A stretch of DNA of 64,000 nt from a bacterium (GTDB lineage Bacteria > DRYD01), in NCBI GenBank assembly GCA_030549815.1, contig JAUQQQ010000004.1:100737-164736 (forward strand). The letters run 5' to 3'. Below the pieces are notes generated by a model. The model saw only the letters and a program-made list of their open reading frames with translations. It made no database searches and was not told the origin of the DNA. The position numbers and the translations under genes were made by a program. Shown in pieces: positions 1 through 64,000 of this stretch (its first letter is position 1; each line of letters starts with the position of its first letter).

Positions 1-861
1 TTCACAAGCTAAATACCTTCCCTGCCCAGATGCTGCAGGAATTAATTGTTGACAAATTATTACCTCTAAAACTGATGCCAACTGAATCCTTACCTGTTGT
101 TGCTGATGGGGAGGAAAAACATCTATAATCCTATCTATCGTTTGAGGGGCATCGGTAGTATGTAAAGTCGATAATATCAAGTGTCCAGTTTCTGCAGCCG
201 TTAAAGCACCACTTATCGTCTCTAAATCCCTCATCTCACCAACCAATATAACGTCAGGGTCTTCTCTTAAGGCAGATTTCAAAGCAGCAGCAAAAGAATG
301 AGTATCAACCCCTAATTCCCTCTGATTTATCATTGATTTCTTATGAGTATGTATAAACTCTATAGGATCTTCAATAGTTAATATATGATCCGTACGTGTG
401 GAATTAATTATATCAACCATGGCAGCCAAAGTTGTTGATTTACCTACCCCCGTAGGCCCAGTAACCAAAATCAATCCACTTCTCTTCTTCGCTAAATCAT
501 ATACAATCTGTGGTAACCCCAATTCTTCAGGGCTTTTTATGACGTTAGGAATAGTCCTAAATGCAGCACTAACAGCACCCCTCTGCTTAAAAACATTCAA
601 CCTAAACCTACCATATCCAGGAATACCATAAGATGTATCCAATTCCAAATCCCTTTCAAACTTCTCTCTCTGCCTATCATTCAATATAGCATAGATTAAT
701 CTTCTCGTATCTTCAGGCTTAAGGCGTGGAAATTCAGTAGGAATTAACCTACCATCTATCCTCAACATCGGTGGTAAACCTGCAGTAATATGCAAATCAC
801 TCGCATTCCTTTCAACCGCTATCTTTAAAAGATTGTCTATTGTTAAGGTTGTAGTATCCAT
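1..861 (-). CDS. pilT: Type IV pilus retraction ATPase PilT (3' end beyond window)
   Basis: Hexameric cytoplasmic ATPase that powers pilus retraction and twitching. The 287 codons visible run off the window edge. The N-terminus has the PilT/PilB-type segment ending in a DLHIT-like stretch near residue 20. A Walker A motif (GPTGVGKST) lies near residue 130, followed by an Asp box (EDPIE), a Walker B region (LREDPDVILVGEMRD) and a His box (GHLILSTLHT). These are diagnostic of the PilT branch of secretion ATPases. The ATG at 859-861 sits 6 nt behind a clear GGAGG. It lies 15 nt downstream of the MoxR gene, so the two are probably co-transcribed. The last residues present resemble the region just after the PilT AIRNLIRE-type helix position, so only a short C-terminal part should be missing. 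PilT versus its paralog PilU cannot be settled here. Confidence 0.93.
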   Translation of the reverse strand, partial: MDTTTLTIDNLLKIAVERNASDLHITAGLPPMLRIDGRLIPTEFPRLKPEDTRRLIYAILNDRQREKFERDLELDTSYGIPGYGRFRLNVFKQRGAVSAAFRTIPNVIKSPEELGLPQIVYDLAKKRSGLILVTGPTGVGKSTTLAAMVDIINSTRTDHILTIEDPIEFIHTHKKSMINQRELGVDTHSFAAALKSALREDPDVILVGEMRDLETISGALTAAETGHLILSTLHTTDAPQTIDRIIDVFPPHQQQQVRIQLASVLEVIICQQLIPAASGQGRYLACE

Positions 862-876
862 ATCATCCCTCCTTTT

Positions 877-1803
877 TTATTTTGGTACACTTACCTTTTT
901 CAAAACTTCTTCCACAAAATGCAAATTATCCCTAAAATCAGAAGATGTTTTTAATATTATCCTATGGGCTAATACAGAAGGTAATACATCTTTTACGTCA
1001 TCAGGAATTACATAGTCTCTGTTATTTAAGTAAGCATAAGCAGAGGAAGTTCTCATAACATGAAGCAAAGATCGAGGACTTGGTGGCAAATAAACTCTTC
1101 CATCCCCATGAATATATTCAAATATATCCAAACAATAATCCTTTACCTTATCATCTATATACACTTTTTTGACCTCTTCAAAAGCAACCACTATATCATC
1201 CAACTTTATTTTAAAATCCACATTATACTCTCCGTTCTTCCATACGTATAATTCTGTTATTTTTTTCAATTCTGTTCTATTAGGGTAACCGATAGAAATT
1301 TTCATTAAAAATCTATCCAATTGGGCTTCAACCAAAGGATAAGATCCCGCCATTTCTATAGGGTTTTCAGTAGCAATAACAAAAAAAGGATTTGGTAGAA
1401 CATAGGTTTTACCGTCTACAGTTGCTTGTTTTTCCTCCATTACTTCAAGCAAAGCACTTTGAGATTTTGGTGGTATTCTGTTTATTTCATCTATCAACAA
1501 AATATTAGTAAAGACGGGTCCAGGTTTAAAATCGAATTCCATAGTTTTTGGGTTATAAATCGTTAAACCTGTTATGTCAGTAGGCAAAAGGTCTGGAGTC
1601 CCTTGGATTCTTTTAAATTTAAGGTCCATCGAGTTAGCGATAATCTTTGCCAAAGTCGTTTTTCCAACTCCTGGCACATCCTCGATCAAAATATGCCCCC
1701 TTGATAAAAAACAAGAAAAAATCAAATAAAATATTTTACTCGGTGCAAAAAATATTTCTCTTATTTGATTTATTAAATCATTAAACTTTGTTGCAGTCTT
1801 CAT
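877..1803 (-). CDS. MoxR-family AAA+ ATPase
   Basis: AAA_3/MoxR chaperone-like ATPase of about 308 residues. MoxR proteins usually help assemble or activate partner complexes, often with von Willebrand A-domain proteins. Walker A (EDVPGVGKTTLAK) lies near residue 40, Walker B (LLIDEINR) near 105, sensor 1 (FFVIATENPIE) near 145, and the C-terminal lid carries the family SPRS motif (PPSPRSLLHVMRTSSAYA). The ATG at 1801-1803 is preferred; a TTG 12 nt upstream (1815) is in frame, but neither has a well-placed Shine-Dalgarno sequence, the nearest GGAG being about 30 nt upstream of the ATG. It lies between a thiolase gene and pilT in one minus-strand run. No VWA gene, the usual neighbour, is visible in this window, so its client is unknown. 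Confidence 0.9.
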   Translation of the reverse strand: MKTATKFNDLINQIREIFFAPSKIFYLIFSCFLSRGHILIEDVPGVGKTTLAKIIANSMDLKFKRIQGTPDLLPTDITGLTIYNPKTMEFDFKPGPVFTNILLIDEINRIPPKSQSALLEVMEEKQATVDGKTYVLPNPFFVIATENPIEMAGSYPLVEAQLDRFLMKISIGYPNRTELKKITELYVWKNGEYNVDFKIKLDDIVVAFEEVKKVYIDDKVKDYCLDIFEYIHGDGRVYLPPSPRSLLHVMRTSSAYAYLNNRDYVIPDDVKDVLPSVLAHRIILKTSSDFRDNLHFVEEVLKKVSVPK

Positions 1804-1867
1804 TAATCCCAACAATTATAAAGTTCTACTTACACAATCTTTCTCCTTTGTTTAATCTGTCGAAAAA

Positions 1868-3001
1868 CTACGTATTTTCAATTAAAACTGAGTATCCACC
1901 GCCACTACCTGCACAAACCATCACAACAGCTTTTTTATAATTATATTTTTTCATACCTATTATTGAATTTATAACCAACCGTGCTCCAGTAGCCCCAATT
2001 GGGTGCCCAAACGCAACAGCTCCACCAAATATGTTCGTCCTACTATAATCCAATTCCAAAATCTTCATATTCGCAGCTAAAACAGCAGCAAACGCCTCAT
2101 TTATCTCCCACAAATCTATATCATCCTTCGAAATAGAATACTTCTTCAATAACGACTTGGTAGAAAGAGAGGGAACTATCGGAAAATTCTCAGGCTCCTC
2201 AAAACTTTCAGCAAAACCAACTATCCTACATAGTGGCTTTAAATCATACTTTTTCAAAAACCTCTCAGAAACCAAAAGTAAAGCAGCAGCACCGTCAGCA
2301 AGTGCAGAAGCATTACCCGCAGTTATCGTAGCATCCTCCCTCCTAACCACAGGTTTTAAACTTGCCATTTTGTCTTTACTTACATCCAACCTTATATTCT
2401 CGTCAATACTACCATTAGGATTTTTAACAAAATTCTGAGGATTAGAATTCCAAAACTCAGCAGCACGCTTATGACTGTTATAAGCCAATTCATCCTGCTC
2501 TTCTCTACTTATACCATATCTTTTTGCAATAACTTCAGCAATCTCAATCATCAACTTATTAGTAACTGCACATCTTAACCCATCAGTATTAATCGAATCT
2601 TCCAATACCAAATCCCCGTATTTATTCCCCATCCTTGTCCTTACTAAAAACGGAGCATTAGTCATACTTTCAACTCCACCAGCAATTACAACATCATACT
2701 CAGAACTAATAATATTTACATACGCAGTTTGTAATGCTTTAATAGGAGATATACAAACCTGATTAACAACAAAAGCAGGTGTGTTTATATTCATTCCAGC
2801 TTTAATTAATGCTTGCCTTGCTAAATTTTGCCCATTACCAGCACCTATCACATTACCTAAAATAACCAACTCAACAGGATAAGAAAACCTTGAAATAATA
2901 TCCTTAATTACCAGTGAAGCAAGATCCGAAGCTTTGTAATTACTCCATACACCTCCTATCCTACCAAAAATCGTGCTACTATAATCAACCACATAAACCA
3001 T
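1868..3001 (-). CDS. Acetyl-CoA acetyltransferase (thiolase)
   Basis: Thiolase-superfamily enzyme of 377 residues, a usual length for acetyl-CoA C-acetyltransferase. It interconverts two acetyl-CoA with acetoacetyl-CoA, or cleaves longer 3-ketoacyl-CoA. The nucleophilic cysteine is Cys83 (VNQVCISPIKAL). The other active-site signatures are NEAFA, GHPIGATGAR with the catalytic His, and VCAGSGGGYS with the second Cys near the C-terminus. A strong GGGAGG precedes the ATG. It sits 21 nt downstream of the YjbQ-family gene. No dehydrogenase or hydratase of beta-oxidation lies next to it, so the direction (biosynthetic or degradative) cannot be read from context. Confidence 0.93.
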   Translation of the reverse strand: MVYVVDYSSTIFGRIGGVWSNYKASDLASLVIKDIISRFSYPVELVILGNVIGAGNGQNLARQALIKAGMNINTPAFVVNQVCISPIKALQTAYVNIISSEYDVVIAGGVESMTNAPFLVRTRMGNKYGDLVLEDSINTDGLRCAVTNKLMIEIAEVIAKRYGISREEQDELAYNSHKRAAEFWNSNPQNFVKNPNGSIDENIRLDVSKDKMASLKPVVRREDATITAGNASALADGAAALLLVSERFLKKYDLKPLCRIVGFAESFEEPENFPIVPSLSTKSLLKKYSISKDDIDLWEINEAFAAVLAANMKILELDYSRTNIFGGAVAFGHPIGATGARLVINSIIGMKKYNYKKAVVMVCAGSGGGYSVLIENT

Positions 3002-3022
3002 AAAAAACCTCCCTTGATTTTT

Positions 3023-3490
3023 TTAGAAACCAATCACTTTGATAATTACTCTTTTATTCCTTTGTCCATCAAATTCTCCATAGAATATTCTTTGCCAAGG
3101 GCCTAAATCTAATTTTCCATTAGTTACGGGAACAATAACTTGATGATGAACAAGAATACTTTTTAAATGAGCATCACAATTATCTTCTCCTGTTAAATGA
3201 TGTCTATACTCTTCACCATCGGGATGTTTTCCATAAGGAGCCAATCTTTCCAGAAACTTCTCAAGATCATACAAAAATCCCTCTTCATTATCATTAACAA
3301 AAACGGATGCGGTGATATGCATAGCCGAAACCAAAACAAACCCTTCCTTTATCCCAGATTTATCTACAGCTTCTTGCACCTGCTTTGTTATATGTATAAA
3401 CTCTCTTCTTTTTTTAGTATTAAAAACCCAGTATTCAGTATATGATTTAAGAATTCCCTCACTAACAACCTTTGAATCTATTATTTTCAA
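3023..3490 (-). CDS. YjbQ/UPF0047 family protein
   Basis: Small cytoplasmic protein of 155 residues with the complete UPF0047 pattern: an [10 protein letters not shown] stretch near residue 60, [17 protein letters not shown] near 100 and a C-terminal [13 protein letters not shown] block. Some members have been shown to have weak thiamine-phosphate synthase activity, but the physiological role of the family remains poorly defined. The conserved His residues are present. It is placed between the thiolase and the tubulin-like gene with 21-nt gaps and is probably part of the same transcript. Family assignment is firm, function is not. Confidence 0.9.
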
Positions 3491-3511
3491 AATTCTCCCT
3501 CCCTTCTTATC

Positions 3512-6268
3512 TTAAGTTTTTACGGTTTCAACAAACATTTTTAAAACCTTACTTTCCTCTTCTAACATATCCATCTCATCTATTTCTTCTTTTGATAAGT
3601 TCTTTTTATTTTTCAAATAATACAATCTTTGACCGATTTTTTGCAGATATTCCTTCAAGGTAATCTGAATAGATTCCTCTCCATAATTTTTAAGGAAAGT
3701 ATCGACTAAATTAGAGAATTTAGAATAGAATTCACTGTCGTTCATTCTCTTAAGGAGCTCAGAAACAACCTCTTGCTTATTACTTCCCAAATCTATTTTT
3801 ACATTATCAATATAAACAACAAAACTAAGTCCTTCTTTTCTAACCAATTCAAATACTAAACTCAGATAAACGTATAGCAATTTTTGTATTTCCTTTTGAT
3901 CTTTCTCATCCTCAAGAGTTAGATTTTCAACTTTTTGATATACAGAATCTATATGCAATCCCGGGTCGGTATTAACCAATTCCAAATAACATCTTTCCAT
4001 AACATCGATAAGAACATAAGCATATAAAGGTAGTCCATGTTTTACTTGTAGCATAGAAATCCTATAGGGATTATAATTTTCTATAACTTCGATATTGTAG
4101 GCTTTAGCAGTGTTAAAAAACCTGCTTTTATTAATATCCTTTACCCCCATAACTTTATAATGCTTTACATAAGAGTTTTCAAATAACTGAGAATCGTACC
4201 TATATAGGATAGTTGAAGATCTTAATAATCTACTAACAACCTCTTCTTCATTACCAAATATGTATATAACCTGGTCCTCGATATCTGAATAGAGATAATC
4301 TTTATAATTTTCTTCTACAAAATCTAAAAGTGCCTTTTCATAGTCCTTAAATTTATCATATTTCATGTTAACAAAGCTGTCAAATAATTTATATAGATTA
4401 CTATTGATTCTGTTTTTATCATTTTCAATAATCATTTCCAATTGTTTATCTATCATTTCTCTGTTTGCCACATAGAAGTTTATTCTATTTCCCCAACTAC
4501 TTGCTCTGCATACAAAATCTATTTTTAGATACTCAGAAATATAGTCATTATAAAATTTTTTCCATACATTGTTTATAGCCTCGATATACTCATCAATATA
4601 CCTACTAAGAAGCAACCCAAATTTATTATAAAAAAGAATTGCATATTCCTTAATGATGGAATTCATTTGATGATTAGAAAGCTCTGATAATGCTTTAGAC
4701 ACTCCTTCAACTAATTTTCTATCCTTTTTGTTAAATAACCTGTTTATTAATGAATTAGATTTTTCAATTAGAGCATTTGAATAAAAATCAAGGTCCGCAG
4801 ATAATTTGGAAATCCTATTGTTATGTTCCTCTATCTCTTTCTTTAAAACATCTTTTACTTTTGTTAAATAAGCTATTAAACCATTTTCAGAATCAGTTAA
4901 AACCTTATAAACCAAAAAGAAACCAACAGATGGATTACTTATATATTCATCCATTAACTTTTTGAATTCCTCAAATTTATTCTTAACGATTTCGTCGAGA
5001 TTTTTCTCTAACCTTTCCTTAATCTCACTCAACGTATTTTCTTTGTAGTAAGTAATTATTTTTTCTTTAATCGTCAGTTGCAAATCTTTATTCTCAATTT
5101 GATAAACTTTTTCACTTATTTCGGAAGGAGATAACAGCTTAAGAGGGTAAAGGTGGTTTATTAAATCGTCAGAGCTTAATTCATCCATTTTCAATTGTCT
5201 TACTATATCATAAACAAAATTAGATTTCAATTCCTTGTTTAAGTAATCATACATAAATTTAACAAGTTTTCCAGCAACGTACCTTTTAACATCCTCATAA
5301 GGATAAATAACACTGGAAGTTCCAAATGAGCTATACAAATAGTTTTTATGAGAATAAGGTTGCATCTTTTGAGATTGACTGAGAACAGTATAAAGATTAT
5401 CTTCTGCAGATTTAATATTTGTCCCAACCCCTGAACTAATAAGGATTACAAGTGATTCACTAACAGCTTCTATAGTATCATCTAAACCACCAATCGGAAA
5501 CTCTTCATTTTCATCATCAATAAGATAACAAACATCAAAAGGTTGTTTTTTACTCGAAACTACCCTTGTTTTTGAAAATTGCACTTTGTATTCACTTTCA
5601 TTATTAGGGTTCATATAAAAATCTATTTCTTTGAGAGTAGCATAACCATTAGCAAATATGTGTTTCTTTTCAGCTTCGTCAGATATAGGAAATGGATGGA
5701 AAGCAGTAGGTAAAAACAATATACCTTTAATCAGAGCAGGTATCGCATTTTCCTCTTCTATTACTTTTCTGACAATATAAGCCACATCCAATAACATTCC
5801 ACTACCCGTGCCACCACATGTAGAAGAAATAAGATAAACGTTTATAGTCTTAGAAGCAATCTTAACATCGGCAAACTTCGCCCTCAATTGCTTTGTAGCC
5901 ATATCTATAGCATTGAAAACTTTATCCACATTTCTGAATAAATATAGTCTTCCCATTGGTCTGAATTGCTTAGCTCCCTCATCCCCAGAAACCACTTTAA
6001 AATTCAAATTAGACGGAAACCAAGGCCTAATAAATTCAGCAGATTCAGACCTTAAATTACCAACAATCGAAGAAACACCAGGAACACTAACATTAAGATA
6101 TTCATCAGGTTCTAACTCATTTATCAAAACCTCATTCTTATCAGAGTCGATACAGAAGAACTTGAGCAGAGTCCTGGCATCCTTAGGAATCTTTCTTTTC
6201 AAACTAACAACTGTTTTTAAACCTGTTCCTCCAAGGCCAATAACAATCGTGGGTATATTAAATTCCAT
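3512..6268 (-). CDS. Large tubulin-like GTPase (bacterial Tubulin_2 type)
   Basis: A 918-residue protein with a tubulin/FtsZ-type nucleotide-binding region. The first strand and glycine loop are IVIGLGGTG (residues 8-16), followed by an acidic CIDSDKNE segment near 39-46 expected to contact the ribose. The tubulin signature appears as CGGTGSG at residues 151-157, with Cys in place of the first Gly of the usual GGGTGSG. The segment from about 350 to 650 is rich in Lys/Glu/Ile and probably forms long helices or coiled coil, and the C-terminus is charged. This matches the large bacterial tubulin-like family rather than FtsZ, TubZ or BtubA/B. ATG at 6266-6268 is chosen because AGGAGG lies 9 nt upstream; a GTG two codons earlier is too close. 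It follows the GH57 gene by 15 nt. Function is unknown. Confidence 0.85.
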   Translation of the reverse strand: MEFNIPTIVIGLGGTGLKTVVSLKRKIPKDARTLLKFFCIDSDKNEVLINELEPDEYLNVSVPGVSSIVGNLRSESAEFIRPWFPSNLNFKVVSGDEGAKQFRPMGRLYLFRNVDKVFNAIDMATKQLRAKFADVKIASKTINVYLISSTCGGTGSGMLLDVAYIVRKVIEEENAIPALIKGILFLPTAFHPFPISDEAEKKHIFANGYATLKEIDFYMNPNNESEYKVQFSKTRVVSSKKQPFDVCYLIDDENEEFPIGGLDDTIEAVSESLVILISSGVGTNIKSAEDNLYTVLSQSQKMQPYSHKNYLYSSFGTSSVIYPYEDVKRYVAGKLVKFMYDYLNKELKSNFVYDIVRQLKMDELSSDDLINHLYPLKLLSPSEISEKVYQIENKDLQLTIKEKIITYYKENTLSEIKERLEKNLDEIVKNKFEEFKKLMDEYISNPSVGFFLVYKVLTDSENGLIAYLTKVKDVLKKEIEEHNNRISKLSADLDFYSNALIEKSNSLINRLFNKKDRKLVEGVSKALSELSNHQMNSIIKEYAILFYNKFGLLLSRYIDEYIEAINNVWKKFYNDYISEYLKIDFVCRASSWGNRINFYVANREMIDKQLEMIIENDKNRINSNLYKLFDSFVNMKYDKFKDYEKALLDFVEENYKDYLYSDIEDQVIYIFGNEEEVVSRLLRSSTILYRYDSQLFENSYVKHYKVMGVKDINKSRFFNTAKAYNIEVIENYNPYRISMLQVKHGLPLYAYVLIDVMERCYLELVNTDPGLHIDSVYQKVENLTLEDEKDQKEIQKLLYVYLSLVFELVRKEGLSFVVYIDNVKIDLGSNKQEVVSELLKRMNDSEFYSKFSNLVDTFLKNYGEESIQITLKEYLQKIGQRLYYLKNKKNLSKEEIDEMDMLEEESKVLKMFVETVKT

Positions 6269-6283
6269 AACCACTTTCCTCCT

Positions 6284-8809
6284 TTACAATATTACTCTTA
6301 TTCTTAGCATATCTGCCAAGGATGTTATTTTTCTTTGTAAATTTTCAAACTCCTCCTTATATAATTGTTTAAAAAACTCTTCCCTATCCTTCAATTGTTT
6401 ATACATAGAAAACATAACGTTCTGAGACTCCCATAGATTGTAGTTTAAACCTAACTTATACCCAAAATTAATAAAATCAATAATATTGTCAATAGCACTA
6501 ATATTTCTATTTTCCAAAATCAGGGGAATCCTTAAAAGCATATCTTTCAATTTTTTTTCAAATTTTCTCTTGATTTTCTCTTCATCCAACTTTAAATCAA
6601 GTTTGTCCCTATTCAAAATAAAATAAATTATATCCTCATAATTAGGATTAAAGTTCTCCATTAACTTTTCTATTTGATTATCGATAATCAGCAATGTTAT
6701 TAATTTCATTTCCAACGGTATAGGTTGATAATTATTATCGATTAGATTACGTATAATTGTTTTTTGTTCAAAAAATATCTCATCAATTTTTCTATCTATT
6801 TCTTTAACATTAGAGTCAATAAGTTTCCTAATTATTTTTCGTCGAACATTTACAAAAAATGAATCCAATGAAAACTTTTCTTGACAATATTCATCTATAA
6901 AATTAACAATATCTATAAAATTGCCAGATAACAAAAAAGTTTTCAATGTATGGAAAACTTCGGAAGGGTCAAAATCACCAAAACCACCATACAAATTCAA
7001 GTTCCCCAAATAAGCAAAAATAAAATTAACGTAACCTTCGGAAAAATCAATCATATTTGTATAACCCACCTTACCTGTACTAATCATATATTCACCTTCA
7101 ACATGTTTTTCCCAAAATTCAACATTCCAAAAACGCCCTAAATTATCAATATTTTTCAAAAATAACTTATTCGCAATAAAAGAAGCAACAATCTTATCAT
7201 TGTCAAAGTAAGCAGTTTTTACAAAATCATTAAATACTCTTAATCCATTACCATAATAGTTAGAAATAGCATCCTTAAGGATAGTCTCAACAACAGGCTC
7301 TAAATTTATTCCAAAAATCTCCTTAGGCGAAGCCTCCCTTCGGGTAGGCGAAGCCTCCCTTCGGGTAGGCGAAGCCTCCCTTCGGGTAGGCGAAGCCTCC
7401 CTTCGGGTAGGCGAAGCCTCCCTTCGGGTAGGCGAAGCCTCCCTTCGGGTAAGTTTAATGATAGCCCAATAAAGGAACTTCAGATTCTGAGTTGCTTCCA
7501 AACCCGATATATCATCGAAAAACCATCCGCAACTCGTGTACGCAAACATAATATTTTTGTATATCTCCAATAAATTTATAACTCTCTTTGCTTCCTGACA
7601 ATCCTCTATACCAAAATCTTCCATAAAAGCACAAACAAAATTAAACAAATCCTCCTTAGTTTTTATTTCATTATCTCTCTTTAAAATATACTCTATGTAG
7701 TTTTTTCTAATATCTTTGTCTATTTCCATTTTTTTCATTTCATTAATGTATATTTCTTCAAAAGTATTCCTCACACTATCTACAGCAAGCCTCAGATTCC
7801 TTCTCCATTCTTGAGAAGTATTTGGATTAAACCTACATCCACAATTCTCTTTCCATCTTCCTATACCATGAAAACAGCTCCACGATGTATTCTCGTTAAT
7901 TTCTGCTTCATAGATAATTTCGACATTATCAACATAATAACCAAGATTACAAACTTTAACATTTGGGGTAGAAAATAGATAATACAAAGAATAAGCCAGT
8001 CCCAATTCTCCGAATTTTTTGTGATGTCCATAGGTTTCACCATCAGCAGCAATAACAACAACATCATCTTCTTCTCTAAATTCCGACAAAATAGCTTTTC
8101 CTAACCTTTCACCATTACTCAATAAATCTTGAAAAGAAACAGCATGAGAAATATTTGAATTATAAGCAAAAACAATAATTTTTCTATCCTCATCAAGATT
8201 CACAATGAAAGGTTTATTGGGAAGATTTCCTTCATTATAAATCCATTGATTACTACCTATCTTTCTAAACCTTTTTATCTGGTGTGGAGCAAGAATAACA
8301 AACTCAATACCGTTTTTACTCAAGTAATTTAATGTTCGTAAATCTACAGCGGTTTCAGGTAACCACATTCCACGTGCATTCCTTCCAAAATGATACTCAA
8401 AGTCTTTCAACCCCCAATAAACCTGAACATCCAAATCAATGTCATTAGATAATGGCAAAATAACATGATTGTAAGCCTGAGCTATTGCATTACCACTACC
8501 CAATCTATTGTAACTCAATTTATCAGCTTCAAGTATTTTTTCATACAGCTCTGGTAAATTCCTTTTTATCCAATGCAATAAAGTAGGACCAAAATTGTAA
8601 CTAACATACTCCAAATTATTGACAATATTAACAATATAACCATTAACATCGAAAATGCGTGCATAAACGTTAGGAACATAACATTCAAAGGCAATCCTTT
8701 CATTCCAATTTTCAAAAGGATAAGCACTGTCTTGGAACTCTATTTGACCTACAAAAGGATTTTCTCGAGGTGGCTGATAAAAGTGCAAATGAAAAATAAC
8801 ATACTTCAT
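6284..8809 (-). CDS. GH57-family glycoside hydrolase with internal TRREASP repeats
   Basis: An 841-residue protein of glycoside hydrolase family 57, whose members act on alpha-glucans such as glycogen or related polymers. The N-terminal HLHFYQPPRENPF motif begins at residue 7. The catalytic nucleophile candidate is Glu152 (GMWLPETAVD) and the acid/base candidate is Asp256 (AADGETYGHH); both match GH57. A region with Cys/Trp-rich CSWSCFHG-like text lies further on. The C-terminal half fits the long DUF3536-type subgroup. Residues 454-495 are six perfect copies of the heptad TRREASP encoded by a GC-rich minisatellite. The start ATG follows the upstream stop directly (TAGATG) with GAGGG 7 nt before it. 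No signal peptide, so the enzyme is cytoplasmic. The substrate is not certain. Confidence 0.88.
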   Translation of the reverse strand: MKYVIFHLHFYQPPRENPFVGQIEFQDSAYPFENWNERIAFECYVPNVYARIFDVNGYIVNIVNNLEYVSYNFGPTLLHWIKRNLPELYEKILEADKLSYNRLGSGNAIAQAYNHVILPLSNDIDLDVQVYWGLKDFEYHFGRNARGMWLPETAVDLRTLNYLSKNGIEFVILAPHQIKRFRKIGSNQWIYNEGNLPNKPFIVNLDEDRKIIVFAYNSNISHAVSFQDLLSNGERLGKAILSEFREEDDVVVIAADGETYGHHKKFGELGLAYSLYYLFSTPNVKVCNLGYYVDNVEIIYEAEINENTSWSCFHGIGRWKENCGCRFNPNTSQEWRRNLRLAVDSVRNTFEEIYINEMKKMEIDKDIRKNYIEYILKRDNEIKTKEDLFNFVCAFMEDFGIEDCQEAKRVINLLEIYKNIMFAYTSCGWFFDDISGLEATQNLKFLYWAIIKLTRREASPTRREASPTRREASPTRREASPTRREASPTRREASPKEIFGINLEPVVETILKDAISNYYGNGLRVFNDFVKTAYFDNDKIVASFIANKLFLKNIDNLGRFWNVEFWEKHVEGEYMISTGKVGYTNMIDFSEGYVNFIFAYLGNLNLYGGFGDFDPSEVFHTLKTFLLSGNFIDIVNFIDEYCQEKFSLDSFFVNVRRKIIRKLIDSNVKEIDRKIDEIFFEQKTIIRNLIDNNYQPIPLEMKLITLLIIDNQIEKLMENFNPNYEDIIYFILNRDKLDLKLDEEKIKRKFEKKLKDMLLRIPLILENRNISAIDNIIDFINFGYKLGLNYNLWESQNVMFSMYKQLKDREEFFKQLYKEEFENLQRKITSLADMLRIRVIL
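7326..7451. repeat. Six perfect tandem copies of a 21-bp GC-rich unit
   Basis: The unit repeats exactly six times with start points at 7326, 7347, 7368, 7389, 7410 and 7431. Each unit contains two small inverted repeats: GGC-GAA-GCC (AGGC/GCCT with the flanking bases) and CCC-TTC-GGG. The tract is much richer in G and C than the surrounding sequence. Because 21 is a multiple of three the tract keeps the GH57 frame open and encodes TRREASP six times on the minus strand. No variation between copies is seen, which suggests recent expansion or active homogenisation. Confidence 0.98.
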
Positions 8810-9664
8810 CTACATTCCCTCAACTTTCTTCGTATAAATCTTCCCATTTACCTCAAAAACAAGCCATATATCATTTGCTTCCCTAATAACTACATTAAAT
8901 CCTTCTAAATTATACCCTTGCCCAACTTTAACAAAAATATCTTCTCCCTTGTAATCAATTATAGCAAAAACATTGTTAGATATTTTAACAACCCCCTTAT
9001 ACTTAAAAGTATCAGGATTAAATTCAGGTTTACTATAAACAATATTCTGATTTGATCCATATGTTTCTGCTTGCTGCTTCAACCGATTTTCTACTTCCAT
9101 CTTCTTTTGCTCGTCTTCTTTAACTTTTCTTTCTAACTCAACAAGCTCATCTTTCCAAAACTTCACATTTAAATTTTCCTTACGATTAAAGTAATCCTGA
9201 AAATCTTTTGGTAAAGAATATAAATAAGAAATAACAAGCGAAAGCTCCAAATCTTCATCATAAACATTAACCAAACTAACTTGTTCAACCTTAAAAGCAA
9301 AAGCATTATCATATAAATATCTCATCAAATTGAGAAAGTAATCCCTTTTAATTTTAAAAATTATACTATCCTTGTTATTGTTACTAACAACCTGGTTCAA
9401 TTTAATTATTTGTCTGTTCTCCAAAAAACTAATAAAATTACCAAAATATGCCTTAACATCCTGATAACTAATGTTTGTCTCCGTCTTTGACTTAGAATAT
9501 AAAGAATATAAATTAGACAAAACCAAAATGTAATCATTATATCTCTTTTTCTCAGTTAATAAAATTTTTTGCTTATTTGAAAAATCTTTATTAATATAAA
9601 AAATAATAAGAGCGACAAAAATTAATATAAGAATTTTTAGAATTAAAAATTGTCTACTTACCAT
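8810..9664 (-). CDS. PilO/PilP-like type IV pilus or T2SS platform protein
   Basis: A 284-residue bitopic membrane protein. Residues about 7-24 form one transmembrane helix (ILKILILIFVALIIFYI) followed by a long helical periplasmic stretch, as in PilO/GspM. A charged coiled region (LVELERKVKEDEQKK) lies near residue 175-195. The last 65 residues form a compact beta-rich unit with the pattern of repeated short strands (VVKISNNVFAIIDYKGEDI, then GQGYNLEGF and VVIREAND) that resembles the PilP-type lipid-free domain. The gene overlaps the PilM/PilN-like gene by 11 nt, and that neighbourhood is the main support. The assignment rests on architecture and context, not on a recognised motif. Confidence 0.55.
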   Translation of the reverse strand: MVSRQFLILKILILIFVALIIFYINKDFSNKQKILLTEKKRYNDYILVLSNLYSLYSKSKTETNISYQDVKAYFGNFISFLENRQIIKLNQVVSNNNKDSIIFKIKRDYFLNLMRYLYDNAFAFKVEQVSLVNVYDEDLELSLVISYLYSLPKDFQDYFNRKENLNVKFWKDELVELERKVKEDEQKKMEVENRLKQQAETYGSNQNIVYSKPEFNPDTFKYKGVVKISNNVFAIIDYKGEDIFVKVGQGYNLEGFNVVIREANDIWLVFEVNGKIYTKKVEGM

Positions 9665-10916
9665 AATTCACCACTGACCTATTCAATTCATATTTTTCAA
9701 AAACAATGAACTTAGTATTACCCTCAACATTAACATTAAATCCTCTTTTTTTTAATTCTTCGGCTAATAAATAAATATCAGAATATTTAGGGCTAACAAA
9801 ATAAAAATTAACGATATTATCTTTAAAATCAAAATTTTCAATATAAACCTGTCGATTTGTCAATTCATTCAAAGTGTTAAAAAATCTGTAAAAACCAAAA
9901 TCGTATACATATTTTCTTACATTGCCTTGTTTTTGGTAAGAGAAAAGAGTTAATTGGTTTTGGTAATTATTTTTGAGAGCCTCAACAATCATCTTCTCTT
10001 TGCTTATTTTATCACTATTTGTAAAAAAAACAAAAATCAAAAGTAAAACAAGCAAAACGATTAAAAAATTAACAGTTAAATCCAGTTTTTGTATTAAATT
10101 TTCTTTTCTATAGTATTCTTCAAATTTATCAACACTCAAATTAATAGGAAAATTATCTTTATATTCCAAAACTTTTGAATAAGTGTCCAAATATTTTCCG
10201 TCATCCATAGTAATAAAGCTTATACCTTGAAAAACTTTAGATATGCTACTTAAAACAGGTAATTCTTTATATTCTTTATCAACAAAAAAATGAAATTCCT
10301 CAATACTTATCTTAGTTTGACCTTGAAAAGAAGATACAACTCTATATATTTCATTAATAAACTTTGTTATTTGCAATTCTTCATTCAAATCAACAAAAGA
10401 ATTAGAACCATAAGGCAAAACAACAAAAAAAAAGTAACCATTACCTTCAAAAGAAAAAATCGACAAGTAATCCCTATCAAAATTGAAACAGAAATGCTTA
10501 GGACTATTTAGATTTAAAAACAACTTGAAAATAAAACTTTTAGGTAATACAGTTTTTAACTTCCCACCCAATCTTCTTACTACCTTTACAAAATCATTTA
10601 AATTTTCCCTCTTAACAGCAACAAAGTAAAGCTTATTACCAAAAATAAAATAATTACTGTAAAGATCATCTAAACCCAAAGATAGAGACTTAGCAAGATA
10701 AGATTTAATAGCAAGGATATTACGTATATCGAAAGGAACAGTTAAGGACTTTGTGATAAGCCAACTATCTGGAATTACCAATACAATTTCTTTATTTTTT
10801 ATCAATTCTCCAGGAATTTCTGATATATTTGTAAACTTATTATTCTTAATAAATCCAGCTCTATAATAAATAACATCGACACTTTTATCATGTTTTATTT
10901 CAATAACGACATTCAT
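9654..10916 (-). CDS. PilM/PilN-like (GspL-type) pilus platform protein
   Basis: A 420-residue protein whose N-terminal 270 residues are soluble and have the layout of an actin-like PilM/GspL cytoplasmic domain, including phrases such as LVIPDSWLITKSLTVPF and a later FNFDRDYLSIFSFEG. A single membrane helix follows at about 280-300 (LTVNFLIVLLVLLLIFVFF). The C-terminal 115 residues are helical then beta-rich with a QVYIENFDFKDN strand region, as in the periplasmic part of PilN/GspL. This is consistent with PilM and PilN being a single GspL-like polypeptide. It overlaps the MEMO-family gene by ATGA and the downstream PilO-like gene by 11 nt. Evidence is architecture plus pilT and prepilin peptidase elsewhere in the window. 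Confidence 0.6.
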   Translation of the reverse strand: MNVVIEIKHDKSVDVIYYRAGFIKNNKFTNISEIPGELIKNKEIVLVIPDSWLITKSLTVPFDIRNILAIKSYLAKSLSLGLDDLYSNYFIFGNKLYFVAVKRENLNDFVKVVRRLGGKLKTVLPKSFIFKLFLNLNSPKHFCFNFDRDYLSIFSFEGNGYFFFVVLPYGSNSFVDLNEELQITKFINEIYRVVSSFQGQTKISIEEFHFFVDKEYKELPVLSSISKVFQGISFITMDDGKYLDTYSKVLEYKDNFPINLSVDKFEEYYRKENLIQKLDLTVNFLIVLLVLLLIFVFFTNSDKISKEKMIVEALKNNYQNQLTLFSYQKQGNVRKYVYDFGFYRFFNTLNELTNRQVYIENFDFKDNIVNFYFVSPKYSDIYLLAEELKKRGFNVNVEGNTKFIVFEKYELNRSVVNYGK

Positions 10917-12043
10917 AAATCATAAACTATCGAGCAGAAAGAAACTAATGAGTTAGTTGGTTTCTCAAAATACTTTTGGTAATCTAATAACTTTGCATCA
11001 ATCCTTTCTTTCTTTAGAAAATTAATAGTTTTAAGAAAAAGATAATTAGTTAAAATTCCATCTATCCTTGTTTTGTTTTCATTATTTAAAAGAAATTCAA
11101 AAGCTCCTTCAGCGTCTGCACTTAATAGAAAATTAATATATTCTTTATCAACTTCCTCAGGATCCTCCAATTTTTCATCACCAAATTTATTACCAACATG
11201 ACTTAAATCTATACTTGAGATAAAGACAGAATCAGGAAAATTGTTAGCTATAAAATAGGCAAACTCTTCTATTCTTTTTTTAGACTCTTTCAGATTATCC
11301 GACATACCAACCAGAATAGCAACAACCCTTGCTTTTTCCATTAACCTTTTGACATAAGGTAAATGAAAAGCAATCGAATGTTCTTTTCTATAGGAAAGTA
11401 AATTAGAATACATATCTAAACTGAATTTTTCGGTAATTTTAACTACCGCCTCCTTATCAGTATACACAAAACCAAACGGTGTTTCCCAATCTAAAGGACA
11501 AACAGAAAAAAGCCCCTCATGAAAATAATGAGAAACCCCAAAAATAAAAACTCTCTTCCTGTCACTCCTTAGAGTATCATAAGCCTTTACATAACTATTA
11601 ATTCCAACTCTTAAGTCTATGTGAGGAACAATAGCAGCATCAAAATTTCCACCAGAAACTTCATCTATCCTAAGAAAACGAATAAAATCTTGCAAATCAA
11701 TACCATCATTTGAAAAATATGAACTTATGTAACCTTGCTTTTTCAGCTCTTCTATCTTACGCCCTTTGATTATCTTTAAATTTTCATCTAAAAATAATCC
11801 ATTTTTTTCAAAAAATTCAATAATTTCTTTGAATTGTTCTTCCGTTATAAAAATTCCTATCCTTTTGATAAATTCACTCCTAACTTCTTCATCACTTCTA
11901 TTTCCATCAAACAAAAACATTAATAATAAAGTCATTTTATTAACAATAAAATCATCACAAATACCAATAGGATCGCTTACAACAAAAAGATCATCATACA
12001 AAGGCTTTATATCCAAATACCTAACAACTTTCTTCATTTCCAT
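10913..12043 (-). CDS. MEMO1-family protein (AmmeMemoRadiSam system protein B type)
   Basis: A 376-residue protein. From about residue 135 onward it carries the MEMO/AMMECR-associated fold related to extradiol dioxygenases: VPHIDLRVG with the first His, IFGVSHYFHEG, an EHSIAFHLPYVK segment, and ISSIDLSHVGNKFGD. These provide the conserved His residues of the family. The first 110 residues form a separate small helical domain with the look of a PqqD-like winged segment (PIGICDDFIVNKMT, then an EEQFKEIIEFFEKNGLFL tail). The biochemical role of bacterial MEMO proteins is not established. It overlaps the preceding secreted-protein gene by 10 nt and the following PilM-like gene by 4 nt. Confidence 0.85.
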   Translation of the reverse strand: MEMKKVVRYLDIKPLYDDLFVVSDPIGICDDFIVNKMTLLLMFLFDGNRSDEEVRSEFIKRIGIFITEEQFKEIIEFFEKNGLFLDENLKIIKGRKIEELKKQGYISSYFSNDGIDLQDFIRFLRIDEVSGGNFDAAIVPHIDLRVGINSYVKAYDTLRSDRKRVFIFGVSHYFHEGLFSVCPLDWETPFGFVYTDKEAVVKITEKFSLDMYSNLLSYRKEHSIAFHLPYVKRLMEKARVVAILVGMSDNLKESKKRIEEFAYFIANNFPDSVFISSIDLSHVGNKFGDEKLEDPEEVDKEYINFLLSADAEGAFEFLLNNENKTRIDGILTNYLFLKTINFLKKERIDAKLLDYQKYFEKPTNSLVSFCSIVYDL

Positions 12044-13380
12044 ATATCCTGATAATTTATATCAGTGTAATTCAATTTTATTTGATCAGTTATAACAAAA
12101 TTATCAGGAGAAATAGACTCACTTTTTAATTCAACAGGATAACTTTCTATATTCGGGTACTTTGCAACCTTCAGATAATACTTTTCAACTCTTAAATTCT
12201 GAACATTCTTTGAAATCTTCTTATAATCTTGCAAAAGATAATCAAAAATATTCTTGCTGGAAAATATAGAAATATCATCAAGAGTGTTAAGATTGAAAAT
12301 ATTAACAGCAAACAGATTTTCTTTTAGAGGGAAAAATCCTGAAACCTTCGAATCTATTCCAAATAAATCATTGATTACATAAGTAGCTTTCAGAGCAAGA
12401 TTATAATCAAGAATAGCAACAGCAAGCGCAGGTTTTTTGTCGATCATTGTACTAAAGAAAACAAAAATGTTATCATCATACTGGTAAGAAGAAAGATAAA
12501 AATCATCCTCTAAAGTCCCAAAAGCAAAACTCCTAACATAATTCAAATTAGATTTTTTAAATGAAGAAATTAAAATATTACTTTTATCCTGAGGTTTAAA
12601 AGAACGAGTATTAAAGATGAAATAAAAATTATCTTTAGTTTGAATAATATCGGTTATTTCTTCATCAAAACCACCACCAAAAGCAAATGCCCGCGACACA
12701 TTAAAATTATCATCTACTACAGCTAACAAGCAATCCTTATTACCCGATAATTTTTGATAAGAAGAAACCAATAAGTATTTTGAAGGAGAAATTTCAATTA
12801 AATCAAAAGGAGTTTGATCAACAGATGACCCTACAACCCAGAAATTTGTTGGATAAAAATCAGGACCAAACTTGTATATTAAATTACTTTCAGCTCCAAA
12901 ACCAACACTCCTTGTAGATCCCAAAAAGTAAGTACCATTCCTAACACTAATAATCTTGGATGCTCTGTCATCCCTTGTTCCAGAAACAACGTAATATTTA
13001 ACCAAATTTAAATCCTTATCAAAAACGCCAACAAGGATATCATCCAAACTTTCCCTTCTGAAACTCCATGTATCACCAATACCGACAAAATAATTGTTTA
13101 CATTATTAAAATCAACCAATTTATCACTAAAAGCTCCACTTAAAATAGAAAACTTCAAAATATCATGTTTAGAATTAGCTTTAAGAATAAACCAATCATC
13201 ACTTGTTTCAGTAAAACTCTTGGTATCCCCAACGATTAAAAATTCATCATCACCCAATCCCATTACCTTTTTTACTTTTTCTATCGACGGTGCATACATT
13301 ACTTTCATCTCAACCTGTGAAAATACTATAATAAACAAGGACATCAATAAAACTATAAATGCAATTATTAATTTTCTCAT
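12034..13380 (-). CDS. Secreted beta-propeller-like protein
   Basis: A 448-residue protein with a typical signal peptide (MRKLIIAFIVLLMSLFIIVFSQ), so it should be exported. The mature part repeats a pattern of about 50 residues in which a strand with DDWFILKA, DDILVGVFD, SNLIYKFG, DCLLAVVD, SNILISSFK or PALAVAIL is followed by an aromatic FAFGG- or FAFGT-type turn. This is the look of a six- or seven-bladed propeller. The C-terminal 90 residues do not follow the pattern. No enzymatic motif is visible. It precedes the MEMO-family gene and overlaps it by 10 nt. A structural or ligand-binding envelope role is plausible but not shown. Confidence 0.6.
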   Translation of the reverse strand: MRKLIIAFIVLLMSLFIIVFSQVEMKVMYAPSIEKVKKVMGLGDDEFLIVGDTKSFTETSDDWFILKANSKHDILKFSILSGAFSDKLVDFNNVNNYFVGIGDTWSFRRESLDDILVGVFDKDLNLVKYYVVSGTRDDRASKIISVRNGTYFLGSTRSVGFGAESNLIYKFGPDFYPTNFWVVGSSVDQTPFDLIEISPSKYLLVSSYQKLSGNKDCLLAVVDDNFNVSRAFAFGGGFDEEITDIIQTKDNFYFIFNTRSFKPQDKSNILISSFKKSNLNYVRSFAFGTLEDDFYLSSYQYDDNIFVFFSTMIDKKPALAVAILDYNLALKATYVINDLFGIDSKVSGFFPLKENLFAVNIFNLNTLDDISIFSSKNIFDYLLQDYKKISKNVQNLRVEKYYLKVAKYPNIESYPVELKSESISPDNFVITDQIKLNYTDINYQDIWK

Positions 13381-13382
13381 CC

Positions 13383-14153
13383 TTACACCTCCTTCTTTCT
13401 TTTTACATAATTTTGTATGATGAATGAAGCAACATCAGAGGGAGTAGTTCCTGGCCCAAAACCAGCATCATACCCCAATTCCTTAGCTACTTTATGATCT
13501 ATTCTACTACCACCACAAATCAAAATAACATCATCCCTTAAACCTTCTGCCTCCAATAAATCAACCAATTCCGTTAAATTTTTCAAATGCATATTTCTTT
13601 GGGTTATAGTTTGAGATACTAAAATTACTTCAGCTTTCAGTTCTTTAATTTTTTCAACCAATAAACTGGGCATTACCTGAGGCCCAAGATTATAAACCTT
13701 AAAACATTTATAAGCTTCCAATCCTTTCTCTCCTTTAAATCCCTTAACATTGAGAATACTATCCAACCCTACGGTATGGCTATCTGTTCCGATTGTAGCC
13801 CCTACAATTACTATTTTTTCTATCCCATGCTCCTTAGCGTATCTTTCAACTTCCTCTTTTGACATCTTTTCATATTCTGGAATAATCGGTTTTACTTGTT
13901 CCAAATCAACCTCATGAATAACAGAGCCATACACAACAAAAAAATAGAAATTTTCTATAGGCTCTTCAACAGTAGCGATTTTGACATCTTTAATTCCCAT
14001 TTTCGATACCAAAACTTTAGCCGATTCTATAGCTACATACTTATCAGTAGCAGGTAGTGTAAAACTTAACTGAACTATACCATCATTAAAACTATCACCA
14101 TAAGGTTTAACAAATCGTGTTTTTTCAAACAATTGATCTTTTAACTTCTTCAT
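13383..14153 (-). CDS. kamE: Lysine 5,6-aminomutase beta subunit
   Basis: B12-dependent subunit of D-lysine/beta-lysine 5,6-aminomutase, a lysine fermentation enzyme that shifts the epsilon amino group. The cobalamin-binding DxHxxG motif is present as DSHTVG, and the PLP lysine lies ten residues later in LNVKGF. Counting from an upstream in-frame TTG (14174), these residues are His133 and Lys144, the numbers given for the clostridial enzyme. From the ATG preferred here they are His126 and Lys137. The C-terminal Rossmann-like B12 domain continues to SRIDHKVAKELGYDAGFGPGTTP. The gene overlaps the end of the acetyl-CoA synthetase gene by 29 nt. The alpha subunit gene (kamD) is not in the window. 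Confidence 0.9.
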   Translation of the reverse strand: MKKLKDQLFEKTRFVKPYGDSFNDGIVQLSFTLPATDKYVAIESAKVLVSKMGIKDVKIATVEEPIENFYFFVVYGSVIHEVDLEQVKPIIPEYEKMSKEEVERYAKEHGIEKIVIVGATIGTDSHTVGLDSILNVKGFKGEKGLEAYKCFKVYNLGPQVMPSLLVEKIKELKAEVILVSQTITQRNMHLKNLTELVDLLEAEGLRDDVILICGGSRIDHKVAKELGYDAGFGPGTTPSDVASFIIQNYVKRKKEV

Positions 14154-16002
14154 AGGCTTTCTTAACCTCTTCAACAGATGCTTCTTCTTCTAAAGTAGTT
14201 ATATCTCCCAATTCTTTACCCAAAACAACAGCTTTTAATAACCTTCTCATAATTTTTCCGGATCGAGTTTTTGGTAATTTATCGACAAAAAATATCGAAG
14301 AGAAAACCACGACAGGCCCAATTATTTCTCTTACTTTACCGATTATCTTTTGTTTTAATTCTTCATTTACACTTACACCTTGTTTGAGTGTAACAAAAGC
14401 AGCAACAACTTCTCCTCTAACTTCATCAGGTACCCCAACAACAGCAGCTTCAGCAACAAAATCATTTTCCAATATAGCACTCTCAACTTCAAAAGTCCCT
14501 ATCCTATGTCCCGCTATCTTTATAACTTCGTCAGCTCTACCTAACAATTGAAAATATCCATCCTCAGTTCTAATAGCATAATCTCCTGGATAATACATCT
14601 TTTCAAATTTAGACCAATAGACTTCTTTATATTTTTCATCATCATTCAATATTCCCATCATCATTCCAGGCCAAGGACTCTTAACAACTATATACCCCTT
14701 CGTATTGGGTGGCAAACTATTTCCTTGCTCATCAACAACATCTACCAAAACACCAGGTAGAGGCAAAGAAGCAAATCCTGGCTTTAACGGTAATATTCCG
14801 ATAAACGGTGCAATCATAAAACCACCTGTTTCAGTTTGCCACCAAGTATCTATTATAGGACATTTACTTCTTCCAATATTAACATAAAACCATTCCCAAA
14901 CCTCAGGATTGATAGGCTCACCAACAGATCCCAACATCCTTAATGAGCTTAAATCATGATCAAGAACATACTTTAAATCATACTTCATAAACATCCTTAA
15001 TGCAGTAGGCGAAGTATAGAACTCTGTTATTTTATACTTTTCTATCAAGCTCCACCATTTGGAAGGGTCAGGATAATCCGGAGCACCTTCATATATAAAA
15101 CTCGTAATCCCCAAAGCCAAAGGAGCATAAACAACATAACTATGTCCTGTTATCCAACCAATATCAGCCGTGCACCACCATATGCTATCATTATCAACGT
15201 TAAAAGCCCACCTCAACGTGCTTGCAACATAAACCAAATATCCACCTGTTGAGTGAACTATACCTTTTGGTTTGCCAGTAGTCCCTGAAGTATATAAAAC
15301 AAAAAGAGGATGAGTTGATTCAACAGGAACAGGTGGAACATAAACAAACTCCTTATAAGTCGGCCATTTTACATACTTCCCTTCTTCCTTAAAATCCCCG
15401 CTTCTATCAAGAACTACTATATTTTGAATACTATCAACATTTATTTCCTTAATAACTGACAATAAATCAACTTTTTTTCCTCTCCTATAAGTATGGGTAG
15501 CAGTGATTATAAACTTAGCTTTACTATCCTCAATTCTACCAAGGATAGCATTTTTAGAGAATCCGGAGAACACAACGTTATGAATAGCACCTAATCTTAC
15601 AACAGAAAGCATAGCAACTATAGCATCAATAACTAAAGGCATGTAAATTAAAACAACATCGCCCTTCTTTACTCCCAAATCCTGCAAAAATTTACTGAAA
15701 TAATTTACCCTGTTATACAATTCATAATAGCTAACAGTTTCTCTTTCACCCAATTCGTTTTCCCAATAAAATGCCACCTTATCTTTCCTGTAGGTTTCTA
15801 AATGTTGATCCAAACACACATAAGAAGCATTTAATAAACCTCCAACAAACCATTTATAAAAAGGATGATTATCTTCCAAAACTTTATCCCATCTTCTAAA
15901 CCATGGGATTATATTCGCTTGATAAGCCCAAAAATCTTCTAAATTATTTATGCTGTAGTTATAAAATTCTATATATCTATTAACATAAGGGTAATAATAC
16001 AT
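14125..16002 (-). CDS. acs: Acetyl-CoA synthetase (AMP-forming)
   Basis: A 625-residue adenylate-forming enzyme that activates acetate to acetyl-CoA through acetyl-AMP. The P-loop-like motif is YTSGTTGKPKGIVH near residue 230-245. The acyl-pocket motif DTWWQTETGG has the Trp that favours acetate over longer acids. The C-terminal PKTRSGKIMRR carries the lysine that is acetylated for control in Acs enzymes. Length is close to the family norm. No convincing Shine-Dalgarno sequence precedes the ATG; instead the 67-nt upstream gap contains three inverted repeats. The 3' end overlaps kamE. Propionate activation cannot be excluded. Confidence 0.93.
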   Translation of the reverse strand: MYYYPYVNRYIEFYNYSINNLEDFWAYQANIIPWFRRWDKVLEDNHPFYKWFVGGLLNASYVCLDQHLETYRKDKVAFYWENELGERETVSYYELYNRVNYFSKFLQDLGVKKGDVVLIYMPLVIDAIVAMLSVVRLGAIHNVVFSGFSKNAILGRIEDSKAKFIITATHTYRRGKKVDLLSVIKEINVDSIQNIVVLDRSGDFKEEGKYVKWPTYKEFVYVPPVPVESTHPLFVLYTSGTTGKPKGIVHSTGGYLVYVASTLRWAFNVDNDSIWWCTADIGWITGHSYVVYAPLALGITSFIYEGAPDYPDPSKWWSLIEKYKITEFYTSPTALRMFMKYDLKYVLDHDLSSLRMLGSVGEPINPEVWEWFYVNIGRSKCPIIDTWWQTETGGFMIAPFIGILPLKPGFASLPLPGVLVDVVDEQGNSLPPNTKGYIVVKSPWPGMMMGILNDDEKYKEVYWSKFEKMYYPGDYAIRTEDGYFQLLGRADEVIKIAGHRIGTFEVESAILENDFVAEAAVVGVPDEVRGEVVAAFVTLKQGVSVNEELKQKIIGKVREIIGPVVVFSSIFFVDKLPKTRSGKIMRRLLKAVVLGKELGDITTLEEEASVEEVKKAYEEVKRSIV

Positions 16003-16014
16003 GTTTTTTTACCA

Positions 16015-16066
16015 ACAAGCGATTGCTTGTCCCGGGTTATTTATATTCTGCCATCCCGAGAGGCAG
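16015..16066. other. Cluster of three inverted repeats between SPFH gene and acs
   Basis: The 67-nt gap contains ACAAGC-GATT-GCTTGT (16015-16030), the palindrome CCCGGG (16031-16036) and a CTGCC...GGCAG stem with a 9-nt loop (16048-16066). The last stem is followed by five T on the plus strand, which is the wrong orientation for ending the minus-strand SPFH gene. The region is far richer in G and C than its surroundings. It could be an intergenic palindromic repeat or a leader structure controlling acs. No known riboswitch was recognised. Confidence 0.5.
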
Positions 16067-16069
16067 TTT

Positions 16070-16879
16070 TTATTCATTCTTTTTTTCTCCATTAATATTT
16101 TTAGCAAAGAAAGCAAAAAGTTCAGTAGGTAACGGTATAACCATATTGGATCCCTTAGAAGCGATATCAGAAAGTAATTGGAAAAATCGTAATTGTAAAG
16201 CGACAGGTTGGGAAGATATTAAATTAGCAGCTTCGACCAATTTCTGGGCTGCTTGGAATTCCGCTTCAGCACTTATTATCTTTGCTCTTCTTTCTCTTTC
16301 TGCTTCAGCTTGCTTTGCCATAGCTTTTTGCAAAGTCTCAGGCAATTCTATATCCTTTATCTCAACCAAAGTAATCTTTACTCCCCATCTCTGGGTATTC
16401 TCATCAACTATTTCTCTTATTTTTTCATTAATTCTTTCTCTTTGTTGCAATATTTCGTCCAATTCAGATTGCCCAACAACATTTCTTAGAGTAGTTTGTG
16501 CTATTTGGAAAATGGATGCGGCATAGTCCTGGTTTTGTAAAACTGCTTTATCAGGATGGACGACTTGAAAATAAACAACCGCACTAACCTTTATAGTTAT
16601 GTTATCAGCAGTTATTACTTCTTGAGAAGGTAAGTTCATAGGGGTTTCTCGTGTATCAACAATTATCATTTTATCGATAAAAGGTATCAATATAATTAGT
16701 CCAGGTCCCTCAACGTGCCCCACATACCTACCTAATCTCAATCTTATCCCTCTCTCATACTGATTTACTATCTTAATTATTGACAATACAACTGGTAAAA
16801 CAAAACTTATTATGAATATGATACCAATAACTAAAAATCCCAAAGATCCAATACATGCTTCAGTCATTATCTTCACCAA
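16070..16879 (-). CDS. SPFH/stomatin-like (slipin) membrane protein
   Basis: A 269-residue band-7 protein. An N-terminal membrane helix (about residues 10-38) is followed by the stomatin signature, including YERGIRLRLGRYVGHVEGPGL-type text near residue 40, VDTRETPMNLPSQE near 77 and a helical AKQAEAERERRAKI stretch near 190 that drives oligomerisation. Stomatin-like proteins form membrane scaffolds and often pair with an NfeD protease, but no nfeD gene is adjacent here. It overlaps the PEGA/TPR gene by 20 nt, which suggests translational coupling. Family assignment is secure; the partner is unknown. Confidence 0.9.
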   Translation of the reverse strand: MVKIMTEACIGSLGFLVIGIIFIISFVLPVVLSIIKIVNQYERGIRLRLGRYVGHVEGPGLIILIPFIDKMIIVDTRETPMNLPSQEVITADNITIKVSAVVYFQVVHPDKAVLQNQDYAASIFQIAQTTLRNVVGQSELDEILQQRERINEKIREIVDENTQRWGVKITLVEIKDIELPETLQKAMAKQAEAERERRAKIISAEAEFQAAQKLVEAANLISSQPVALQLRFFQLLSDIASKGSNMVIPLPTELFAFFAKNINGEKKNE

Positions 16880-17759
16880 CCTTATAAGGTTTATTCAAAT
16901 CTAAGTCAAAAAAGAAAATTGCTTTTCTATAGTAATATATAGAGTTATCATAATCCCCTTTTTGCTCGTATATCCTTGCTATTCTTATATAGTTTTCCAA
17001 AGTTGGATATTTTATAATATCTTTTTTTAGCCTTTCAAGTTCATTTTGACTAATCTTTGTTGAGTTAAGTATATCTTGAGTTTTAGGATACAATATTTTA
17101 AGACATTCTTTATAACAAGCAATAGCAAGATTCTTTTTGTTAAGAGTATTCCTTACTTCCCCTAAAATATACCATGTAGATACACTTCTGGAATTGTAAC
17201 TTATGTAATTAAGCAAATTACTTTCTGCCGATTCAAAATTTTTAAGTAAAAAATCGATGTAGCCTGCATAAAAATAAGCTTCGGGTATCACTTTTCCATA
17301 AGATTTAGTTGAAAGAATATAATAATCCCTTGCTTTCTCTAATTCATTCAAATTATGGTAATATTGAGCAGCTTTATAAGCTCCTTTGCTTGTTAAATTT
17401 AATTTAACATTATATTCGTACCTGTGTTTTGCAAAAGCAATTAATGTTATGTATTCAGGAACGTAATTTTCATCTACAGCAATTCTAATCCTGTGTTGTC
17501 CAGGCGGAATTTCTATTCTCAAAGGAGTGTTACCTTTAAAAACGTTATTAATATAAACAGAAGCAGCAGATGGGTCGCTTGATATAATCAAAGTTGCACT
17601 TAAATCTTCATCATTAGAAAAACTAATAAACAAAGAAGCACTAATAAACAAGACTAGTGCTAATAATAAATTTATTCTTGTTCCAATTACCAAGGGCATT
17701 CTCTTTTTAATTAATTCAAAAGCTTTGAATATAATAAATTTTTGATTCCTTATTTTCAT
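16860..17759 (-). CDS. Membrane-anchored PEGA-domain and TPR protein
   Basis: A 299-residue protein. A membrane helix at about residues 25-48 is followed by a PEGA domain (SDPSAASVYINNVFKGNTPL and IPPGQHRIRI), a small beta fold common in bacterial surface proteins. The rest is a set of TPR-like helical pairs, for example LEKARDYYILSTKSYG, FESAESNLLNYISYN and KGDYDNSIYYYRKAIFF. It is likely an extracytoplasmic scaffold. The gene overlaps the SPFH gene by 20 nt, so the two products may act together at the membrane. No clear Shine-Dalgarno sequence is seen before the ATG. Confidence 0.78.
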   Translation of the reverse strand: MKIRNQKFIIFKAFELIKKRMPLVIGTRINLLLALVLFISASLFISFSNDEDLSATLIISSDPSAASVYINNVFKGNTPLRIEIPPGQHRIRIAVDENYVPEYITLIAFAKHRYEYNVKLNLTSKGAYKAAQYYHNLNELEKARDYYILSTKSYGKVIPEAYFYAGYIDFLLKNFESAESNLLNYISYNSRSVSTWYILGEVRNTLNKKNLAIACYKECLKILYPKTQDILNSTKISQNELERLKKDIIKYPTLENYIRIARIYEQKGDYDNSIYYYRKAIFFFDLDLNKPYKVGEDND

Positions 17760-17849
17760 GTGTATATCTTAATTTTTGTATGGACACTTGTAGCTTGTTT
17801 TCTTCTTATCATTCCCAACAAAGGCTTGTTTCTACTAGAGAACAAAATA

Positions 17850-18743
17850 CTATTTTTTTTCCTCCTGTCCGTAATGTATTTTAATATTAGCATTTTTTCT
17901 TAACTTTTGAATATATTCTTGGACCTTCTGTTGTGCCAATAATTCCTGGATTTTAGGCTTAACCTCTTCATAAGTACTTAAAACATTATGGTACTTAACT
18001 ATATAATACAGTTTTTGTTTATTATAATCAACCTCGATAGGTCCTACAATTTTTCCCTTCTGTGGATTTTTAAATATTGCGTCTTCTAATGTTTTAAAAG
18101 TAGGTGAATTTCTGGAAATATCGTACCTCGCAAGATATCCCACATATCCTTTTGTATCTTTACTTATAGGGTCTTGAGAATAGGTTTCAGCAAGTTTGGT
18201 AAAATCTCCACCATTTTTCAAACTTTTAACAATAGAATCTGCAAGGTTCTTATCAGGAACCATGATAAACGATACCTCAACTAATGGTAATCCCTGCTTA
18301 TTATTTTCATAAAAAACTTTTATTTCATCCTCAGATAATTCGGATATTATGAGCTTCCTTAACAATAAGTCCATTTTTAATTTTTGTTTATAATCATCAA
18401 AGGAGACCCCTCTATTTTTCAATTGCTCTTTAAGTTTATCCATTCCTCCCATGCTAAGAGCAACTTTTTCTAATTCTTGATTTATCTCCTGATCACTAAC
18501 ATTTATATTTTTCTTTTTTGCTTCCAATAGTATTAGTTTTTCAGTTATTAAATCTTGCAAAACTTCCATTCCATATCGATTATTTAGTTCCTTATTAAGT
18601 TCATCTTGAGTTATTTTTTCATTTTCTACTTCTGCAACAACTTTAGAATCACTTTTATTACAACCATAGATATTTAAAACTATTATGGAAATAACAAAAA
18701 TTAACGCCACTATTAAAAAATTTTTATTGATATTTTTATACAT
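17850..18743 (-). CDS. SurA/PrsA-like peptidyl-prolyl isomerase lipoprotein
   Basis: A 297-residue exported foldase. The N-terminus is a signal peptide ending in IYGC, where Cys28 fits a lipoprotein site. The SurA_N-like helical region follows (DELNKELNNRYG, then repeated QEINQELEKVALSMGG). A parvulin-type rotamase domain lies at about 150-255: EVSFIMVPDKNLAD, GGDFTKLAETYSQDP and KGYVGYLARYD. It probably helps outer-membrane proteins fold in the periplasm. It is transcribed with rplS, which is 10 nt upstream, and is followed by a 90-nt gap. Confidence 0.88.
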   Translation of the reverse strand: MYKNINKNFLIVALIFVISIIVLNIYGCNKSDSKVVAEVENEKITQDELNKELNNRYGMEVLQDLITEKLILLEAKKKNINVSDQEINQELEKVALSMGGMDKLKEQLKNRGVSFDDYKQKLKMDLLLRKLIISELSEDEIKVFYENNKQGLPLVEVSFIMVPDKNLADSIVKSLKNGGDFTKLAETYSQDPISKDTKGYVGYLARYDISRNSPTFKTLEDAIFKNPQKGKIVGPIEVDYNKQKLYYIVKYHNVLSTYEEVKPKIQELLAQQKVQEYIQKLRKNANIKIHYGQEEKK

Positions 18744-18753
18744 TTTAACCTCC

Positions 18754-19110
18754 TTATTCTGGCCTCAAATAGGTAAGTTTCTTCCTTCTTGGTTTCTTAA
18801 GAGGATTTCTAACAAGTTCAACTTTTTCTACATTAGGGCTATTAATCCTAAATGTTTTTTCAACCCCAACTCCTTGGACTTCTTTTCTTACGGTAAAGAA
18901 CCTGTTATAGATCGGCCCATGGATTTCAATAACAACACCTTCAAAAACCTGAACCCTACTCTTATCACCTTCAACTATTCTTTGATGTACTTTTACAATA
19001 TCTCCAACCTTAAAGTTTAATTCCTTTTTTGAAGGCAAGTATTTTTCATGTATTTCTCTAAGTAATTTATCAGGACTTTTAACAACTTTCAGTATTCTCA
19101 TTCTTTTCAT
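18754..19110 (-). CDS. rplS: 50S ribosomal protein L19
   Basis: A 118-residue protein with the full L19 pattern: FKVGDIVKVHQRIVEGDKSR, QVFEGVVIEIHG, FTVRKEVQGVGVEKTFRINSP and a C-terminal RRKKLTYLR segment. It sits at the 30S-50S interface. AAGGTGGTG precedes the ATG at good spacing. In many bacteria rplS closes a trmD operon; here no trmD, rimM or rpsP is adjacent, and rplS is instead followed by the SurA-like foldase. Confidence 0.97.
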   Translation of the reverse strand: MKRMRILKVVKSPDKLLREIHEKYLPSKKELNFKVGDIVKVHQRIVEGDKSRVQVFEGVVIEIHGPIYNRFFTVRKEVQGVGVEKTFRINSPNVEKVELVRNPLKKPRRKKLTYLRPE

Positions 19111-19192
19111 AATATCACCACCTTATTTTATAAACTTCCACATAAACGCCTAACTGTCCTCCAATTTTTCACCATAATTTTTTTTGAATATT

Positions 19193-19945
19193 TTAATGAG
19201 CAAAAAGGAGGTAAGAAAGGAGAAAATTAAGGATAAAGACAAATATGATGGATTTCATTACAGCATTGGTTACTGCTATACCAACCCCCGCACTGTTTTT
19301 AGGACAATTAAAAGCTTCAACAACAGAAACCAAAACTATAACAACAGCAAAAACTATACTTTTAATTATACCCCCTGTTAAATCACTCAATTCCAGAAAT
19401 CTTTCAATCGAATTAGCATAAGTTGAATAACTAATGTTTGCATATATTTTAGCCATAACAGCACCACCAAAAGTGCCAGAAATAATAGAAAAGATCGTTA
19501 TAATGGGCTCAGTAATTATCAGAGAAATGAGACGAGGAGTAACTAAATATTCATATATATTAACTCCCATACTTCTCAACGCATCTATCTGGTCAGTTAT
19601 TTTCATCGTTGATATTTCAGCAGCGATAGAAGAACCCGACCTACCGATTAAGACTATAGCAGTAAGCATGGGTCCAAATTCCCTTGCCATAGCAATCGCA
19701 ACCCCGCCCCCAACCATATCAGCAACACCATACCTTACCGCCTCTTTAGATAATTCTAACGAAATCACCATACCTGTAAAAGTTATTGTCAAAACAACGA
19801 TAAAAATAGAATTATAACCTAAATGCACAATCTGATAAGGTAAATCTTCCCAGTTAATCTTTAATCTGAAAATAGAATAAAAACTATTAAAGAAAACCAA
19901 AGCCAGACAACCAAAATAGTATACAAAGCTATTCAAGAGATTCAT
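19193..19945 (-). CDS. mlaE: MlaE-family phospholipid ABC transporter permease
   Basis: A 250-residue integral membrane protein with five or so helices. The MlaE signature region is complete: MAREFGPMLTAIVLIGRSGS, then AAEISTMKITDQIDALRSMG and a LVTPRLISL helix. MlaE works with an ATPase (MlaF) and an MCE protein (MlaD) to move phospholipids between inner and outer membranes. An mlaD-like gene lies at 24.6 kb in the window on the other strand, but no mlaF is present. The gene starts directly at the end of the phosphoribosyltransferase gene. Confidence 0.93.
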   Translation of the reverse strand: MNLLNSFVYYFGCLALVFFNSFYSIFRLKINWEDLPYQIVHLGYNSIFIVVLTITFTGMVISLELSKEAVRYGVADMVGGGVAIAMAREFGPMLTAIVLIGRSGSSIAAEISTMKITDQIDALRSMGVNIYEYLVTPRLISLIITEPIITIFSIISGTFGGAVMAKIYANISYSTYANSIERFLELSDLTGGIIKSIVFAVVIVLVSVVEAFNCPKNSAGVGIAVTNAVMKSIIFVFILNFLLSYLLFAH

Positions 19946-20992
19946 CTACTTTACTCTTTTTAGTCGAGGATTTTGAGTTCTCCCAGGTATTCTTCCCCTT
20001 TTTGCAATAGCCTTTCCTTCAACCTCTTTTAAATCCATCGTAAATTGTATGTTATTGAAGGAAGCTATGAAAGACCCAACACCGAATATATCTGCACCTG
20101 CTTTTTCTAAAATACTTATTCTTTCAGGATCCAAGCCCCCTGAAACCACTATCTTTATATCGCCAAACCCTTCTATTTTCAACCTTTCTTTAACTTCCCT
20201 TACCAATTCTGGTGTTACTCTTCCTCTTTCTCGTGGAGTATCCAATCTGACTCCATCCAACTTTTTACCTATTTCCCTAAAAAACTTGGCTATTCTAACA
20301 CTTTCTTCAGCTTCGTCTTTAAAAGTGTCAACTAAAATTATACGAGGGACGCTATCGTCAATATATTTATCAAATATTCTTGCTGCTTCCAAAGTATCAC
20401 CGAGGATAATAACAAAAGCGTGAGGAATGGTTCCCTTTGGTTCTCTTTTTGCTAACGAAGCACCAAGGATACAGCTAACATCGTCAGCACCACCGATCAA
20501 TGCAGATCTCTCCATAACAGGAGCAACAGAAGGATGTACAAATCGAGCGCCAAAACAAATAACTTTCTTCCCATTAGCAGCTTCTTTACACATTCTTGCA
20601 GCCGTAGCCCAACTCGAAGAAGATGCCAAAAACCCCAATATCAACGTCTCTAAATAACCAAACTCTCCATACTTTCCCTCTATTCTCATCACGACTTCAA
20701 ATGGTTCAAAAGTTTCACCTTCCTCTAAAGATTCAATCTTAACATCTTTGTTTCTTAATAAATATAGGACCTCATTTAAACCTGCAAAAACTCCTTTTTC
20801 ATTAGTAAAAATCTCAGCACAGACGTTTGTGTCTAACTTACCAATTTTTTCCAATAAATAGCTTGTTCTTACAAAATATATATCAGTAGTTAAAGCTTTA
20901 TCAATCTCCTCATGCGTTGCAGAAAAATACCTTACACTATCTATTTCCTTGTGAAGGTTCATAGAATACTCATATAAACTTTGGAAATTCAT
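19946..20992 (-). CDS. Nicotinate phosphoribosyltransferase-like enzyme
   Basis: A 348-residue enzyme of the nicotinate/quinolinate phosphoribosyltransferase superfamily, which makes nicotinate mononucleotide for NAD salvage. Supporting segments are ATHEEIDKALTTDIYFVRT at the start, CFGARFVHPSVAPVMERSA with the conserved FGxR and His, ILVDTFKDEAEESVR, the GVRLDTPRERG phosphate-binding region, and VSGGLDPERI near the C-terminus. It is shorter than the Escherichia coli type and resembles the compact archaeal/thermophile branch. It overlaps the upstream secreted-protein gene by 4 nt and abuts mlaE. Confidence 0.88.
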   Translation of the reverse strand: MNFQSLYEYSMNLHKEIDSVRYFSATHEEIDKALTTDIYFVRTSYLLEKIGKLDTNVCAEIFTNEKGVFAGLNEVLYLLRNKDVKIESLEEGETFEPFEVVMRIEGKYGEFGYLETLILGFLASSSSWATAARMCKEAANGKKVICFGARFVHPSVAPVMERSALIGGADDVSCILGASLAKREPKGTIPHAFVIILGDTLEAARIFDKYIDDSVPRIILVDTFKDEAEESVRIAKFFREIGKKLDGVRLDTPRERGRVTPELVREVKERLKIEGFGDIKIVVSGGLDPERISILEKAGADIFGVGSFIASFNNIQFTMDLKEVEGKAIAKRGRIPGRTQNPRLKRVK

Positions 20993-22047
20993 ATCGGTAT
21001 AACCTCCTCAGGCAAAGTATAAAGTATTAATTCTTCATTATTTTCAAAAACAAAATCTTTATCGATCACAAGATAATTATAAACCCAAACATTCATATCC
21101 TTAGAATAAAAAAGATAGTAAAGCTTAGAGTTAGAATAGAATATGAAACTCACATTTGGGATTGAGAAAAAAGGTCTTATTTCTGATTTAGTCCAATAAT
21201 AAACAGTTAAATTATTCTTGTTAATTACAAACAAATAGGGATTTGCAAAATAAGAGTAAAAACTTTCTATACTTCCCACTAATTTCATATTTAAATTTTG
21301 ATCGATATTATAAATATTTGCATTTTCGCCCGTCTGAAGCAAAAGATGATTTCTATCTAATAAAATAATATAGAAAACAGAATTATAAAAAACTTTAACA
21401 TTATTTTCAAAAATGTCTTTGCTAAAATCCTTTGATATATACCTTATTTTTAAAGTATAATCTTCTTGGTAAATTTGGGACAATTCTAAAGATACAAAAA
21501 AGTTATCACTTTTTAATATTTGCAATAAATTATCAGATTCTACTGTAAAAAGCGGATTAATTAATTTATCTACTTCATACACAAAAATAGCATTATTTTC
21601 ACTACCATTTTTTAATTTTTTTAAACCGATTAATTCATCTGAATAATAAACACATGTGAAAGTATCCAATTTAATCTTTTTATATTTGGTCATCTTTTCA
21701 AATATATAAATATTGTTTTTAAAAACTACGAATATATTTTGATCTTTTATAAAATTTCCCATATATTGACTTTCCTCTTTGATTTGAAAAATTTTTTGCA
21801 ATTTGTTTTTTGAAGGGAAAAGCGGTAAAAATCTTGTCTTATATAAAGTCAGAATATTAATACCACTTTCTGTTTGTTGAATAAAATAAGGTTTGTTATT
21901 ATAGTAAAAGAAATCGACGATGTTATCAATAAGAATCATCTTTTTTCCATCTTCCACTTGCACTAACGAAGAATCGATGATGAAATATTTTTCAGAACAG
22001 AACGAAAAAGATAAAATCAAAATCAAAAAGATTAATAACCTTTTCAT
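20989..22047 (-). CDS. Secreted protein of unknown function, propeller-like
   Basis: A 352-residue protein with an N-terminal signal peptide (MKRLLIFLILILSFSFC). A Cys ends this peptide but the preceding residues do not fit a standard lipobox. The body is beta-rich with many Tyr, Phe, Ile and Lys and repeated hydrophobic strand pairs such as LYKTRFLPLFP, NIYIFEKMTKYK and LFVINKNNLTVYYW, which suggests a propeller. No enzymatic motif is visible. It is the first gene of the minus-strand block and faces the ubiE/menG gene across a 118-nt divergent gap that must hold both promoters. Confidence 0.6.
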   Translation of the reverse strand: MKRLLIFLILILSFSFCSEKYFIIDSSLVQVEDGKKMILIDNIVDFFYYNNKPYFIQQTESGINILTLYKTRFLPLFPSKNKLQKIFQIKEESQYMGNFIKDQNIFVVFKNNIYIFEKMTKYKKIKLDTFTCVYYSDELIGLKKLKNGSENNAIFVYEVDKLINPLFTVESDNLLQILKSDNFFVSLELSQIYQEDYTLKIRYISKDFSKDIFENNVKVFYNSVFYIILLDRNHLLLQTGENANIYNIDQNLNMKLVGSIESFYSYFANPYLFVINKNNLTVYYWTKSEIRPFFSIPNVSFIFYSNSKLYYLFYSKDMNVWVYNYLVIDKDFVFENNEELILYTLPEEVIPI

Positions 22048-22165
22048 CTTATGGAAATATTTCTATACGAACAAAATAACAACCTTCAGAAAGGTAAGGG
22101 AGAAAAAATAGAGAAAAATATAGAAAAGATAAGTAAAAGATAAACCAAAGAGAAGGAGAAAGGTA

Positions 22166-22861
22166 ATGGAGCTAAAAAAAATATCCAAAGCTTTTGATAT
22201 ACTATCAAAAGCATATGACTTAATTAGTTATACAATGAGCCTTGGTGTTACGATATACTGGAGAAAAAGATTAATAGACGAAAGTGTAAAACTAATTAAA
22301 AGTGAAACCAAATACATTTTAGACTTATGCACAGGAACAGGCGATATAGCAATCGGAATATACAAAAAATCACAAAACCAGAATATAAAAATAATAGGCT
22401 TTGACGCTTCATTCGGAATGCTAAAAAAATTCATAGAAAAATCACCAAATAGAGAAAACTTAATCCCCATCTTAGGAGATATATCCCAAATGCCTTTTAA
22501 AAACAAATCATTTGATATATCAACCATGTCATTCGGAGCAAGAAGCTTATTCGAAGGAGAAAAAGATTTCTCCACATACTTAAAAGAAATACACCGAATA
22601 TCCAAAAGATTACTTAATTTAGAAACATCACATCCTAAAAACCCAATAATAAAAGCTCTTTACAAATCTTACCTATACTTCATTATTGTAATTTTAGGGA
22701 GCATATTTTTCCCTCATTATAACAGAGAATACTACAGAACGATAATGACTTTTCCTAACTACGAAAGATTTTCAGAAATACTAAAACAAATAGGATATGA
22801 TAAAGTAGAAGCAATACCTTTATTTTGGGGAATGGCAGCAATACACATAGCCTATGAGTAA
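22166..22861 (+). CDS. UbiE/MenG-type quinone methyltransferase
   Basis: A 231-residue S-adenosylmethionine-dependent methyltransferase. Motif I is LDLCTGTGDIAIGI near residue 52-65. The family segment SKAYDLISYTMSLGVTIYWR at the start and FDISTMSFGARSLF near 118 match UbiE/MenG, which methylates demethylmenaquinone or a ubiquinone precursor. GFDASFGML marks the acidic SAM-contacting region. A good GGAGAAAGG precedes the ATG. It leads the plus-strand operon and overlaps the next small gene by 8 nt. Menaquinone is the more likely product in such a lineage, but the sequence does not decide. Confidence 0.85.
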   Translation: MELKKISKAFDILSKAYDLISYTMSLGVTIYWRKRLIDESVKLIKSETKYILDLCTGTGDIAIGIYKKSQNQNIKIIGFDASFGMLKKFIEKSPNRENLIPILGDISQMPFKNKSFDISTMSFGARSLFEGEKDFSTYLKEIHRISKRLLNLETSHPKNPIIKALYKSYLYFIIVILGSIFFPHYNREYYRTIMTFPNYERFSEILKQIGYDKVEAIPLFWGMAAIHIAYE

Positions 22862-23267
22862 ATACTTAGATAAAATAGCAGAAATAATAGAAAATATTGA
22901 AAAAGTCCAACAAGAGCTATTAGTAGAACAAAAAATGATGAAAAACCTTATCTCTTTACTTAATCAATTTTCGGGAACAACAAAAAGCAAAACAATAGAC
23001 CTTGATGATCCTGTCGTAAAAAAAGCAAAAGAAGTACTGTTAAAGCTTATTACATCACTACAGGAAGAATACTACAGATTGGATTTATTGGAACCTGATG
23101 AAAAATGGGCACAATTCCACGAAAAATTTAAACAATCTCTAAAAACCCAAATCGAAGGATACAAAGAAATATTCTTAGTATTTACAGATGGAAATATTAC
23201 ACATATAAAAGTTGGAAGTATGAAAGTAGAACAAGGATTGAAAATGATAGATATAGATGATGATTAA
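22854..23267 (+). CDS. Small acidic coiled-coil protein, unknown
   Basis: A 137-residue soluble protein that I do not recognise. The first 50 residues form an amphipathic helix with heptad character (KIAEIIENIEKVQQELLVEQ). The middle is charged and the end forms a short beta pair (EIFLVFTDGNITHIKVG) followed by an acidic tail. It overlaps ubiE/menG upstream by 8 nt and dnaB downstream by 11 nt, so it is translated together with them and is very likely a real gene. A replication role is possible by position only. Confidence 0.75.
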   Translation: MSKYLDKIAEIIENIEKVQQELLVEQKMMKNLISLLNQFSGTTKSKTIDLDDPVVKKAKEVLLKLITSLQEEYYRLDLLEPDEKWAQFHEKFKQSLKTQIEGYKEIFLVFTDGNITHIKVGSMKVEQGLKMIDIDDD

Positions 23268-24591
23268 AAATTTATCAGAAAATTATTTACCTAACGACAT
23301 ACAAGCAGAAAAAGCACTGCTTTCTTCTATAATCTTTAACCCTTCAATAGTTAGCCAAGTTATAGAAAAGATAGATGTAGATGATTTCTTTTGGCCCGAA
23401 AATAAAGCCATATACAAAGCAATACTAAGCTTATATGAAAAAAATATTCCAATAGATATCGTATCAATAACAAATGAAATAAAACACTTAAAATTAGAAA
23501 GCGAGTTAGAATTTGCAGGAGGATTTGAATATTTAGCATCACTATTGGAATTAGTATCTGTCGTTAAATCACACCATCATTATATAGAAATAATAAAATC
23601 AAAAAGCATAAGGACTAAAATAATAAAAGCAGCACTGGAAACAATACAAGATACTTATAATGAAGAGTATAACATTAATACCATTCTTGACAAAGCTCAA
23701 CGAAGAATAATGGATATATCATATACAACTAAATCCCAAGATTATCATAGCTTATCCGACATACTTGCAAACGTTTTAGAAAATATTGAAACAATAGCAG
23801 AAGAAGGAGTGGTTGGAATACCCACAGGATTTGAAGATTTAGATAAAATGACGTCTGGTTTACAAAGAGGAGATTTAATAATAGTGGCAGCAAGACCAAG
23901 TATGGGTAAAACAGCATTCGCAATCAATTTGGCATATAATATAGTCATAAAATCCAAACAACCTGTGATATTTTTCTCAATAGAGATGTCTAAAGAGCAA
24001 ATAGCTCAGAGATTTCTTTCTCTTGAATCAAGCGTGCCGTTAGCAAAAATAAGAAACGCAACTTTAACAATACAAGATATGGATAGATTAGCAGAAGCAA
24101 TATCCATACTTTCAGAACAACCACTGTTTATAGATGATTCTCCCAATTTAACAACAATAGATATTAGGATAAAAAGTAGGAAATTGAAAGTTGAAAAAAA
24201 ACAGTTAGGAGCAATATTTATTGATTACTTGCAATTAATAAAAGGAGAGGATAGGTACGAATCAAGAGTGCAAGAATTATCAGAAATATCCAGATCTCTA
24301 AAAGCATTAGCCAAAGAATTGAATGTGCCTGTGGTAGCACTATCACAATTATCAAGAGAAGTAGAAAAAAGGACAGACAAAAGACCATTACTTTCAGATT
24401 TAAGAGAAAGTGGAGCAATAGAACAAGAAGCAGATTTAGTAATGTTTTTATACAGAGATGATTACTATAACAAAGATTCAAAAAAAGCTAATTTAACAGA
24501 AGTGATAATAGCAAAACAGAGAAACGGACCTACAGGGTCCATAATCCTTTACTTTGCTAAAGATATACTTAAGTTCTTCCCAACAACATAA
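23257..24591 (+). CDS. dnaB: Replicative DNA helicase DnaB
   Basis: A 444-residue hexameric helicase that unwinds DNA at the replication fork. The N-terminal primase-interacting domain begins with LPNDIQAEKALLSSIIF. The RecA-like domain has Walker A (ARPSMGKTAFAINLAYN) near residue 210, FFSIEMSKEQIAQR, the Walker B region (LGAIFIDYLQLIKG) and LSQLSREVEKR with its arginine finger area, ending in EQEADLVMFLYRDDYY. Length is normal and there is no intein. Two adjacent ATG codons (23257 and 23260) are possible starts. It overlaps the genes on both sides, the downstream one by TAATG. Confidence 0.96.
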   Translation: MMIKNLSENYLPNDIQAEKALLSSIIFNPSIVSQVIEKIDVDDFFWPENKAIYKAILSLYEKNIPIDIVSITNEIKHLKLESELEFAGGFEYLASLLELVSVVKSHHHYIEIIKSKSIRTKIIKAALETIQDTYNEEYNINTILDKAQRRIMDISYTTKSQDYHSLSDILANVLENIETIAEEGVVGIPTGFEDLDKMTSGLQRGDLIIVAARPSMGKTAFAINLAYNIVIKSKQPVIFFSIEMSKEQIAQRFLSLESSVPLAKIRNATLTIQDMDRLAEAISILSEQPLFIDDSPNLTTIDIRIKSRKLKVEKKQLGAIFIDYLQLIKGEDRYESRVQELSEISRSLKALAKELNVPVVALSQLSREVEKRTDKRPLLSDLRESGAIEQEADLVMFLYRDDYYNKDSKKANLTEVIIAKQRNGPTGSIILYFAKDILKFFPTT

Positions 24592-26045
24592 TGGAATACT
24601 CAAAAAATACGATTTTAAAAATAGGTTGGATGTTCCTATTAACTGTAGCATCCATTTTTCTAATCGCATTTTTCTTAGGAAAATTAGAAGATAAAGACAA
24701 GTACTATACACTCTACTTAATTTTCAAAGATGTGTCAGGACTATCTGAAGGATCAAAAGTATATATGGCAGGCGTTAATATAGGTGAAGTTAAAGAAGTT
24801 TCTTTCGAGAAAGACTACAAAGTAAAAGTAAAAATATGGATTGAAAAAAAATACCTAATTCCCAAAAACTCTATTTTCTATATTGCAGGTAATATAATGT
24901 CAGAAAGATATCTATATATAGAACCAATACCATCTTCGCAATACTATAAAGATGGAGATATAGAAAGTAAAAATACTTATCCAATGATAGATTGGTACCA
25001 AGTATTAAAACAAACATACTTGGCATTCCAAGATCTACAAAACACTGCAATATATTTTAAACAAACATTACAAGCAATGGAACTACCCCAAAAAGTTAAC
25101 ACAATAACCAATGACTTAAGATTACTTATTTATGATACAAGAAAGGATATAAACTACCTAACATCGGTCCTCGATAGAAATATATCAATAATATCAACAA
25201 ACATTAATCTTTTACTTATCTCATCAAGAATGACAGTAGAAAACATAAATTCTAAAGTAGATGTAATAGGTAATAATTTAGCAAAATCCACTTCAACGAT
25301 AGACAAAATATTAACCGAAAACAAGGAAGACATAAGACAAATAGTTATTGGTATAAAGCAAACATCACAAAACCTATATGATATTACTTACGAAATAAGG
25401 GATTTTGTTAAAAATACAGATGTAAAAGAAGATCTAAAAGAAACTATAAAAAACCTAAAAAGGATGTCAAAAAGTTTAGCAAATTCAGCAGAGCAAGTTG
25501 AGGATTTAGTTAAAGATAAAAAATTAAAAGAAGACCTAAAAGTATCTATCTCAAAATTAAGAGAAGTAATAGAGGTGACAGACTTCTTGTTAACCCCTGC
25601 AAAGAAATTAAAAGAAGAAACGATGAAACAGGAAGATTTCAGATTTGCAAGCGTAAATGCATATATAGAAAGCATAGAGGATAAACAAGATAATCCAGCA
25701 GTTAGTTTAGATGTAGATATTTTTCCAAATTCCAAGCAAGGCTATAGAGTTGGAATATTTGACTTGGGAAAAACTTCAAGACTTAATTTACAATTGACGT
25801 ATTGGAATGAAAAGATGGATACACGATACAGGATGGGGCTATTCTATTCTGAATTGGGAGTAGGAATAGATAAAAAATTATCGGATAAATTCTATTTTAC
25901 AGCCGAACTTGTAAAACCTTCTGACATCCAACTTAACACATTCGTTGATTATAGGATCTTCTCAAATGGATATTTGAGAGTTGGATACAGAGATGTATTA
26001 ACGAAGGACAGAAAACTAAATATTGGAACATACTTTAAATTCTGA
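24591..26045 (+). CDS. MCE/MlaD-family lipid transport protein with outer-membrane-like C-terminus
   Basis: A 484-residue protein. One membrane helix (about residues 12-30) anchors it, followed by a single MCE domain (FKDVSGLSEGSKVYMAGVN and IGEVKEV, with MSERYLYIEP at its end). A long helical region with heptad repeats occupies about 130-350 and could bridge the periplasm. The last 110 residues alternate short strands and end in Phe (NIGTYFKF), like the terminal strand of outer-membrane proteins. MCE proteins carry lipids between membranes with MlaE, whose gene lies at 19.2 kb. Start and stop overlap dnaB and yvcK by one base each. Confidence 0.88.
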   Translation: MEYSKNTILKIGWMFLLTVASIFLIAFFLGKLEDKDKYYTLYLIFKDVSGLSEGSKVYMAGVNIGEVKEVSFEKDYKVKVKIWIEKKYLIPKNSIFYIAGNIMSERYLYIEPIPSSQYYKDGDIESKNTYPMIDWYQVLKQTYLAFQDLQNTAIYFKQTLQAMELPQKVNTITNDLRLLIYDTRKDINYLTSVLDRNISIISTNINLLLISSRMTVENINSKVDVIGNNLAKSTSTIDKILTENKEDIRQIVIGIKQTSQNLYDITYEIRDFVKNTDVKEDLKETIKNLKRMSKSLANSAEQVEDLVKDKKLKEDLKVSISKLREVIEVTDFLLTPAKKLKEETMKQEDFRFASVNAYIESIEDKQDNPAVSLDVDIFPNSKQGYRVGIFDLGKTSRLNLQLTYWNEKMDTRYRMGLFYSELGVGIDKKLSDKFYFTAELVKPSDIQLNTFVDYRIFSNGYLRVGYRDVLTKDRKLNIGTYFKF

Positions 26046-27019
26046 TGAAAATAGTTTTAATAGGTGGAGGAAGTGGGATTTCATCAGTACTTAGAGGTTT
26101 AAAATTTTTTGATGAATTCGATATATATTCTATATCGACGCCAACAGACGATGGTGGATCAACTGGGAAAATATTGAAAATATATGACGATGTTATACCT
26201 TTGGGGGATATGAGGAATTGCATCGCAAGTTTAGCAGAAGACCCTATTTTAGAAGAACTACTTCAATACAGATTCGATAAAGCAGAATTGAATCAGCATG
26301 CACTTGGAAACCTTATCCTACTTGCAATATTTAAACTGTCAAAAAATGACATTAACGAATTTACTGAAAAAATTTATAGGTTGTTTAGGATAAAGGGAAA
26401 ATCATTGATTTCTTGCAAGAAAAGAGGAATATTAGTAGCGAGACTTAGTAATGGGGAAATTGTAAAAGGGGAAACCTATATAAATGAAATAATAGATAAA
26501 ACAAGTTTGGAGATAGAAAGAGTTTGTTTAGAGGAAATAAATGATGACGATGTAAATCCTTTAGCATTAGAAGCGATAAAAGAAGCAGATATAATCGTGT
26601 TAGGCCCAGGAAGTATTTATTCCAGCATAGTTGCAAACTTTTTAGTTAAACCAATATTGGAAGAATACCAAAAATCCAAGGCATTAAAAATATTTATCTC
26701 CAACATCGTTAATCAACCAAATGAATGTATAAAAAATAAACTTTCGGAATATATAGAAATACTTAACAAATATCACATAAACTTCGATTTTACCTTATTT
26801 AATAACTGTCCTATAAATCCCAAAATTCTTGAGAAATACCTACAAAAGGACAAAAGATATAGGTTAATAGAAAAAGACATACAAGATGAAAGGATAATAG
26901 AAAGCGATTTAATTTCTCAAGAGGGTGACTTCATAAGACACGATGGTAAAAAAGTAGCCAAAGTTATACTAAAAATCATAGATGATGCAAGAAAAATCCC
27001 ATCAAAATTTATTAATTAA
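26045..27019 (+). CDS. yvcK: YvcK/CofD-like protein (gluconeogenesis factor family)
   Basis: A 324-residue protein of the CofD-related YvcK family. The N-terminal Rossmann glycine loop is VLIGGGSGISSVLRGLK, followed by TPTDDGGSTGKI, PLGDMRNCIASLAED and ADIIVLGPGSIYSS, all diagnostic. In Bacillus it binds UDP-sugars and influences cell wall precursor formation and growth on gluconeogenic carbon sources. In many genomes it neighbours whiA and rapZ; here it sits between mlaD and channel-related genes. Its last 38 nt overlap the broken channel gene. Confidence 0.93.
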   Translation: MKIVLIGGGSGISSVLRGLKFFDEFDIYSISTPTDDGGSTGKILKIYDDVIPLGDMRNCIASLAEDPILEELLQYRFDKAELNQHALGNLILLAIFKLSKNDINEFTEKIYRLFRIKGKSLISCKKRGILVARLSNGEIVKGETYINEIIDKTSLEIERVCLEEINDDDVNPLALEAIKEADIIVLGPGSIYSSIVANFLVKPILEEYQKSKALKIFISNIVNQPNECIKNKLSEYIEILNKYHINFDFTLFNNCPINPKILEKYLQKDKRYRLIEKDIQDERIIESDLISQEGDFIRHDGKKVAKVILKIIDDARKIPSKFIN

Positions 27020-27519
27020 TCACAAAACAAATTCTTTAAGTTTATTTTTGTCAAGATTAAATTATAATCGATTCTTTAATTTTTCTTACAATTTCTTAGC
27101 TTTCATTTCAGTTTTTTATGTTATTTTTGTTCTTATAAACCATGAAATAACACAGGCAATAGTTATACTTGACTTAATGTTTCTTTTTCTTTTTTCATTT
27201 GAATTGATAGTAAGGTATTTTTCAGTAAGGAATTTGAAAAAATTTTGGAAGATATACTATTTGGACATTATAGCATTAATAGGATGGATACCACTTTGTA
27301 ATAACGGTTTTACTAATAATTTTTTCTTCATTGATATTAAGTTTTTTGTTAAAACAAGATTCGATAGAATCTTTGTATTGGAGTTTATACGTAATATTTG
27401 CAGGAGAAATACCAGAAGGGTTGCAAAATAAGAATACATTTTGGATAGGAATGATGCTAATAGCGTCGAATAGTTTATTATTAGCAGGTATAATCGGTTT
27501 ACATTATGGAAAAATTTAA
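26982..27519 (+). pseudogene. Voltage-gated-like cation channel, frameshifted
   Basis: Two open segments in different frames together resemble one ion channel. The first (26982-27431) encodes three membrane helices: FFNFSYNFLAFISVFYVIF, IVILDLMFLFLFSFELIVRYF and YYLDIIALIGWIP, the usual S1-S3 pattern. The second frame, open from about 27283 to 27519, encodes a helix (ITVLLIIFSSLILSFLL), a pore-like ESLYWSLYVIFAGEIPEG and a last helix (MMLIASNSLLLAGIIGL). No arginine-rich S4 helix is seen between S3 and the next helix, so an out-of-frame deletion around 27280-27300 is likely. The filter lacks a normal TVGYG. Sequencing error and programmed shifting are alternatives. Confidence 0.6.
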
Positions 27520-28075
27520 AAATATAACTGATTTTGATAACCTACCAAATAGTGAAAACTTAGTCATTATATTTAATAATGAAATAATAGAAACAAAAGT
27601 AGCAATAATAAGCCAAATGAATGATGAAGATTACAAATCCTTGATTTTACTTTTAGAAAATCTTAAAAATTTTGAAATAGTTAATCATAATACTTATATA
27701 TATCATAAAGATACAAACACAGCATTTATAGCGATGAATATCCTAAATTACTTGGGTAAAGATTTTGCAAGAAAAAAATTGTTCGTATTAACAAATACAG
27801 ATATAGTTAATATTCCAAATGCTCATGTAGTAAGAAGTTACGAAATAATTTCCAAATTAATAAACATAGAAATATCAATTCCACATATAGGATTGGTTGA
27901 ACAATTCCTACTCTCTTTTCATAACAGATTAAAAGAAATACCTGTATATGGTTGCACATTAATAGGATATTTAGACATAGATAACAAATTCATAAACCTC
28001 TTACCAATGTATCAAAAAGTAGATGAAAAAATAATAGAATATTCTCAAATAAAAAGTTTCTTAGTAATGAAATGA
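27506..28075 (+). CDS. Unknown protein, possible channel regulatory domain
   Basis: A 189-residue soluble protein that I cannot assign with confidence. It has alternating strands and helices (ENLVIIFNNEIIETKVAII, then SLILLLENLKNFEIV, KKLFVLTNTDIVNIPNAHVV), reminiscent of an RCK/TrkA-N-like Rossmann fold. It overlaps the end of the broken channel gene by 14 nt and has no Shine-Dalgarno sequence, so it may once have been the cytoplasmic part of that channel. It overlaps kup by 4 nt (ATGA). Potassium-related function is inferred from both neighbours only. Confidence 0.6.
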   Translation: MEKFKNITDFDNLPNSENLVIIFNNEIIETKVAIISQMNDEDYKSLILLLENLKNFEIVNHNTYIYHKDTNTAFIAMNILNYLGKDFARKKLFVLTNTDIVNIPNAHVVRSYEIISKLINIEISIPHIGLVEQFLLSFHNRLKEIPVYGCTLIGYLDIDNKFINLLPMYQKVDEKIIEYSQIKSFLVMK

Positions 28076-29907
28076 AAAGCAATTCTAAATTTTTTGAATA
28101 CATTCGTCCCTTAGGTATAGTGTTTGGGGACATTGGAACAAGCCCAATATATACAGTAAGTTTAGTAGGTTTTTTAATTAAACAAAAAGATCCAGAATTA
28201 ATAATGGGCAGTATTTCATTAATATTCTGGATATTAGTGCTAATTGTTTATATTCAGTATGCTTCAATAATTATGAACCTTAGTATAAGAGGAGAAGGAG
28301 GACAATTAATAATAAGAGAATACGTAATGTCTTTAATAAGACGAAACGAAACACTGAGAAATATTGTATCAATATTGGGCTTATTTGGATTTTCTGCTGT
28401 AGTAAGTGAGGGAATACTAACTCCTGCAATAAGTATTCTTTCATCAGTAGAAGGGATAAAAATGATAGGACTGAACTTTAGCACATTTGATGTAATATTT
28501 ATCTCAATTTTAGTAACGATAATGCTTTTTAGCTTACAAAGGAGAGGTACTGATAAAGTATCCTACCTTTTTACTCCAATAATGATTGTTTGGTTTATTT
28601 CATTGTTTTTGTTAGGCTTATTTTACACCATAAAAGAACCTTCAATTTTAAAAGCAATAAATCCATTGTATATAATAGAGTTAGTTCAAAAAGATCCAAT
28701 CGATTTTTTAACTATTTTATCTTTTTGTATGTTAGCAATAACAGGAGTGGAAGGAATGTATGCGGATATGGGGCATTTGGGTAAGAAGCCCATAGTCCTT
28801 TCTTGGCACTTTGTATTCATATGTTTGATAACAAACTACTTTGGCCAAGGCGCTTTCTTCCTACTTCATTCAGATAAATTGACCGAATACAATTCCTTTC
28901 TTTTTTATATGGTAAAAGAAAGTGTACCTTTCCTTTATATACCAATGATAATACTTACTTTAATGGCAACAATCATTGCATCACAAGCAATGATAAGCGC
29001 AATGTTTTCCATATTTTATCAAACATCGAATCTGGGGCTACTACCAAGAGTAAAATACATCCATACATCTACAGAACTTAAACATCAAATTTATGTGCCT
29101 TTCATTAATTGGCTATTAATGGTATTAGTCATTTTAACAATGATATTTTTTAAGAGTTCATCAAACATAGCTAATGCTTACGGCTTATCTGTTAATATAA
29201 CAATCGTTATTTCATGTATAATGGGAATTATTGCATTCTTATATAAAAGAAATTACATAATATCGCTTTTACTTTTCTTAGTCCTCTTACCAATAGATCT
29301 ACTATTTTTAATATCTAATTTTCATAAATTTAGTAGTGGTGGATACTTTCCTTTCATTACTGCTCTAATAATCCTTAGTTTAGTTTTAATCTATACAAAA
29401 GGAAATAGAAATCTTGGGAAAAAGCTAATATACGAAAAATATGATAAGTTTATTCAAAAATATGAACAATTATATAAAAATGAACCTAAGATAGAAGGAA
29501 CTGCCATATTTATGATCAGAGATATAAACATGATCTCTCCCTACATAATTAAAACAATTTTTGACTTCAAAATACTTTACAAAAACAATATATTCCTTTC
29601 CTTAAGGATAACTGATAACCCTTACGGAATAGAGTATAAATATACTCAAATAGAAAATGATAAAACTCAAAGTTTAGGATACATCGAAATAAAAGCAGGA
29701 TATTTGGAAATAATCAACATAAATGATATTATATCAAAAATGAACATAAACCCAACAGTAGTTTTTTATGGTTATGAAAATATAACGACTAAGTCATTGA
29801 TAATGAATGTTTATGCTTTCCTTAAGAAGAATTCGCCAACAATCGTTGATTTCTATAACTTCCCATTATCGAAAACTATTGGGATAACAACTAATATTTA
29901 TTTATGA
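28072..29907 (+). CDS. kup: KUP/HAK/KT-type potassium uptake permease
   Basis: A 611-residue secondary potassium transporter that imports K+ with protons. The N-terminal motif GIVFGDIGTSPIYT is diagnostic, followed by about twelve membrane helices containing RGEGGQLIIREYV, GILTPAISILSSVEG and GVEGMYADMGHLG. The last 150 residues are hydrophilic and cytoplasmic, as in the family. Length is normal. It overlaps the upstream gene by ATGA and ends the plus-strand operon; a 410-nt gap follows. Confidence 0.94.
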   Translation: MKSNSKFFEYIRPLGIVFGDIGTSPIYTVSLVGFLIKQKDPELIMGSISLIFWILVLIVYIQYASIIMNLSIRGEGGQLIIREYVMSLIRRNETLRNIVSILGLFGFSAVVSEGILTPAISILSSVEGIKMIGLNFSTFDVIFISILVTIMLFSLQRRGTDKVSYLFTPIMIVWFISLFLLGLFYTIKEPSILKAINPLYIIELVQKDPIDFLTILSFCMLAITGVEGMYADMGHLGKKPIVLSWHFVFICLITNYFGQGAFFLLHSDKLTEYNSFLFYMVKESVPFLYIPMIILTLMATIIASQAMISAMFSIFYQTSNLGLLPRVKYIHTSTELKHQIYVPFINWLLMVLVILTMIFFKSSSNIANAYGLSVNITIVISCIMGIIAFLYKRNYIISLLLFLVLLPIDLLFLISNFHKFSSGGYFPFITALIILSLVLIYTKGNRNLGKKLIYEKYDKFIQKYEQLYKNEPKIEGTAIFMIRDINMISPYIIKTIFDFKILYKNNIFLSLRITDNPYGIEYKYTQIENDKTQSLGYIEIKAGYLEIININDIISKMNINPTVVFYGYENITTKSLIMNVYAFLKKNSPTIVDFYNFPLSKTIGITTNIYL

Positions 29908-30317
29908 AATAAGACATTAAAATTGTTTGTAAAACAGATGAAGAAAGTGCTCCAAATGAGATTAGGAAATTATTAGCTTAGGTTAAAATACCATCCAATC
30001 TCCTATCATTAGTTTTTACCTGATTTGAATTTCTGCCATTTTACAAACAGGACATTGTCCAATACATATTTTTTAATTCCAAATCTTCTTTTTTATATCT
30101 ACATATTTTTATATATATTACAAAGTCTTGATGATAGATAAAACCCATCCGCAAATACTTCCCTTTACTATACTATATTAGCTTTATAGGTTATATATTG
30201 GTTATCGTCAAATTATCATTTTCTTATACTTCTTGAAATGTTTTGTAGTGTGTTAAATAGGAAAAAGTAGGAGTAGAAGGGAACTTCTTGCATTAAATTA
30301 GTTAAAATAACCTCTTA
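29908..30317. other. 410-nt intergenic gap between convergent kup and flgC
   Basis: I see no intact gene, tRNA or clear terminator here. Short coding-like remnants are visible: on the plus strand at 29925-29982 a stretch reading VCKTDEESAPNEIRKLLA then stop, and on the minus strand near 30021-30077 a stretch reading CIGQCPVCKMAEIQIR then stop. The second has a Cys-x3-Cys-x2-Cys arrangement that could be a decayed zinc-ribbon end. Neither has an upstream open frame of useful length. Confidence 0.4.
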
Positions 30318-30770
30318 CTACTGTTGTTGAATTGATTCGAGTGCTTTTGTAGCCATAGTTTTTATTGATTCAACAACGCTTAGATTAGCTTCGTACATTC
30401 TCGATGCTTGTATCATTTTTGCCATTTCTTCTACGACATTAACATTAGGTAAGGTAACATAACCGTCTTTATCAGCATTTGGGTTATTAGGGTCATAAAC
30501 CTTCCTAAAACCTGTATTATCCTGCTTTACACCTACAACCTGTGCTCCACTGAGTTGGTTTTCAAATTCTTCATCAAAACTAACTGTTAATATTCCTTCA
30601 TCTTCAGGGTCATTTAGAGGTTTTGAAGATATCAAAACGTCTTTTCTTTTGTAAGGTTGTCCATCTATGGTAGTTGTTGTATTGGCGTTAGCTATATTTT
30701 CTGCGATAACATCCATCATTTGTCTACTTACACTCATTCCAGTAGCAGCTATTCTTAAACTATCAAACAT
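30318..30770 (-). CDS. flgC: Flagellar basal-body rod protein FlgC
   Basis: A 150-residue proximal rod protein of the flagellar basal body. The N-terminus MFDSLRIAATGMSVSRQMMD followed by AENIANANTT is the conserved rod/hook helix. GYVTLPNVNVVEEMAKMI and EANLSVVESIKTMATKAL at the C-terminus are typical of FlgC. It is exported by the flagellar type III apparatus and has no cleaved signal. It is the last gene of the flgB-fliE-flgC run, 20 nt after fliE. Confidence 0.95.
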   Translation of the reverse strand: MFDSLRIAATGMSVSRQMMDVIAENIANANTTTTIDGQPYKRKDVLISSKPLNDPEDEGILTVSFDEEFENQLSGAQVVGVKQDNTGFRKVYDPNNPNADKDGYVTLPNVNVVEEMAKMIQASRMYEANLSVVESIKTMATKALESIQQQ

Positions 30771-30790
30771 AGCTACCCCTCCTTAACCTT

Positions 30791-31096
30791 TTATATATTT
30801 GTTTGAAATAGGGTTTTAGCTCCTTCTATTAGTTTTTGTGTTATATTTCTAATCATCTTCAAAGTTAATCCTGCTTCTTGCCATGCAAAAACAACTTGGT
30901 TTATATCTTTTACTTCTCCGGAAGCAACTTTTCTACTTATATCTCCTGCTTCTACTAATTTACTATTAGCAGAACTAACAGCATTTTTAAGGACTTCTCC
31001 AAATGTTGCCATTCCACTTTCGCTAACAGTATCATTTGTGGAAGTAAATGGATTTGCGATTTTGCCTGGTTTAGTTATATCGATTGGATTAAACAT
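30791..31096 (-). CDS. fliE: Flagellar hook-basal body protein FliE
   Basis: A 101-residue protein that joins the MS ring to the rod. The C-terminal pattern SGEVKDINQVVFAWQEAGLTL followed by KMIRNITQKLIEGAKTLFQTNI matches FliE, although the C-terminal part differs from the usual YQEI-MRMQV ending. The N-terminus has FGEVLKNAVSSANSKL in the expected place. It lies between flgB (17 nt upstream) and flgC (20 nt downstream). Confidence 0.9.
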   Translation of the reverse strand: MFNPIDITKPGKIANPFTSTNDTVSESGMATFGEVLKNAVSSANSKLVEAGDISRKVASGEVKDINQVVFAWQEAGLTLKMIRNITQKLIEGAKTLFQTNI

Positions 31097-31113
31097 AAAT
31101 TAATCACCCTCCT

Positions 31114-31524
31114 TTACATTCTTTCAAATATTTCGGTAAGAGATTTCAAAGGACTCGTTGCACCCCTTAACAGCAATTGATATTGTATTTGGTTTTCTAA
31201 GGATCTATTAACTTGTTCATTAATATCAACTTTTTGCCCCGTAGATGTAGCTTCGGGAGTAAAACTTGCTAATTCAATTTCTCCCCCTATGTGTCCTTCT
31301 TCATCTGCTTGCATTTTGACATTAAATGGATCAGAAGTTTTATCAAATTTTTCTTTTCTTATTTGAGCAAAGACTTCTTCAAAATTTAGATCTTTTGCTA
31401 CGTAATTAGGGTTGGTAGCATTGGCTATATTGCTTGCTATAACTTGTTGCCTTTGCCAAGCAGCTTCGGTTGCTTTCCTCATGTATTCGTAATGTTCACC
31501 TAAGAAATCTCCCAAGAAACTCAT
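31114..31524 (-). CDS. flgB: Flagellar basal-body rod protein FlgB
   Basis: A 136-residue proximal rod protein. The rod helix motif appears as RQQVIASNIANATNPNYVAKDLNF; the C-terminal SLENQIQYQLLLRGATSPLKSL is typical. It starts the small flagellar run, 73 nt downstream of the RNase gene. GGAGG lies about 7 nt before the ATG. No other flagellar genes are in the window. Confidence 0.94.
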   Translation of the reverse strand: MSFLGDFLGEHYEYMRKATEAAWQRQQVIASNIANATNPNYVAKDLNFEEVFAQIRKEKFDKTSDPFNVKMQADEEGHIGGEIELASFTPEATSTGQKVDINEQVNRSLENQIQYQLLLRGATSPLKSLTEIFERM

Positions 31525-31597
31525 TCTTTTTCACCTCCGTCTTTTATTACTTTTCTCATTATTTTTTAAAAAATTTTTAAAAAATTGTAAAAAAAAA

Positions 31598-33526
31598 TTA
31601 AACAAATGGCTCTACTTCCAAATATTCAAGATAAGGATCAACGTATTTTATCCTTACTAAAACATTTTGACCCGTCTTAAATTGTCGTGGTTCTTTGAAT
31701 ACTGCAATATAATTAAAATCAGGCAAATAAATTTTACCATTATTTATAACTATACCTTCAAATTTTTCTCCTTTTTGCATAGATAAATACTTTAGCAGAA
31801 AATATTTATTCCTGCGTGTTTGCAACAACTGAGCCCTACTTAAATAATTCTCAATTTCTGGTAAAAGCTTAATAAGATCACTTTCCGCTAAAAATTGCTT
31901 ATTCTGAAGAAAGCAAATTAGTTGATACTGACAAAGCAAATCCAGAAATCTTCTTATAGGGGAAGTTATGGTAACATATTGTTCAACTCCAAGACCACTA
32001 TGAAAGCGAGGAATAAGAGAAAACTCAACTTTATTAAAATACTTTAATTGATTAAACACGTCAACAATACTATTAATCTCAATTATCTTATTTGGTTCCC
32101 TTTGGAATCTAAAAATACAAGGTACCTTATTATCAGCTAAAAATTTAGCAACAAAAGTATTTACTAATATCATAGCTTCCGATATCAAGTCCCTTGATTT
32201 TGTCATTTCTATTCTCTTTAAAACTAAATTCCCTTTAGGATCGATTTTGACCAATACTTCAGGTAGAAAAATAGAAAAGGCTCCATTTTGTAAGCGTCTA
32301 TCCTTATTAGCTCTCAAGATTTCATAAAGATCTTTCCAAAAACCATCACCACTTCCAATTCTTTCGTCAATATCCTCATAAACCATATTTTCATCCACCT
32401 TTATAACAGAAAGAAAAATATCAAATTTTAGTATTTCATAAGTATTTTTGTCTATTTCAAAAAGAAAAGTTACTGCATTTTTAGGATCATTTTTAACTAA
32501 ACTAAACTTTTTAAAAGTAATATCCTCAGGAAGCATTGGCATAATAAAATCAGGTAAATACAATGTTTGCATCCGTTTTAAGGCAGTATTAAACAAAGAG
32601 GAATTATGATCTATAAAGGAAGCAACATCAGAAATATGAATGTATAAAATCACTTTATCATGCATAAATTCTACGCTTATAGCATCATCAAAATCCTTAG
32701 TGTCTTCTGAATCTATGGTAAATGTATAAAGATTAGTTAAATCAACTCTGTTTTCAAATAATATTCCTTTATTAATTAAAATTTCTGCTTCTTTTTTGTC
32801 TTCCAAACTAAAGTTAGGGAACTTTGTTCTGGATATCTCAAAGAATAAATCCTCTTCAACCATTCCATTTTCCACTAAAAATTTAAAAAGATAATAAATA
32901 TTACTTATCCCTTTTTTTTTCAAAACTTCCTCAATAATATTTCTGTCTTTACATTCATCAAAAATAACATATCTTTTTAATTTATCAATCCAATAAGATT
33001 CACTATCTGTTAAATTCTGGATACATCCATTAAAAAATTTTTCCAAAACTTTTTCAAATTCAAGCAATTTAAGTTCTTTTTCCTCTTGTTTTTGTTTTTT
33101 ATTTTGTATTTCTCTAACTTGTTTTTCAGATAATCTAAGTATAGTTCCCATTTTTGTAATAGAAAAATAGTTTTTAGTTTCAAATATTTTTCTAAGGAAA
33201 GCTGCAACTTCGTCATCGGTTGATTCTTTACCTAAATATAAGTCAGATATTTCTTTAGCATTGTATTCCTCTTCTTCTAAAATCTCCCATATTTCTTCTA
33301 AATTAAAGTTTTCTTTTAATTTTTCTCTTAATTCGTTTTTTTCTAAAAGAATTTGTTGAATATCGTTGGTTGAAACCTTAAGATTATCAAGATAAACCAG
33401 ATCGGACGCATTTATCAATTCTTCTTTTAATGTAGGTAAAACAATACGTAACTTTTTATCTTTCTTTTCTTTTACGTAGCAACAAACGATTTTATTTTTC
33501 CAAAAAATTTCTGCTAAATATCCCAT
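31598..33526 (-). CDS. RNase II/RNase R-family 3'-5' exoribonuclease
   Basis: A 642-residue RNB-domain nuclease. The catalytic loop is FTIDSEDTKDFDDAISV near residue 270-285, with the four Asp that bind Mg2+. ILYIHISDVASFI follows, and SPIRRFLDLLCQYQL lies near 530. The N-terminal 250 residues are helical with a winged-helix look (ITKMGTILRLSEKQVREIQN) instead of clear cold-shock domains, and the end has a short S1-like segment (GEKFEGIVINNGKIYLPDF). This architecture resembles the VacB-like group found in cyanobacteria and spirochaetes. It may degrade structured RNA, but the RNase II versus R label is open. Confidence 0.88.
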   Translation of the reverse strand: MGYLAEIFWKNKIVCCYVKEKKDKKLRIVLPTLKEELINASDLVYLDNLKVSTNDIQQILLEKNELREKLKENFNLEEIWEILEEEEYNAKEISDLYLGKESTDDEVAAFLRKIFETKNYFSITKMGTILRLSEKQVREIQNKKQKQEEKELKLLEFEKVLEKFFNGCIQNLTDSESYWIDKLKRYVIFDECKDRNIIEEVLKKKGISNIYYLFKFLVENGMVEEDLFFEISRTKFPNFSLEDKKEAEILINKGILFENRVDLTNLYTFTIDSEDTKDFDDAISVEFMHDKVILYIHISDVASFIDHNSSLFNTALKRMQTLYLPDFIMPMLPEDITFKKFSLVKNDPKNAVTFLFEIDKNTYEILKFDIFLSVIKVDENMVYEDIDERIGSGDGFWKDLYEILRANKDRRLQNGAFSIFLPEVLVKIDPKGNLVLKRIEMTKSRDLISEAMILVNTFVAKFLADNKVPCIFRFQREPNKIIEINSIVDVFNQLKYFNKVEFSLIPRFHSGLGVEQYVTITSPIRRFLDLLCQYQLICFLQNKQFLAESDLIKLLPEIENYLSRAQLLQTRRNKYFLLKYLSMQKGEKFEGIVINNGKIYLPDFNYIAVFKEPRQFKTGQNVLVRIKYVDPYLEYLEVEPFV

Positions 33527-33631
33527 ATATAAAATTAGGATTTTTATCTGTCAAGAATCTTTACTTATAAACATAAACTTTGACGAACAAGTAGTTGGTC
33601 CTGTTTAATACCTAACAGAATATTCTTATTT

Positions 33632-33652
33632 TTAACATTTTCTTTACAATTA
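33632..33652 (+). promoter_or_regulatory. 21-nt motif shared with 52,960-52,980
   Basis: The sequence is TTAACATTTT, one variable base, then TTTACAATTA. The copy at 52,960-52,980 differs at only the variable base. A shorter 16-17 nt match lies at 54,740. The TTTACA inside it works as the -35 box of the promoter called below. It lies 58 nt before the ATG of the glycine-rich gene. Confidence 0.5.
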
Positions 33653-33671
33653 AACTTATACAACTTCTAAT
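33643..33671 (+). promoter_or_regulatory. Putative sigma-70-type promoter of the glycine-rich gene
   Basis: TTTACA (33643-33648) and TCTAAT (33666-33671) are separated by exactly 17 nt, giving a transcript start near 33678 and a leader of about 32 nt that carries the strong AGGAGGTGA site. Prediction by eye only. Confidence 0.4.
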
Positions 33672-33709
33672 TTTTGTCCTACAAATTTCCTTAACAGGAG
33701 GTGATTAAA

Positions 33710-34180
33710 ATGGATATGTCTGTAAATAATGTCGAAAGAGGAAGTAAAATAACATTCAAAGGAGTTGAGGTTACAGGACCAAAGGGAACCAAAGAAGTCG
33801 AAATTAGTGGTGACAAAGTTGAAAAAACTCCAGAAGATTCCTTTTGGCAAGGGGTAGGGAAAGGAATAGCAAGAGCTATAGTAGGTGGAGCATATCCAGT
33901 AATAACAGGCACACTTAAAGCAGCTGAAGGGTATGAAAATGCCAAAGAAGCAGCAAAAGATGTTGGATTAAATGAATGGGGAATTGCGAAGGCAGGGCTT
34001 AAAGGAGCTTTAGTTGGTGGTATTAAAGGATTTGCACACGGATTACTTGATACTGCAGCTATAGGAGCATTAGTAGCATTAGGAGGAGTTCTTGGTGGTC
34101 CTTTAGGAGCTGCATTAGCAGCAACAGTAGGTGCAGGTTTCTACAACTTAGCAAAAGACGCCATTAGAGCTAACGATTAA
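33710..34180 (+). CDS. Glycine-rich membrane-hairpin protein, paralog 1
   Basis: A 156-residue protein that I do not recognise. The first 40 residues look beta-rich and charged (SKITFKGVEVTGPKGTKEVE). The remainder alternates helices with glycine-zipper spacing: AKAGLKGALVGGIKGFAHGL, then GALVALGGVLGGPLGAALAA. Such segments usually insert in membranes as hairpins. It is 43-50 % Gly+Ala over the last 80 residues by eye. AGGAGGTGA lies just before the ATG at 33710, so a GTG nine nt upstream is rejected as the start. The gene at 34219 is a clear paralog. No leader or signal peptide is seen. Confidence 0.8.
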   Translation: MDMSVNNVERGSKITFKGVEVTGPKGTKEVEISGDKVEKTPEDSFWQGVGKGIARAIVGGAYPVITGTLKAAEGYENAKEAAKDVGLNEWGIAKAGLKGALVGGIKGFAHGLLDTAAIGALVALGGVLGGPLGAALAATVGAGFYNLAKDAIRAND

Positions 34181-34218
34181 AAAATAAATTAGCAGAAAGT
34201 GCACTTTTCTAAAGCTTT

Positions 34219-34812
34219 ATGAATGAAGTAAAAATAACAAATAAAATAAAATTAGAAAGTAAAATAACATTCAAAGGAGTTAAGGTTACAGGTCCAAATG
34301 GAACTAAAGAAGTTAAAATTACTGGAGATAAAATTGAAGAAACATTAAAAGATTCTTTTAAACAAGGATTACTTAAAGGTTTAGTTGTATCTACATTAGG
34401 AATATCACTACCCCTATATACTACAGTGATGTTCTGGAGTGGATCAGCAAACGCACTACCAATCAAACTATACGGACTATTGGGATTATCATACCCACTT
34501 TTAATATCTATCATAAAAGCAATTGAAGGATACAAAAATTCAGAAAAAGCAGCAAAAGAGGTGGGATTAAATAAACAACAAAGTATAAACGCCGGAATTA
34601 AAGGGTCAATATTAGGATCAATTAAAGGTATTTGCCACGGATTAATCGACTACACAATATTAGGAACATCAACTTTAATGTTGTTAAGTTTAATTCCAGT
34701 ATCGCCAATTTTTACACCATTAGCAATATTATCAACAGGATTAGTATTAGGAGGATTGTATAATATTATTAAAGATAAAGTAAGGAAACACTTTTTATCA
34801 AATAATAGATGA
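34219..34812 (+). CDS. Glycine-rich membrane-hairpin protein, paralog 2
   Basis: A 197-residue paralog of the preceding gene. The shared parts are SKITFKGV.VTGP.GTKEV near residue 13, GDK.E.T..DSF.QG, a KAIEGYKNSEKAAKEVGLN block and IKGSILGSIKGICHGLIDY. It has an added membrane helix (GLVVSTLGISLPLYTTVMFW) between the beta part and the conserved block, and ends with a long hydrophobic segment and a basic tail. It is less Gly/Ala-rich than paralog 1. It has no good Shine-Dalgarno sequence. Its stop overlaps the helicase start (ATGA). A 12-nt palindrome AAAGTGCACTTT-like element lies in the 38-nt gap before it. Confidence 0.75.
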   Translation: MNEVKITNKIKLESKITFKGVKVTGPNGTKEVKITGDKIEETLKDSFKQGLLKGLVVSTLGISLPLYTTVMFWSGSANALPIKLYGLLGLSYPLLISIIKAIEGYKNSEKAAKEVGLNKQQSINAGIKGSILGSIKGICHGLIDYTILGTSTLMLLSLIPVSPIFTPLAILSTGLVLGGLYNIIKDKVRKHFLSNNR

Positions 34813-37043
34813 AAATCTATATAACTCCAAATTCGAACTACCACACAACAGAGTATGAAAAGGGCAAAAAAATTTTTAAAATACCAAACATATTGGTTGA
34901 TGAAAACTTAAAAGACTTTATTCCTTACCCATCTCTTAACCCAGTTCAAACCATATTTTATAAATACTATGATAAGAATTTAAAAAATGTAATTGTTTCT
35001 ACACCAACATCATCAGGAAAAACTGGAATTATTTATCTTTCTTTATCCAAACACTTTGACGAAAATAAATTTAGAGGATTTATCTACGCTGGGCCAACAA
35101 AAGCATTAATCGAAGAAAAATACAAGGAATTTAAAAACTTTTTCACTCCTAAAAATTTATCCGTCGATATAAAAACAGGGGATTATATCTCAAAAAAGAT
35201 TAGTCCTTCAACTAATATAATCTGCACTACCTACGACAGCTTGGCTATAGCAATAAGGAATAATATCGATTGGATAGACAAAAACTTCATAGTCATCGAC
35301 GAAGTTCATAGTATAATATCCAACTTAGGTAAATACTTGATAGAAATTCTTGCACTTTGTAAAAATTACGATATTCCTCTAATTACACTTTCTGCTACAT
35401 TACCTATTTTGAAAGATTTGGAAGAATATCTTAAACCTGAATTAACCATAATAAGTGATTACAGGCCTGTAAAACTCAACCATTACTCCGTTTTCATCGA
35501 TAGTAACTTCTTGAAACACATAGATTTACCCGTAAAAACTAACAAAGTGGAAGAGAACTCAATAATTTTTGTGTTAAACAACGCAATAGAGAGAGCAAAA
35601 AGAAAAGAGAAAGTAATGATCTTTGTTTGGTCTAAAAATTTGGGATGGAAATTCTTAAAATTCGCCGAATTATTAGGTCTTAAAATAAAAAACCAAACCC
35701 TTAATTTTGAAAAAACTAAAGAACCAACTTCAGATATAGAAATAGCCTTCCATAATGCAGATATACCATTTGAAGAAAAACAAATGATAGAACAGGAATT
35801 TAGAAATGAAGGTTCAAATTTGAGAATTTTAATAGCAACTCAAACTTTAGCTTTGGGAGTAAATCTACCTGCAGACACCGCTTTTATAAATATCAAATCT
35901 TTCTTCAATAATGGAGAAATACAAATTTTACCATCAATTTTAGATATATTACAAGAAGAAGGTAGAGTTGGTAGATTTGGATTAAGAGAAGAAGGAACAA
36001 GTTTTAGAGTATTCTGGAGCAGCCCTAATTACCTAAGACCCAAACTGCAAAATTTAGAAAAAATAAACACAAACTTTTCTAATTTCTTTAATAACTCTTT
36101 TTTCTACAATACCTTATCAATACTTATTCTTTCATCCCTTAACCTTTTTAGTGATGAAAGATTAGTTTTTAGCTCTATTATAAGCAAATATCTTGAAAAA
36201 GATGAATTAAAACAGATAACTTCAAGCTACATAAAAATCTTAGAAAAATGGAAATTTATAGAAAATAACACTTTGACAAATAAAGCTTTTATTTCTTTAC
36301 TTTCCAACATCCCCCCTCACTTCTTACAGGGATTCCTTGAAATCAGAAAATACAAACGAGAAATAAAATACTATTACATTGATTTTGCATACATCCTCTC
36401 AATAAGAAACCTCCTTCATACAAAGAATTTTATGTCATACGCAGAAGTCTATGGATATAAAAACTGGGAACATATAATTCAACATACATTTAACTTAACA
36501 AAATCAGATATGATTAAAATAAGAGAAATAATGAAAATGATGTTAGAAAATTACATCGGATTTTTTACTTTAGACGATAAATCAATCGAAAAATTATTCT
36601 TTAGCTTATGGGAATACTTAGGATGGATAACAGGAATAATCATCAACGAATACGAAAAACCAATTGGAGAATACTCAACTTTAAAAACAGATATAAATCA
36701 TCTCATATGGCTATTAAATAAAATACTAACAAAACAAGAAATAGAACAAGACAAAGAATTTATAAAAAGACTTGAATTAAGCCTAATTTACGGATGTAAT
36801 CCCAATTATTCAATATTGGGAAAAATAAAGGATATCGGACACAAAAGATTATCCATAATATCTAACATATTGAGAGAAAACAAAATAGAATACATAGAAA
36901 ATGAAAACCAAATACTTGAAATTAAGGATAAATTTAATTTACATCAAAATCATGAATTAAAGACGATATATAGTATAATAGAAAAGCATTTGAAAAAGCA
37001 AAATTTAGCTTCATTAGAAAGATCAAACATAGAAACCAAATAG
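34809..37043 (+). CDS. SF2 helicase, Ski2/Hel308-like
   Basis: A 744-residue superfamily 2 helicase. Motif I is TPTSSGKT (about residues 64-71), motif II is DEVH (about 164), motif III is SATLP (about 195), and motif IV-V text reads AFHNADIPFEEKQMIEQEFR and IATQTLALGVNLPA, which is the Ski2/Hel308 pattern. Motif VI is QEEGRVGRFG (about 382). A Q-like motif (LNPVQ) lies near 47. The C-terminal 330 residues are helical and not recognised. It is translationally coupled to paralog 2. RNA or DNA substrate is unknown, and a mobile-element or defence role is only a possibility from context. Confidence 0.85.
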   Translation: MKIYITPNSNYHTTEYEKGKKIFKIPNILVDENLKDFIPYPSLNPVQTIFYKYYDKNLKNVIVSTPTSSGKTGIIYLSLSKHFDENKFRGFIYAGPTKALIEEKYKEFKNFFTPKNLSVDIKTGDYISKKISPSTNIICTTYDSLAIAIRNNIDWIDKNFIVIDEVHSIISNLGKYLIEILALCKNYDIPLITLSATLPILKDLEEYLKPELTIISDYRPVKLNHYSVFIDSNFLKHIDLPVKTNKVEENSIIFVLNNAIERAKRKEKVMIFVWSKNLGWKFLKFAELLGLKIKNQTLNFEKTKEPTSDIEIAFHNADIPFEEKQMIEQEFRNEGSNLRILIATQTLALGVNLPADTAFINIKSFFNNGEIQILPSILDILQEEGRVGRFGLREEGTSFRVFWSSPNYLRPKLQNLEKINTNFSNFFNNSFFYNTLSILILSSLNLFSDERLVFSSIISKYLEKDELKQITSSYIKILEKWKFIENNTLTNKAFISLLSNIPPHFLQGFLEIRKYKREIKYYYIDFAYILSIRNLLHTKNFMSYAEVYGYKNWEHIIQHTFNLTKSDMIKIREIMKMMLENYIGFFTLDDKSIEKLFFSLWEYLGWITGIIINEYEKPIGEYSTLKTDINHLIWLLNKILTKQEIEQDKEFIKRLELSLIYGCNPNYSILGKIKDIGHKRLSIISNILRENKIEYIENENQILEIKDKFNLHQNHELKTIYSIIEKHLKKQNLASLERSNIETK

Positions 37044-37130
37044 AAACTTGACATCTTTTCTTGTTTACAAAGTTCAAATAAAAATAGATAAAATCCGTCT
37101 ACTGTGGTAGTTCACTTTTCTAAAATAATT

Positions 37131-38516
37131 CTATATATGCAGTATCAGTTTAGCAACAGTAAAATATATTATTAATCCTGTAGCATCTACAAAAGTAGCG
37201 ATAAATGGAGCAGACATGACTGCGGGATCTATTTTTAACTTCTTTGCTATAATCGGTAATATAGAACCAATTAATGTAGCCCACACTACTATCAACATCT
37301 GAGAAATAACAACAACAGGAACTATCTCCCACCTTATCTTTAAAACAAAAATCCCCATAGTTAAAACATAAATTACTGCAACAATACCAATCTGAAAACT
37401 CAAAAATAAACCTACTTTAAATTCCTTTTTAATAATGTAAAACAGATCCTTTTCAGACAATTCATTCAACGCTAAAGATCTTAATATTGTTACAGAAGAT
37501 TGAGATCCGGAGTTTCCACCTGTCCCAACTAAAAGAGGGATAAAAAAAGATAACTGCACATATTTCTCCAAAGTTTCACTGAAGCTAGAAATAACATTAC
37601 TTGTTAAAGAAGAAGCGAGAAACAAAAAAACTAACCATGTTGCCCTTTTAAAAGCAAGTTGAAAAGGAGTCAATTGAACATATGGTTCTTCAAAAGATTC
37701 AACAGCACCACTCTTAAGTATATCCTCTGAATATTCTTCAAATATCACTTCTATAATATCATCATGTGTTATTATTCCTATCAATTTTTGATCCTTATCA
37801 ACGACAGGAATAGCTAATAAGTCGTAATCTCTTAATAATTTTGCAACCTCCTCTTTATCATCCAAAGCAGAACAGTATACCAATTTTATCGTCATAATAG
37901 ATTTAACTTGCAAATATGGTTTAGAAATAACTAACTCTTTTAATGATACAACTCCGACCAATTTATCATCACTATTAACAATATAAATATAGTTAAGGAA
38001 ATCTGGTAAATCACCAATTTCAGCTTTTCTTCTTATTATTTCTAATGTTTCTCCAACTGTATAATAGGGGTAAATCTTAAGGAAACTCCTGGTAGTTAGC
38101 CTTGCAGCACTGTTTTCTGGGTATTTCAGGTATTCTGCTATTTCAGAATACTCCTTAGGGTCTAATTTTTGAATAATCTCTTCTTTAACTTCGTCAGGTA
38201 GTTGATCAACGACCTCAGCCGCTTCCTCTTCATCCATTTCCGCTATCATTTGAACAATATTTTTTATATCTATTTCTTTCAATATTTTTTCAACCAAACC
38301 ATCATCGAGCTCAGTTATTATAAGAGAAATTTTCTCGATTGGTAGTTTTGTAAGAAAAGATTTGATTATATTCCAGTCTTCAATAGAACTAACAGCCTTG
38401 GCAATTATTGGAATGTTAATCTCATCAAAAAAGTGAGGGTCATCAACAAAATCATAATTTCCAGTTTCATAAGCTTTAATTATTGCTTCCTTTAATTCTT
38501 CAACATTTATTAGCAT
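37131..38516 (-). CDS. mgtE: Magnesium transporter MgtE
   Basis: A 461-residue Mg2+ channel/transporter. The acidic N-domain (EMDEEEAAEVVDQLPDEVKE) is followed by two CBS domains (VGVVSLKELVISKPYLQVKSI and VVDKDQKLIGIITHDDIIE) and a five-helix membrane part with PLLVGTGGNSGSQSSVTI. All parts needed for Mg2+-sensing gating are present. The start overlaps the upstream small gene by 17 nt, so no dedicated leader or Mg2+ riboswitch precedes it. It converges on the helicase gene across 87 nt that show no strong terminator. Confidence 0.95.
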   Translation of the reverse strand: MLINVEELKEAIIKAYETGNYDFVDDPHFFDEINIPIIAKAVSSIEDWNIIKSFLTKLPIEKISLIITELDDGLVEKILKEIDIKNIVQMIAEMDEEEAAEVVDQLPDEVKEEIIQKLDPKEYSEIAEYLKYPENSAARLTTRSFLKIYPYYTVGETLEIIRRKAEIGDLPDFLNYIYIVNSDDKLVGVVSLKELVISKPYLQVKSIMTIKLVYCSALDDKEEVAKLLRDYDLLAIPVVDKDQKLIGIITHDDIIEVIFEEYSEDILKSGAVESFEEPYVQLTPFQLAFKRATWLVFLFLASSLTSNVISSFSETLEKYVQLSFFIPLLVGTGGNSGSQSSVTILRSLALNELSEKDLFYIIKKEFKVGLFLSFQIGIVAVIYVLTMGIFVLKIRWEIVPVVVISQMLIVVWATLIGSILPIIAKKLKIDPAVMSAPFIATFVDATGLIIYFTVAKLILHI

Positions 38517-38769
38517 TACGTTTCAAATAGCGAGTAACTTTCGATTTTATGTTATACCTATACATGTAAAATTTTAAAATATTTACCGAAAAATTAGAAC
38601 AATTAATAATAACTTTTTTACCTTTATTATTGAGTAGAACTATTAGAGGCTTAAATTCATTATTCCTAAAAACGAGATCATTTTTTATACTATCATTTAT
38701 ATCTAGATTCATTAATTTCAAGGTTTTGACGAAGAAGTCAACGTAATTAAGGCTTAAAAATTTAAACAT
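38500..38769 (-). CDS. Small unknown protein upstream of mgtE
   Basis: An 89-residue basic protein that I do not recognise. It has alternating hydrophobic strands (KPLIVLLNNKGKKVIINCS) and a basic C-terminal tail (YNIKSKVTRYLKR). It lies 31 nt downstream of sbcC-like gene and overlaps mgtE by 17 nt, which favours a real, coupled gene. The Shine-Dalgarno sequence is weak. No homolog is obvious to me. Confidence 0.5.
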   Translation of the reverse strand: MFKFLSLNYVDFFVKTLKLMNLDINDSIKNDLVFRNNEFKPLIVLLNNKGKKVIINCSNFSVNILKFYMYRYNIKSKVTRYLKRNANKC

Positions 38770-38800
38770 CTTTGTTTATATTTCTATATCCAATTACATT

Positions 38801-41707
38801 CTACCTTTCCAATCTATTAATGATTTCAACAGAAGATCCATCTTTCCCCTTATTAACCTTTATAACATAATTGAACCTATCCTTTATTTCTTCGACATGA
38901 GTAATTATTCCTAAAACTTTGTCGGAATTGTTGTAGAAATAATTTTCAAGGTAATCTATAACATCGTTAAGGGTATTTATATCCAAAGTCCCAAATCCTT
39001 CATCAATGAACATACTCTTAACTTGATATTTAGAAATACTCATAAGGTCACTTATAGCCATAGCAATGGATAAGGAAGTTAGGAATTTTTCACCCCCTGA
39101 TAAGCTTTTAACTGTTCTTCTTACCCCATACCAACTATCAAAAACTTCAATATCTTCTGAAAAATCAATGGAATATCTTCCCTCAGTAATTTCGCCCAGT
39201 ATCAGGTTTGCTTTTTTAGTGACCATATCAAAGATAGTTTGAAAAACGAAATCGAGAAAATCTCTTCCTTTACCACCTCCAAAATCATTTTTCAAAATTT
39301 CGAGTATTTTAAATTTTTCCTCTTCTTCCTTAATCTTTTTTTCCAAATTAATCAACTCATCTTCAATTCTTTTTACTAACTCAAATGTGTTAATACTTTC
39401 ATTTACTTTTTCTAATATTTGTTGAGTTTTATTGATTTCATTATCCAAAAAATCAGAAAATTTTTTGTATTCACTACTCAAATCTTCTAATATCTTTATA
39501 TTTTTACCAAAATTGGAAACATTTTGTAAATCATCTTGAAGTAAATCATTAATTTTGTTTTGTAGTTTCCCGATAATTTCATCATCCACTTCTTTGATCT
39601 CAATAACAAATTTAATTATTTGCTCTGTATTGTTAATTATTAAATTTATCATATTGCTTAATTTATCGAATTTTTGTTTTAATTCTTTAAAATATTCAAT
39701 ATTTTGCTTTTCCTTCTTTAACAACGAATATATTTTGTCAAAGTCAGGGTATTCATTCAATTTTTTTAAGTTTTTTTCAAAATTAGGATTAAGTAATATT
39801 TTTTGAATACTTTCGTAATCATTGTTTATTACTTTCTCTCTAAATCTTTTGATAAACTTTTCCAAATTTTCCAGTTTTTTGTTAAGTTCATTTATTTCTT
39901 TATCAAGTTCTTCATTTAAACTAAACAGATTGATAGAAATTTTAAAATCAGCATTAGTATTAACATAATCTACTAATTTTTGATATAGATTATCTATTAA
40001 AAACAGTTGATTAAAAAGTAATTCAACTTTTTCCAGATTTTTTTTCAAATCCAATTTTTGGTTATAAAACTCTTCTAATAGTTTCTCGACATTTCTGTAA
40101 AAATCGGTCTGTATTGATTGGTTTATTTTGAATAACTCCCCTTTAAATTTTTCAATTTCATTAATTAACGTTTTCAATTCTTCCTTTTTTTGTTCCAATT
40201 CAGATTTTGAAGAAGCATACTCCCTGCTTTTCTTTAGTATTTCATTTCCAATTTTTTTCTTTCTTTCATTCAATTCTTTTATTTTTCGGTCAATTTCTTC
40301 GATAAATTGTATTATTTTTGTATCACCTTTTTGAACAGAAGATTCGATAAACTTTTTTTCTTCTTGTCCCATAAGGCAAGAGCAAACCAAGCATTTCTGA
40401 ATGTTTTGTTTTAACATAAATTCCTGAATATGCAAAACATGTTGTTTAACTTCTAGTTTTTCTTTTAGACTCTCTCTTTTCCTTTCCAAACCATCAATTT
40501 CTTCCTCTATCTCTTCTTCTTCTTTCTTTAATTTTTGTAGAATAATCTCCACCTTATCTACCACTTCTTCCAAATTATTTATTCTTTGTTCTAAATTTTG
40601 AATCTTCTCTTGGGTTTGATGCATATTTTGCTCTAAATTATTTATTTCCTTTATTTTTATTATAAAGTCAACGAGTTCTTTTTGTGGCAAATTATTTTGG
40701 ATTAAAGATAAAAGCCTAAAATAAGATAAATCAACCTTTGACAGTTCTTCTTGAAATTTCAGATATTTATTATTCAACACCTTACACAAACTTTTATTAA
40801 AATCCAAATTATTAATCAACTGACTAACAAAATTTTCTTTGTTTTCCAAATCCTGTAAATAACTTAGAAAATGTAATTTTTCTTTAAACTCTTCAATCAT
40901 TTGATTTATTTTCAAGAATAAATCATTTCTCAACATTCCTTTTAGGATAAGCATTTTCTGAAGTAGTTCTTTATATTTGATTTGATCATTTTTTAACTTT
41001 TCTATATCCAAAGTTTGTATATTTTGCTTATAATGATTGATTTGTTCTATTTTAGATTCTTTTTCTCTATTTAAATTTTGTATAAATGCTTTTAAGCTAT
41101 TATATTCTTCGAATATTTTTTGTTTAATTTTTTCGTAAATAGTTAGATTAAACAGTTCAAATATGAGATTCTTTCTGTCCTTTGGTTTAAGGTAAAGAAA
41201 CCTATCGAAAGCATTTTGAGGTAGGAAAATACTTTTGGTAAAAGCATCATAAGCTTTTTTAATATCTTCCATACCCAATATCTTACATATTTCTTGCTCG
41301 TATTCTTTAGTTTTAGCAGAAACTGTACTGACATTGGAAGAAGATATTTTCTTAAGAATAACCTCACTTCTTTTAGTTTTCTCTTCTCCATCCTCAATAC
41401 TAAATTCAACTTTTCTAATAATAGCATAATCCTGATTAGCTATAGAAAAATCAAGCTCTACCTCAACATAGTTTGTTTTTTTATGTTTATTATGTTCATT
41501 TTTTGATACGATAAATTTTAGTATTTTATCATTATCCTCATATCTTGGTATTCTGCCAAAAACTGCGTACGATATAGCTTCGAGAATGGTAGTTTTTCCA
41601 GATCCCGTAGGTCCTGAAATTAGAAAAAAACCACTGTTAGGAAACAAAATTTCCGTTCTCTTAAAATAACTACCAAAATTATAAAGGACAAGTCTTTTAA
41701 TAATCAT
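38801..41707 (-). CDS. SbcC/Rad50-like SMC ATPase
   Basis: A 968-residue ABC-type ATPase with long coiled coils, as in SbcC/Rad50, which with the nuclease SbcD processes DNA ends and hairpins. Walker A is GPTGSGKT (residues 33-40) in an N-terminal half-ATPase. Two long Lys/Glu/Leu/Ile-rich coiled coils flank a central CLVCSC segment near residue 438, the place of the zinc hook. The C-terminal half has the signature LSGGEKFLTSLSIAMA near 867 and Walker B MFIDEGFGTLD. The start overlaps the phosphatase gene by ATGA. No sbcD gene is adjacent, and the coding strand shows the strong A/T bias of the region. Confidence 0.9.
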   Translation of the reverse strand: MIIKRLVLYNFGSYFKRTEILFPNSGFFLISGPTGSGKTTILEAISYAVFGRIPRYEDNDKILKFIVSKNEHNKHKKTNYVEVELDFSIANQDYAIIRKVEFSIEDGEEKTKRSEVILKKISSSNVSTVSAKTKEYEQEICKILGMEDIKKAYDAFTKSIFLPQNAFDRFLYLKPKDRKNLIFELFNLTIYEKIKQKIFEEYNSLKAFIQNLNREKESKIEQINHYKQNIQTLDIEKLKNDQIKYKELLQKMLILKGMLRNDLFLKINQMIEEFKEKLHFLSYLQDLENKENFVSQLINNLDFNKSLCKVLNNKYLKFQEELSKVDLSYFRLLSLIQNNLPQKELVDFIIKIKEINNLEQNMHQTQEKIQNLEQRINNLEEVVDKVEIILQKLKKEEEEIEEEIDGLERKRESLKEKLEVKQHVLHIQEFMLKQNIQKCLVCSCLMGQEEKKFIESSVQKGDTKIIQFIEEIDRKIKELNERKKKIGNEILKKSREYASSKSELEQKKEELKTLINEIEKFKGELFKINQSIQTDFYRNVEKLLEEFYNQKLDLKKNLEKVELLFNQLFLIDNLYQKLVDYVNTNADFKISINLFSLNEELDKEINELNKKLENLEKFIKRFREKVINNDYESIQKILLNPNFEKNLKKLNEYPDFDKIYSLLKKEKQNIEYFKELKQKFDKLSNMINLIINNTEQIIKFVIEIKEVDDEIIGKLQNKINDLLQDDLQNVSNFGKNIKILEDLSSEYKKFSDFLDNEINKTQQILEKVNESINTFELVKRIEDELINLEKKIKEEEEKFKILEILKNDFGGGKGRDFLDFVFQTIFDMVTKKANLILGEITEGRYSIDFSEDIEVFDSWYGVRRTVKSLSGGEKFLTSLSIAMAISDLMSISKYQVKSMFIDEGFGTLDINTLNDVIDYLENYFYNNSDKVLGIITHVEEIKDRFNYVIKVNKGKDGSSVEIINRLER

Positions 41708-42363
41708 GGGACAAAATACATAGGGTTAGGAAGTTTAAAAACTTGCTCACTGTATCCACCTAACAAATCTGACCACTGATCTCCTATGTTTATTATTATC
41801 TTATATCCCATCTCTTCTATTTCTCTCCTACAAGAAGATTTATATTCAACGGTTGACATTTTGACATCCATAGGTTTAAGATATAATTTTTTCCATCCAT
41901 AAAATCCTTCTTTCTTGAGGTTAATGACGGTAGGGTCATTTGCCAAATCAGAATTAATCTGATTCCTACCGGTTATGATAAAAACACTAACATTTAAATT
42001 CTGACAGATTTTATATAATTTTTGAGTAGGTTTTATAGCTTTAGCGTTTGCTTCCTTTACCCATTCATTCCACGTACTATAACTAAAACCAAAATCATAC
42101 CTATACTCATATTCCAAGTTAGACAACAAAGTTTCATCAATATCAAATACGACAGCAGGTTTTTCAACTTTGTCATACCTACTATACAAGTATTTTATTG
42201 CCTCGTCAACAACCTTCTGAATATCTCTTTCATAACTTCCTGATTCTATATAGTGTTTGATAGATTTCTTGAGGATCCCCAGATTCGGAGGCTCAGGTAC
42301 GTCATTAGCAAAAGAAAAATTAATAAGCAAAAATATTGCAATGAATATATTAATAATCCTCAT
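41704..42363 (-). CDS. Secreted HAD-family acid phosphatase (class B/IIIB type)
   Basis: A 219-residue phosphatase. A signal peptide (MRIINIFIAIFLLINFSFA) is followed by the HAD nucleophile motif VVFDIDETLLSN near residue 77, IITGRNQ with the second-motif Thr, a Lys region (KLYLKPMDVK) and the acidic GDQWSDLLGG. This is the e(P4)/plant acid phosphatase pattern, likely a periplasmic phosphomonoesterase. GGGAG lies 9 nt before the ATG at 42363; a TTG three codons earlier is less good. It overlaps the SbcC-like gene by 4 nt and follows the glycosyltransferase by 31 nt. Confidence 0.83.
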   Translation of the reverse strand: MRIINIFIAIFLLINFSFANDVPEPPNLGILKKSIKHYIESGSYERDIQKVVDEAIKYLYSRYDKVEKPAVVFDIDETLLSNLEYEYRYDFGFSYSTWNEWVKEANAKAIKPTQKLYKICQNLNVSVFIITGRNQINSDLANDPTVINLKKEGFYGWKKLYLKPMDVKMSTVEYKSSCRREIEEMGYKIIINIGDQWSDLLGGYSEQVFKLPNPMYFVP

Positions 42364-42394
42364 TCCAACCAACTCCCTTCCTTAATATTTATTT

Positions 42395-43159
42395 CTATAC
42401 TATTTTATCAACTCTTTTCTTAATTTCAAATAATTCGAAAATTATTTTCCAAACAACTTCTAATATTTTAAAAAATTTATAAGTAGTTTTTTGATTAGTT
42501 TCAACTTTTAAGACAGGAAAAACGAACCCAATATCACATTTTTGATCACTTTTCATATTCTCGATAACGGTATAAAGTATAATTTCAAAATGAATAAGAG
42601 ATGTATTTGAAATTAAATTTTGTTTTATTTTATCGAGAAGGTTTTTTCTTATAACTTTAAATCCTGCCACAAAATCATCTATCCCTTTTAAATACTTACC
42701 AAACATTAATTTTATCAAAAATATAAGTCCTTTATGTAATATTAATCTAACAAAACCAACCTTGTATGAATCTGCTTTCTTTGTTCTATCCACAGATACA
42801 AGACAACAAGAATTTATTAACTTCAAAGAATCATCTATTATATTCAGTTCAAAAGGTAAATCGGAATCCATGATTATCACGACATCATTCTTTACTTTTT
42901 CTATTCCCTTCCTTATTGCAAAACCTATATTCATGTTTTTTTCATAACTAACAATATCGAAAGTAATTTTTTCGTATTGATTACTATTTACAAAGTTAGT
43001 AATTATATCTAATGTTTTATCCTTGCTTCCATCATTAACGATTACAATTTGAACATCTTGGATCAATTCAAGTTTTTCAATGTAATGGATTAATATTTTT
43101 AAAGACTCTTCTATAAAATCTTGTGAGTTATATACAGGTAAAATAAAGGATAAATTCAC
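42395..43159 (-). CDS. Family 2 glycosyltransferase
   Basis: A 254-residue cytoplasmic glycosyltransferase of the DPM1-like GT-A fold. The N-terminal LSFILPVYNSQDFI, VIVNDGSKDKTLDI, NIGFAIRKGIE and VIIMDSDLPF (DxD-type) are standard. It probably moves a sugar to a polyprenyl phosphate or an envelope glycan. There is no membrane helix beyond a weak hydrophobic LILHKGLIFLIKLMFG near residue 150. It overlaps the delta-60 protein gene by 4 nt. The acceptor is not known. Confidence 0.88.
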   Translation of the reverse strand: MNLSFILPVYNSQDFIEESLKILIHYIEKLELIQDVQIVIVNDGSKDKTLDIITNFVNSNQYEKITFDIVSYEKNMNIGFAIRKGIEKVKNDVVIIMDSDLPFELNIIDDSLKLINSCCLVSVDRTKKADSYKVGFVRLILHKGLIFLIKLMFGKYLKGIDDFVAGFKVIRKNLLDKIKQNLISNTSLIHFEIILYTVIENMKSDQKCDIGFVFPVLKVETNQKTTYKFFKILEVVWKIIFELFEIKKRVDKIV

Positions 43160-44406
43160 TTTTCAATCTTTATTAGGAAAGGGTATTTTTGATCATCATC
43201 ACCTGTCCAACCAGTAACGAAAATATTATCATTTTTATCAACAACAAAATCCAAAGCAACAGTTTGATCATAATTTGAGATTTTATCGATAATAATTTTT
43301 CCGTTTTTTCCAAAATTTTTATCAACTGTACCATCATCGTTTAATTTTAGCAAATATGAATTATTTTGGTTGGCAGCCAATACTAAAATCTTTCCTTCTT
43401 GATTTACAAATATTTTTCTTAAATCTAGACCTGTTATTAATACCATACCTTGGTTTCCGAAGTTTTTGTCAAAACTTCCGTCGTTTCTTATTTTAATGAT
43501 AAAAGCATCATATTTTTGATTTTCGTTCCAATAATTCCCACCAATGTAAATATTACCATCTTGATTGATAAAGATAAAGCAAGATGTAGTATCAGATAGT
43601 GAAGGAAATATTACTTTTCCGTTATTACCAAAGTTTCTATCTATACTTCCATTTTGTTTTAACTCCATAATGAAAGCAGTTGCTTTTTGGTCTTTACCAC
43701 TTCGATAATCATAAGTAGTGCCAACAACAAGTAAATTTTTATTAGAATCAACACATAAATTTGAAACACCGTAGTTTTCATTAGAAAAAGAGTCAAATAA
43801 AACAATTCCTTTATTTCCAAAACTTTCATCAATATTTCCTAATTGATCCAATTTAATAAGGAAATCAAGAGTATTTTTTTTTGTCAAAAGCGTACCAGCT
43901 AAATATAATACTCCATCCTTAACAGAAAAATTTTTCACCAAATCATACGAATATTCTTCTTTATCTACAATAACCTTGTCTAAAATAACCTTGCCATAAT
44001 TTCCGAAACTCTTATCTATGCTTCCATCTTCATTCAATCGAGTGATAAAAATAGGATTATTTTCTTCATTACGAATATTTCCAACAACATAGATTTTTTC
44101 TTTATCAAAAGCAATAGAATTAAAAAAATTTATACGACTAAAACCGATAAAAACTTTCCCATTATCACCAAAAGTTTTATCGATATTCATTTCATTATCC
44201 AAACGAATAACAAAAACTATTATTTTGTTTTGTCTATCGCTATTACCAGCAACATAAATTCTACCCTTATCATCACAAAGAACAGAAAAACCATAACCTT
44301 CATTCCCTATCAAATTATCGATCAAAACTTTATGAATAATTTTTTGAGAAAAAGCAAAATTAAAGATAGATAAAATAAACAGAACAATAAAAATATATCC
44401 CTTCAT
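43156..44406 (-). CDS. Secreted delta-60 repeat protein
   Basis: A 416-residue exported protein. After a signal peptide (MKGYIFIVLFILSIFNFAFS) it has about seven repeats of some 50 residues with the typical core D.SFGNYGKV, DESFGNKGIV, DRNFGNNGKV, DKNFGNQGMV and DKNFGKNGKI. This is the delta-60 repeat, which forms a beta-propeller. No catalytic motif is visible. It lies after the nitrilase gene by 6 nt and overlaps the glycosyltransferase by 4 nt. A surface or binding role is plausible. Confidence 0.85.
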   Translation of the reverse strand: MKGYIFIVLFILSIFNFAFSQKIIHKVLIDNLIGNEGYGFSVLCDDKGRIYVAGNSDRQNKIIVFVIRLDNEMNIDKTFGDNGKVFIGFSRINFFNSIAFDKEKIYVVGNIRNEENNPIFITRLNEDGSIDKSFGNYGKVILDKVIVDKEEYSYDLVKNFSVKDGVLYLAGTLLTKKNTLDFLIKLDQLGNIDESFGNKGIVLFDSFSNENYGVSNLCVDSNKNLLVVGTTYDYRSGKDQKATAFIMELKQNGSIDRNFGNNGKVIFPSLSDTTSCFIFINQDGNIYIGGNYWNENQKYDAFIIKIRNDGSFDKNFGNQGMVLITGLDLRKIFVNQEGKILVLAANQNNSYLLKLNDDGTVDKNFGKNGKIIIDKISNYDQTVALDFVVDKNDNIFVTGWTGDDDQKYPFLIKIEK

Positions 44407-44412
44407 AAATAA

Positions 44413-45228
44413 TTACCTCTTGAAATTACTTCTTAATTGCTCTTTTTCATACAATTTTTTTAAGTCTTGTGATAAATTGTTATATTTTGTAATGTTTTCA
44501 TTAATTATAATATCAGTTTCTATAGAAAAAATTCCCTCATCATTTTCATTTAATTTTAGTAAATATTCTGCTTTTGGGGAACATATAACTGATTGACCGA
44601 TAAATTTCAAAGTTTCGTTTTGATTTTTTTCCATCCCGATCCTGTTAGCAGTAATCGTATATAATTTATTTTCAAGTGCTCTTATAGGCATAGCCTTAGG
44701 ACAATATGGTAAAACTAAATTAGAAGGATGTGCAATGATTTGCGCTCCCATTAATTTTAATTTTCTTGAAATTTCAGGGAAAAACCAATCAAAACAAATC
44801 ATTACCCCTATTCTTAAAGATTGATCCATAAAATTAACATCGAAAACTTCCAACTTCTCGCCCTCTTCAAAAACATTCTTTTCCTTGTAGAATAAATTAA
44901 TCTTTCTATATTTTCCAATGAATCCACTTTTACTAACTAACAAAGAAGAATTAAATACTTTTTCCCCATCTCTTTCTGCAACTCCAGAAACAATAACCAA
45001 ATTATTTTTTTTAGCTATATTTTCGAGTAATTTAGTAAAATGTCCATTAGGTACTTCTTCAGCTAAATCAATTATCTCCTCTCTACTTTCAAAAAGATAA
45101 CCTGTAGTAGCGAGTTCAGGCAAAACAACTATAGAATCTTTTAAACTTAACAAGTAATTTTCGATTAATTCGTAATTTTTTTGTACATTTTTATGAATTG
45201 GGTTAAATTGCAATACCGACAATTTCAT
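44413..45228 (-). CDS. Nitrilase-superfamily amidase (carbon-nitrogen hydrolase)
   Basis: A 271-residue enzyme. The Glu-Lys-Cys triad is readable: Glu in VVLPELATTGYLF near residue 40, Lys in KYRKINLFY near 110 and Cys in GVMICFDWFFPE near 147. The family hydrolyses amides such as omega-amides or N-carbamoyl compounds. The start at 45228 is chosen because AGGAG lies 8 nt upstream and it overlaps the prepilin peptidase stop (ATGA); an upstream in-frame start would add 19 unlikely residues. The exact substrate is not clear. Confidence 0.85.
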   Translation of the reverse strand: MKLSVLQFNPIHKNVQKNYELIENYLLSLKDSIVVLPELATTGYLFESREEIIDLAEEVPNGHFTKLLENIAKKNNLVIVSGVAERDGEKVFNSSLLVSKSGFIGKYRKINLFYKEKNVFEEGEKLEVFDVNFMDQSLRIGVMICFDWFFPEISRKLKLMGAQIIAHPSNLVLPYCPKAMPIRALENKLYTITANRIGMEKNQNETLKFIGQSVICSPKAEYLLKLNENDEGIFSIETDIIINENITKYNNLSQDLKKLYEKEQLRSNFKR

Positions 45229-46181
45229 ATTATTTCTCCTACAATAAAACTGATAATGTAATTGGCAAAAAATATAGATGTCCATGCACCTAAAACCATA
45301 TAAGGTCCAAAAGCTATATAACTATTCTTTAATTCATCAATATAAACATTATAAACATAAGAAAGCAAAATCGACTCCATATAATTAGGATAAATATTTA
45401 ATATTTTCAATTTTGAAAAAGCATTGATTTTTTTCATATTTTTCATTCTTTTAAAAACAGTGATAAAAATACCAAAAATCGATCCATAAATAAAGGAGAG
45501 TAGAAAAGCTAAAGTAGCAGGAGCAGCACCCAGGAAAGCACCAATTGTTGCAGCAAATTTAACATCCCCCATCCCCATCCCCTCCTTCTTAAACGCCACC
45601 AACGAAGAATAGTAAATAGCCAAAAAAATAAGAACACCTACAAAAACTCCAATCAAACTGTCATATATACTAACCGTAACATTAACATTATTCTCAAATC
45701 CAATGAAAGTATGAAGTAAAGCTAAAAGCAATCCAATCAAAGCACCCCCTATCGACAACTCATCAGGTATAATCTGATATTTAAAATCGATCACAACAAC
45801 AGGAAAAGTTATTATAAAAAACAAACACAAAACAAAGAAATCCCAGGTTAAACCATAAAGTATAAAAAACAAAACAAAACAAACAGCAGTAAATAATTCA
45901 ACCAAGGGATAAGTCCAACTGATTTTACCTCCACAATAAGCACATTTTCCTTTAAGAAAAATAAAACTCAAGATAGGGATATTATGATACCATTTTATAT
46001 TGTTTTTACAATGAGGACAAAAACTTGGCTTAAAAATAACATCCATTTCCATCGGAAGACGGTAGATCAAAACATTTATAAAACTACCAAAAATAGCACC
46101 AAAAACAAAAACAATCGTTCCAGTAAACCAAGGATTTACATTTCTTGAAAACTCCACTAAATTGCTTATTATTTCATTCAT
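45225..46181 (-). CDS. pilD: Prepilin leader peptidase/N-methyltransferase
   Basis: A 318-residue membrane aspartyl protease that cuts and methylates type IV prepilins. GSFINVLIYRLP near residue 32 begins the family signature. The four-cysteine zinc site is CPHCKN and CAYCGG. The two catalytic Asp lie in VVVIDFKYQIIPDELS and GMGDVKFAA. About eight membrane helices are visible. It is slightly longer than usual because of a 60-residue segment before the last helix. It serves the pilus system whose other genes lie at 1-11 kb. Confidence 0.93.
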   Translation of the reverse strand: MNEIISNLVEFSRNVNPWFTGTIVFVFGAIFGSFINVLIYRLPMEMDVIFKPSFCPHCKNNIKWYHNIPILSFIFLKGKCAYCGGKISWTYPLVELFTAVCFVLFFILYGLTWDFFVLCLFFIITFPVVVIDFKYQIIPDELSIGGALIGLLLALLHTFIGFENNVNVTVSIYDSLIGVFVGVLIFLAIYYSSLVAFKKEGMGMGDVKFAATIGAFLGAAPATLAFLLSFIYGSIFGIFITVFKRMKNMKKINAFSKLKILNIYPNYMESILLSYVYNVYIDELKNSYIAFGPYMVLGAWTSIFFANYIISFIVGEII

Positions 46182-47130
46182 TATTTTCTTCCTTTTTCAA
46201 TTGGTTTTTGAAGTCTAAGTTATACAAATCACATTCTACCGCCTTTTTTAAAAAATAGTAATAATTTTTAGTTTTTTTAACATCATGCTTTTTAAGTATT
46301 TCATACATCAAAAAATATGCGTATGGTTTATCAGGATATTTTGAAATAATGCTAATCAATCTTTTTGTTGCTCCTTCATCATTTTTAGTATACAAATCAT
46401 ACAAAGCAGAAGATATAGAAAAATAGTAATCATTAGTATTAAATTTTTTATTTTGCTCTATCCAATATAAGTCATCCTTATTAAATCTGTGCCTTATCCA
46501 CATGATTTGAAAATAAAGCTCATTAAGAACATTCCTGTTGTTTAATAATTCCTTATAGAATAACGGGTTATCGAGGATCTGCTGTAAAGTTTGTATTGAA
46601 GTCTGATCTTTGATTTGATAATCAAACCAAGCCTTCAACATTTTTACCTTATATTTATCTTGAACAAGACTAATTATTCTATAGCTTTCATCTATATTAC
46701 CAATTTTCCAAAAAAGCATAGCTTTGGAAATATAAGCATCGATGAATTTTTTATTGTAATATATACAGTTATCATATTCTTTTATTGCATCATTAATATT
46801 GCCTAATTTTTCTAACGTAATAGCTTTTATGTAGTGATAGTAATAAAAGCCGTTAAGTTTTTTTTGTAAAGAATTCAATAATTCTACCACTTCCTGATAC
46901 TTTTTTGTTTTTAAATTTTTGTTATTTAAGTTTTCTGCATATTTAAGGATAAGGATAGATTTTGCGAAAATTGCATCAGTATCGTATGGGTTTTCCTTTA
47001 AAACGTCATAAATTAATTTTTCAGCCTCATACAGATTATTTTTTGATAATTCTAAATATATCCTATCTTTAACTTCTTTATTTGAAAAAGAAAAGAGAAA
47101 AAAAGCAAGAATGATGATCAAAAATCTCAT
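46174..47130 (-). CDS. Exported TPR-repeat protein
   Basis: A 318-residue protein with an N-terminal signal peptide (MRFLIIILAFFLFSFS). The remainder is helical with TPR-like pairs, for example YEAEKLIYDVLKENPYDTDA, GNINDAIKEYDNCIYYNKKF and DAYISKAMLFWKIGNIDESY. It overlaps nuoN by 4 nt upstream and pilD by 8 nt downstream. A pilus-assembly or envelope scaffold function is possible from the pilD overlap, but no specific family is recognised. Confidence 0.72.
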   Translation of the reverse strand: MRFLIIILAFFLFSFSNKEVKDRIYLELSKNNLYEAEKLIYDVLKENPYDTDAIFAKSILILKYAENLNNKNLKTKKYQEVVELLNSLQKKLNGFYYYHYIKAITLEKLGNINDAIKEYDNCIYYNKKFIDAYISKAMLFWKIGNIDESYRIISLVQDKYKVKMLKAWFDYQIKDQTSIQTLQQILDNPLFYKELLNNRNVLNELYFQIMWIRHRFNKDDLYWIEQNKKFNTNDYYFSISSALYDLYTKNDEGATKRLISIISKYPDKPYAYFLMYEILKKHDVKKTKNYYYFLKKAVECDLYNLDFKNQLKKEENNE

Positions 47131-48620
47131 TTTACGAATACACTAATAATAGCAAAATAAATGATGTTTAAAAACAGATTTGGGAAAAACCCCATAAACA
47201 CAACCATCAACGATAAAACAGAATTAGAAAAAACATTAAGGAATCCTACTTCTATTTTCTCTGATTTTTCATTCTTCACGTATAGTTCCTGTGCGATTCT
47301 ATAGTAAAAATAGAGAGATATAACACTTGTTATTATACCAACCCATACAAGGAAAGGAGATATTGAATAAGAGTAAGCAAATAGTAAGAATTTTGCAATA
47401 AATCCCGAAGTTGGAGGTAATCCTGCCATCGTTACCAATGATACAATCATAAAAACACTTAAAAGCGGGTTATTACTTAAAGCACCTTTCAACTTTTCTA
47501 AATCCATAGTATCATATTTTTCTTCCAAATAAATCAAAACAGATATAAACAATATAGTAGCCAAAACATATTGCAAAATATAGAAATATACTACAGATAA
47601 AGCCTGAGAATTATTTACTAAATTACCCTGTAAAGATGAAAATGGTATAAGAATATAACCTATGTTAGTTATAGTCGAAAAAGCAAGTATCTTCCTTATA
47701 TCATTATTGGTTAAAGCAAAGAATGTCCCCATAACCATCGAAAATAAAGAAAAAACAAATAAAAATGTTCCCAGATTTAGATATGGTACCATTAGAATAA
47801 CTTTTATAAAAGCAAATAATACAGCTAATTTAGGTATGGTAGAGATAACCAAGAGGTAAGGCGTTCTACTTCCAGCATAAGCATCTTGGATCCAAAAAGA
47901 TAATGGGAAAGCCGCTAACTTTATTAATAAACCCATAATAAAAATAACAAAAGCCAACTTTACCCCAAAATAATCAAACATACCAAAATTGGAAGAAAAA
48001 ACAAGAGACCCACTGTAAATATAGAATATCAAAATGGATAAAATAAGGCTTATCGTAGAAAGCGATCCAATAAGGAAATACTTCATACTTCCTTCCAAAG
48101 ATTCTGCTCTTTTGTTATCCATGGCAATAGCAAAATAAGAAGGTATAGCAATCAATTCAAAACCTATAAGAAAAGTAAGAAAATCATTAGAAGAAACTAA
48201 AACAAAAGATCCTAAGATTATTGTTAAATACACACACAATAAATCAGGTTTAAAATATCGATGCAAGAAATCCTCCTTACCTTTTTTAAAATACAAATAA
48301 AAGGATACACTAATAAAGACAGAGATAATCGAAATAAAAAGCTTTGAAATAAGCTCAAAAAAACCATTAGAATAAATTATTAAGTTTCCTATACTTAAAT
48401 CTAAATTAGCTAAGTCCAAATTGCTTTCCAAAGAAGGGTTATTGGTTGATAGCAAATAAAATTGAAACAATACTGAAAAAACTAAAATAAAAAGAGAGAA
48501 ATTGAATAGATTATATAGCGAATAAAAATCATCCTTAGATTTAAAATTTAAAAAAGACATAAAAAGTAATATATTTACAGATAACCATATTTCAGGTAAT
48601 AATTTTGCTACCCATTCCAT
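47127..48620 (-). CDS. nuoN: NADH-quinone oxidoreductase subunit N
   Basis: A 497-residue proton-pumping membrane subunit of complex I or a related complex. It has about 14 helices. Diagnostic text is GFELIAIPSYFAIAMDN with the conserved Glu, GSMKYFLIGSLSTIS and LIKLAAFPLSFWIQDAYAGSR with its conserved Lys, and TNIGYILIPFSSL. It is 6 nt downstream of nuoM. The remaining nuo genes are absent from the window. Confidence 0.93.
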   Translation of the reverse strand: MEWVAKLLPEIWLSVNILLFMSFLNFKSKDDFYSLYNLFNFSLFILVFSVLFQFYLLSTNNPSLESNLDLANLDLSIGNLIIYSNGFFELISKLFISIISVFISVSFYLYFKKGKEDFLHRYFKPDLLCVYLTIILGSFVLVSSNDFLTFLIGFELIAIPSYFAIAMDNKRAESLEGSMKYFLIGSLSTISLILSILIFYIYSGSLVFSSNFGMFDYFGVKLAFVIFIMGLLIKLAAFPLSFWIQDAYAGSRTPYLLVISTIPKLAVLFAFIKVILMVPYLNLGTFLFVFSLFSMVMGTFFALTNNDIRKILAFSTITNIGYILIPFSSLQGNLVNNSQALSVVYFYILQYVLATILFISVLIYLEEKYDTMDLEKLKGALSNNPLLSVFMIVSLVTMAGLPPTSGFIAKFLLFAYSYSISPFLVWVGIITSVISLYFYYRIAQELYVKNEKSEKIEVGFLNVFSNSVLSLMVVFMGFFPNLFLNIIYFAIISVFVK

Positions 48621-48626
48621 AATTAC

Positions 48627-50114
48627 TTACCACCCTATTATTTTCTTTATCTGAGTTAAATTGGATAAATCAGTTATAATAGAGGGGAAAATACCCAATA
48701 TCAAAACAAAGGTTGCTAATACAAGCATGTGTAATTTTTCATCCCAATGAGCATCATGTAAATTTGAATAAAGTATATTCACTTTTCTGTAAAGTGTTTT
48801 ATCGATTAAGTTAAGAACATAAACAGAAGTTAAAAATATTCCAACCAACGACAGTAATACCAAATATATCCCAATAGTATTATTAATTTTCTGTAGTAAA
48901 GCACTTAGTGATAGAAGCTCAGATACGAACCCACTTAAACCTGGTAATCCCAAATTAGCCATTCCTGCAAAAACAAGCATTGTTCCAATGAAAGGAGTTA
49001 TCCTCATTAATCCTCCGTAGTTATCTATTATTCTTGTATTGGTTCTGTGTTGTAAAGATCCTGCTATAGAGAACATCATTGCAGCAATGAGTCCATGGGA
49101 AACCATTTGAAATACTGCAGCAGATATTCCTAAATCATTGTTAGCTCCAAGTCCTATAAATATAGCTCCCATATGACTTATACTGGAATAAGCTATAAGA
49201 TATTTTATATCAACCTGCCTAAAAGCATTAAACGCTCCGTATATCAAATTTAAAACACCAAATAAAATTAGTATAATTCCGTACTTTTCAGCAATTTGGG
49301 GGAAGAATACAATAGGAATTCTTAATATTCCGTATGTTCCCATTTTTAGTAATACACCTGCTAAAATCACACTAATAGAAGAAGGAGCAGCAGAGTGTCC
49401 GTCAGGAAGCCAGGTGTGGAAAGGCACAAGCGCAGCTTCTATACCAAATGCTACAAAAAATAACAAGAATAAAAATAAAGCAATATTTTCCGAATTAATT
49501 AAAAACTTTCCTTCTTTAATAATTCTTTCGTAATCTTGAAAATTCCAACCAGCAAATATGTCTGAGCCAAAAACGTAGGAATGAAGAATAAAGAAAGCAA
49601 TCATAACAAGAGCACCACCAAGCTGAAGATAAATAAATAGTTTCCATGCAGCAAAATTAGGTGATACTTTTCTAAACGGTGTTATTCCCCAACTTCCCCA
49701 TTTGGCTATTAAGAAATACATAGGAACGCTGGCTAATTCATAAAACAGGACAAATAATATTATGTTTTGAGTAAGAAAAAGCCCAGCTGTACCAAGTAAA
49801 ACAGTAAAAGTTAACAAATAAAAATCCCTTTCTTTTTCCTTTATATGAGTTGCTAAAGGAACAGCAAACGTAATTAAACCATTTAGTAAAACCAACGGTG
49901 CATTAAAGTTATCCATTCTAAAGAAATAATCAATACCTAAATTAATCATAAAGGTGGCATTGTTTCCATTCATTAAAAAATCAAAGAACAAATAAACTGA
50001 AAAAGCTCCTATAATTGAAGATATTATAATGCTAAAGCATCTTACATAATTTTTAGGGACAAATAAAAGTATTATTATTGCTAAAGCATAAAGTAACAAA
50101 ACAACTATACTCAT
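48627..50114 (-). CDS. nuoM: NADH-quinone oxidoreductase subunit M
   Basis: A 495-residue antiporter-like subunit that pumps protons. It has about 14 helices. Key text is FVLFYELASVPMYFLIAKWG with the conserved Glu, FGIEAALVPFHTWLPDGHS near residue 225 and AAPSSISVILAGVLLKMGTYG with the conserved Lys. It starts the minus-strand run that ends at 37.1 kb, so its promoter must lie in the 166-nt divergent gap shared with the 50,281 gene. Normally nuoL precedes nuoM; here it does not. Confidence 0.94.
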   Translation of the reverse strand: MSIVVLLLYALAIIILLFVPKNYVRCFSIIISSIIGAFSVYLFFDFLMNGNNATFMINLGIDYFFRMDNFNAPLVLLNGLITFAVPLATHIKEKERDFYLLTFTVLLGTAGLFLTQNIILFVLFYELASVPMYFLIAKWGSWGITPFRKVSPNFAAWKLFIYLQLGGALVMIAFFILHSYVFGSDIFAGWNFQDYERIIKEGKFLINSENIALFLFLLFFVAFGIEAALVPFHTWLPDGHSAAPSSISVILAGVLLKMGTYGILRIPIVFFPQIAEKYGIILILFGVLNLIYGAFNAFRQVDIKYLIAYSSISHMGAIFIGLGANNDLGISAAVFQMVSHGLIAAMMFSIAGSLQHRTNTRIIDNYGGLMRITPFIGTMLVFAGMANLGLPGLSGFVSELLSLSALLQKINNTIGIYLVLLSLVGIFLTSVYVLNLIDKTLYRKVNILYSNLHDAHWDEKLHMLVLATFVLILGIFPSIITDLSNLTQIKKIIGW

Positions 50115-50280
50115 ACTATTCCCTGCCTGTTAACTTTTATTTTATAAAATTCTAAAAATCCTCATTTTTCCCTTTTCAATCTTAAAAAAATTAACTTTCA
50201 CCAAAATTAACATTTTTTTAAAATCTAAAAGCATTTAAGAAAAATAAACTAATCTAAAATTAAATAAGGGGGAAAGAAAA

Positions 50281-51240
50281 ATGTATAACCTTAGTTTTCT
50301 TTATGAATTTAGTAAAATGGATATAGAAGATCAAAATGAATTATTAATAAAGATTTCTCTTTTTGGAACGATAGAAGCCAAAGCCCTAATGCTATATAAA
50401 TTAAAAAATAAAGTTAATCAAAGTAATTGCTCTTTCCTCTTGGATATCCTTAGTTTTTTAATAGAAACAACAGAGTTAACAAATAAAACTGAATACATCT
50501 ACAAATACATTATTAACATTACAGAAAAAATTATTGGCCTAATAAAAACAAACTCGACAGAATACTACAAAATGATTATATTAGCAATAAAAATAATAAA
50601 AATTTGTGAAGGTAAAATACAGGTATCAAATCTAATAAGAAAAATCATTGAAAGGATTGATAATATTGATAAACAAATAGTTGTAAGGCACATGTTTAGT
50701 AAATTACAAAATAAAATAACTAAAACGATTTCTGAAAAAACAATGAATACAATATTAGCAATTATAATGGATGAGAAAGAAATTCTGATAGAAAGATACA
50801 AAATATTCCTTAACAATATATGCTACATTCCATACATAACTAAAATATCTTTCGATAATATTTTAAAAATATCACGAAGACTGAACAATTTAAAAATTAA
50901 AATAAAATCATTGAATTTGAGAAAAATATTAATAGAAATTATAACTAATTACTTTGATAGACAAGAAATGGATATCTTATTAGATAATTTTGAAATAATC
51001 AAAAACGATATATTTTTAAAACATCTGTTTGTAAATAGATTACTAAAAGAAATAAATATCAATCCTGAGATTTTAGAGAATAACAAAGTTATTTCAATTT
51101 TATCTAAATTATCGTTTGACAAAAGCTCACTCATTCGTTCATTTTTGTTTAAGAATGAAAGCCTACCTCTTTATATAAGAGTTAACTCATTTAAAACAAG
51201 AAAATATAACGTCGAAATGATAAAAAAATATTTATTATAA
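50281..51240 (+). CDS. All-helical unknown protein
   Basis: A 319-residue protein that I do not recognise. It is very rich in Ile, Lys, Asn and Leu and appears fully helical, with repeated pairs such as LLDILSFLIETTELTNK, YKMIILAIKIIKICEG and RKILIEIITNYFDRQ, so a HEAT/ARM-like solenoid is possible. No signal peptide or membrane helix is seen. A clear GGGGGAAAG precedes the ATG. A TTAACATTTTTTT tract lies at 50207, similar to the motif near other unknown genes in the window. Confidence 0.7.
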   Translation: MYNLSFLYEFSKMDIEDQNELLIKISLFGTIEAKALMLYKLKNKVNQSNCSFLLDILSFLIETTELTNKTEYIYKYIINITEKIIGLIKTNSTEYYKMIILAIKIIKICEGKIQVSNLIRKIIERIDNIDKQIVVRHMFSKLQNKITKTISEKTMNTILAIIMDEKEILIERYKIFLNNICYIPYITKISFDNILKISRRLNNLKIKIKSLNLRKILIEIITNYFDRQEMDILLDNFEIIKNDIFLKHLFVNRLLKEININPEILENNKVISILSKLSFDKSSLIRSFLFKNESLPLYIRVNSFKTRKYNVEMIKKYLL

Positions 51241-51289
51241 TTTATAAAAAATAAAAGGGAAATTAGGAAAGTAGAAAAATATTATCCTT

Positions 51290-52126
51290 GTGAAGTGTAT
51301 TAAATGTGGTAATTTTGTTCCGGAAAATGCAAAGATATGCCCCTTTTGCGGTGAAAAAATAGAAGCAATTGAAAATACAGAAAATAAAGGAAATGAAACT
51401 CAAACACAAGAAGAAAATAAGGAATTAAGCAAACAACTAAATTGGTTTGACTTTTCAGTAGAAGTAATAAAAGAGAATTGGCAAAAAATCTTAATCATTA
51501 GTTTAATTAATAATCCTATATTTTGGGTTCTATCACTTGGCTTAGTTTCTTCCTATCATTACTCCTTACTTTATAATTTTTCTATATCGTTTATTAATAA
51601 AAACACAAAGATAGATTTTTCATATTCCAAAGATTTTTTAAAGGGTCTAAAAATTTTATATATACATTTACTAACACTTATACCATTTATCATTATTTTA
51701 ATCATATTAACAGGTATATTGATCTTTAGTTTTATACAGGCAGAAAGAAATTATACCTACGCTTTATTCTTTTTTCTTTCCTATATAATAAGTATTTTTT
51801 ACTTAATATTCTTTTCATCATTTTATATTGTATCAAGGTATTTTGTTATAATATCACTAATAGAGAGAGAAAAAGAAAAAATAGATACATGGAATTTAAT
51901 AATACAAACTTATAGATTAATGATAAAAAATGCTATAATTTCGATATTATTGATTTTTATATTACTTGTAATATTCCTGGCTGTGCAAAATTTAATAGGT
52001 ATTTTGTGTTATTGCACATGTGGGATTGTCTTTTTCTTTGTATCATTTCCCTACCTTATTGTAGATATTTTCTTTATGTCTTTCTTATTGGATCAATACA
52101 ATAAAGGAAAAATAAAAATAGTTTGA
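51290..52126 (+). CDS. Zinc-ribbon plus multi-helix membrane protein
   Basis: A 278-residue protein. The N-terminus is a zinc ribbon, CIKCGNFVPENAKICPFCGE, with two CxxC pairs. An acidic linker follows, then about five or six membrane helices (for example IHLLTLIPFIIILIILTGILI and ISILLIFILLVIFLAVQNLIG). This zinc-ribbon/membrane layout is common in uncharacterised bacterial proteins. The start is GTG at 51290 with no good Shine-Dalgarno sequence, so initiation may depend on the upstream gene 49 nt away. A strong terminator follows the stop. Confidence 0.72.
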   Translation: MKCIKCGNFVPENAKICPFCGEKIEAIENTENKGNETQTQEENKELSKQLNWFDFSVEVIKENWQKILIISLINNPIFWVLSLGLVSSYHYSLLYNFSISFINKNTKIDFSYSKDFLKGLKILYIHLLTLIPFIIILIILTGILIFSFIQAERNYTYALFFFLSYIISIFYLIFFSSFYIVSRYFVIISLIEREKEKIDTWNLIIQTYRLMIKNAIISILLIFILLVIFLAVQNLIGILCYCTCGIVFFFVSFPYLIVDIFFMSFLLDQYNKGKIKIV

Positions 52127-52143
52127 GATAATTTTTGTAAAAT

Positions 52144-52171
52144 AAAAAGGGTGGCTAAGCCACCCCTTTTT
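52144..52171. terminator. Bidirectional rho-independent terminator
   Basis: GGGTGGC (52149-52155) and GCCACCC (52159-52165) form a 7-bp stem with a TAA loop, flanked by five A on the left and five T on the right. It serves the convergent genes ending at 52126 (+) and 52197 (-). It is the clearest terminator in the window. Confidence 0.93.
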
Positions 52172-52196
52172 GTTTTCTTCAAGTTAATATTTTTAA

Positions 52197-52883
52197 TTAG
52201 TAAGCAATAACGATAGGAGGCCAGGTTCTTTCCCAGTTATTATTATAATAATCTATTAAGTAGTTGTTGTAATTCAAGGCATCCCTTAATATTGAATGTT
52301 GGTGCCGTGAGTAAGGATCAAACAATCGTTGGAATTCTCCAACAGATCCTCTATATCTTTGAATTGCTTCTAAGTTATTATCAGCAACTAAATATTCTCT
52401 TCTTGTAACTTCACCACTTGTTATTCCATCATACAGTTTAGAATATTGGTCATAAACTTGCTTATCATAATAATAGTTTCTATAATTTGCTTGTGCATCT
52501 CTTCCACCAAGATCATATTTTGGATGGTAATCTCCATCTACATACTTTCTGTATAGTCTTGTAAGGTCATCTTGCCTTTGCTGTAATATTCTTTTTTCTT
52601 CATCGGATAACTGTCCATCTTGCAGGAATTTTTGTCTCAATCTTTCAGTTTCAGCTTGGTACATTTGTAATGATGTAAATTCATCTTTATTTATTTTATT
52701 TCCTCTTACACCATTATACAGCGCGTTATCAAAGCCACCTTGATTCATTATCTCTTCTCTTGTTCTACTCATATTCAAGCTATCTATAATTCTTTCAGAT
52801 AATGGTGCCAAAGGTCCAGGCTTATATACACTATCTCCTACCTCATGGATGTAGTTGTAATTATATAGAGGCCATCCCATCAT
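52197..52883 (-). CDS. Unknown helical protein with SGxLTxxE-like repeats
   Basis: A 228-residue soluble protein without a signal peptide. Three segments share a pattern in which a Gly-containing turn is followed by a helix: GVRGNKINKDEFTSLQMYQ, QDGQLSDEEKRILQQRQDDL and ITSGEVTRREYLVADNNLE. Similar text is familiar from uncharacterised exported proteobacterial proteins with SGQLTxxE-type repeats. The ends are rich in Tyr and Asn (DALNYNNYLIDYYNNNWE). A strong AGGAGGTG lies 9 nt before two adjacent ATG codons, which suggests high expression. Function unknown. Confidence 0.72.
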   Translation of the reverse strand: MMGWPLYNYNYIHEVGDSVYKPGPLAPLSERIIDSLNMSRTREEIMNQGGFDNALYNGVRGNKINKDEFTSLQMYQAETERLRQKFLQDGQLSDEEKRILQQRQDDLTRLYRKYVDGDYHPKYDLGGRDAQANYRNYYYDKQVYDQYSKLYDGITSGEVTRREYLVADNNLEAIQRYRGSVGEFQRLFDPYSRHQHSILRDALNYNNYLIDYYNNNWERTWPPIVIAY

Positions 52884-52909
52884 ATTTTTTCACCTCCTCA
52901 ATTTTTTTC

Positions 52910-52938
52910 ATTATATATATAATCAAAAATTAGTAAAA
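52910..52938 (-). promoter_or_regulatory. Putative promoter of the 52,883 gene
   Basis: Read on the minus strand, TTTTAC (52933-52938) and TATAAT (52910-52915) are separated by 17 nt. The predicted start near 52903 gives a short leader that contains the AGGAGGTG site. Prediction by eye. Confidence 0.45.
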
Positions 52939-52959
52939 TTAAAATCTTTATATTCATTT

Positions 52960-52980
52960 TTAACATTTTTTTTACAATTA
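52960..52980 (+). promoter_or_regulatory. 21-nt motif shared with 33,632-33,652
   Basis: It reads TTAACATTTT, T, TTTACAATTA on the plus strand and matches the 33,632 copy at 20 of 21 positions. It is 77 nt upstream of the 52,883 gene but points away from it, and no plus-strand gene follows. Its role is therefore unclear. Confidence 0.45.
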
Positions 52981-53038
52981 CAAAAGATAATTCATTTAAT
53001 TTTTTACAAGAATTTTTAGCTAATTTTTATAATTCAAT

Positions 53039-54607
53039 TTATTTCTTAGAAGAAACTTTTTCAACTATGAAATTCTTAGATTCGAGGAAATACTTATATA
53101 AATTTTCGTCGTATTTAGCTCTATCTTCTGATACTTTTGATAATGCTCTTAAGGCATCATCGTAATAACCATTAAGAAAAAGAAGATTAGCAAATGATAT
53201 TTTCCTAAGCACCCCCCCATCAATATCAAAAAGCAAAGATTTTTTAGGGAAAGGATATATAGGTATAATGACACTAAACATCCTTTCTTTTTGAGTTTTT
53301 TCCAATTTTTGTTGAAATATTTCTAAAGATTTTAAATAATTTCCTTTTAACCAATATAAAGTAGCAACATTATAATTAATCAACATATCATCGAAATCCA
53401 AATATTTAAAAAATATTTTTTCTGCCTCATCAAGATCACCCTTTAACATTAACACAAAACCCAAATTATTGTAATATTCATAATCAAATGCTAATAAAGG
53501 AGTCGATAAAATTTTAAAAGATAAATTAACATCATATCTTAAAGACTTAATAATCATTTTAATGAATTCTGAATAAATTTCTTGGGAAGTATAATAAATA
53601 AAATAAACATTATCAAACTGAATATTGAATTTTTCAAATACGCTTTTTACGATCTCAACATTACTTATTTTCAAATTTTTAGCTTCAAAAATAAAGTATT
53701 TTTTATCTTTCTCCACAACTATTATCTTTTTATCAAGAAAAATAAAAACAAAAGAAAACGGATAAATTGTAGATAAGTTTTCAAGGTCAAGATTTTCTAT
53801 TTCCTTACCTTCGAAACTCGGCAAGTTATCCACACAAGATAAAAAATTTATCTCACCACAAGATCTATTAAATACCTCAACTATCTTTCTTATGTAATCA
53901 TCCTCGTAGTCTAAAATTAAGGTATCCAAATTCTTAGAAGGTAAGTTATAAAGGATTTTATATTTATGGTATATTCTGTCAAGTAGATCTATATCATTAA
54001 ATGATTTATAAAGATTATTTGGATTCTTTGAATCCAAAAGGAAATATAAGAATTTGTTAATTTCTCCAGTCCTCGGATAAATATCAACAGTATTTTCAAT
54101 TGAGAATTTTTCTTCCAAATAATCAATAAAAGCGTTAAAAAAAATTTTATTTAAATTTAATTTTTCTTCATTTTTAGATAAATCTTCAATAATTTTAGAA
54201 AAAATGTATATCTCAAAAAAGTTTGGAGAAAGTATCTTCAAAGCATTTATCCAAAAGTTAGAAGAAAATCCCTTTCTAAGTTTAGGATTAGAAAATACAA
54301 GAAAAGAAATAAAGGTTAATTTATTAAACCCAAGATTGTCAAGATTCCAAACTTCAACATCTTGTCTTAATTCTTTCCAAATTGATGAATCCAATGTAGA
54401 TACAACGATATTTTCATTTGAAATATTTGGTGCTATTTCCTTTGCTTTTATATAATCAAAAACAGTAGTTACTGTGTATTTTTCGTTTAAATATTCCGAG
54501 TATTTGTATTTTTTTTGTTCAATAATGATATTAACAATAATATTTGCTATTTTGGTGCTTTCTGTGCATAGGACTGTTGGTTTATTTTTCAAGATAAGAT
54601 TGAGCAT
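53039..54607 (-). CDS. TPR-containing unknown protein directly behind tRNA-Gly
   Basis: A 522-residue soluble protein. The first 370 residues are mixed helix and strand with no recognised motif; a beta-rich piece ([19 protein letters not shown]) lies near 310. The C-terminal 150 residues have TPR-like pairs: [34 protein letters not shown] and [15 protein letters not shown]. The ATG at 54605-54607 is chosen because any upstream in-frame reading would run through the tRNA. The ATG lies 8 nt after the tRNA discriminator base with no Shine-Dalgarno sequence. Function unknown. Confidence 0.72.
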
Positions 54608-54615
54608 AAAAGAAA

Positions 54616-54687
54616 AGCGGTAGACGGGACTCGAACCCGCGACCTCCTGCTTGGAAGGCAGGAGCTCTACCACTGAGCTACTACCGC
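54616..54687 (-). tRNA. tRNA-Gly (anticodon TCC)
   Basis: All arms are readable on the minus strand: acceptor GCGGTAG/CTACCGC, D-stem GCTC/GAGC, anticodon stem CCTGC/GCAGG around loop CTTCCAA (anticodon TCC, reading GGA and GGG), and T-arm GCGGG-TTCGAGT-CCCGT with one G-T pair. The discriminator base is T and CCA is not encoded. A TATAAA lies 5 nt before the 5' end and may be its -10 box. It is followed within 8 nt by the ATG of a protein gene. Confidence 0.98.
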
Positions 54688-54739
54688 ACCCATTTATATT
54701 TTTTCTCTTAAAACCTCCCTTTCCCTCCTTTTTAACAAT

Positions 54740-54756
54740 TTAACATTTTTTTTACT
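54740..54756 (+). promoter_or_regulatory. Partial third copy of the TTAACATTTT motif
   Basis: It reads TTAACATTTT, T, TTTAC and then diverges. It lies about 50 nt before the ATG at 54804, like the copy before the 33,710 gene. TTTACT within it could act as a -35 box for a start that would leave a short leader. Confidence 0.4.
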
Positions 54757-54803
54757 TCATGTTAAGGATTTTTTTAATTATCATCAAAAAATATATATTG
54801 GGT

Positions 54804-55709
54804 ATGGATAGCACAAATGTTAATAGAATAAAAAATACACAAGCTTCGTTTACAGGTAAAACCCAAGAAGTTCAAAAACAAAATCAAACACAACAAACAA
54901 AAGATAGCCAAACATTAAGAGAAGAAAAAAAAGCAGAGGAAAAAGCTAAACAACAAGAAAAAACCGCAGAACAAGAACAGAAAGATAAAGTCCAGCAAAG
55001 TCAAACAACAAGAATAAATCTACTTAAAACACAACAGCAACAACAAAAACAAACCCAACAACAACCCCAACTATATAAACAAGAACTTCAAACTTTAAAG
55101 GGAGTTTTGAGAAATTGGGTTAATGGAATCCTCAATCCTTCCTCCAATTTTAACATGCTTCAAAACGCTAATCTCAATGAAAACGCAACTCAAAGATTCA
55201 TGAACTCATGGTTAAACGCAGATAATAAAGCTATACAAAATTTAGAAAGACTATTAAATTTACAACTTCAATTGCAACCTAATAACGCCGAAATTTATGT
55301 AAAACTCCAATTAGTAAAATTAGTAAAAGATGCAAAAAAAATGGTAGAAGAATACGCAGATACAAGAAATGATCCTAAAGTTCCCAAAGGAGAAGCAGAA
55401 GAAAATCAACACGCATTCATGACAGCAGGAATGATGGCAGCAGCTGTTAATCGAATGAGAAGAAAAAAGAATAAATCATACACCGACATACGTGAAGAAA
55501 TGAAAAAAGAATTAGAAAAAATGGGAATGGGAAATATTAAAGAAGGAAAATCATACTACGAAAACATTACAAGAGCAAGAAAATTACTGAAAGATGCAGA
55601 AAGAGAACTATTCGAAGCAATAAAAAACGGTGCTGACCAAGAAACCGTTAATAGAATAATTGAAAAAGTTGCAGACATATACTCATTACTATCTGAATTA
55701 TACACATGA
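54804..55709 (+). CDS. Gln/Lys-rich unknown protein
   Basis: A 301-residue soluble protein that I do not recognise. The first 95 residues are a low-complexity Gln/Lys/Glu region (KQNQTQQTKDSQTLREEKK, then QQQQQKQTQQQPQ). The rest is helical (KLQLVKLVKDAKKMVEEYAD, ARKLLKDAERELFEAIKNG). The N-terminal NTQASFTGK resembles the ITFKG segment near the start of the two glycine-rich paralogs. ATG at 54804 is preferred over one at 54759, which would add a hydrophobic MLRIFLIIIKKYILG stretch; neither has a strong Shine-Dalgarno sequence. It overlaps the kinase gene by ATGA. Confidence 0.68.
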   Translation: MDSTNVNRIKNTQASFTGKTQEVQKQNQTQQTKDSQTLREEKKAEEKAKQQEKTAEQEQKDKVQQSQTTRINLLKTQQQQQKQTQQQPQLYKQELQTLKGVLRNWVNGILNPSSNFNMLQNANLNENATQRFMNSWLNADNKAIQNLERLLNLQLQLQPNNAEIYVKLQLVKLVKDAKKMVEEYADTRNDPKVPKGEAEENQHAFMTAGMMAAAVNRMRRKKNKSYTDIREEMKKELEKMGMGNIKEGKSYYENITRARKLLKDAERELFEAIKNGADQETVNRIIEKVADIYSLLSELYT

Positions 55710-57652
55710 GAAAAAGAATTAAAATAAATATCCTTATAATTCTTATTCTAATCTCATCAATACTAATCCAATTATCTCTACCATACGGACCTGTTTATGA
55801 AGACCTAAATAATCAATCATTTCAAAACGAAAAACAAAATCAAACACAACAAGATAATAATAAAACAGAAAAAGTAAAAAGAAACAATACCAACAAAAAA
55901 CATGATAGAAAACATTCAATCAAACCTTCTTCAAATATACAAACAGAAAAAATTATACAAATTCAACAACAAAATCCAGAAAAAAATATAGAAATAAGAA
56001 ATTATTATAGACTAAATATTAAAACAATGGACTATAAAAAGAACCCAATTTTGAGTACGATAGAAATAGAACAAGAAAACAAAAAGCAAATATTTCCTAA
56101 AACCTCTTCAGTTAACTTTTCAACTCATTCCACAGAAAGCTTAACTATTACTATAATTCCAATGGATCCAAATTTTAAAGCATTAAAAATAACAGGAAAA
56201 ATAAATCAGGACACTAACTTGAATATAATTTTACCGCCATCAAAATTTTCCATTTCTTTTCCAATTTTTGATATTCAAAATCAGATACTTAATCCCCAAC
56301 AATTAAAATTTTTACTTAAGATAAACAAAATAGTAAGTAAAGATTATACAATCCAAAATAATAAGATAATAATCCCTTTATTAAATAAAGAAGAGATCAT
56401 CCCTGAATATGGCTTTACATACTTGGATAACGATGAAATAAATAATGAAATAAACAAAACAGAAAACTTTATCTCTTCAATAGAATTGGAATTTTCTAAT
56501 AATAAGAAATTCAGGAATGAATTTGTTTCTTTGAAAATTACACCAAAATTAATAAGAAACAGATACCCAGAATATAGAAGAATAGTTATTTTGGAAAATA
56601 AATTACCAAACCCATACATCCCTGTCTTTTTACTTTTCCTTTTGCTCTCAATTCCATCTTTTTATATTCTTTATAAAAGAAAAGAAATTGAGGGAATATT
56701 CAGCAAAATGTTCCAAAGTCTAAAAATCCCAAATTTAAACATCCTTGATAAAATAAAAGTAAAATTAAATGGTAGGAATAAAAGGGAGGAAAAATTATCA
56801 TTAAAAACAACTGTCTCTTCAAATCCCAAAGTTGCAGATTACATATTGATGGAAAGAATAGGCACTGGGGCAACATCTATAGTTTATAAAGCACAAAACA
56901 TAAAAAATCGTTCCATAGTAGCCCTTAAACTTATACACAAACACCTACTTTCAGAACCATGGTTTAAAGAAAGAATACAAAATGAAATAGAAATAAACAA
57001 AATATTAATCCACCCTAACATCATAAGAATGCTTGACTACTCATTAGAAGAAGATCAACCTTTTATTGCTTTCGAATACATACAAGGTAAAAGTTTAACG
57101 AGAATACTGGAAGAGAAAAAAAGATTACCACTAAATGAAGCATTGGAATACTGGGTCCAGATGCTCGAAGCATTAGATTATGCTCATCAAAAAGGGATCG
57201 TTCACAGAGATTTAAAACCAGATAACATAATGATAGATTTAGAAAAAAAACAAGTAAAACTAACCGATTTTGGGATATCTAAAAAAATTGATAAAACATT
57301 AAACATAACACAAGATTTCGTAGGAACACCTTGGTATATGTCACCAGAACAAATAAAAAACCAAAAAGTAGATAACAGAAGCGATATTTATTCCTTAGGT
57401 GTAATAGTATATCAAATGCTTACAGGCAAGCTTCCATTTGAAACATCAGAAAACATTTATGCAGTGTTTAAAGCACATATGTTTGATAATCCAGTAAGCT
57501 CGAATATAATCATAGACAACTCCTACATTCCTCCAAACATTGAAAAAATAATAAGGAAAATGCTTGAAAAAGAACCTAAAAAAAGATATCAATACTGCTA
57601 CGAAATAATCCAAGATTTAACTCCATACCTACTAACATTTTCTCAAAAATGA
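55706..57652 (+). CDS. Membrane Ser/Thr protein kinase with N-terminal sensor region
   Basis: A 648-residue Hanks-type kinase. A helix at residues 7-25 and another at about 303-322 (YIPVFLLFLLLSIPSFYILY) enclose some 275 residues that should lie outside the cytoplasm; that region begins with a Gln/Asn/Lys-rich stretch and continues as beta-rich text. The kinase domain starts near 378 with ERIGTGATSIVYKA, then VALKLI with the Lys, HRDLKPDN near 500, TDFGIS and GTPWYMSPEQI near 535-545. All catalytic residues are present. Most bacterial kinases of this type are arranged kinase-first; here the sensor is first. It overlaps both neighbours by 4 nt. Confidence 0.92.
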   Translation: MRKRIKINILIILILISSILIQLSLPYGPVYEDLNNQSFQNEKQNQTQQDNNKTEKVKRNNTNKKHDRKHSIKPSSNIQTEKIIQIQQQNPEKNIEIRNYYRLNIKTMDYKKNPILSTIEIEQENKKQIFPKTSSVNFSTHSTESLTITIIPMDPNFKALKITGKINQDTNLNIILPPSKFSISFPIFDIQNQILNPQQLKFLLKINKIVSKDYTIQNNKIIIPLLNKEEIIPEYGFTYLDNDEINNEINKTENFISSIELEFSNNKKFRNEFVSLKITPKLIRNRYPEYRRIVILENKLPNPYIPVFLLFLLLSIPSFYILYKRKEIEGIFSKMFQSLKIPNLNILDKIKVKLNGRNKREEKLSLKTTVSSNPKVADYILMERIGTGATSIVYKAQNIKNRSIVALKLIHKHLLSEPWFKERIQNEIEINKILIHPNIIRMLDYSLEEDQPFIAFEYIQGKSLTRILEEKKRLPLNEALEYWVQMLEALDYAHQKGIVHRDLKPDNIMIDLEKKQVKLTDFGISKKIDKTLNITQDFVGTPWYMSPEQIKNQKVDNRSDIYSLGVIVYQMLTGKLPFETSENIYAVFKAHMFDNPVSSNIIIDNSYIPPNIEKIIRKMLEKEPKKRYQYCYEIIQDLTPYLLTFSQK

Positions 57653-58278
57653 TTCAGGAAGTAGTTAAAAATATTTACAGATTTACATTAAGCGAATTTT
57701 ACACAAATAACTATTGCTTTATAAAAAATGGTAAAGTTTTAATAATAGACTCCACAGAAAGCAAACCTATCATAAACTTTATAAAAGAAAAAAAACTAAA
57801 GGTAGCAGGATTAATATTAACCCATGGACATGTGGATCACATATGCGGCGCAAAAAGTTTCCAACAATTCAATATAATACCGTTAATGAATAAAAATGAT
57901 GATATACAAATTAAAATTTCCCAAAGCATATACCAAGAATATGGATTCGAAGAAGAACCATTATTTAATTACCAACACATAGAAGAAGGAAAACTAAAGA
58001 TTGATGAATTTGAGATAGAAGTAATTGAAACACCAGGGCATACAGAAGGAAGCATATCTTTATTAATAGATGGAATTCTTTTCTCAGGAGACACACTATT
58101 TAAAGGTTCCATCGGCAGGACAGATTTAATCGGAGGATGTTTAAATCAAATACTTAAAAGTATAAAGAATAAACTCTTAGTTCTACCAAATGATACGATA
58201 GTTTTACCAGGGCATGGAGAAAAAACTACTATCGGAGAAGAAAAACTAAATAACCCTTTCATAAAGGAGGTTATATGA
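57649..58278 (+). CDS. Metallo-beta-lactamase-fold hydrolase (glyoxalase II / ETHE1-like)
   Basis: A 209-residue hydrolase. The metal motif is THGHVDHICG near residue 62, with PGHTEGSISLL, FSGDTLFKGSIGRTDL and the C-terminal LPGHGEKTTIGEE. These match glyoxalase II-like and persulfide dioxygenase-like MBL proteins. The short length fits YcbL/ETHE1-type members without the long C-terminal domain of glyoxalase II. Because it overlaps a sulfide:quinone reductase gene, a persulfide-handling role is attractive, but general thioester hydrolysis is equally allowed by the motifs. Confidence 0.85.
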   Translation: MIQEVVKNIYRFTLSEFYTNNYCFIKNGKVLIIDSTESKPIINFIKEKKLKVAGLILTHGHVDHICGAKSFQQFNIIPLMNKNDDIQIKISQSIYQEYGFEEEPLFNYQHIEEGKLKIDEFEIEVIETPGHTEGSISLLIDGILFSGDTLFKGSIGRTDLIGGCLNQILKSIKNKLLVLPNDTIVLPGHGEKTTIGEEKLNNPFIKEVI

Positions 58279-59543
58279 AAAAAATAGTTATTATAGGTGG
58301 AGGTATAGGAGGATTATCAACCGCTTATTACCTTAGATCGCTAAAGAATAAATCAAAAGAAAACATAAAGATAACTGTTGTATCTAAAAGAAGAAACTTC
58401 GAATTCACCCCCGCATTTCCACACTTGGCAATAGGTTGGAGAAAACTATATCAAATTAGTGTAGATTTAGAATCTACTTTAAAAAAGTTTGATATAAACT
58501 ACATACCTCAAGATGCAACAATTATAATTCCAGAAAAAAATAAAATAATTTTAGAAGATGGTAAAGAAGAAGAATACGATTATTTAGTAATAGCCACAGG
58601 ACCAAGATTGATGATGGAAGTAGAAGGACAAAAAGAGTATGCTAATTCAATATGCACATCATCCCACGCATTGAAAACATTCCAAAATTTTCAATCCTTT
58701 TTAGAAAATCCAGGTCCAGTAGTAGTCGGAGCTATACCAGGGACAAGTTGCTTTGGCCCAGCCTATGAATTTATACTCATGCTAAGCAGAGAATTAAAAA
58801 AAAGGAAAATAAACATTCCATTATACTTCATTACCCCAGAGCCATTTATAGGTCATTTCGGATTAGGTGGTGTAGCAGAATCAAATAAAATACTGTCACA
58901 AGAATTAGAAGAAAACAACATAAAATATTTCACAAATAAAAAAATAACAAAAGTAGAAGCAAATAAAGTAACATTTGAAGATTTAGAAGGAAGTAAAGAA
59001 GAGATAGAAAGTAAATTCGTAATGTTAATGCCAAGATTTAATGGACCAGAAGTCGTAGAAACAGCAGACGATAAAGTGGCAAATCCTGCAAATAAAATGG
59101 TGATGGTTAATAAAGCTTTCCAAAACGAAGAATACAAAAATATTTACGCCGTAGGAGTAGTAGTATCAATTCCACCCATTGAAAAAACACCAATTCCCAC
59201 AGGAGTCCCAAAAACAGGAATGATGATTGAACATATGGCATTAGCAGTAGCAAACAACATAATCAATGACATAAATAATGATCCTACCCGATATACACCA
59301 GAATTATCAGCAATATGCGTCGCAGATATAGGAGATACAGGAATAGGTTTCTTCCTATCTTCAATACAAAAACCCAGAAAAACAGAACTATACATGAAGA
59401 ACTATTTCTTACATCATTTTAAAACAGTATTTGAAAAATATTTTTTATGGAAAATAAAAACAGGAAAAATTACACCATTATTTGAAGAAAAAACTATAAA
59501 TTTACTTTTTAAAGCCCATCCAATATACAAAATAGAAAAGTAA
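58275..59543 (+). CDS. sqr: Sulfide:quinone oxidoreductase
   Basis: A 422-residue flavoprotein that oxidises sulfide and passes electrons to the quinone pool at the membrane. The FAD-binding GGGIGGLSTAYYL starts at residue 8. Cysteines at 127 (SICTSSHA), 159 (GTSCFGPAYEF) and 348 (SAICVADIGD) match the three conserved Cys of characterised enzymes (124, 156 and 347 in Aquifex aeolicus). NFEFTPAFPHLAIGWR near 41-56 is typical of the type. AAAGGAGG precedes the ATG, unusual for an internal operon gene and a sign of strong own translation. Its stop is one base from that of the convergent RNA methyltransferase gene. Confidence 0.9.
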   Translation: MKKIVIIGGGIGGLSTAYYLRSLKNKSKENIKITVVSKRRNFEFTPAFPHLAIGWRKLYQISVDLESTLKKFDINYIPQDATIIIPEKNKIILEDGKEEEYDYLVIATGPRLMMEVEGQKEYANSICTSSHALKTFQNFQSFLENPGPVVVGAIPGTSCFGPAYEFILMLSRELKKRKINIPLYFITPEPFIGHFGLGGVAESNKILSQELEENNIKYFTNKKITKVEANKVTFEDLEGSKEEIESKFVMLMPRFNGPEVVETADDKVANPANKMVMVNKAFQNEEYKNIYAVGVVVSIPPIEKTPIPTGVPKTGMMIEHMALAVANNIINDINNDPTRYTPELSAICVADIGDTGIGFFLSSIQKPRKTELYMKNYFLHHFKTVFEKYFLWKIKTGKITPLFEEKTINLLFKAHPIYKIEK

Positions 59544-59544
59544 T

Positions 59545-60822
59545 TCATTTTTTCACTAATATTAACAACGATTCAATGTGTGGGGTTTGTGGATAAAAAT
59601 CATAAAATTTAAAAAATTCAATCCTATAAAAATTACTTAAATCTTTGAAATCTCTGAATTGAGTTAGTAGTGGGTTACAAGATAAATAAACAATCTTTTT
59701 AGGTAAGTATTTTACAACGTATTTTATAATTTTCTGGTCCAAGCCAGAACGTGGAGGATCAAGTACTAATATATCCACATTTTCAAATAGATTCTCATCC
59801 ATTTTTTCAACGCCAACATTTAAAACATTGAAATTCCTTATTCCATTTTGGTAAGCATTCATTTTAGCAAAATCGCAAGCCTCTTCGTTTATCTCAACAC
59901 CTACAACTTGTTTTGAGATGGAAGATAAAAACAGACCTATCGTCCCTACACCACAATACAATTCTAAAACCTTTCCACCCTCCCCAATTCCTCTTTTTAT
60001 ATCATTCAATGCTTCTAAAAATAAATCAATGTTATTTTGAAAAAAAGATCTTATACCATAAGATATTTTCAAATTATCTATTTTTTCAGTTAAACTTTCT
60101 ACTCCCGCAGAAAAGATTTTTTGATCAAAGGTAAAAGCAGGAGAAAGAGGATTTGAATAAAAAATAAAAAAACCTTCATTACTCTTTAAATTAGGTTGAA
60201 TATAGAAATCATTAGTTTTAACAAATAAAGAAGAAATAATCTGATTACAAGTTTTACTCTCCCTTACTATAATTCCTTTTAATATTTTTTGATCACCTTG
60301 TAGCGGTAGCAAAGAGTTTCGTAAGCATTCAACTATCTTAATAGCAAAATCATTCATAGGTTTGGAAGCTAATAAACAACCATTTTGTAGTTTATATTTT
60401 GCTTTGTAAGTTCCACGTTTGAAAAAAGCAAGGTTTATATTCTGGTCTAAAAAAAATGAGAATTCCATTTTTGTTCTATAACCCCAAATTTTGGGAGACC
60501 TAACAATCTCAATATCATCTAACTCAAAAAATTTTTTCAAGATGTATTTTTTGAGTTCTAATTGATAATCGTATTGGATAACCTGCCAAGGGCTGCAAGA
60601 AAGATAATGGTCCTCACTTTGTTTTACTCTAAAGGGGGAAGATTCTACGATTTCAAGGGGTATCCCCTGGTATTCGTTTTTTTTCTTAGAAGTAATAAAA
60701 ATTATTGCTCTTTCGTTTGGGAAAACACCAAAAACTTTTACTTTTTTATTATCGATAAATGATACTGCAGCCCCATCGTAATCTAAATCTTGGAAAAATA
60801 GTTCTAATTTCTGCTTTATCAT
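59545..60822 (-). CDS. RlmD/TrmA-family RNA (uracil-5-)-methyltransferase
   Basis: A 425-residue SAM-dependent methyltransferase that makes 5-methyluridine in rRNA or tRNA. SAM motif I is VLELYCGVGTIGLFL near residue 290, followed by VVGVEINEEACDFA, DILVLDPPRSGLD and the catalytic-Cys motif YLSCNPLLTQFRDF. The iron-sulfur region normally has four Cys; here the only one left in that place is in YLSCSPWQVIQYDYQ, so the cluster is probably absent. The TRAM-like N-terminus is weak. It abuts the formiminotransferase gene (shared base). Confidence 0.88.
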   Translation of the reverse strand: MIKQKLELFFQDLDYDGAAVSFIDNKKVKVFGVFPNERAIIFITSKKKNEYQGIPLEIVESSPFRVKQSEDHYLSCSPWQVIQYDYQLELKKYILKKFFELDDIEIVRSPKIWGYRTKMEFSFFLDQNINLAFFKRGTYKAKYKLQNGCLLASKPMNDFAIKIVECLRNSLLPLQGDQKILKGIIVRESKTCNQIISSLFVKTNDFYIQPNLKSNEGFFIFYSNPLSPAFTFDQKIFSAGVESLTEKIDNLKISYGIRSFFQNNIDLFLEALNDIKRGIGEGGKVLELYCGVGTIGLFLSSISKQVVGVEINEEACDFAKMNAYQNGIRNFNVLNVGVEKMDENLFENVDILVLDPPRSGLDQKIIKYVVKYLPKKIVYLSCNPLLTQFRDFKDLSNFYRIEFFKFYDFYPQTPHIESLLILVKK

Positions 60823-61721
60823 TATTTTTGAAATTTCACTATCTTTTCAATCGTAAAGTTATTAGTTTTAAAAACATTTTTGACGATGTTTTCAATAAGT
60901 GAAGAAGGAAAACATCCAACAAGTTCGGTTTCCTTCAAAATCAATCCATTTTCATTCAATTTTTTAACTATTTTTTGAAATATTTCAAAAAAATCAGTTT
61001 TATCCGCTTCAAGGACGTTAATAGATAGTTGGACAGTATTTTTAGATTGCAAGAAAAATGCTAAAGCTTGCACATTTTTAATCCCTCCATTGCTTTCCCT
61101 TATCTCATTTGCTACTTTTCTTGCTTTATTTAACACATTTTCTACATCAGGTGTATGTAGATTAAAATTGAAAGCTATTAAAGGTGGTCTTACACCAATA
61201 AAAGTAACACCTAAGGTTGGGTGAAAAATATAATCCTCAAAAATGTCAGGGATAAATTCTTTGTCTTCTAACGACAATCTCTTTATGAATTCTATTCCCT
61301 TATTTCTTATTTTTCCCAACACTCTTGTCTTTTCTTTCCTGGCGGAAAGATAGTAAAGATAAACAGGTATTCTATATTTTCTAAAGAAAGACATAGCAAA
61401 TTTATCAACCATCCTTATTAACTTTTGGTAAGAGATATTTTTAACAGGTATAAAAGGTATAACATCGATTATACCAGTTCTTGGATGAACTCCAATATGA
61501 TTATTTATATCAAGATTAATAACATTTTGAGCAATAATATGTATGCTTTCAAATACCATAGAAGGTTTCCCTACTATCGTAAAAACAGATCTGTTATGAT
61601 CGTAGTCATAATGAATATCTTTTAACAAATAACTATTCAACGATTTTATTTTTCTCACAATAGAATTTATTAATTTCAAATTTCGTCCTTCTGATATATT
61701 TGGAACACTTTCTATTAACAT
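60822..61721 (-). CDS. Glutamate formimidoyltransferase (FTCD N-terminal type)
   Basis: A 299-residue enzyme that moves a formimino group between N-formimino-glutamate and tetrahydrofolate. VPNISEGRN at residue 6, DYDHNRSVFTIVG near 42, IGVHPRTGIIDVIPF near 80 and LGKIRNKGIEFI are diagnostic. No cyclodeaminase domain is attached. The start has no Shine-Dalgarno sequence; a TATAAT at 61734-61739 (minus strand) lies so close that the transcript may be nearly leaderless. No histidine-degradation gene is adjacent. Confidence 0.9.
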   Translation of the reverse strand: MLIESVPNISEGRNLKLINSIVRKIKSLNSYLLKDIHYDYDHNRSVFTIVGKPSMVFESIHIIAQNVINLDINNHIGVHPRTGIIDVIPFIPVKNISYQKLIRMVDKFAMSFFRKYRIPVYLYYLSARKEKTRVLGKIRNKGIEFIKRLSLEDKEFIPDIFEDYIFHPTLGVTFIGVRPPLIAFNFNLHTPDVENVLNKARKVANEIRESNGGIKNVQALAFFLQSKNTVQLSINVLEADKTDFFEIFQKIVKKLNENGLILKETELVGCFPSSLIENIVKNVFKTNNFTIEKIVKFQK

Positions 61722-61913
61722 TATATTGTAATAATTATAATTTCATAAAAATCAAACTTAGTACTCTTTTTTTTATTAGACATTTCTCTATTTCAAACCT
61801 TTTTAAATTATTTGAATTTTTTTAGTAATAGTATTTTCGTTTTTTTAGAAAGAGGTTTTTAGAAAATTGCGAAGAATTTTTTATTAAAGAAGTATTCTTT
61901 GGGGGAATTTTAT

Positions 61914-63206
61914 ATGGTAAAAGATTGTTGCTCTCAGGAACTCTTTGAAATTGCTCAACAATTGATGGTAGGAGGGGTCAATAGTCCAGTAAGGAGTTTT
62001 AAATATGTTGGTGGTAATCCAATATACATCAAATCAGGTAAAGGACCATACATAATATCAGTAGAAGGCAGAAAATTCATCGATTATGTATTAGGATGGG
62101 GCACATTTATATTTGGACACTGCGATGAAGAAATAAAAGAAGCAATAAAAAACCAATTAGAAAACGGAATACACTTTGGAGCATGCCATCCATTAGAAAT
62201 AGAATTCGCTTACCTCGTTAAAGAAGCTTTTAAAAATATTGATAAAATAAGGATAGTTAATAGTGGAACAGAAGCAGTAATGGTAGCACTAAGATTAGCT
62301 AAAGCTTTTACAGGAAAAAAGAAAATAATTAAATTTGCCGGTAATTACCATGGACATTTTGATCAACTACTAATTAAAAGTGGTTCAGGAGTTGCAACTT
62401 TCCTTTCCGAAAATAGCTTTGTTTCAATACCACAAGCAGGGGTACCCGAAGAATTTACCAAAGACACAATAGTCATAGAATACAACGATGAATCAGCTTT
62501 AGAAAAAGCATTTGAACAATATAAAAACGAAATAGCAGCAGTAATAGTCGAACCAATCGCAGGTAACATGGGAGTAGTCCTGCCTAAAAATGGATTCCTC
62601 AAAAAACTAAGAGAAATAACCCAATACTATCAAAGTGTTCTAATATTCGACGAAGTTATAACAGGTTTTAGGTTTGAATTCGGAGGATTATCAAATCAAT
62701 ACAACCCTGATATAACAATATTAGGGAAAATAGTAGGTGGAGGATTACCAATAGGTGTTGTAGCAGGAAAAAAAGAAATAATGGATCTATTAGCACCAGT
62801 CGGCGAAGTATATCAAGGAGGAACATTCAGTGCAAACCCATTAACATTGGCAGCAGCCACAACAACTCTTAAAAAATTAAAAAAATCAAATTACCACTAC
62901 TTAGAAGAACTATCCCAAATACTAACTGAAGGTATAGTAACCATAAAAAATAAATATAACAAAAAGTTAAAAATAAATAAATATGGTTCAATGATTAGTA
63001 TATTCTTCACAGACAAAGAAGTAGAAAACTACCAAGATACACAAAACATCGATAAACTGATGTTCCAAAAATTCTTCAAATTCCTATTAGAAAAAGGAAT
63101 TTACTTACCTCCATCACCATTCGAAGCACTATTCATATCATTCTCTCACACAACAAAAGAAATTAACTATACAATCGATGTTATCGAAGAATTCTTTATA
63201 AACTAA
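61914..63206 (+). CDS. hemL: Glutamate-1-semialdehyde 2,1-aminomutase
   Basis: A 430-residue PLP enzyme of the C5 heme pathway that makes 5-aminolevulinate. GGVNSPVRSFKYVGG begins near residue 20, RIVNSGTEAVMVALRLA near 120, GNYHGHFDQLL near 145 and FDEVITGFRFE near 240. The PLP lysine is in ILGKIVGGGLPIGVV. The ATG at 61914 has GGGGG 8 nt upstream; a TTG five codons before it is rejected. It faces the formiminotransferase gene across 192 nt that contain no recognised riboswitch. Confidence 0.95.
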   Translation: MVKDCCSQELFEIAQQLMVGGVNSPVRSFKYVGGNPIYIKSGKGPYIISVEGRKFIDYVLGWGTFIFGHCDEEIKEAIKNQLENGIHFGACHPLEIEFAYLVKEAFKNIDKIRIVNSGTEAVMVALRLAKAFTGKKKIIKFAGNYHGHFDQLLIKSGSGVATFLSENSFVSIPQAGVPEEFTKDTIVIEYNDESALEKAFEQYKNEIAAVIVEPIAGNMGVVLPKNGFLKKLREITQYYQSVLIFDEVITGFRFEFGGLSNQYNPDITILGKIVGGGLPIGVVAGKKEIMDLLAPVGEVYQGGTFSANPLTLAAATTTLKKLKKSNYHYLEELSQILTEGIVTIKNKYNKKLKINKYGSMISIFFTDKEVENYQDTQNIDKLMFQKFFKFLLEKGIYLPPSPFEALFISFSHTTKEINYTIDVIEEFFIN

Positions 63207-63257
63207 TCAGTAGGAATTCTATACAAATTTCTTGAATTTTTTTTAGGGGATACAAAA

Positions 63258-64000
63258 ATGTTGGTGTTAGAAAAAGAAGTTGATAAAATAGTAGTTAATC
63301 TATCTTTAGCAAAAGATAAAAAAAACTTCCTCGAAAAAATATTCCAACTATATTCTAATTTCAAAGAAAACCCAATATTTCATATTTTATACAAAATATC
63401 TGAAAACTATGAAGATTACAAAGAACTACTAAGAAACTTCGATATTAACAAAATAAATCTGTTCATAGAAAGTTTAGCCGAAGACATAATTAATAAAGAA
63501 AAAGAAGATCCTAAAAAATACTTAAAAGAAACCATACAAATAATAGATGATATATTAATTGAATTTTCATCAGAAAAAAATAATAAAAAAAACGAAATAA
63601 TAAATGCTGTTTTAACACAAAACAACCAAAACGAAACCTCCCTACAAGTAGATAATATACTAGAAGATTATAATTTTGTTATACAAGAATTATCTCAAAA
63701 AAAATACCTTGAAGAAGCACCCAGGAAAACAGCAAAAATTAAGAGAGTATACGAAAAAATATTATCTATGATTAACCCAATTATTAGAGAAATCCTATTT
63801 AAACAAGAAAATGTGAATACGTATACCCAATACATTGTACTTGATACTTCAATTGAAGAATTAAGAATAATAAGAGAACTCCTCTACAAAACAAATGAAA
63901 AAATAGAAACATTATTATCAACAGTAGAACACGAAAAAGAAAAAGTAATAGAAAAAATTGAATCAACTCAACCTGTAGAATCAACGCAAATTCTTGAATC
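63258..64000 (+). CDS. Unknown coiled-coil protein, 3' end beyond window
   Basis: At least 247 codons starting at the ATG at 63258, with AGGGGA 7 nt upstream. The visible part is hydrophilic and helical, rich in Lys, Glu, Ile and Asn (for example IFQLYSNFKENPIFHILYK, LAEDIINKEKEDPKKYL, ELRIIRELLYKTNEKIETL). A late section repeats ESTQ text (IEKIESTQPVESTQILES). No domain is recognised. It is 51 nt downstream of hemL and may be co-transcribed with it. Confidence 0.75.
   Translation, partial: MLVLEKEVDKIVVNLSLAKDKKNFLEKIFQLYSNFKENPIFHILYKISENYEDYKELLRNFDINKINLFIESLAEDIINKEKEDPKKYLKETIQIIDDILIEFSSEKNNKKNEIINAVLTQNNQNETSLQVDNILEDYNFVIQELSQKKYLEEAPRKTAKIKRVYEKILSMINPIIREILFKQENVNTYTQYIVLDTSIEELRIIRELLYKTNEKIETLLSTVEHEKEKVIEKIESTQPVESTQILE

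What the first reader, a model, noticed from the sequence alone, without database searches (positions are those of the whole stretch)
7326..7451. Perfect GC-rich 21-bp minisatellite inside a GH57 gene, encoding TRREASP six times
Six identical 21-bp units sit in frame in the middle of the enzyme (residues 454-495). They are far richer in G and C than the host DNA and contain paired GAA/TTC mini-hairpins. Perfect identity points to recent expansion. Copy number changes would lengthen or shorten a basic/acidic linker without breaking the frame, so it could act as a tunable linker. It may also be a mobile or genome-wide element that happened to land in frame.
Basis: partly seen in the sequence, partly recalled or inferred. 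Interest (0 to 1): 0.72.

Follow-up and report, generated by a model that had tools for sequence, protein, structure and literature searches.

The report
Tiny dispersed hairpin repeat inside gene
A 21-letter, GC-rich, hairpin-forming repeat that is scattered in about ten places of this AT-rich bacterial genome, including the ends of decayed transposons and the housekeeping gene lepA, has inserted cleanly into a sugar-enzyme gene and multiplied six-fold in frame, probably adding only a floppy 42-residue stretch to the protein.

Summary
The array is real: six perfect 21-bp units at window 7326-7451, in frame in a GH57/DUF3536 gene. It is absent from the five nearest relatives in which the gene was found; taking out 126 bp gives the sister-species reading with no base lost or duplicated. 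It is not a GH57 feature but one member of a genome-specific family: 23 units (up to 3 mismatches) at ten places in 1.59 Mb, none with the reversed pattern, none found in six relatives. One unit lies in frame in lepA, at least three in an unknown ORF, one at the truncated 5' end of a tnpB. Four places lie at the tip of the left-end hairpin of IS605/TnpB-derived miniature (PATE-like) elements, where IS605 copies have the empty tip. Best reading: a very small dispersed palindromic repeat, analogous to intragenic REPs, Rickettsia RPEs and mitochondrial GC clusters, that inserted and then expanded in tandem. AlphaFold2 shows the insert disordered, interrupting the last turn of a helix. How the unit moves is inferred only. 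New member of a known kind; moderate interest.

The parts
7326..7451 (-). Array of six identical 21-bp units (+ strand GGCGAAGCCTCCCTTCGGGTA), coding TRREASP x6 on the - strand
   Evidence: exact 126-bp insertion relative to sister species
6284..8809 (-). Host gene: GH57 / DUF3536 protein, 841 aa
8003..8656 (-). GH57 domain match (residues 52-269), upstream of and not touched by the insert
7460..7813 (-). DUF3536 best stretch (residues 333-450), ending just before the insert

Best explanation
The tract is a member of a lineage-specific family of very small (21-bp), GC-rich, palindromic dispersed repeats. One or more units inserted into the GH57 gene, without target duplication or loss (shown by the empty site in two sister species), most likely after this species split from them, and the units then multiplied head to tail to six identical copies (inferred: slippage or recombination between hairpin-forming repeats). 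Because the unit is 21 bp and lacks stops in five of six frames, the reading frame survived; the product gains a probably disordered 42-residue stretch (predicted). The family is physically nested in the left-end hairpin tips of IS605/TnpB-derived PATE-like elements, the likely source or reservoir from which single units spread (inferred). A Y1 (HUH) transposase acting on single-stranded hairpins is the best candidate for the movement, and hairpin-templated copying during replication or repair is the alternative (both inferred). Confidence 0.72 is for 'dispersed small repeat, inserted then expanded'; for Y1-driven movement it is about 0.3.
For: Genome-wide census: 23 units at ten places, 0 with the reversed control pattern. 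Empty sites: GH57 in G002/G003 (AAACTTAAGGAG against AAAATAAGACAG / AAAATCAGAGAG, exact in length; protein alignment of five relatives); lepA loop in six relatives; IS605 left-end hairpin CTCTCCTTTTTAAAGGAGAG intact on C3 and C2, against CTCTCCTTTTTA-[units]-AAGGAGAG on C19 and variants of it on C12 (two places) and C10. The nested elements are IS605/TnpB relics: their right part matches the tnpB 3' end and right end. The only Y1 transposase matches among seven genomes are in this one, on C3 beside tnpB and on C2 at a contig end, and the unit was not found in the six relatives. Exact 19-mer in only one other contig of the species-genome collection, there in GC-rich sequence without an array, none in IMG/VR, plasmids or phages. 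Insert disordered in the model (pLDDT about 33) with a mean of 85 for the whole.
Against: No element was seen moving and no transposase has been shown to act on the unit. The C3 tnpA is interrupted (90-aa frame, then a frame break) and carries no unit near it. The lepA site is in a loop whose length varies by 1-2 residues among relatives, so that insertion is less exact than the GH57 one. Only ten places, so target rules are weak: a test for palindromic flanks was negative (p = 0.22; its loop limit was too short to recognise the IS hairpin), while a pyrimidine|purine flank pattern is strong but was chosen after seeing the sites (p = 2e-5 one orientation, 8e-4 either). The relatives' genomes are incomplete (71-88%). 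The empty IS605 hairpin and the filled ones belong to different IS lineages with different outer stems, so that site is equivalent in structure rather than strictly orthologous; the units could also be native to the second lineage's hairpin.
Confidence: 0.72

Rival explanations
1. Functional tunable linker: the repeat was selected in GH57 and copy number adjusts enzyme properties.
For: In frame, multiple of seven residues, perfect copies; the host fold is predicted intact around it.
Against: Same unit in unrelated genes and intergenic relics; absent in all five nearest relatives that have the gene; site is the end of a helix in the insert-free homologue; identical DNA rather than conserved protein with diverged codons; disordered prediction.
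Confidence: 0.06
2. Local minisatellite born in place by slippage in GH57, with the dispersed units being copies of it.
For: GH57 has the longest and only perfect array; tandem slippage readily makes such arrays.
Against: Sister species have no seed sequence at the site: the flanks are 72-75% identical and the insert has no counterpart. The most diverged units are in the IS605-derived elements, which suggests an older residence there than in GH57.
Confidence: 0.08
3. Assembly artefact: copies inserted or multiplied wrongly by the assembler.
For: Draft genome; the sister array on C5 lies at a scaffold join with a 127-bp duplicated overlap.
Against: The GH57 array lies inside a long contig with an intact frame on both sides; units with distinct flanks and distinct variants occur at ten places. 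Copy number alone may be wrong.
Confidence: 0.07
4. Classical REP/RAYT system: GTAG-tagged REP mobilised by a dedicated RAYT.
For: Within arrays each unit reads GTAG-GCGAAGCC..., 20-40 bp palindromic repeats with intragenic copies are typical (PMC3733652), and Y1 transposase relics are present.
Against: Few copies (23 against the usual more than 100, PMC2817692), no inverted pair of units flanking the Y1 gene on C3, GTAG is not present at the 5' side of single copies such as C10 and C18, and the Y1 gene sits beside tnpB as in IS605.
Confidence: 0.07

Closest known systems
Intragenic REPs, including Rickettsia palindromic elements RPE-4 and RPE-6 (PMC3733652)
   Same: 20-40 bp palindromic repeats, dispersed, found in frame inside genes as singles, dimers or groups that add 20-82 residues; some REP families are inserted inside larger palindromes.
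   Different: Here 21 bp with two tiny hairpins, low copy number, six perfect head-to-tail copies, no CGTC tag and no unit-flanked RAYT found.
IS605 elements of Halanaerobium hydrogeniformans with hairpin inserts in tnpB and right end, and a PATE-like derivative (PMC7290912)
   Same: Short hairpin-forming inserts of unknown origin inside IS605 parts; miniature derivative made of left-end hairpin plus tnpB 3' end plus right end.
   Different: There the 64-67-nt tnpB inserts are not found outside tnpB; here the unit is also in host genes and in intergenic DNA, and is tandemly repeated.
GC clusters of yeast mitochondrial DNA and double-hairpin elements (PMC4478555)
   Same: Short GC-rich hairpin-forming mobile sequences in very AT-rich DNA, prone to merging into clusters.
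   Different: Organellar; GC clusters have putative target duplications (AG or ACT), none seen here.
[quoted passage not shown]
   Same: In-frame tandem coding repeats whose DNA has dyad symmetry and which in some taxa associate with mobile elements.
   Different: 25-residue diverged protein motif of wide distribution; here 7 residues, identical DNA, one genome, also non-coding.
SDR5 and other very small mobile repeats of cyanobacteria (Elhai et al. 2008, cited in PMC3116915; paper itself not held, details from memory)
   Same: Similar size, dispersed, hairpin-forming.
   Different: Not compared by sequence; different lineage.

Membership tests
Dispersed small palindromic repeat (general kind) | Many copies at unrelated sites in one genome, above chance | tested here: met
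   23 units, ten places, 0 in the reversed-pattern control
Dispersed small palindromic repeat (general kind) | Empty site in a relative or paralogue | tested here: met
   GH57 exact; lepA approximate; IS605 hairpin
Dispersed small palindromic repeat (general kind) | Self-complementary unit | tested here: met
   GGC-GAA-GCC and CCC-TTC-GGG; 7-bp bulged stem across units
REP with RAYT | Y1 transposase gene flanked by two inverted copies of the repeat | tested here: not met
   Y1 gene on C3 lies beside tnpB, with no unit found near it; second copy on C2 runs off a contig end
REP with RAYT | GTAG next to the palindrome | tested here: inconclusive
   Present inside arrays, not on the 5' side of single copies on C10 and C18
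REP with RAYT | High copy number, usually over 100 (PMC2817692) | tested here: not met
   23 units
Rickettsia RPE / CGTC repeats | CGTC at one end | tested here: not met
   Unit GGCGAAGCCTCCCTTCGGGTA contains no CGTC on either strand (sequence)
Rickettsia RPE / CGTC repeats | In-frame insertion into protein genes | tested here: met
   GH57, lepA, C5 ORF and tnpB relic
IS605 PATE-like elements (the carriers, not the unit) | Left-end hairpin and right end of an IS605 without the genes | tested here: met
   C12:75469, C10:602-935, C19:37207-37451; C12:94998 has the left part only
IS605 PATE-like elements (the carriers, not the unit) | Mobilised by a TnpA in trans | not testable with these tools
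   No intact tnpA is assembled
VNTR / contingency locus | Copy number differs between strains or reads | not testable with these tools
   One assembly of the species; no reads

The most novel reading that the evidence does not exclude
A 21-bp double mini-hairpin is itself a transposable unit, among the smallest known, that leaves IS605-derived end hairpins and enters pyrimidine|purine junctions as single-stranded DNA without target duplication, staying in frame when it lands in a gene.
Probability: 0.15. Interest if true: 0.7.

Novelty: new member of a known kind. Interest (0 to 1): 0.42.

Why it matters
It adds an unusually small and clean case of a hairpin repeat that lives in transposon ends and also decorates housekeeping genes in frame, with an empty site in close relatives. 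That gives a concrete system for asking how repeats of about 20 bp move without a transposase of their own, and how proteins gain disordered segments. For annotation it warns that the TRREASP tract is not a GH57 feature.

Tried and rejected
Palindromic-flank preference: tested, not significant. Spread to other species, viruses, plasmids, phages: none apart from one exact 19-mer in GC-rich Rhodocyclaceae sequence without an array, judged chance. Homologues of the C5 ORF in relatives, to get a further empty site: none found. Literature searches for this exact repeat or for units in IS605 hairpin loops found only the analogues listed. The idea that DNA folding of the whole array is exceptional was dropped: its energy is within shuffles, only the RNA fold exceeds them. 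The extra-stable d(GCGAAGC) DNA mini-hairpin is contained in the unit; that link is by sequence and general knowledge (one search lists papers on extraordinarily stable mini-hairpins), with no test here.

Full report
Observation. The array is at 7326-7451, six identical 21-bp units, by far the strongest tandem repeat in the window. It is in frame in an 841-aa ORF on the minus strand with GH57 (residues 52-269) and DUF3536 (333-450) matches. GC is 67% in a 29% GC window. Chance is not a candidate.

Is it a GH57 feature? No. A search of 40 genomes found the gene in five of the six nearest relatives (G002-G006; the exception G001 is 71% complete), and in all five the match stops at residue 450-454 and resumes at 496 or later. 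The multiple alignment shows a clean 42-residue gap in all five. Taking the 126 bp out of this gene gives ...WAIIKLKEIFGIN..., against ...WAVVKIRQMFDIN... and ...WSVVKIREIFDIN... in the two sister species, with no base gained or lost. The flanks are 72-75% identical, so the insertion is younger than that split or was lost cleanly in both sisters.

Is it genome-wide? Yes. A degenerate 21-mer with up to 3 mismatches finds 23 units at ten places and none with the reversed pattern. One of the 23 is a duplicate across a scaffold gap. The six nearest relatives have no match to an array query, though they are incomplete and an empty answer is weak. The exact 19-mer occurs in one other contig of the species-genome collection, in GC-rich sequence without an array, and not in viral contigs, plasmids or phages.

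Where do the units sit? (i) GH57, six units. (ii) lepA (elongation factor 4) on C5, one unit coding GEASLRV in the variable segment before PISGFKEPKP; six relatives have no such segment, and without the unit the stretch from VC to EP would be nine residues against eight to ten. (iii) A long ORF without Pfam match on C5, three units in frame; the assembly joins two contigs there with 100 N and a 127-bp repeated overlap. (iv) A tnpB relic on C18 that has lost its N-terminal part; the unit codes GEASLRV right before the preserved GKPIAIDFG. (v) Intergenic: upstream of lepA, and on C10 at 120628. (vi) Four places (C12:75552, C12:95052, C10:839, C19:37338) inside related elements of about 130-330 bp.

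What are these elements? The right parts of three of them match the tnpB 3' end and a right end with the hairpin GAAGCTCCTCGTTTTAACGAGGAG followed by AGGAGGTCAC; their left parts can form a two-step hairpin AGCCA...CTCTCCTTT / AAAGGAGAG...TGGCT (folded for C19 and C12:75469, while the decayed C12:94998 copy folded otherwise). This is the anatomy of a PATE-like derivative of IS605 as described in PMC7290912. The IS605 on C3 (Y1 tnpA relic plus tnpB) and the copy that runs off C2 have the same inner hairpin, CTCTCCTTTTTAAAGGAGAG, with no unit at its tip, and a different outer pair (GTTGC/GCAAC), which supports the structure. In the miniature elements the same hairpin is opened at the tip by two to four units. 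So the repeat is nested in transposon-end hairpins as well as in genes.

Unit anatomy. GGCGAAGCC T CCCTTCGGG TA: on each strand one C(GAA)G mini-hairpin, and across unit borders a longer bulged stem. Among 14 units compared by column most changes fall in the loops or next to them, for example TTA/TTC/TTG in the second loop; numbers are too small for a test. Flanks of the inserts tend to be pyrimidine-rich on the left and purine-rich on the right (p = 2e-5 for five sites outside IS ends, 8e-4 if either orientation is allowed), a pattern noticed before it was tested. A direct test for palindromic flanks was negative.

Effect on the protein. AlphaFold2 models from 13 homologues have mean pLDDT 85 with the insert and 90 for the sister protein. 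The insert is disordered (residues 457-497 under 50). In the sister protein the site lies in the last turn of a confident helix (436-456), so the insert opens the end of a helix rather than lengthening a loop. The GH57 domain is upstream. The mRNA of the array folds into a strong rod (z = -3.83), which could slow ribosomes; not tested.

Mechanism. Shown: dispersal, clean insertion without duplication or loss, nesting in IS605-derived end hairpins, in-frame tolerance. Inferred: movement as single-stranded hairpins by a Y1 transposase, or templated copying at replication forks; later tandem growth by slippage or unequal exchange. Clean insertion without target duplication is what IS200/IS605 enzymes do (PMC7290912), and the only Y1 matches among the seven genomes searched are in the genome with the units, but one genome is no correlation.

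Comparison. REPs inside genes, including Rickettsia RPEs, are established (PMC3733652), some REP families are inserted in larger palindromes (same paper), and GC clusters in yeast mitochondria are a close physical analogue (PMC4478555). The family here fails the RAYT-flanking and copy-number features of REPs and the CGTC tag of RPEs, so it is filed only under the general kind of small dispersed palindromic repeats, as a new member.

Noticed in passing
G000 C3:75578-75741 (L109:4579-4742): Another coding minisatellite, 24-bp unit, 6.8 copies, reading MPFGGMPS repeats in one frame; unrelated to the 21-bp unit.
   Followed up: partly
G000 C10:602-935 with L059:1127-2425: A PATE-like copy carrying the units lies about 190 bp from ORFs that read like cas2 and cas1 (by eye, no family search).
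   Followed up: no
G000 C5:83365-83464 (L057:3366-3465): Scaffold gap of exactly 100 N that duplicates 127 bp, the right-hand contig starting inside the unit array; the ORF there is probably continuous.
   Followed up: yes
window 30113-30198: 86-bp match, 78% identical, to part of the C3 tnpB, with no ORF: probably a decayed tnpB remnant.
   Followed up: partly
G000 C18:62522-62661 and C2:1-227: Both contigs end in pieces of the same IS605 element, so an unassembled second IS605 copy probably lies between them.
   Followed up: partly
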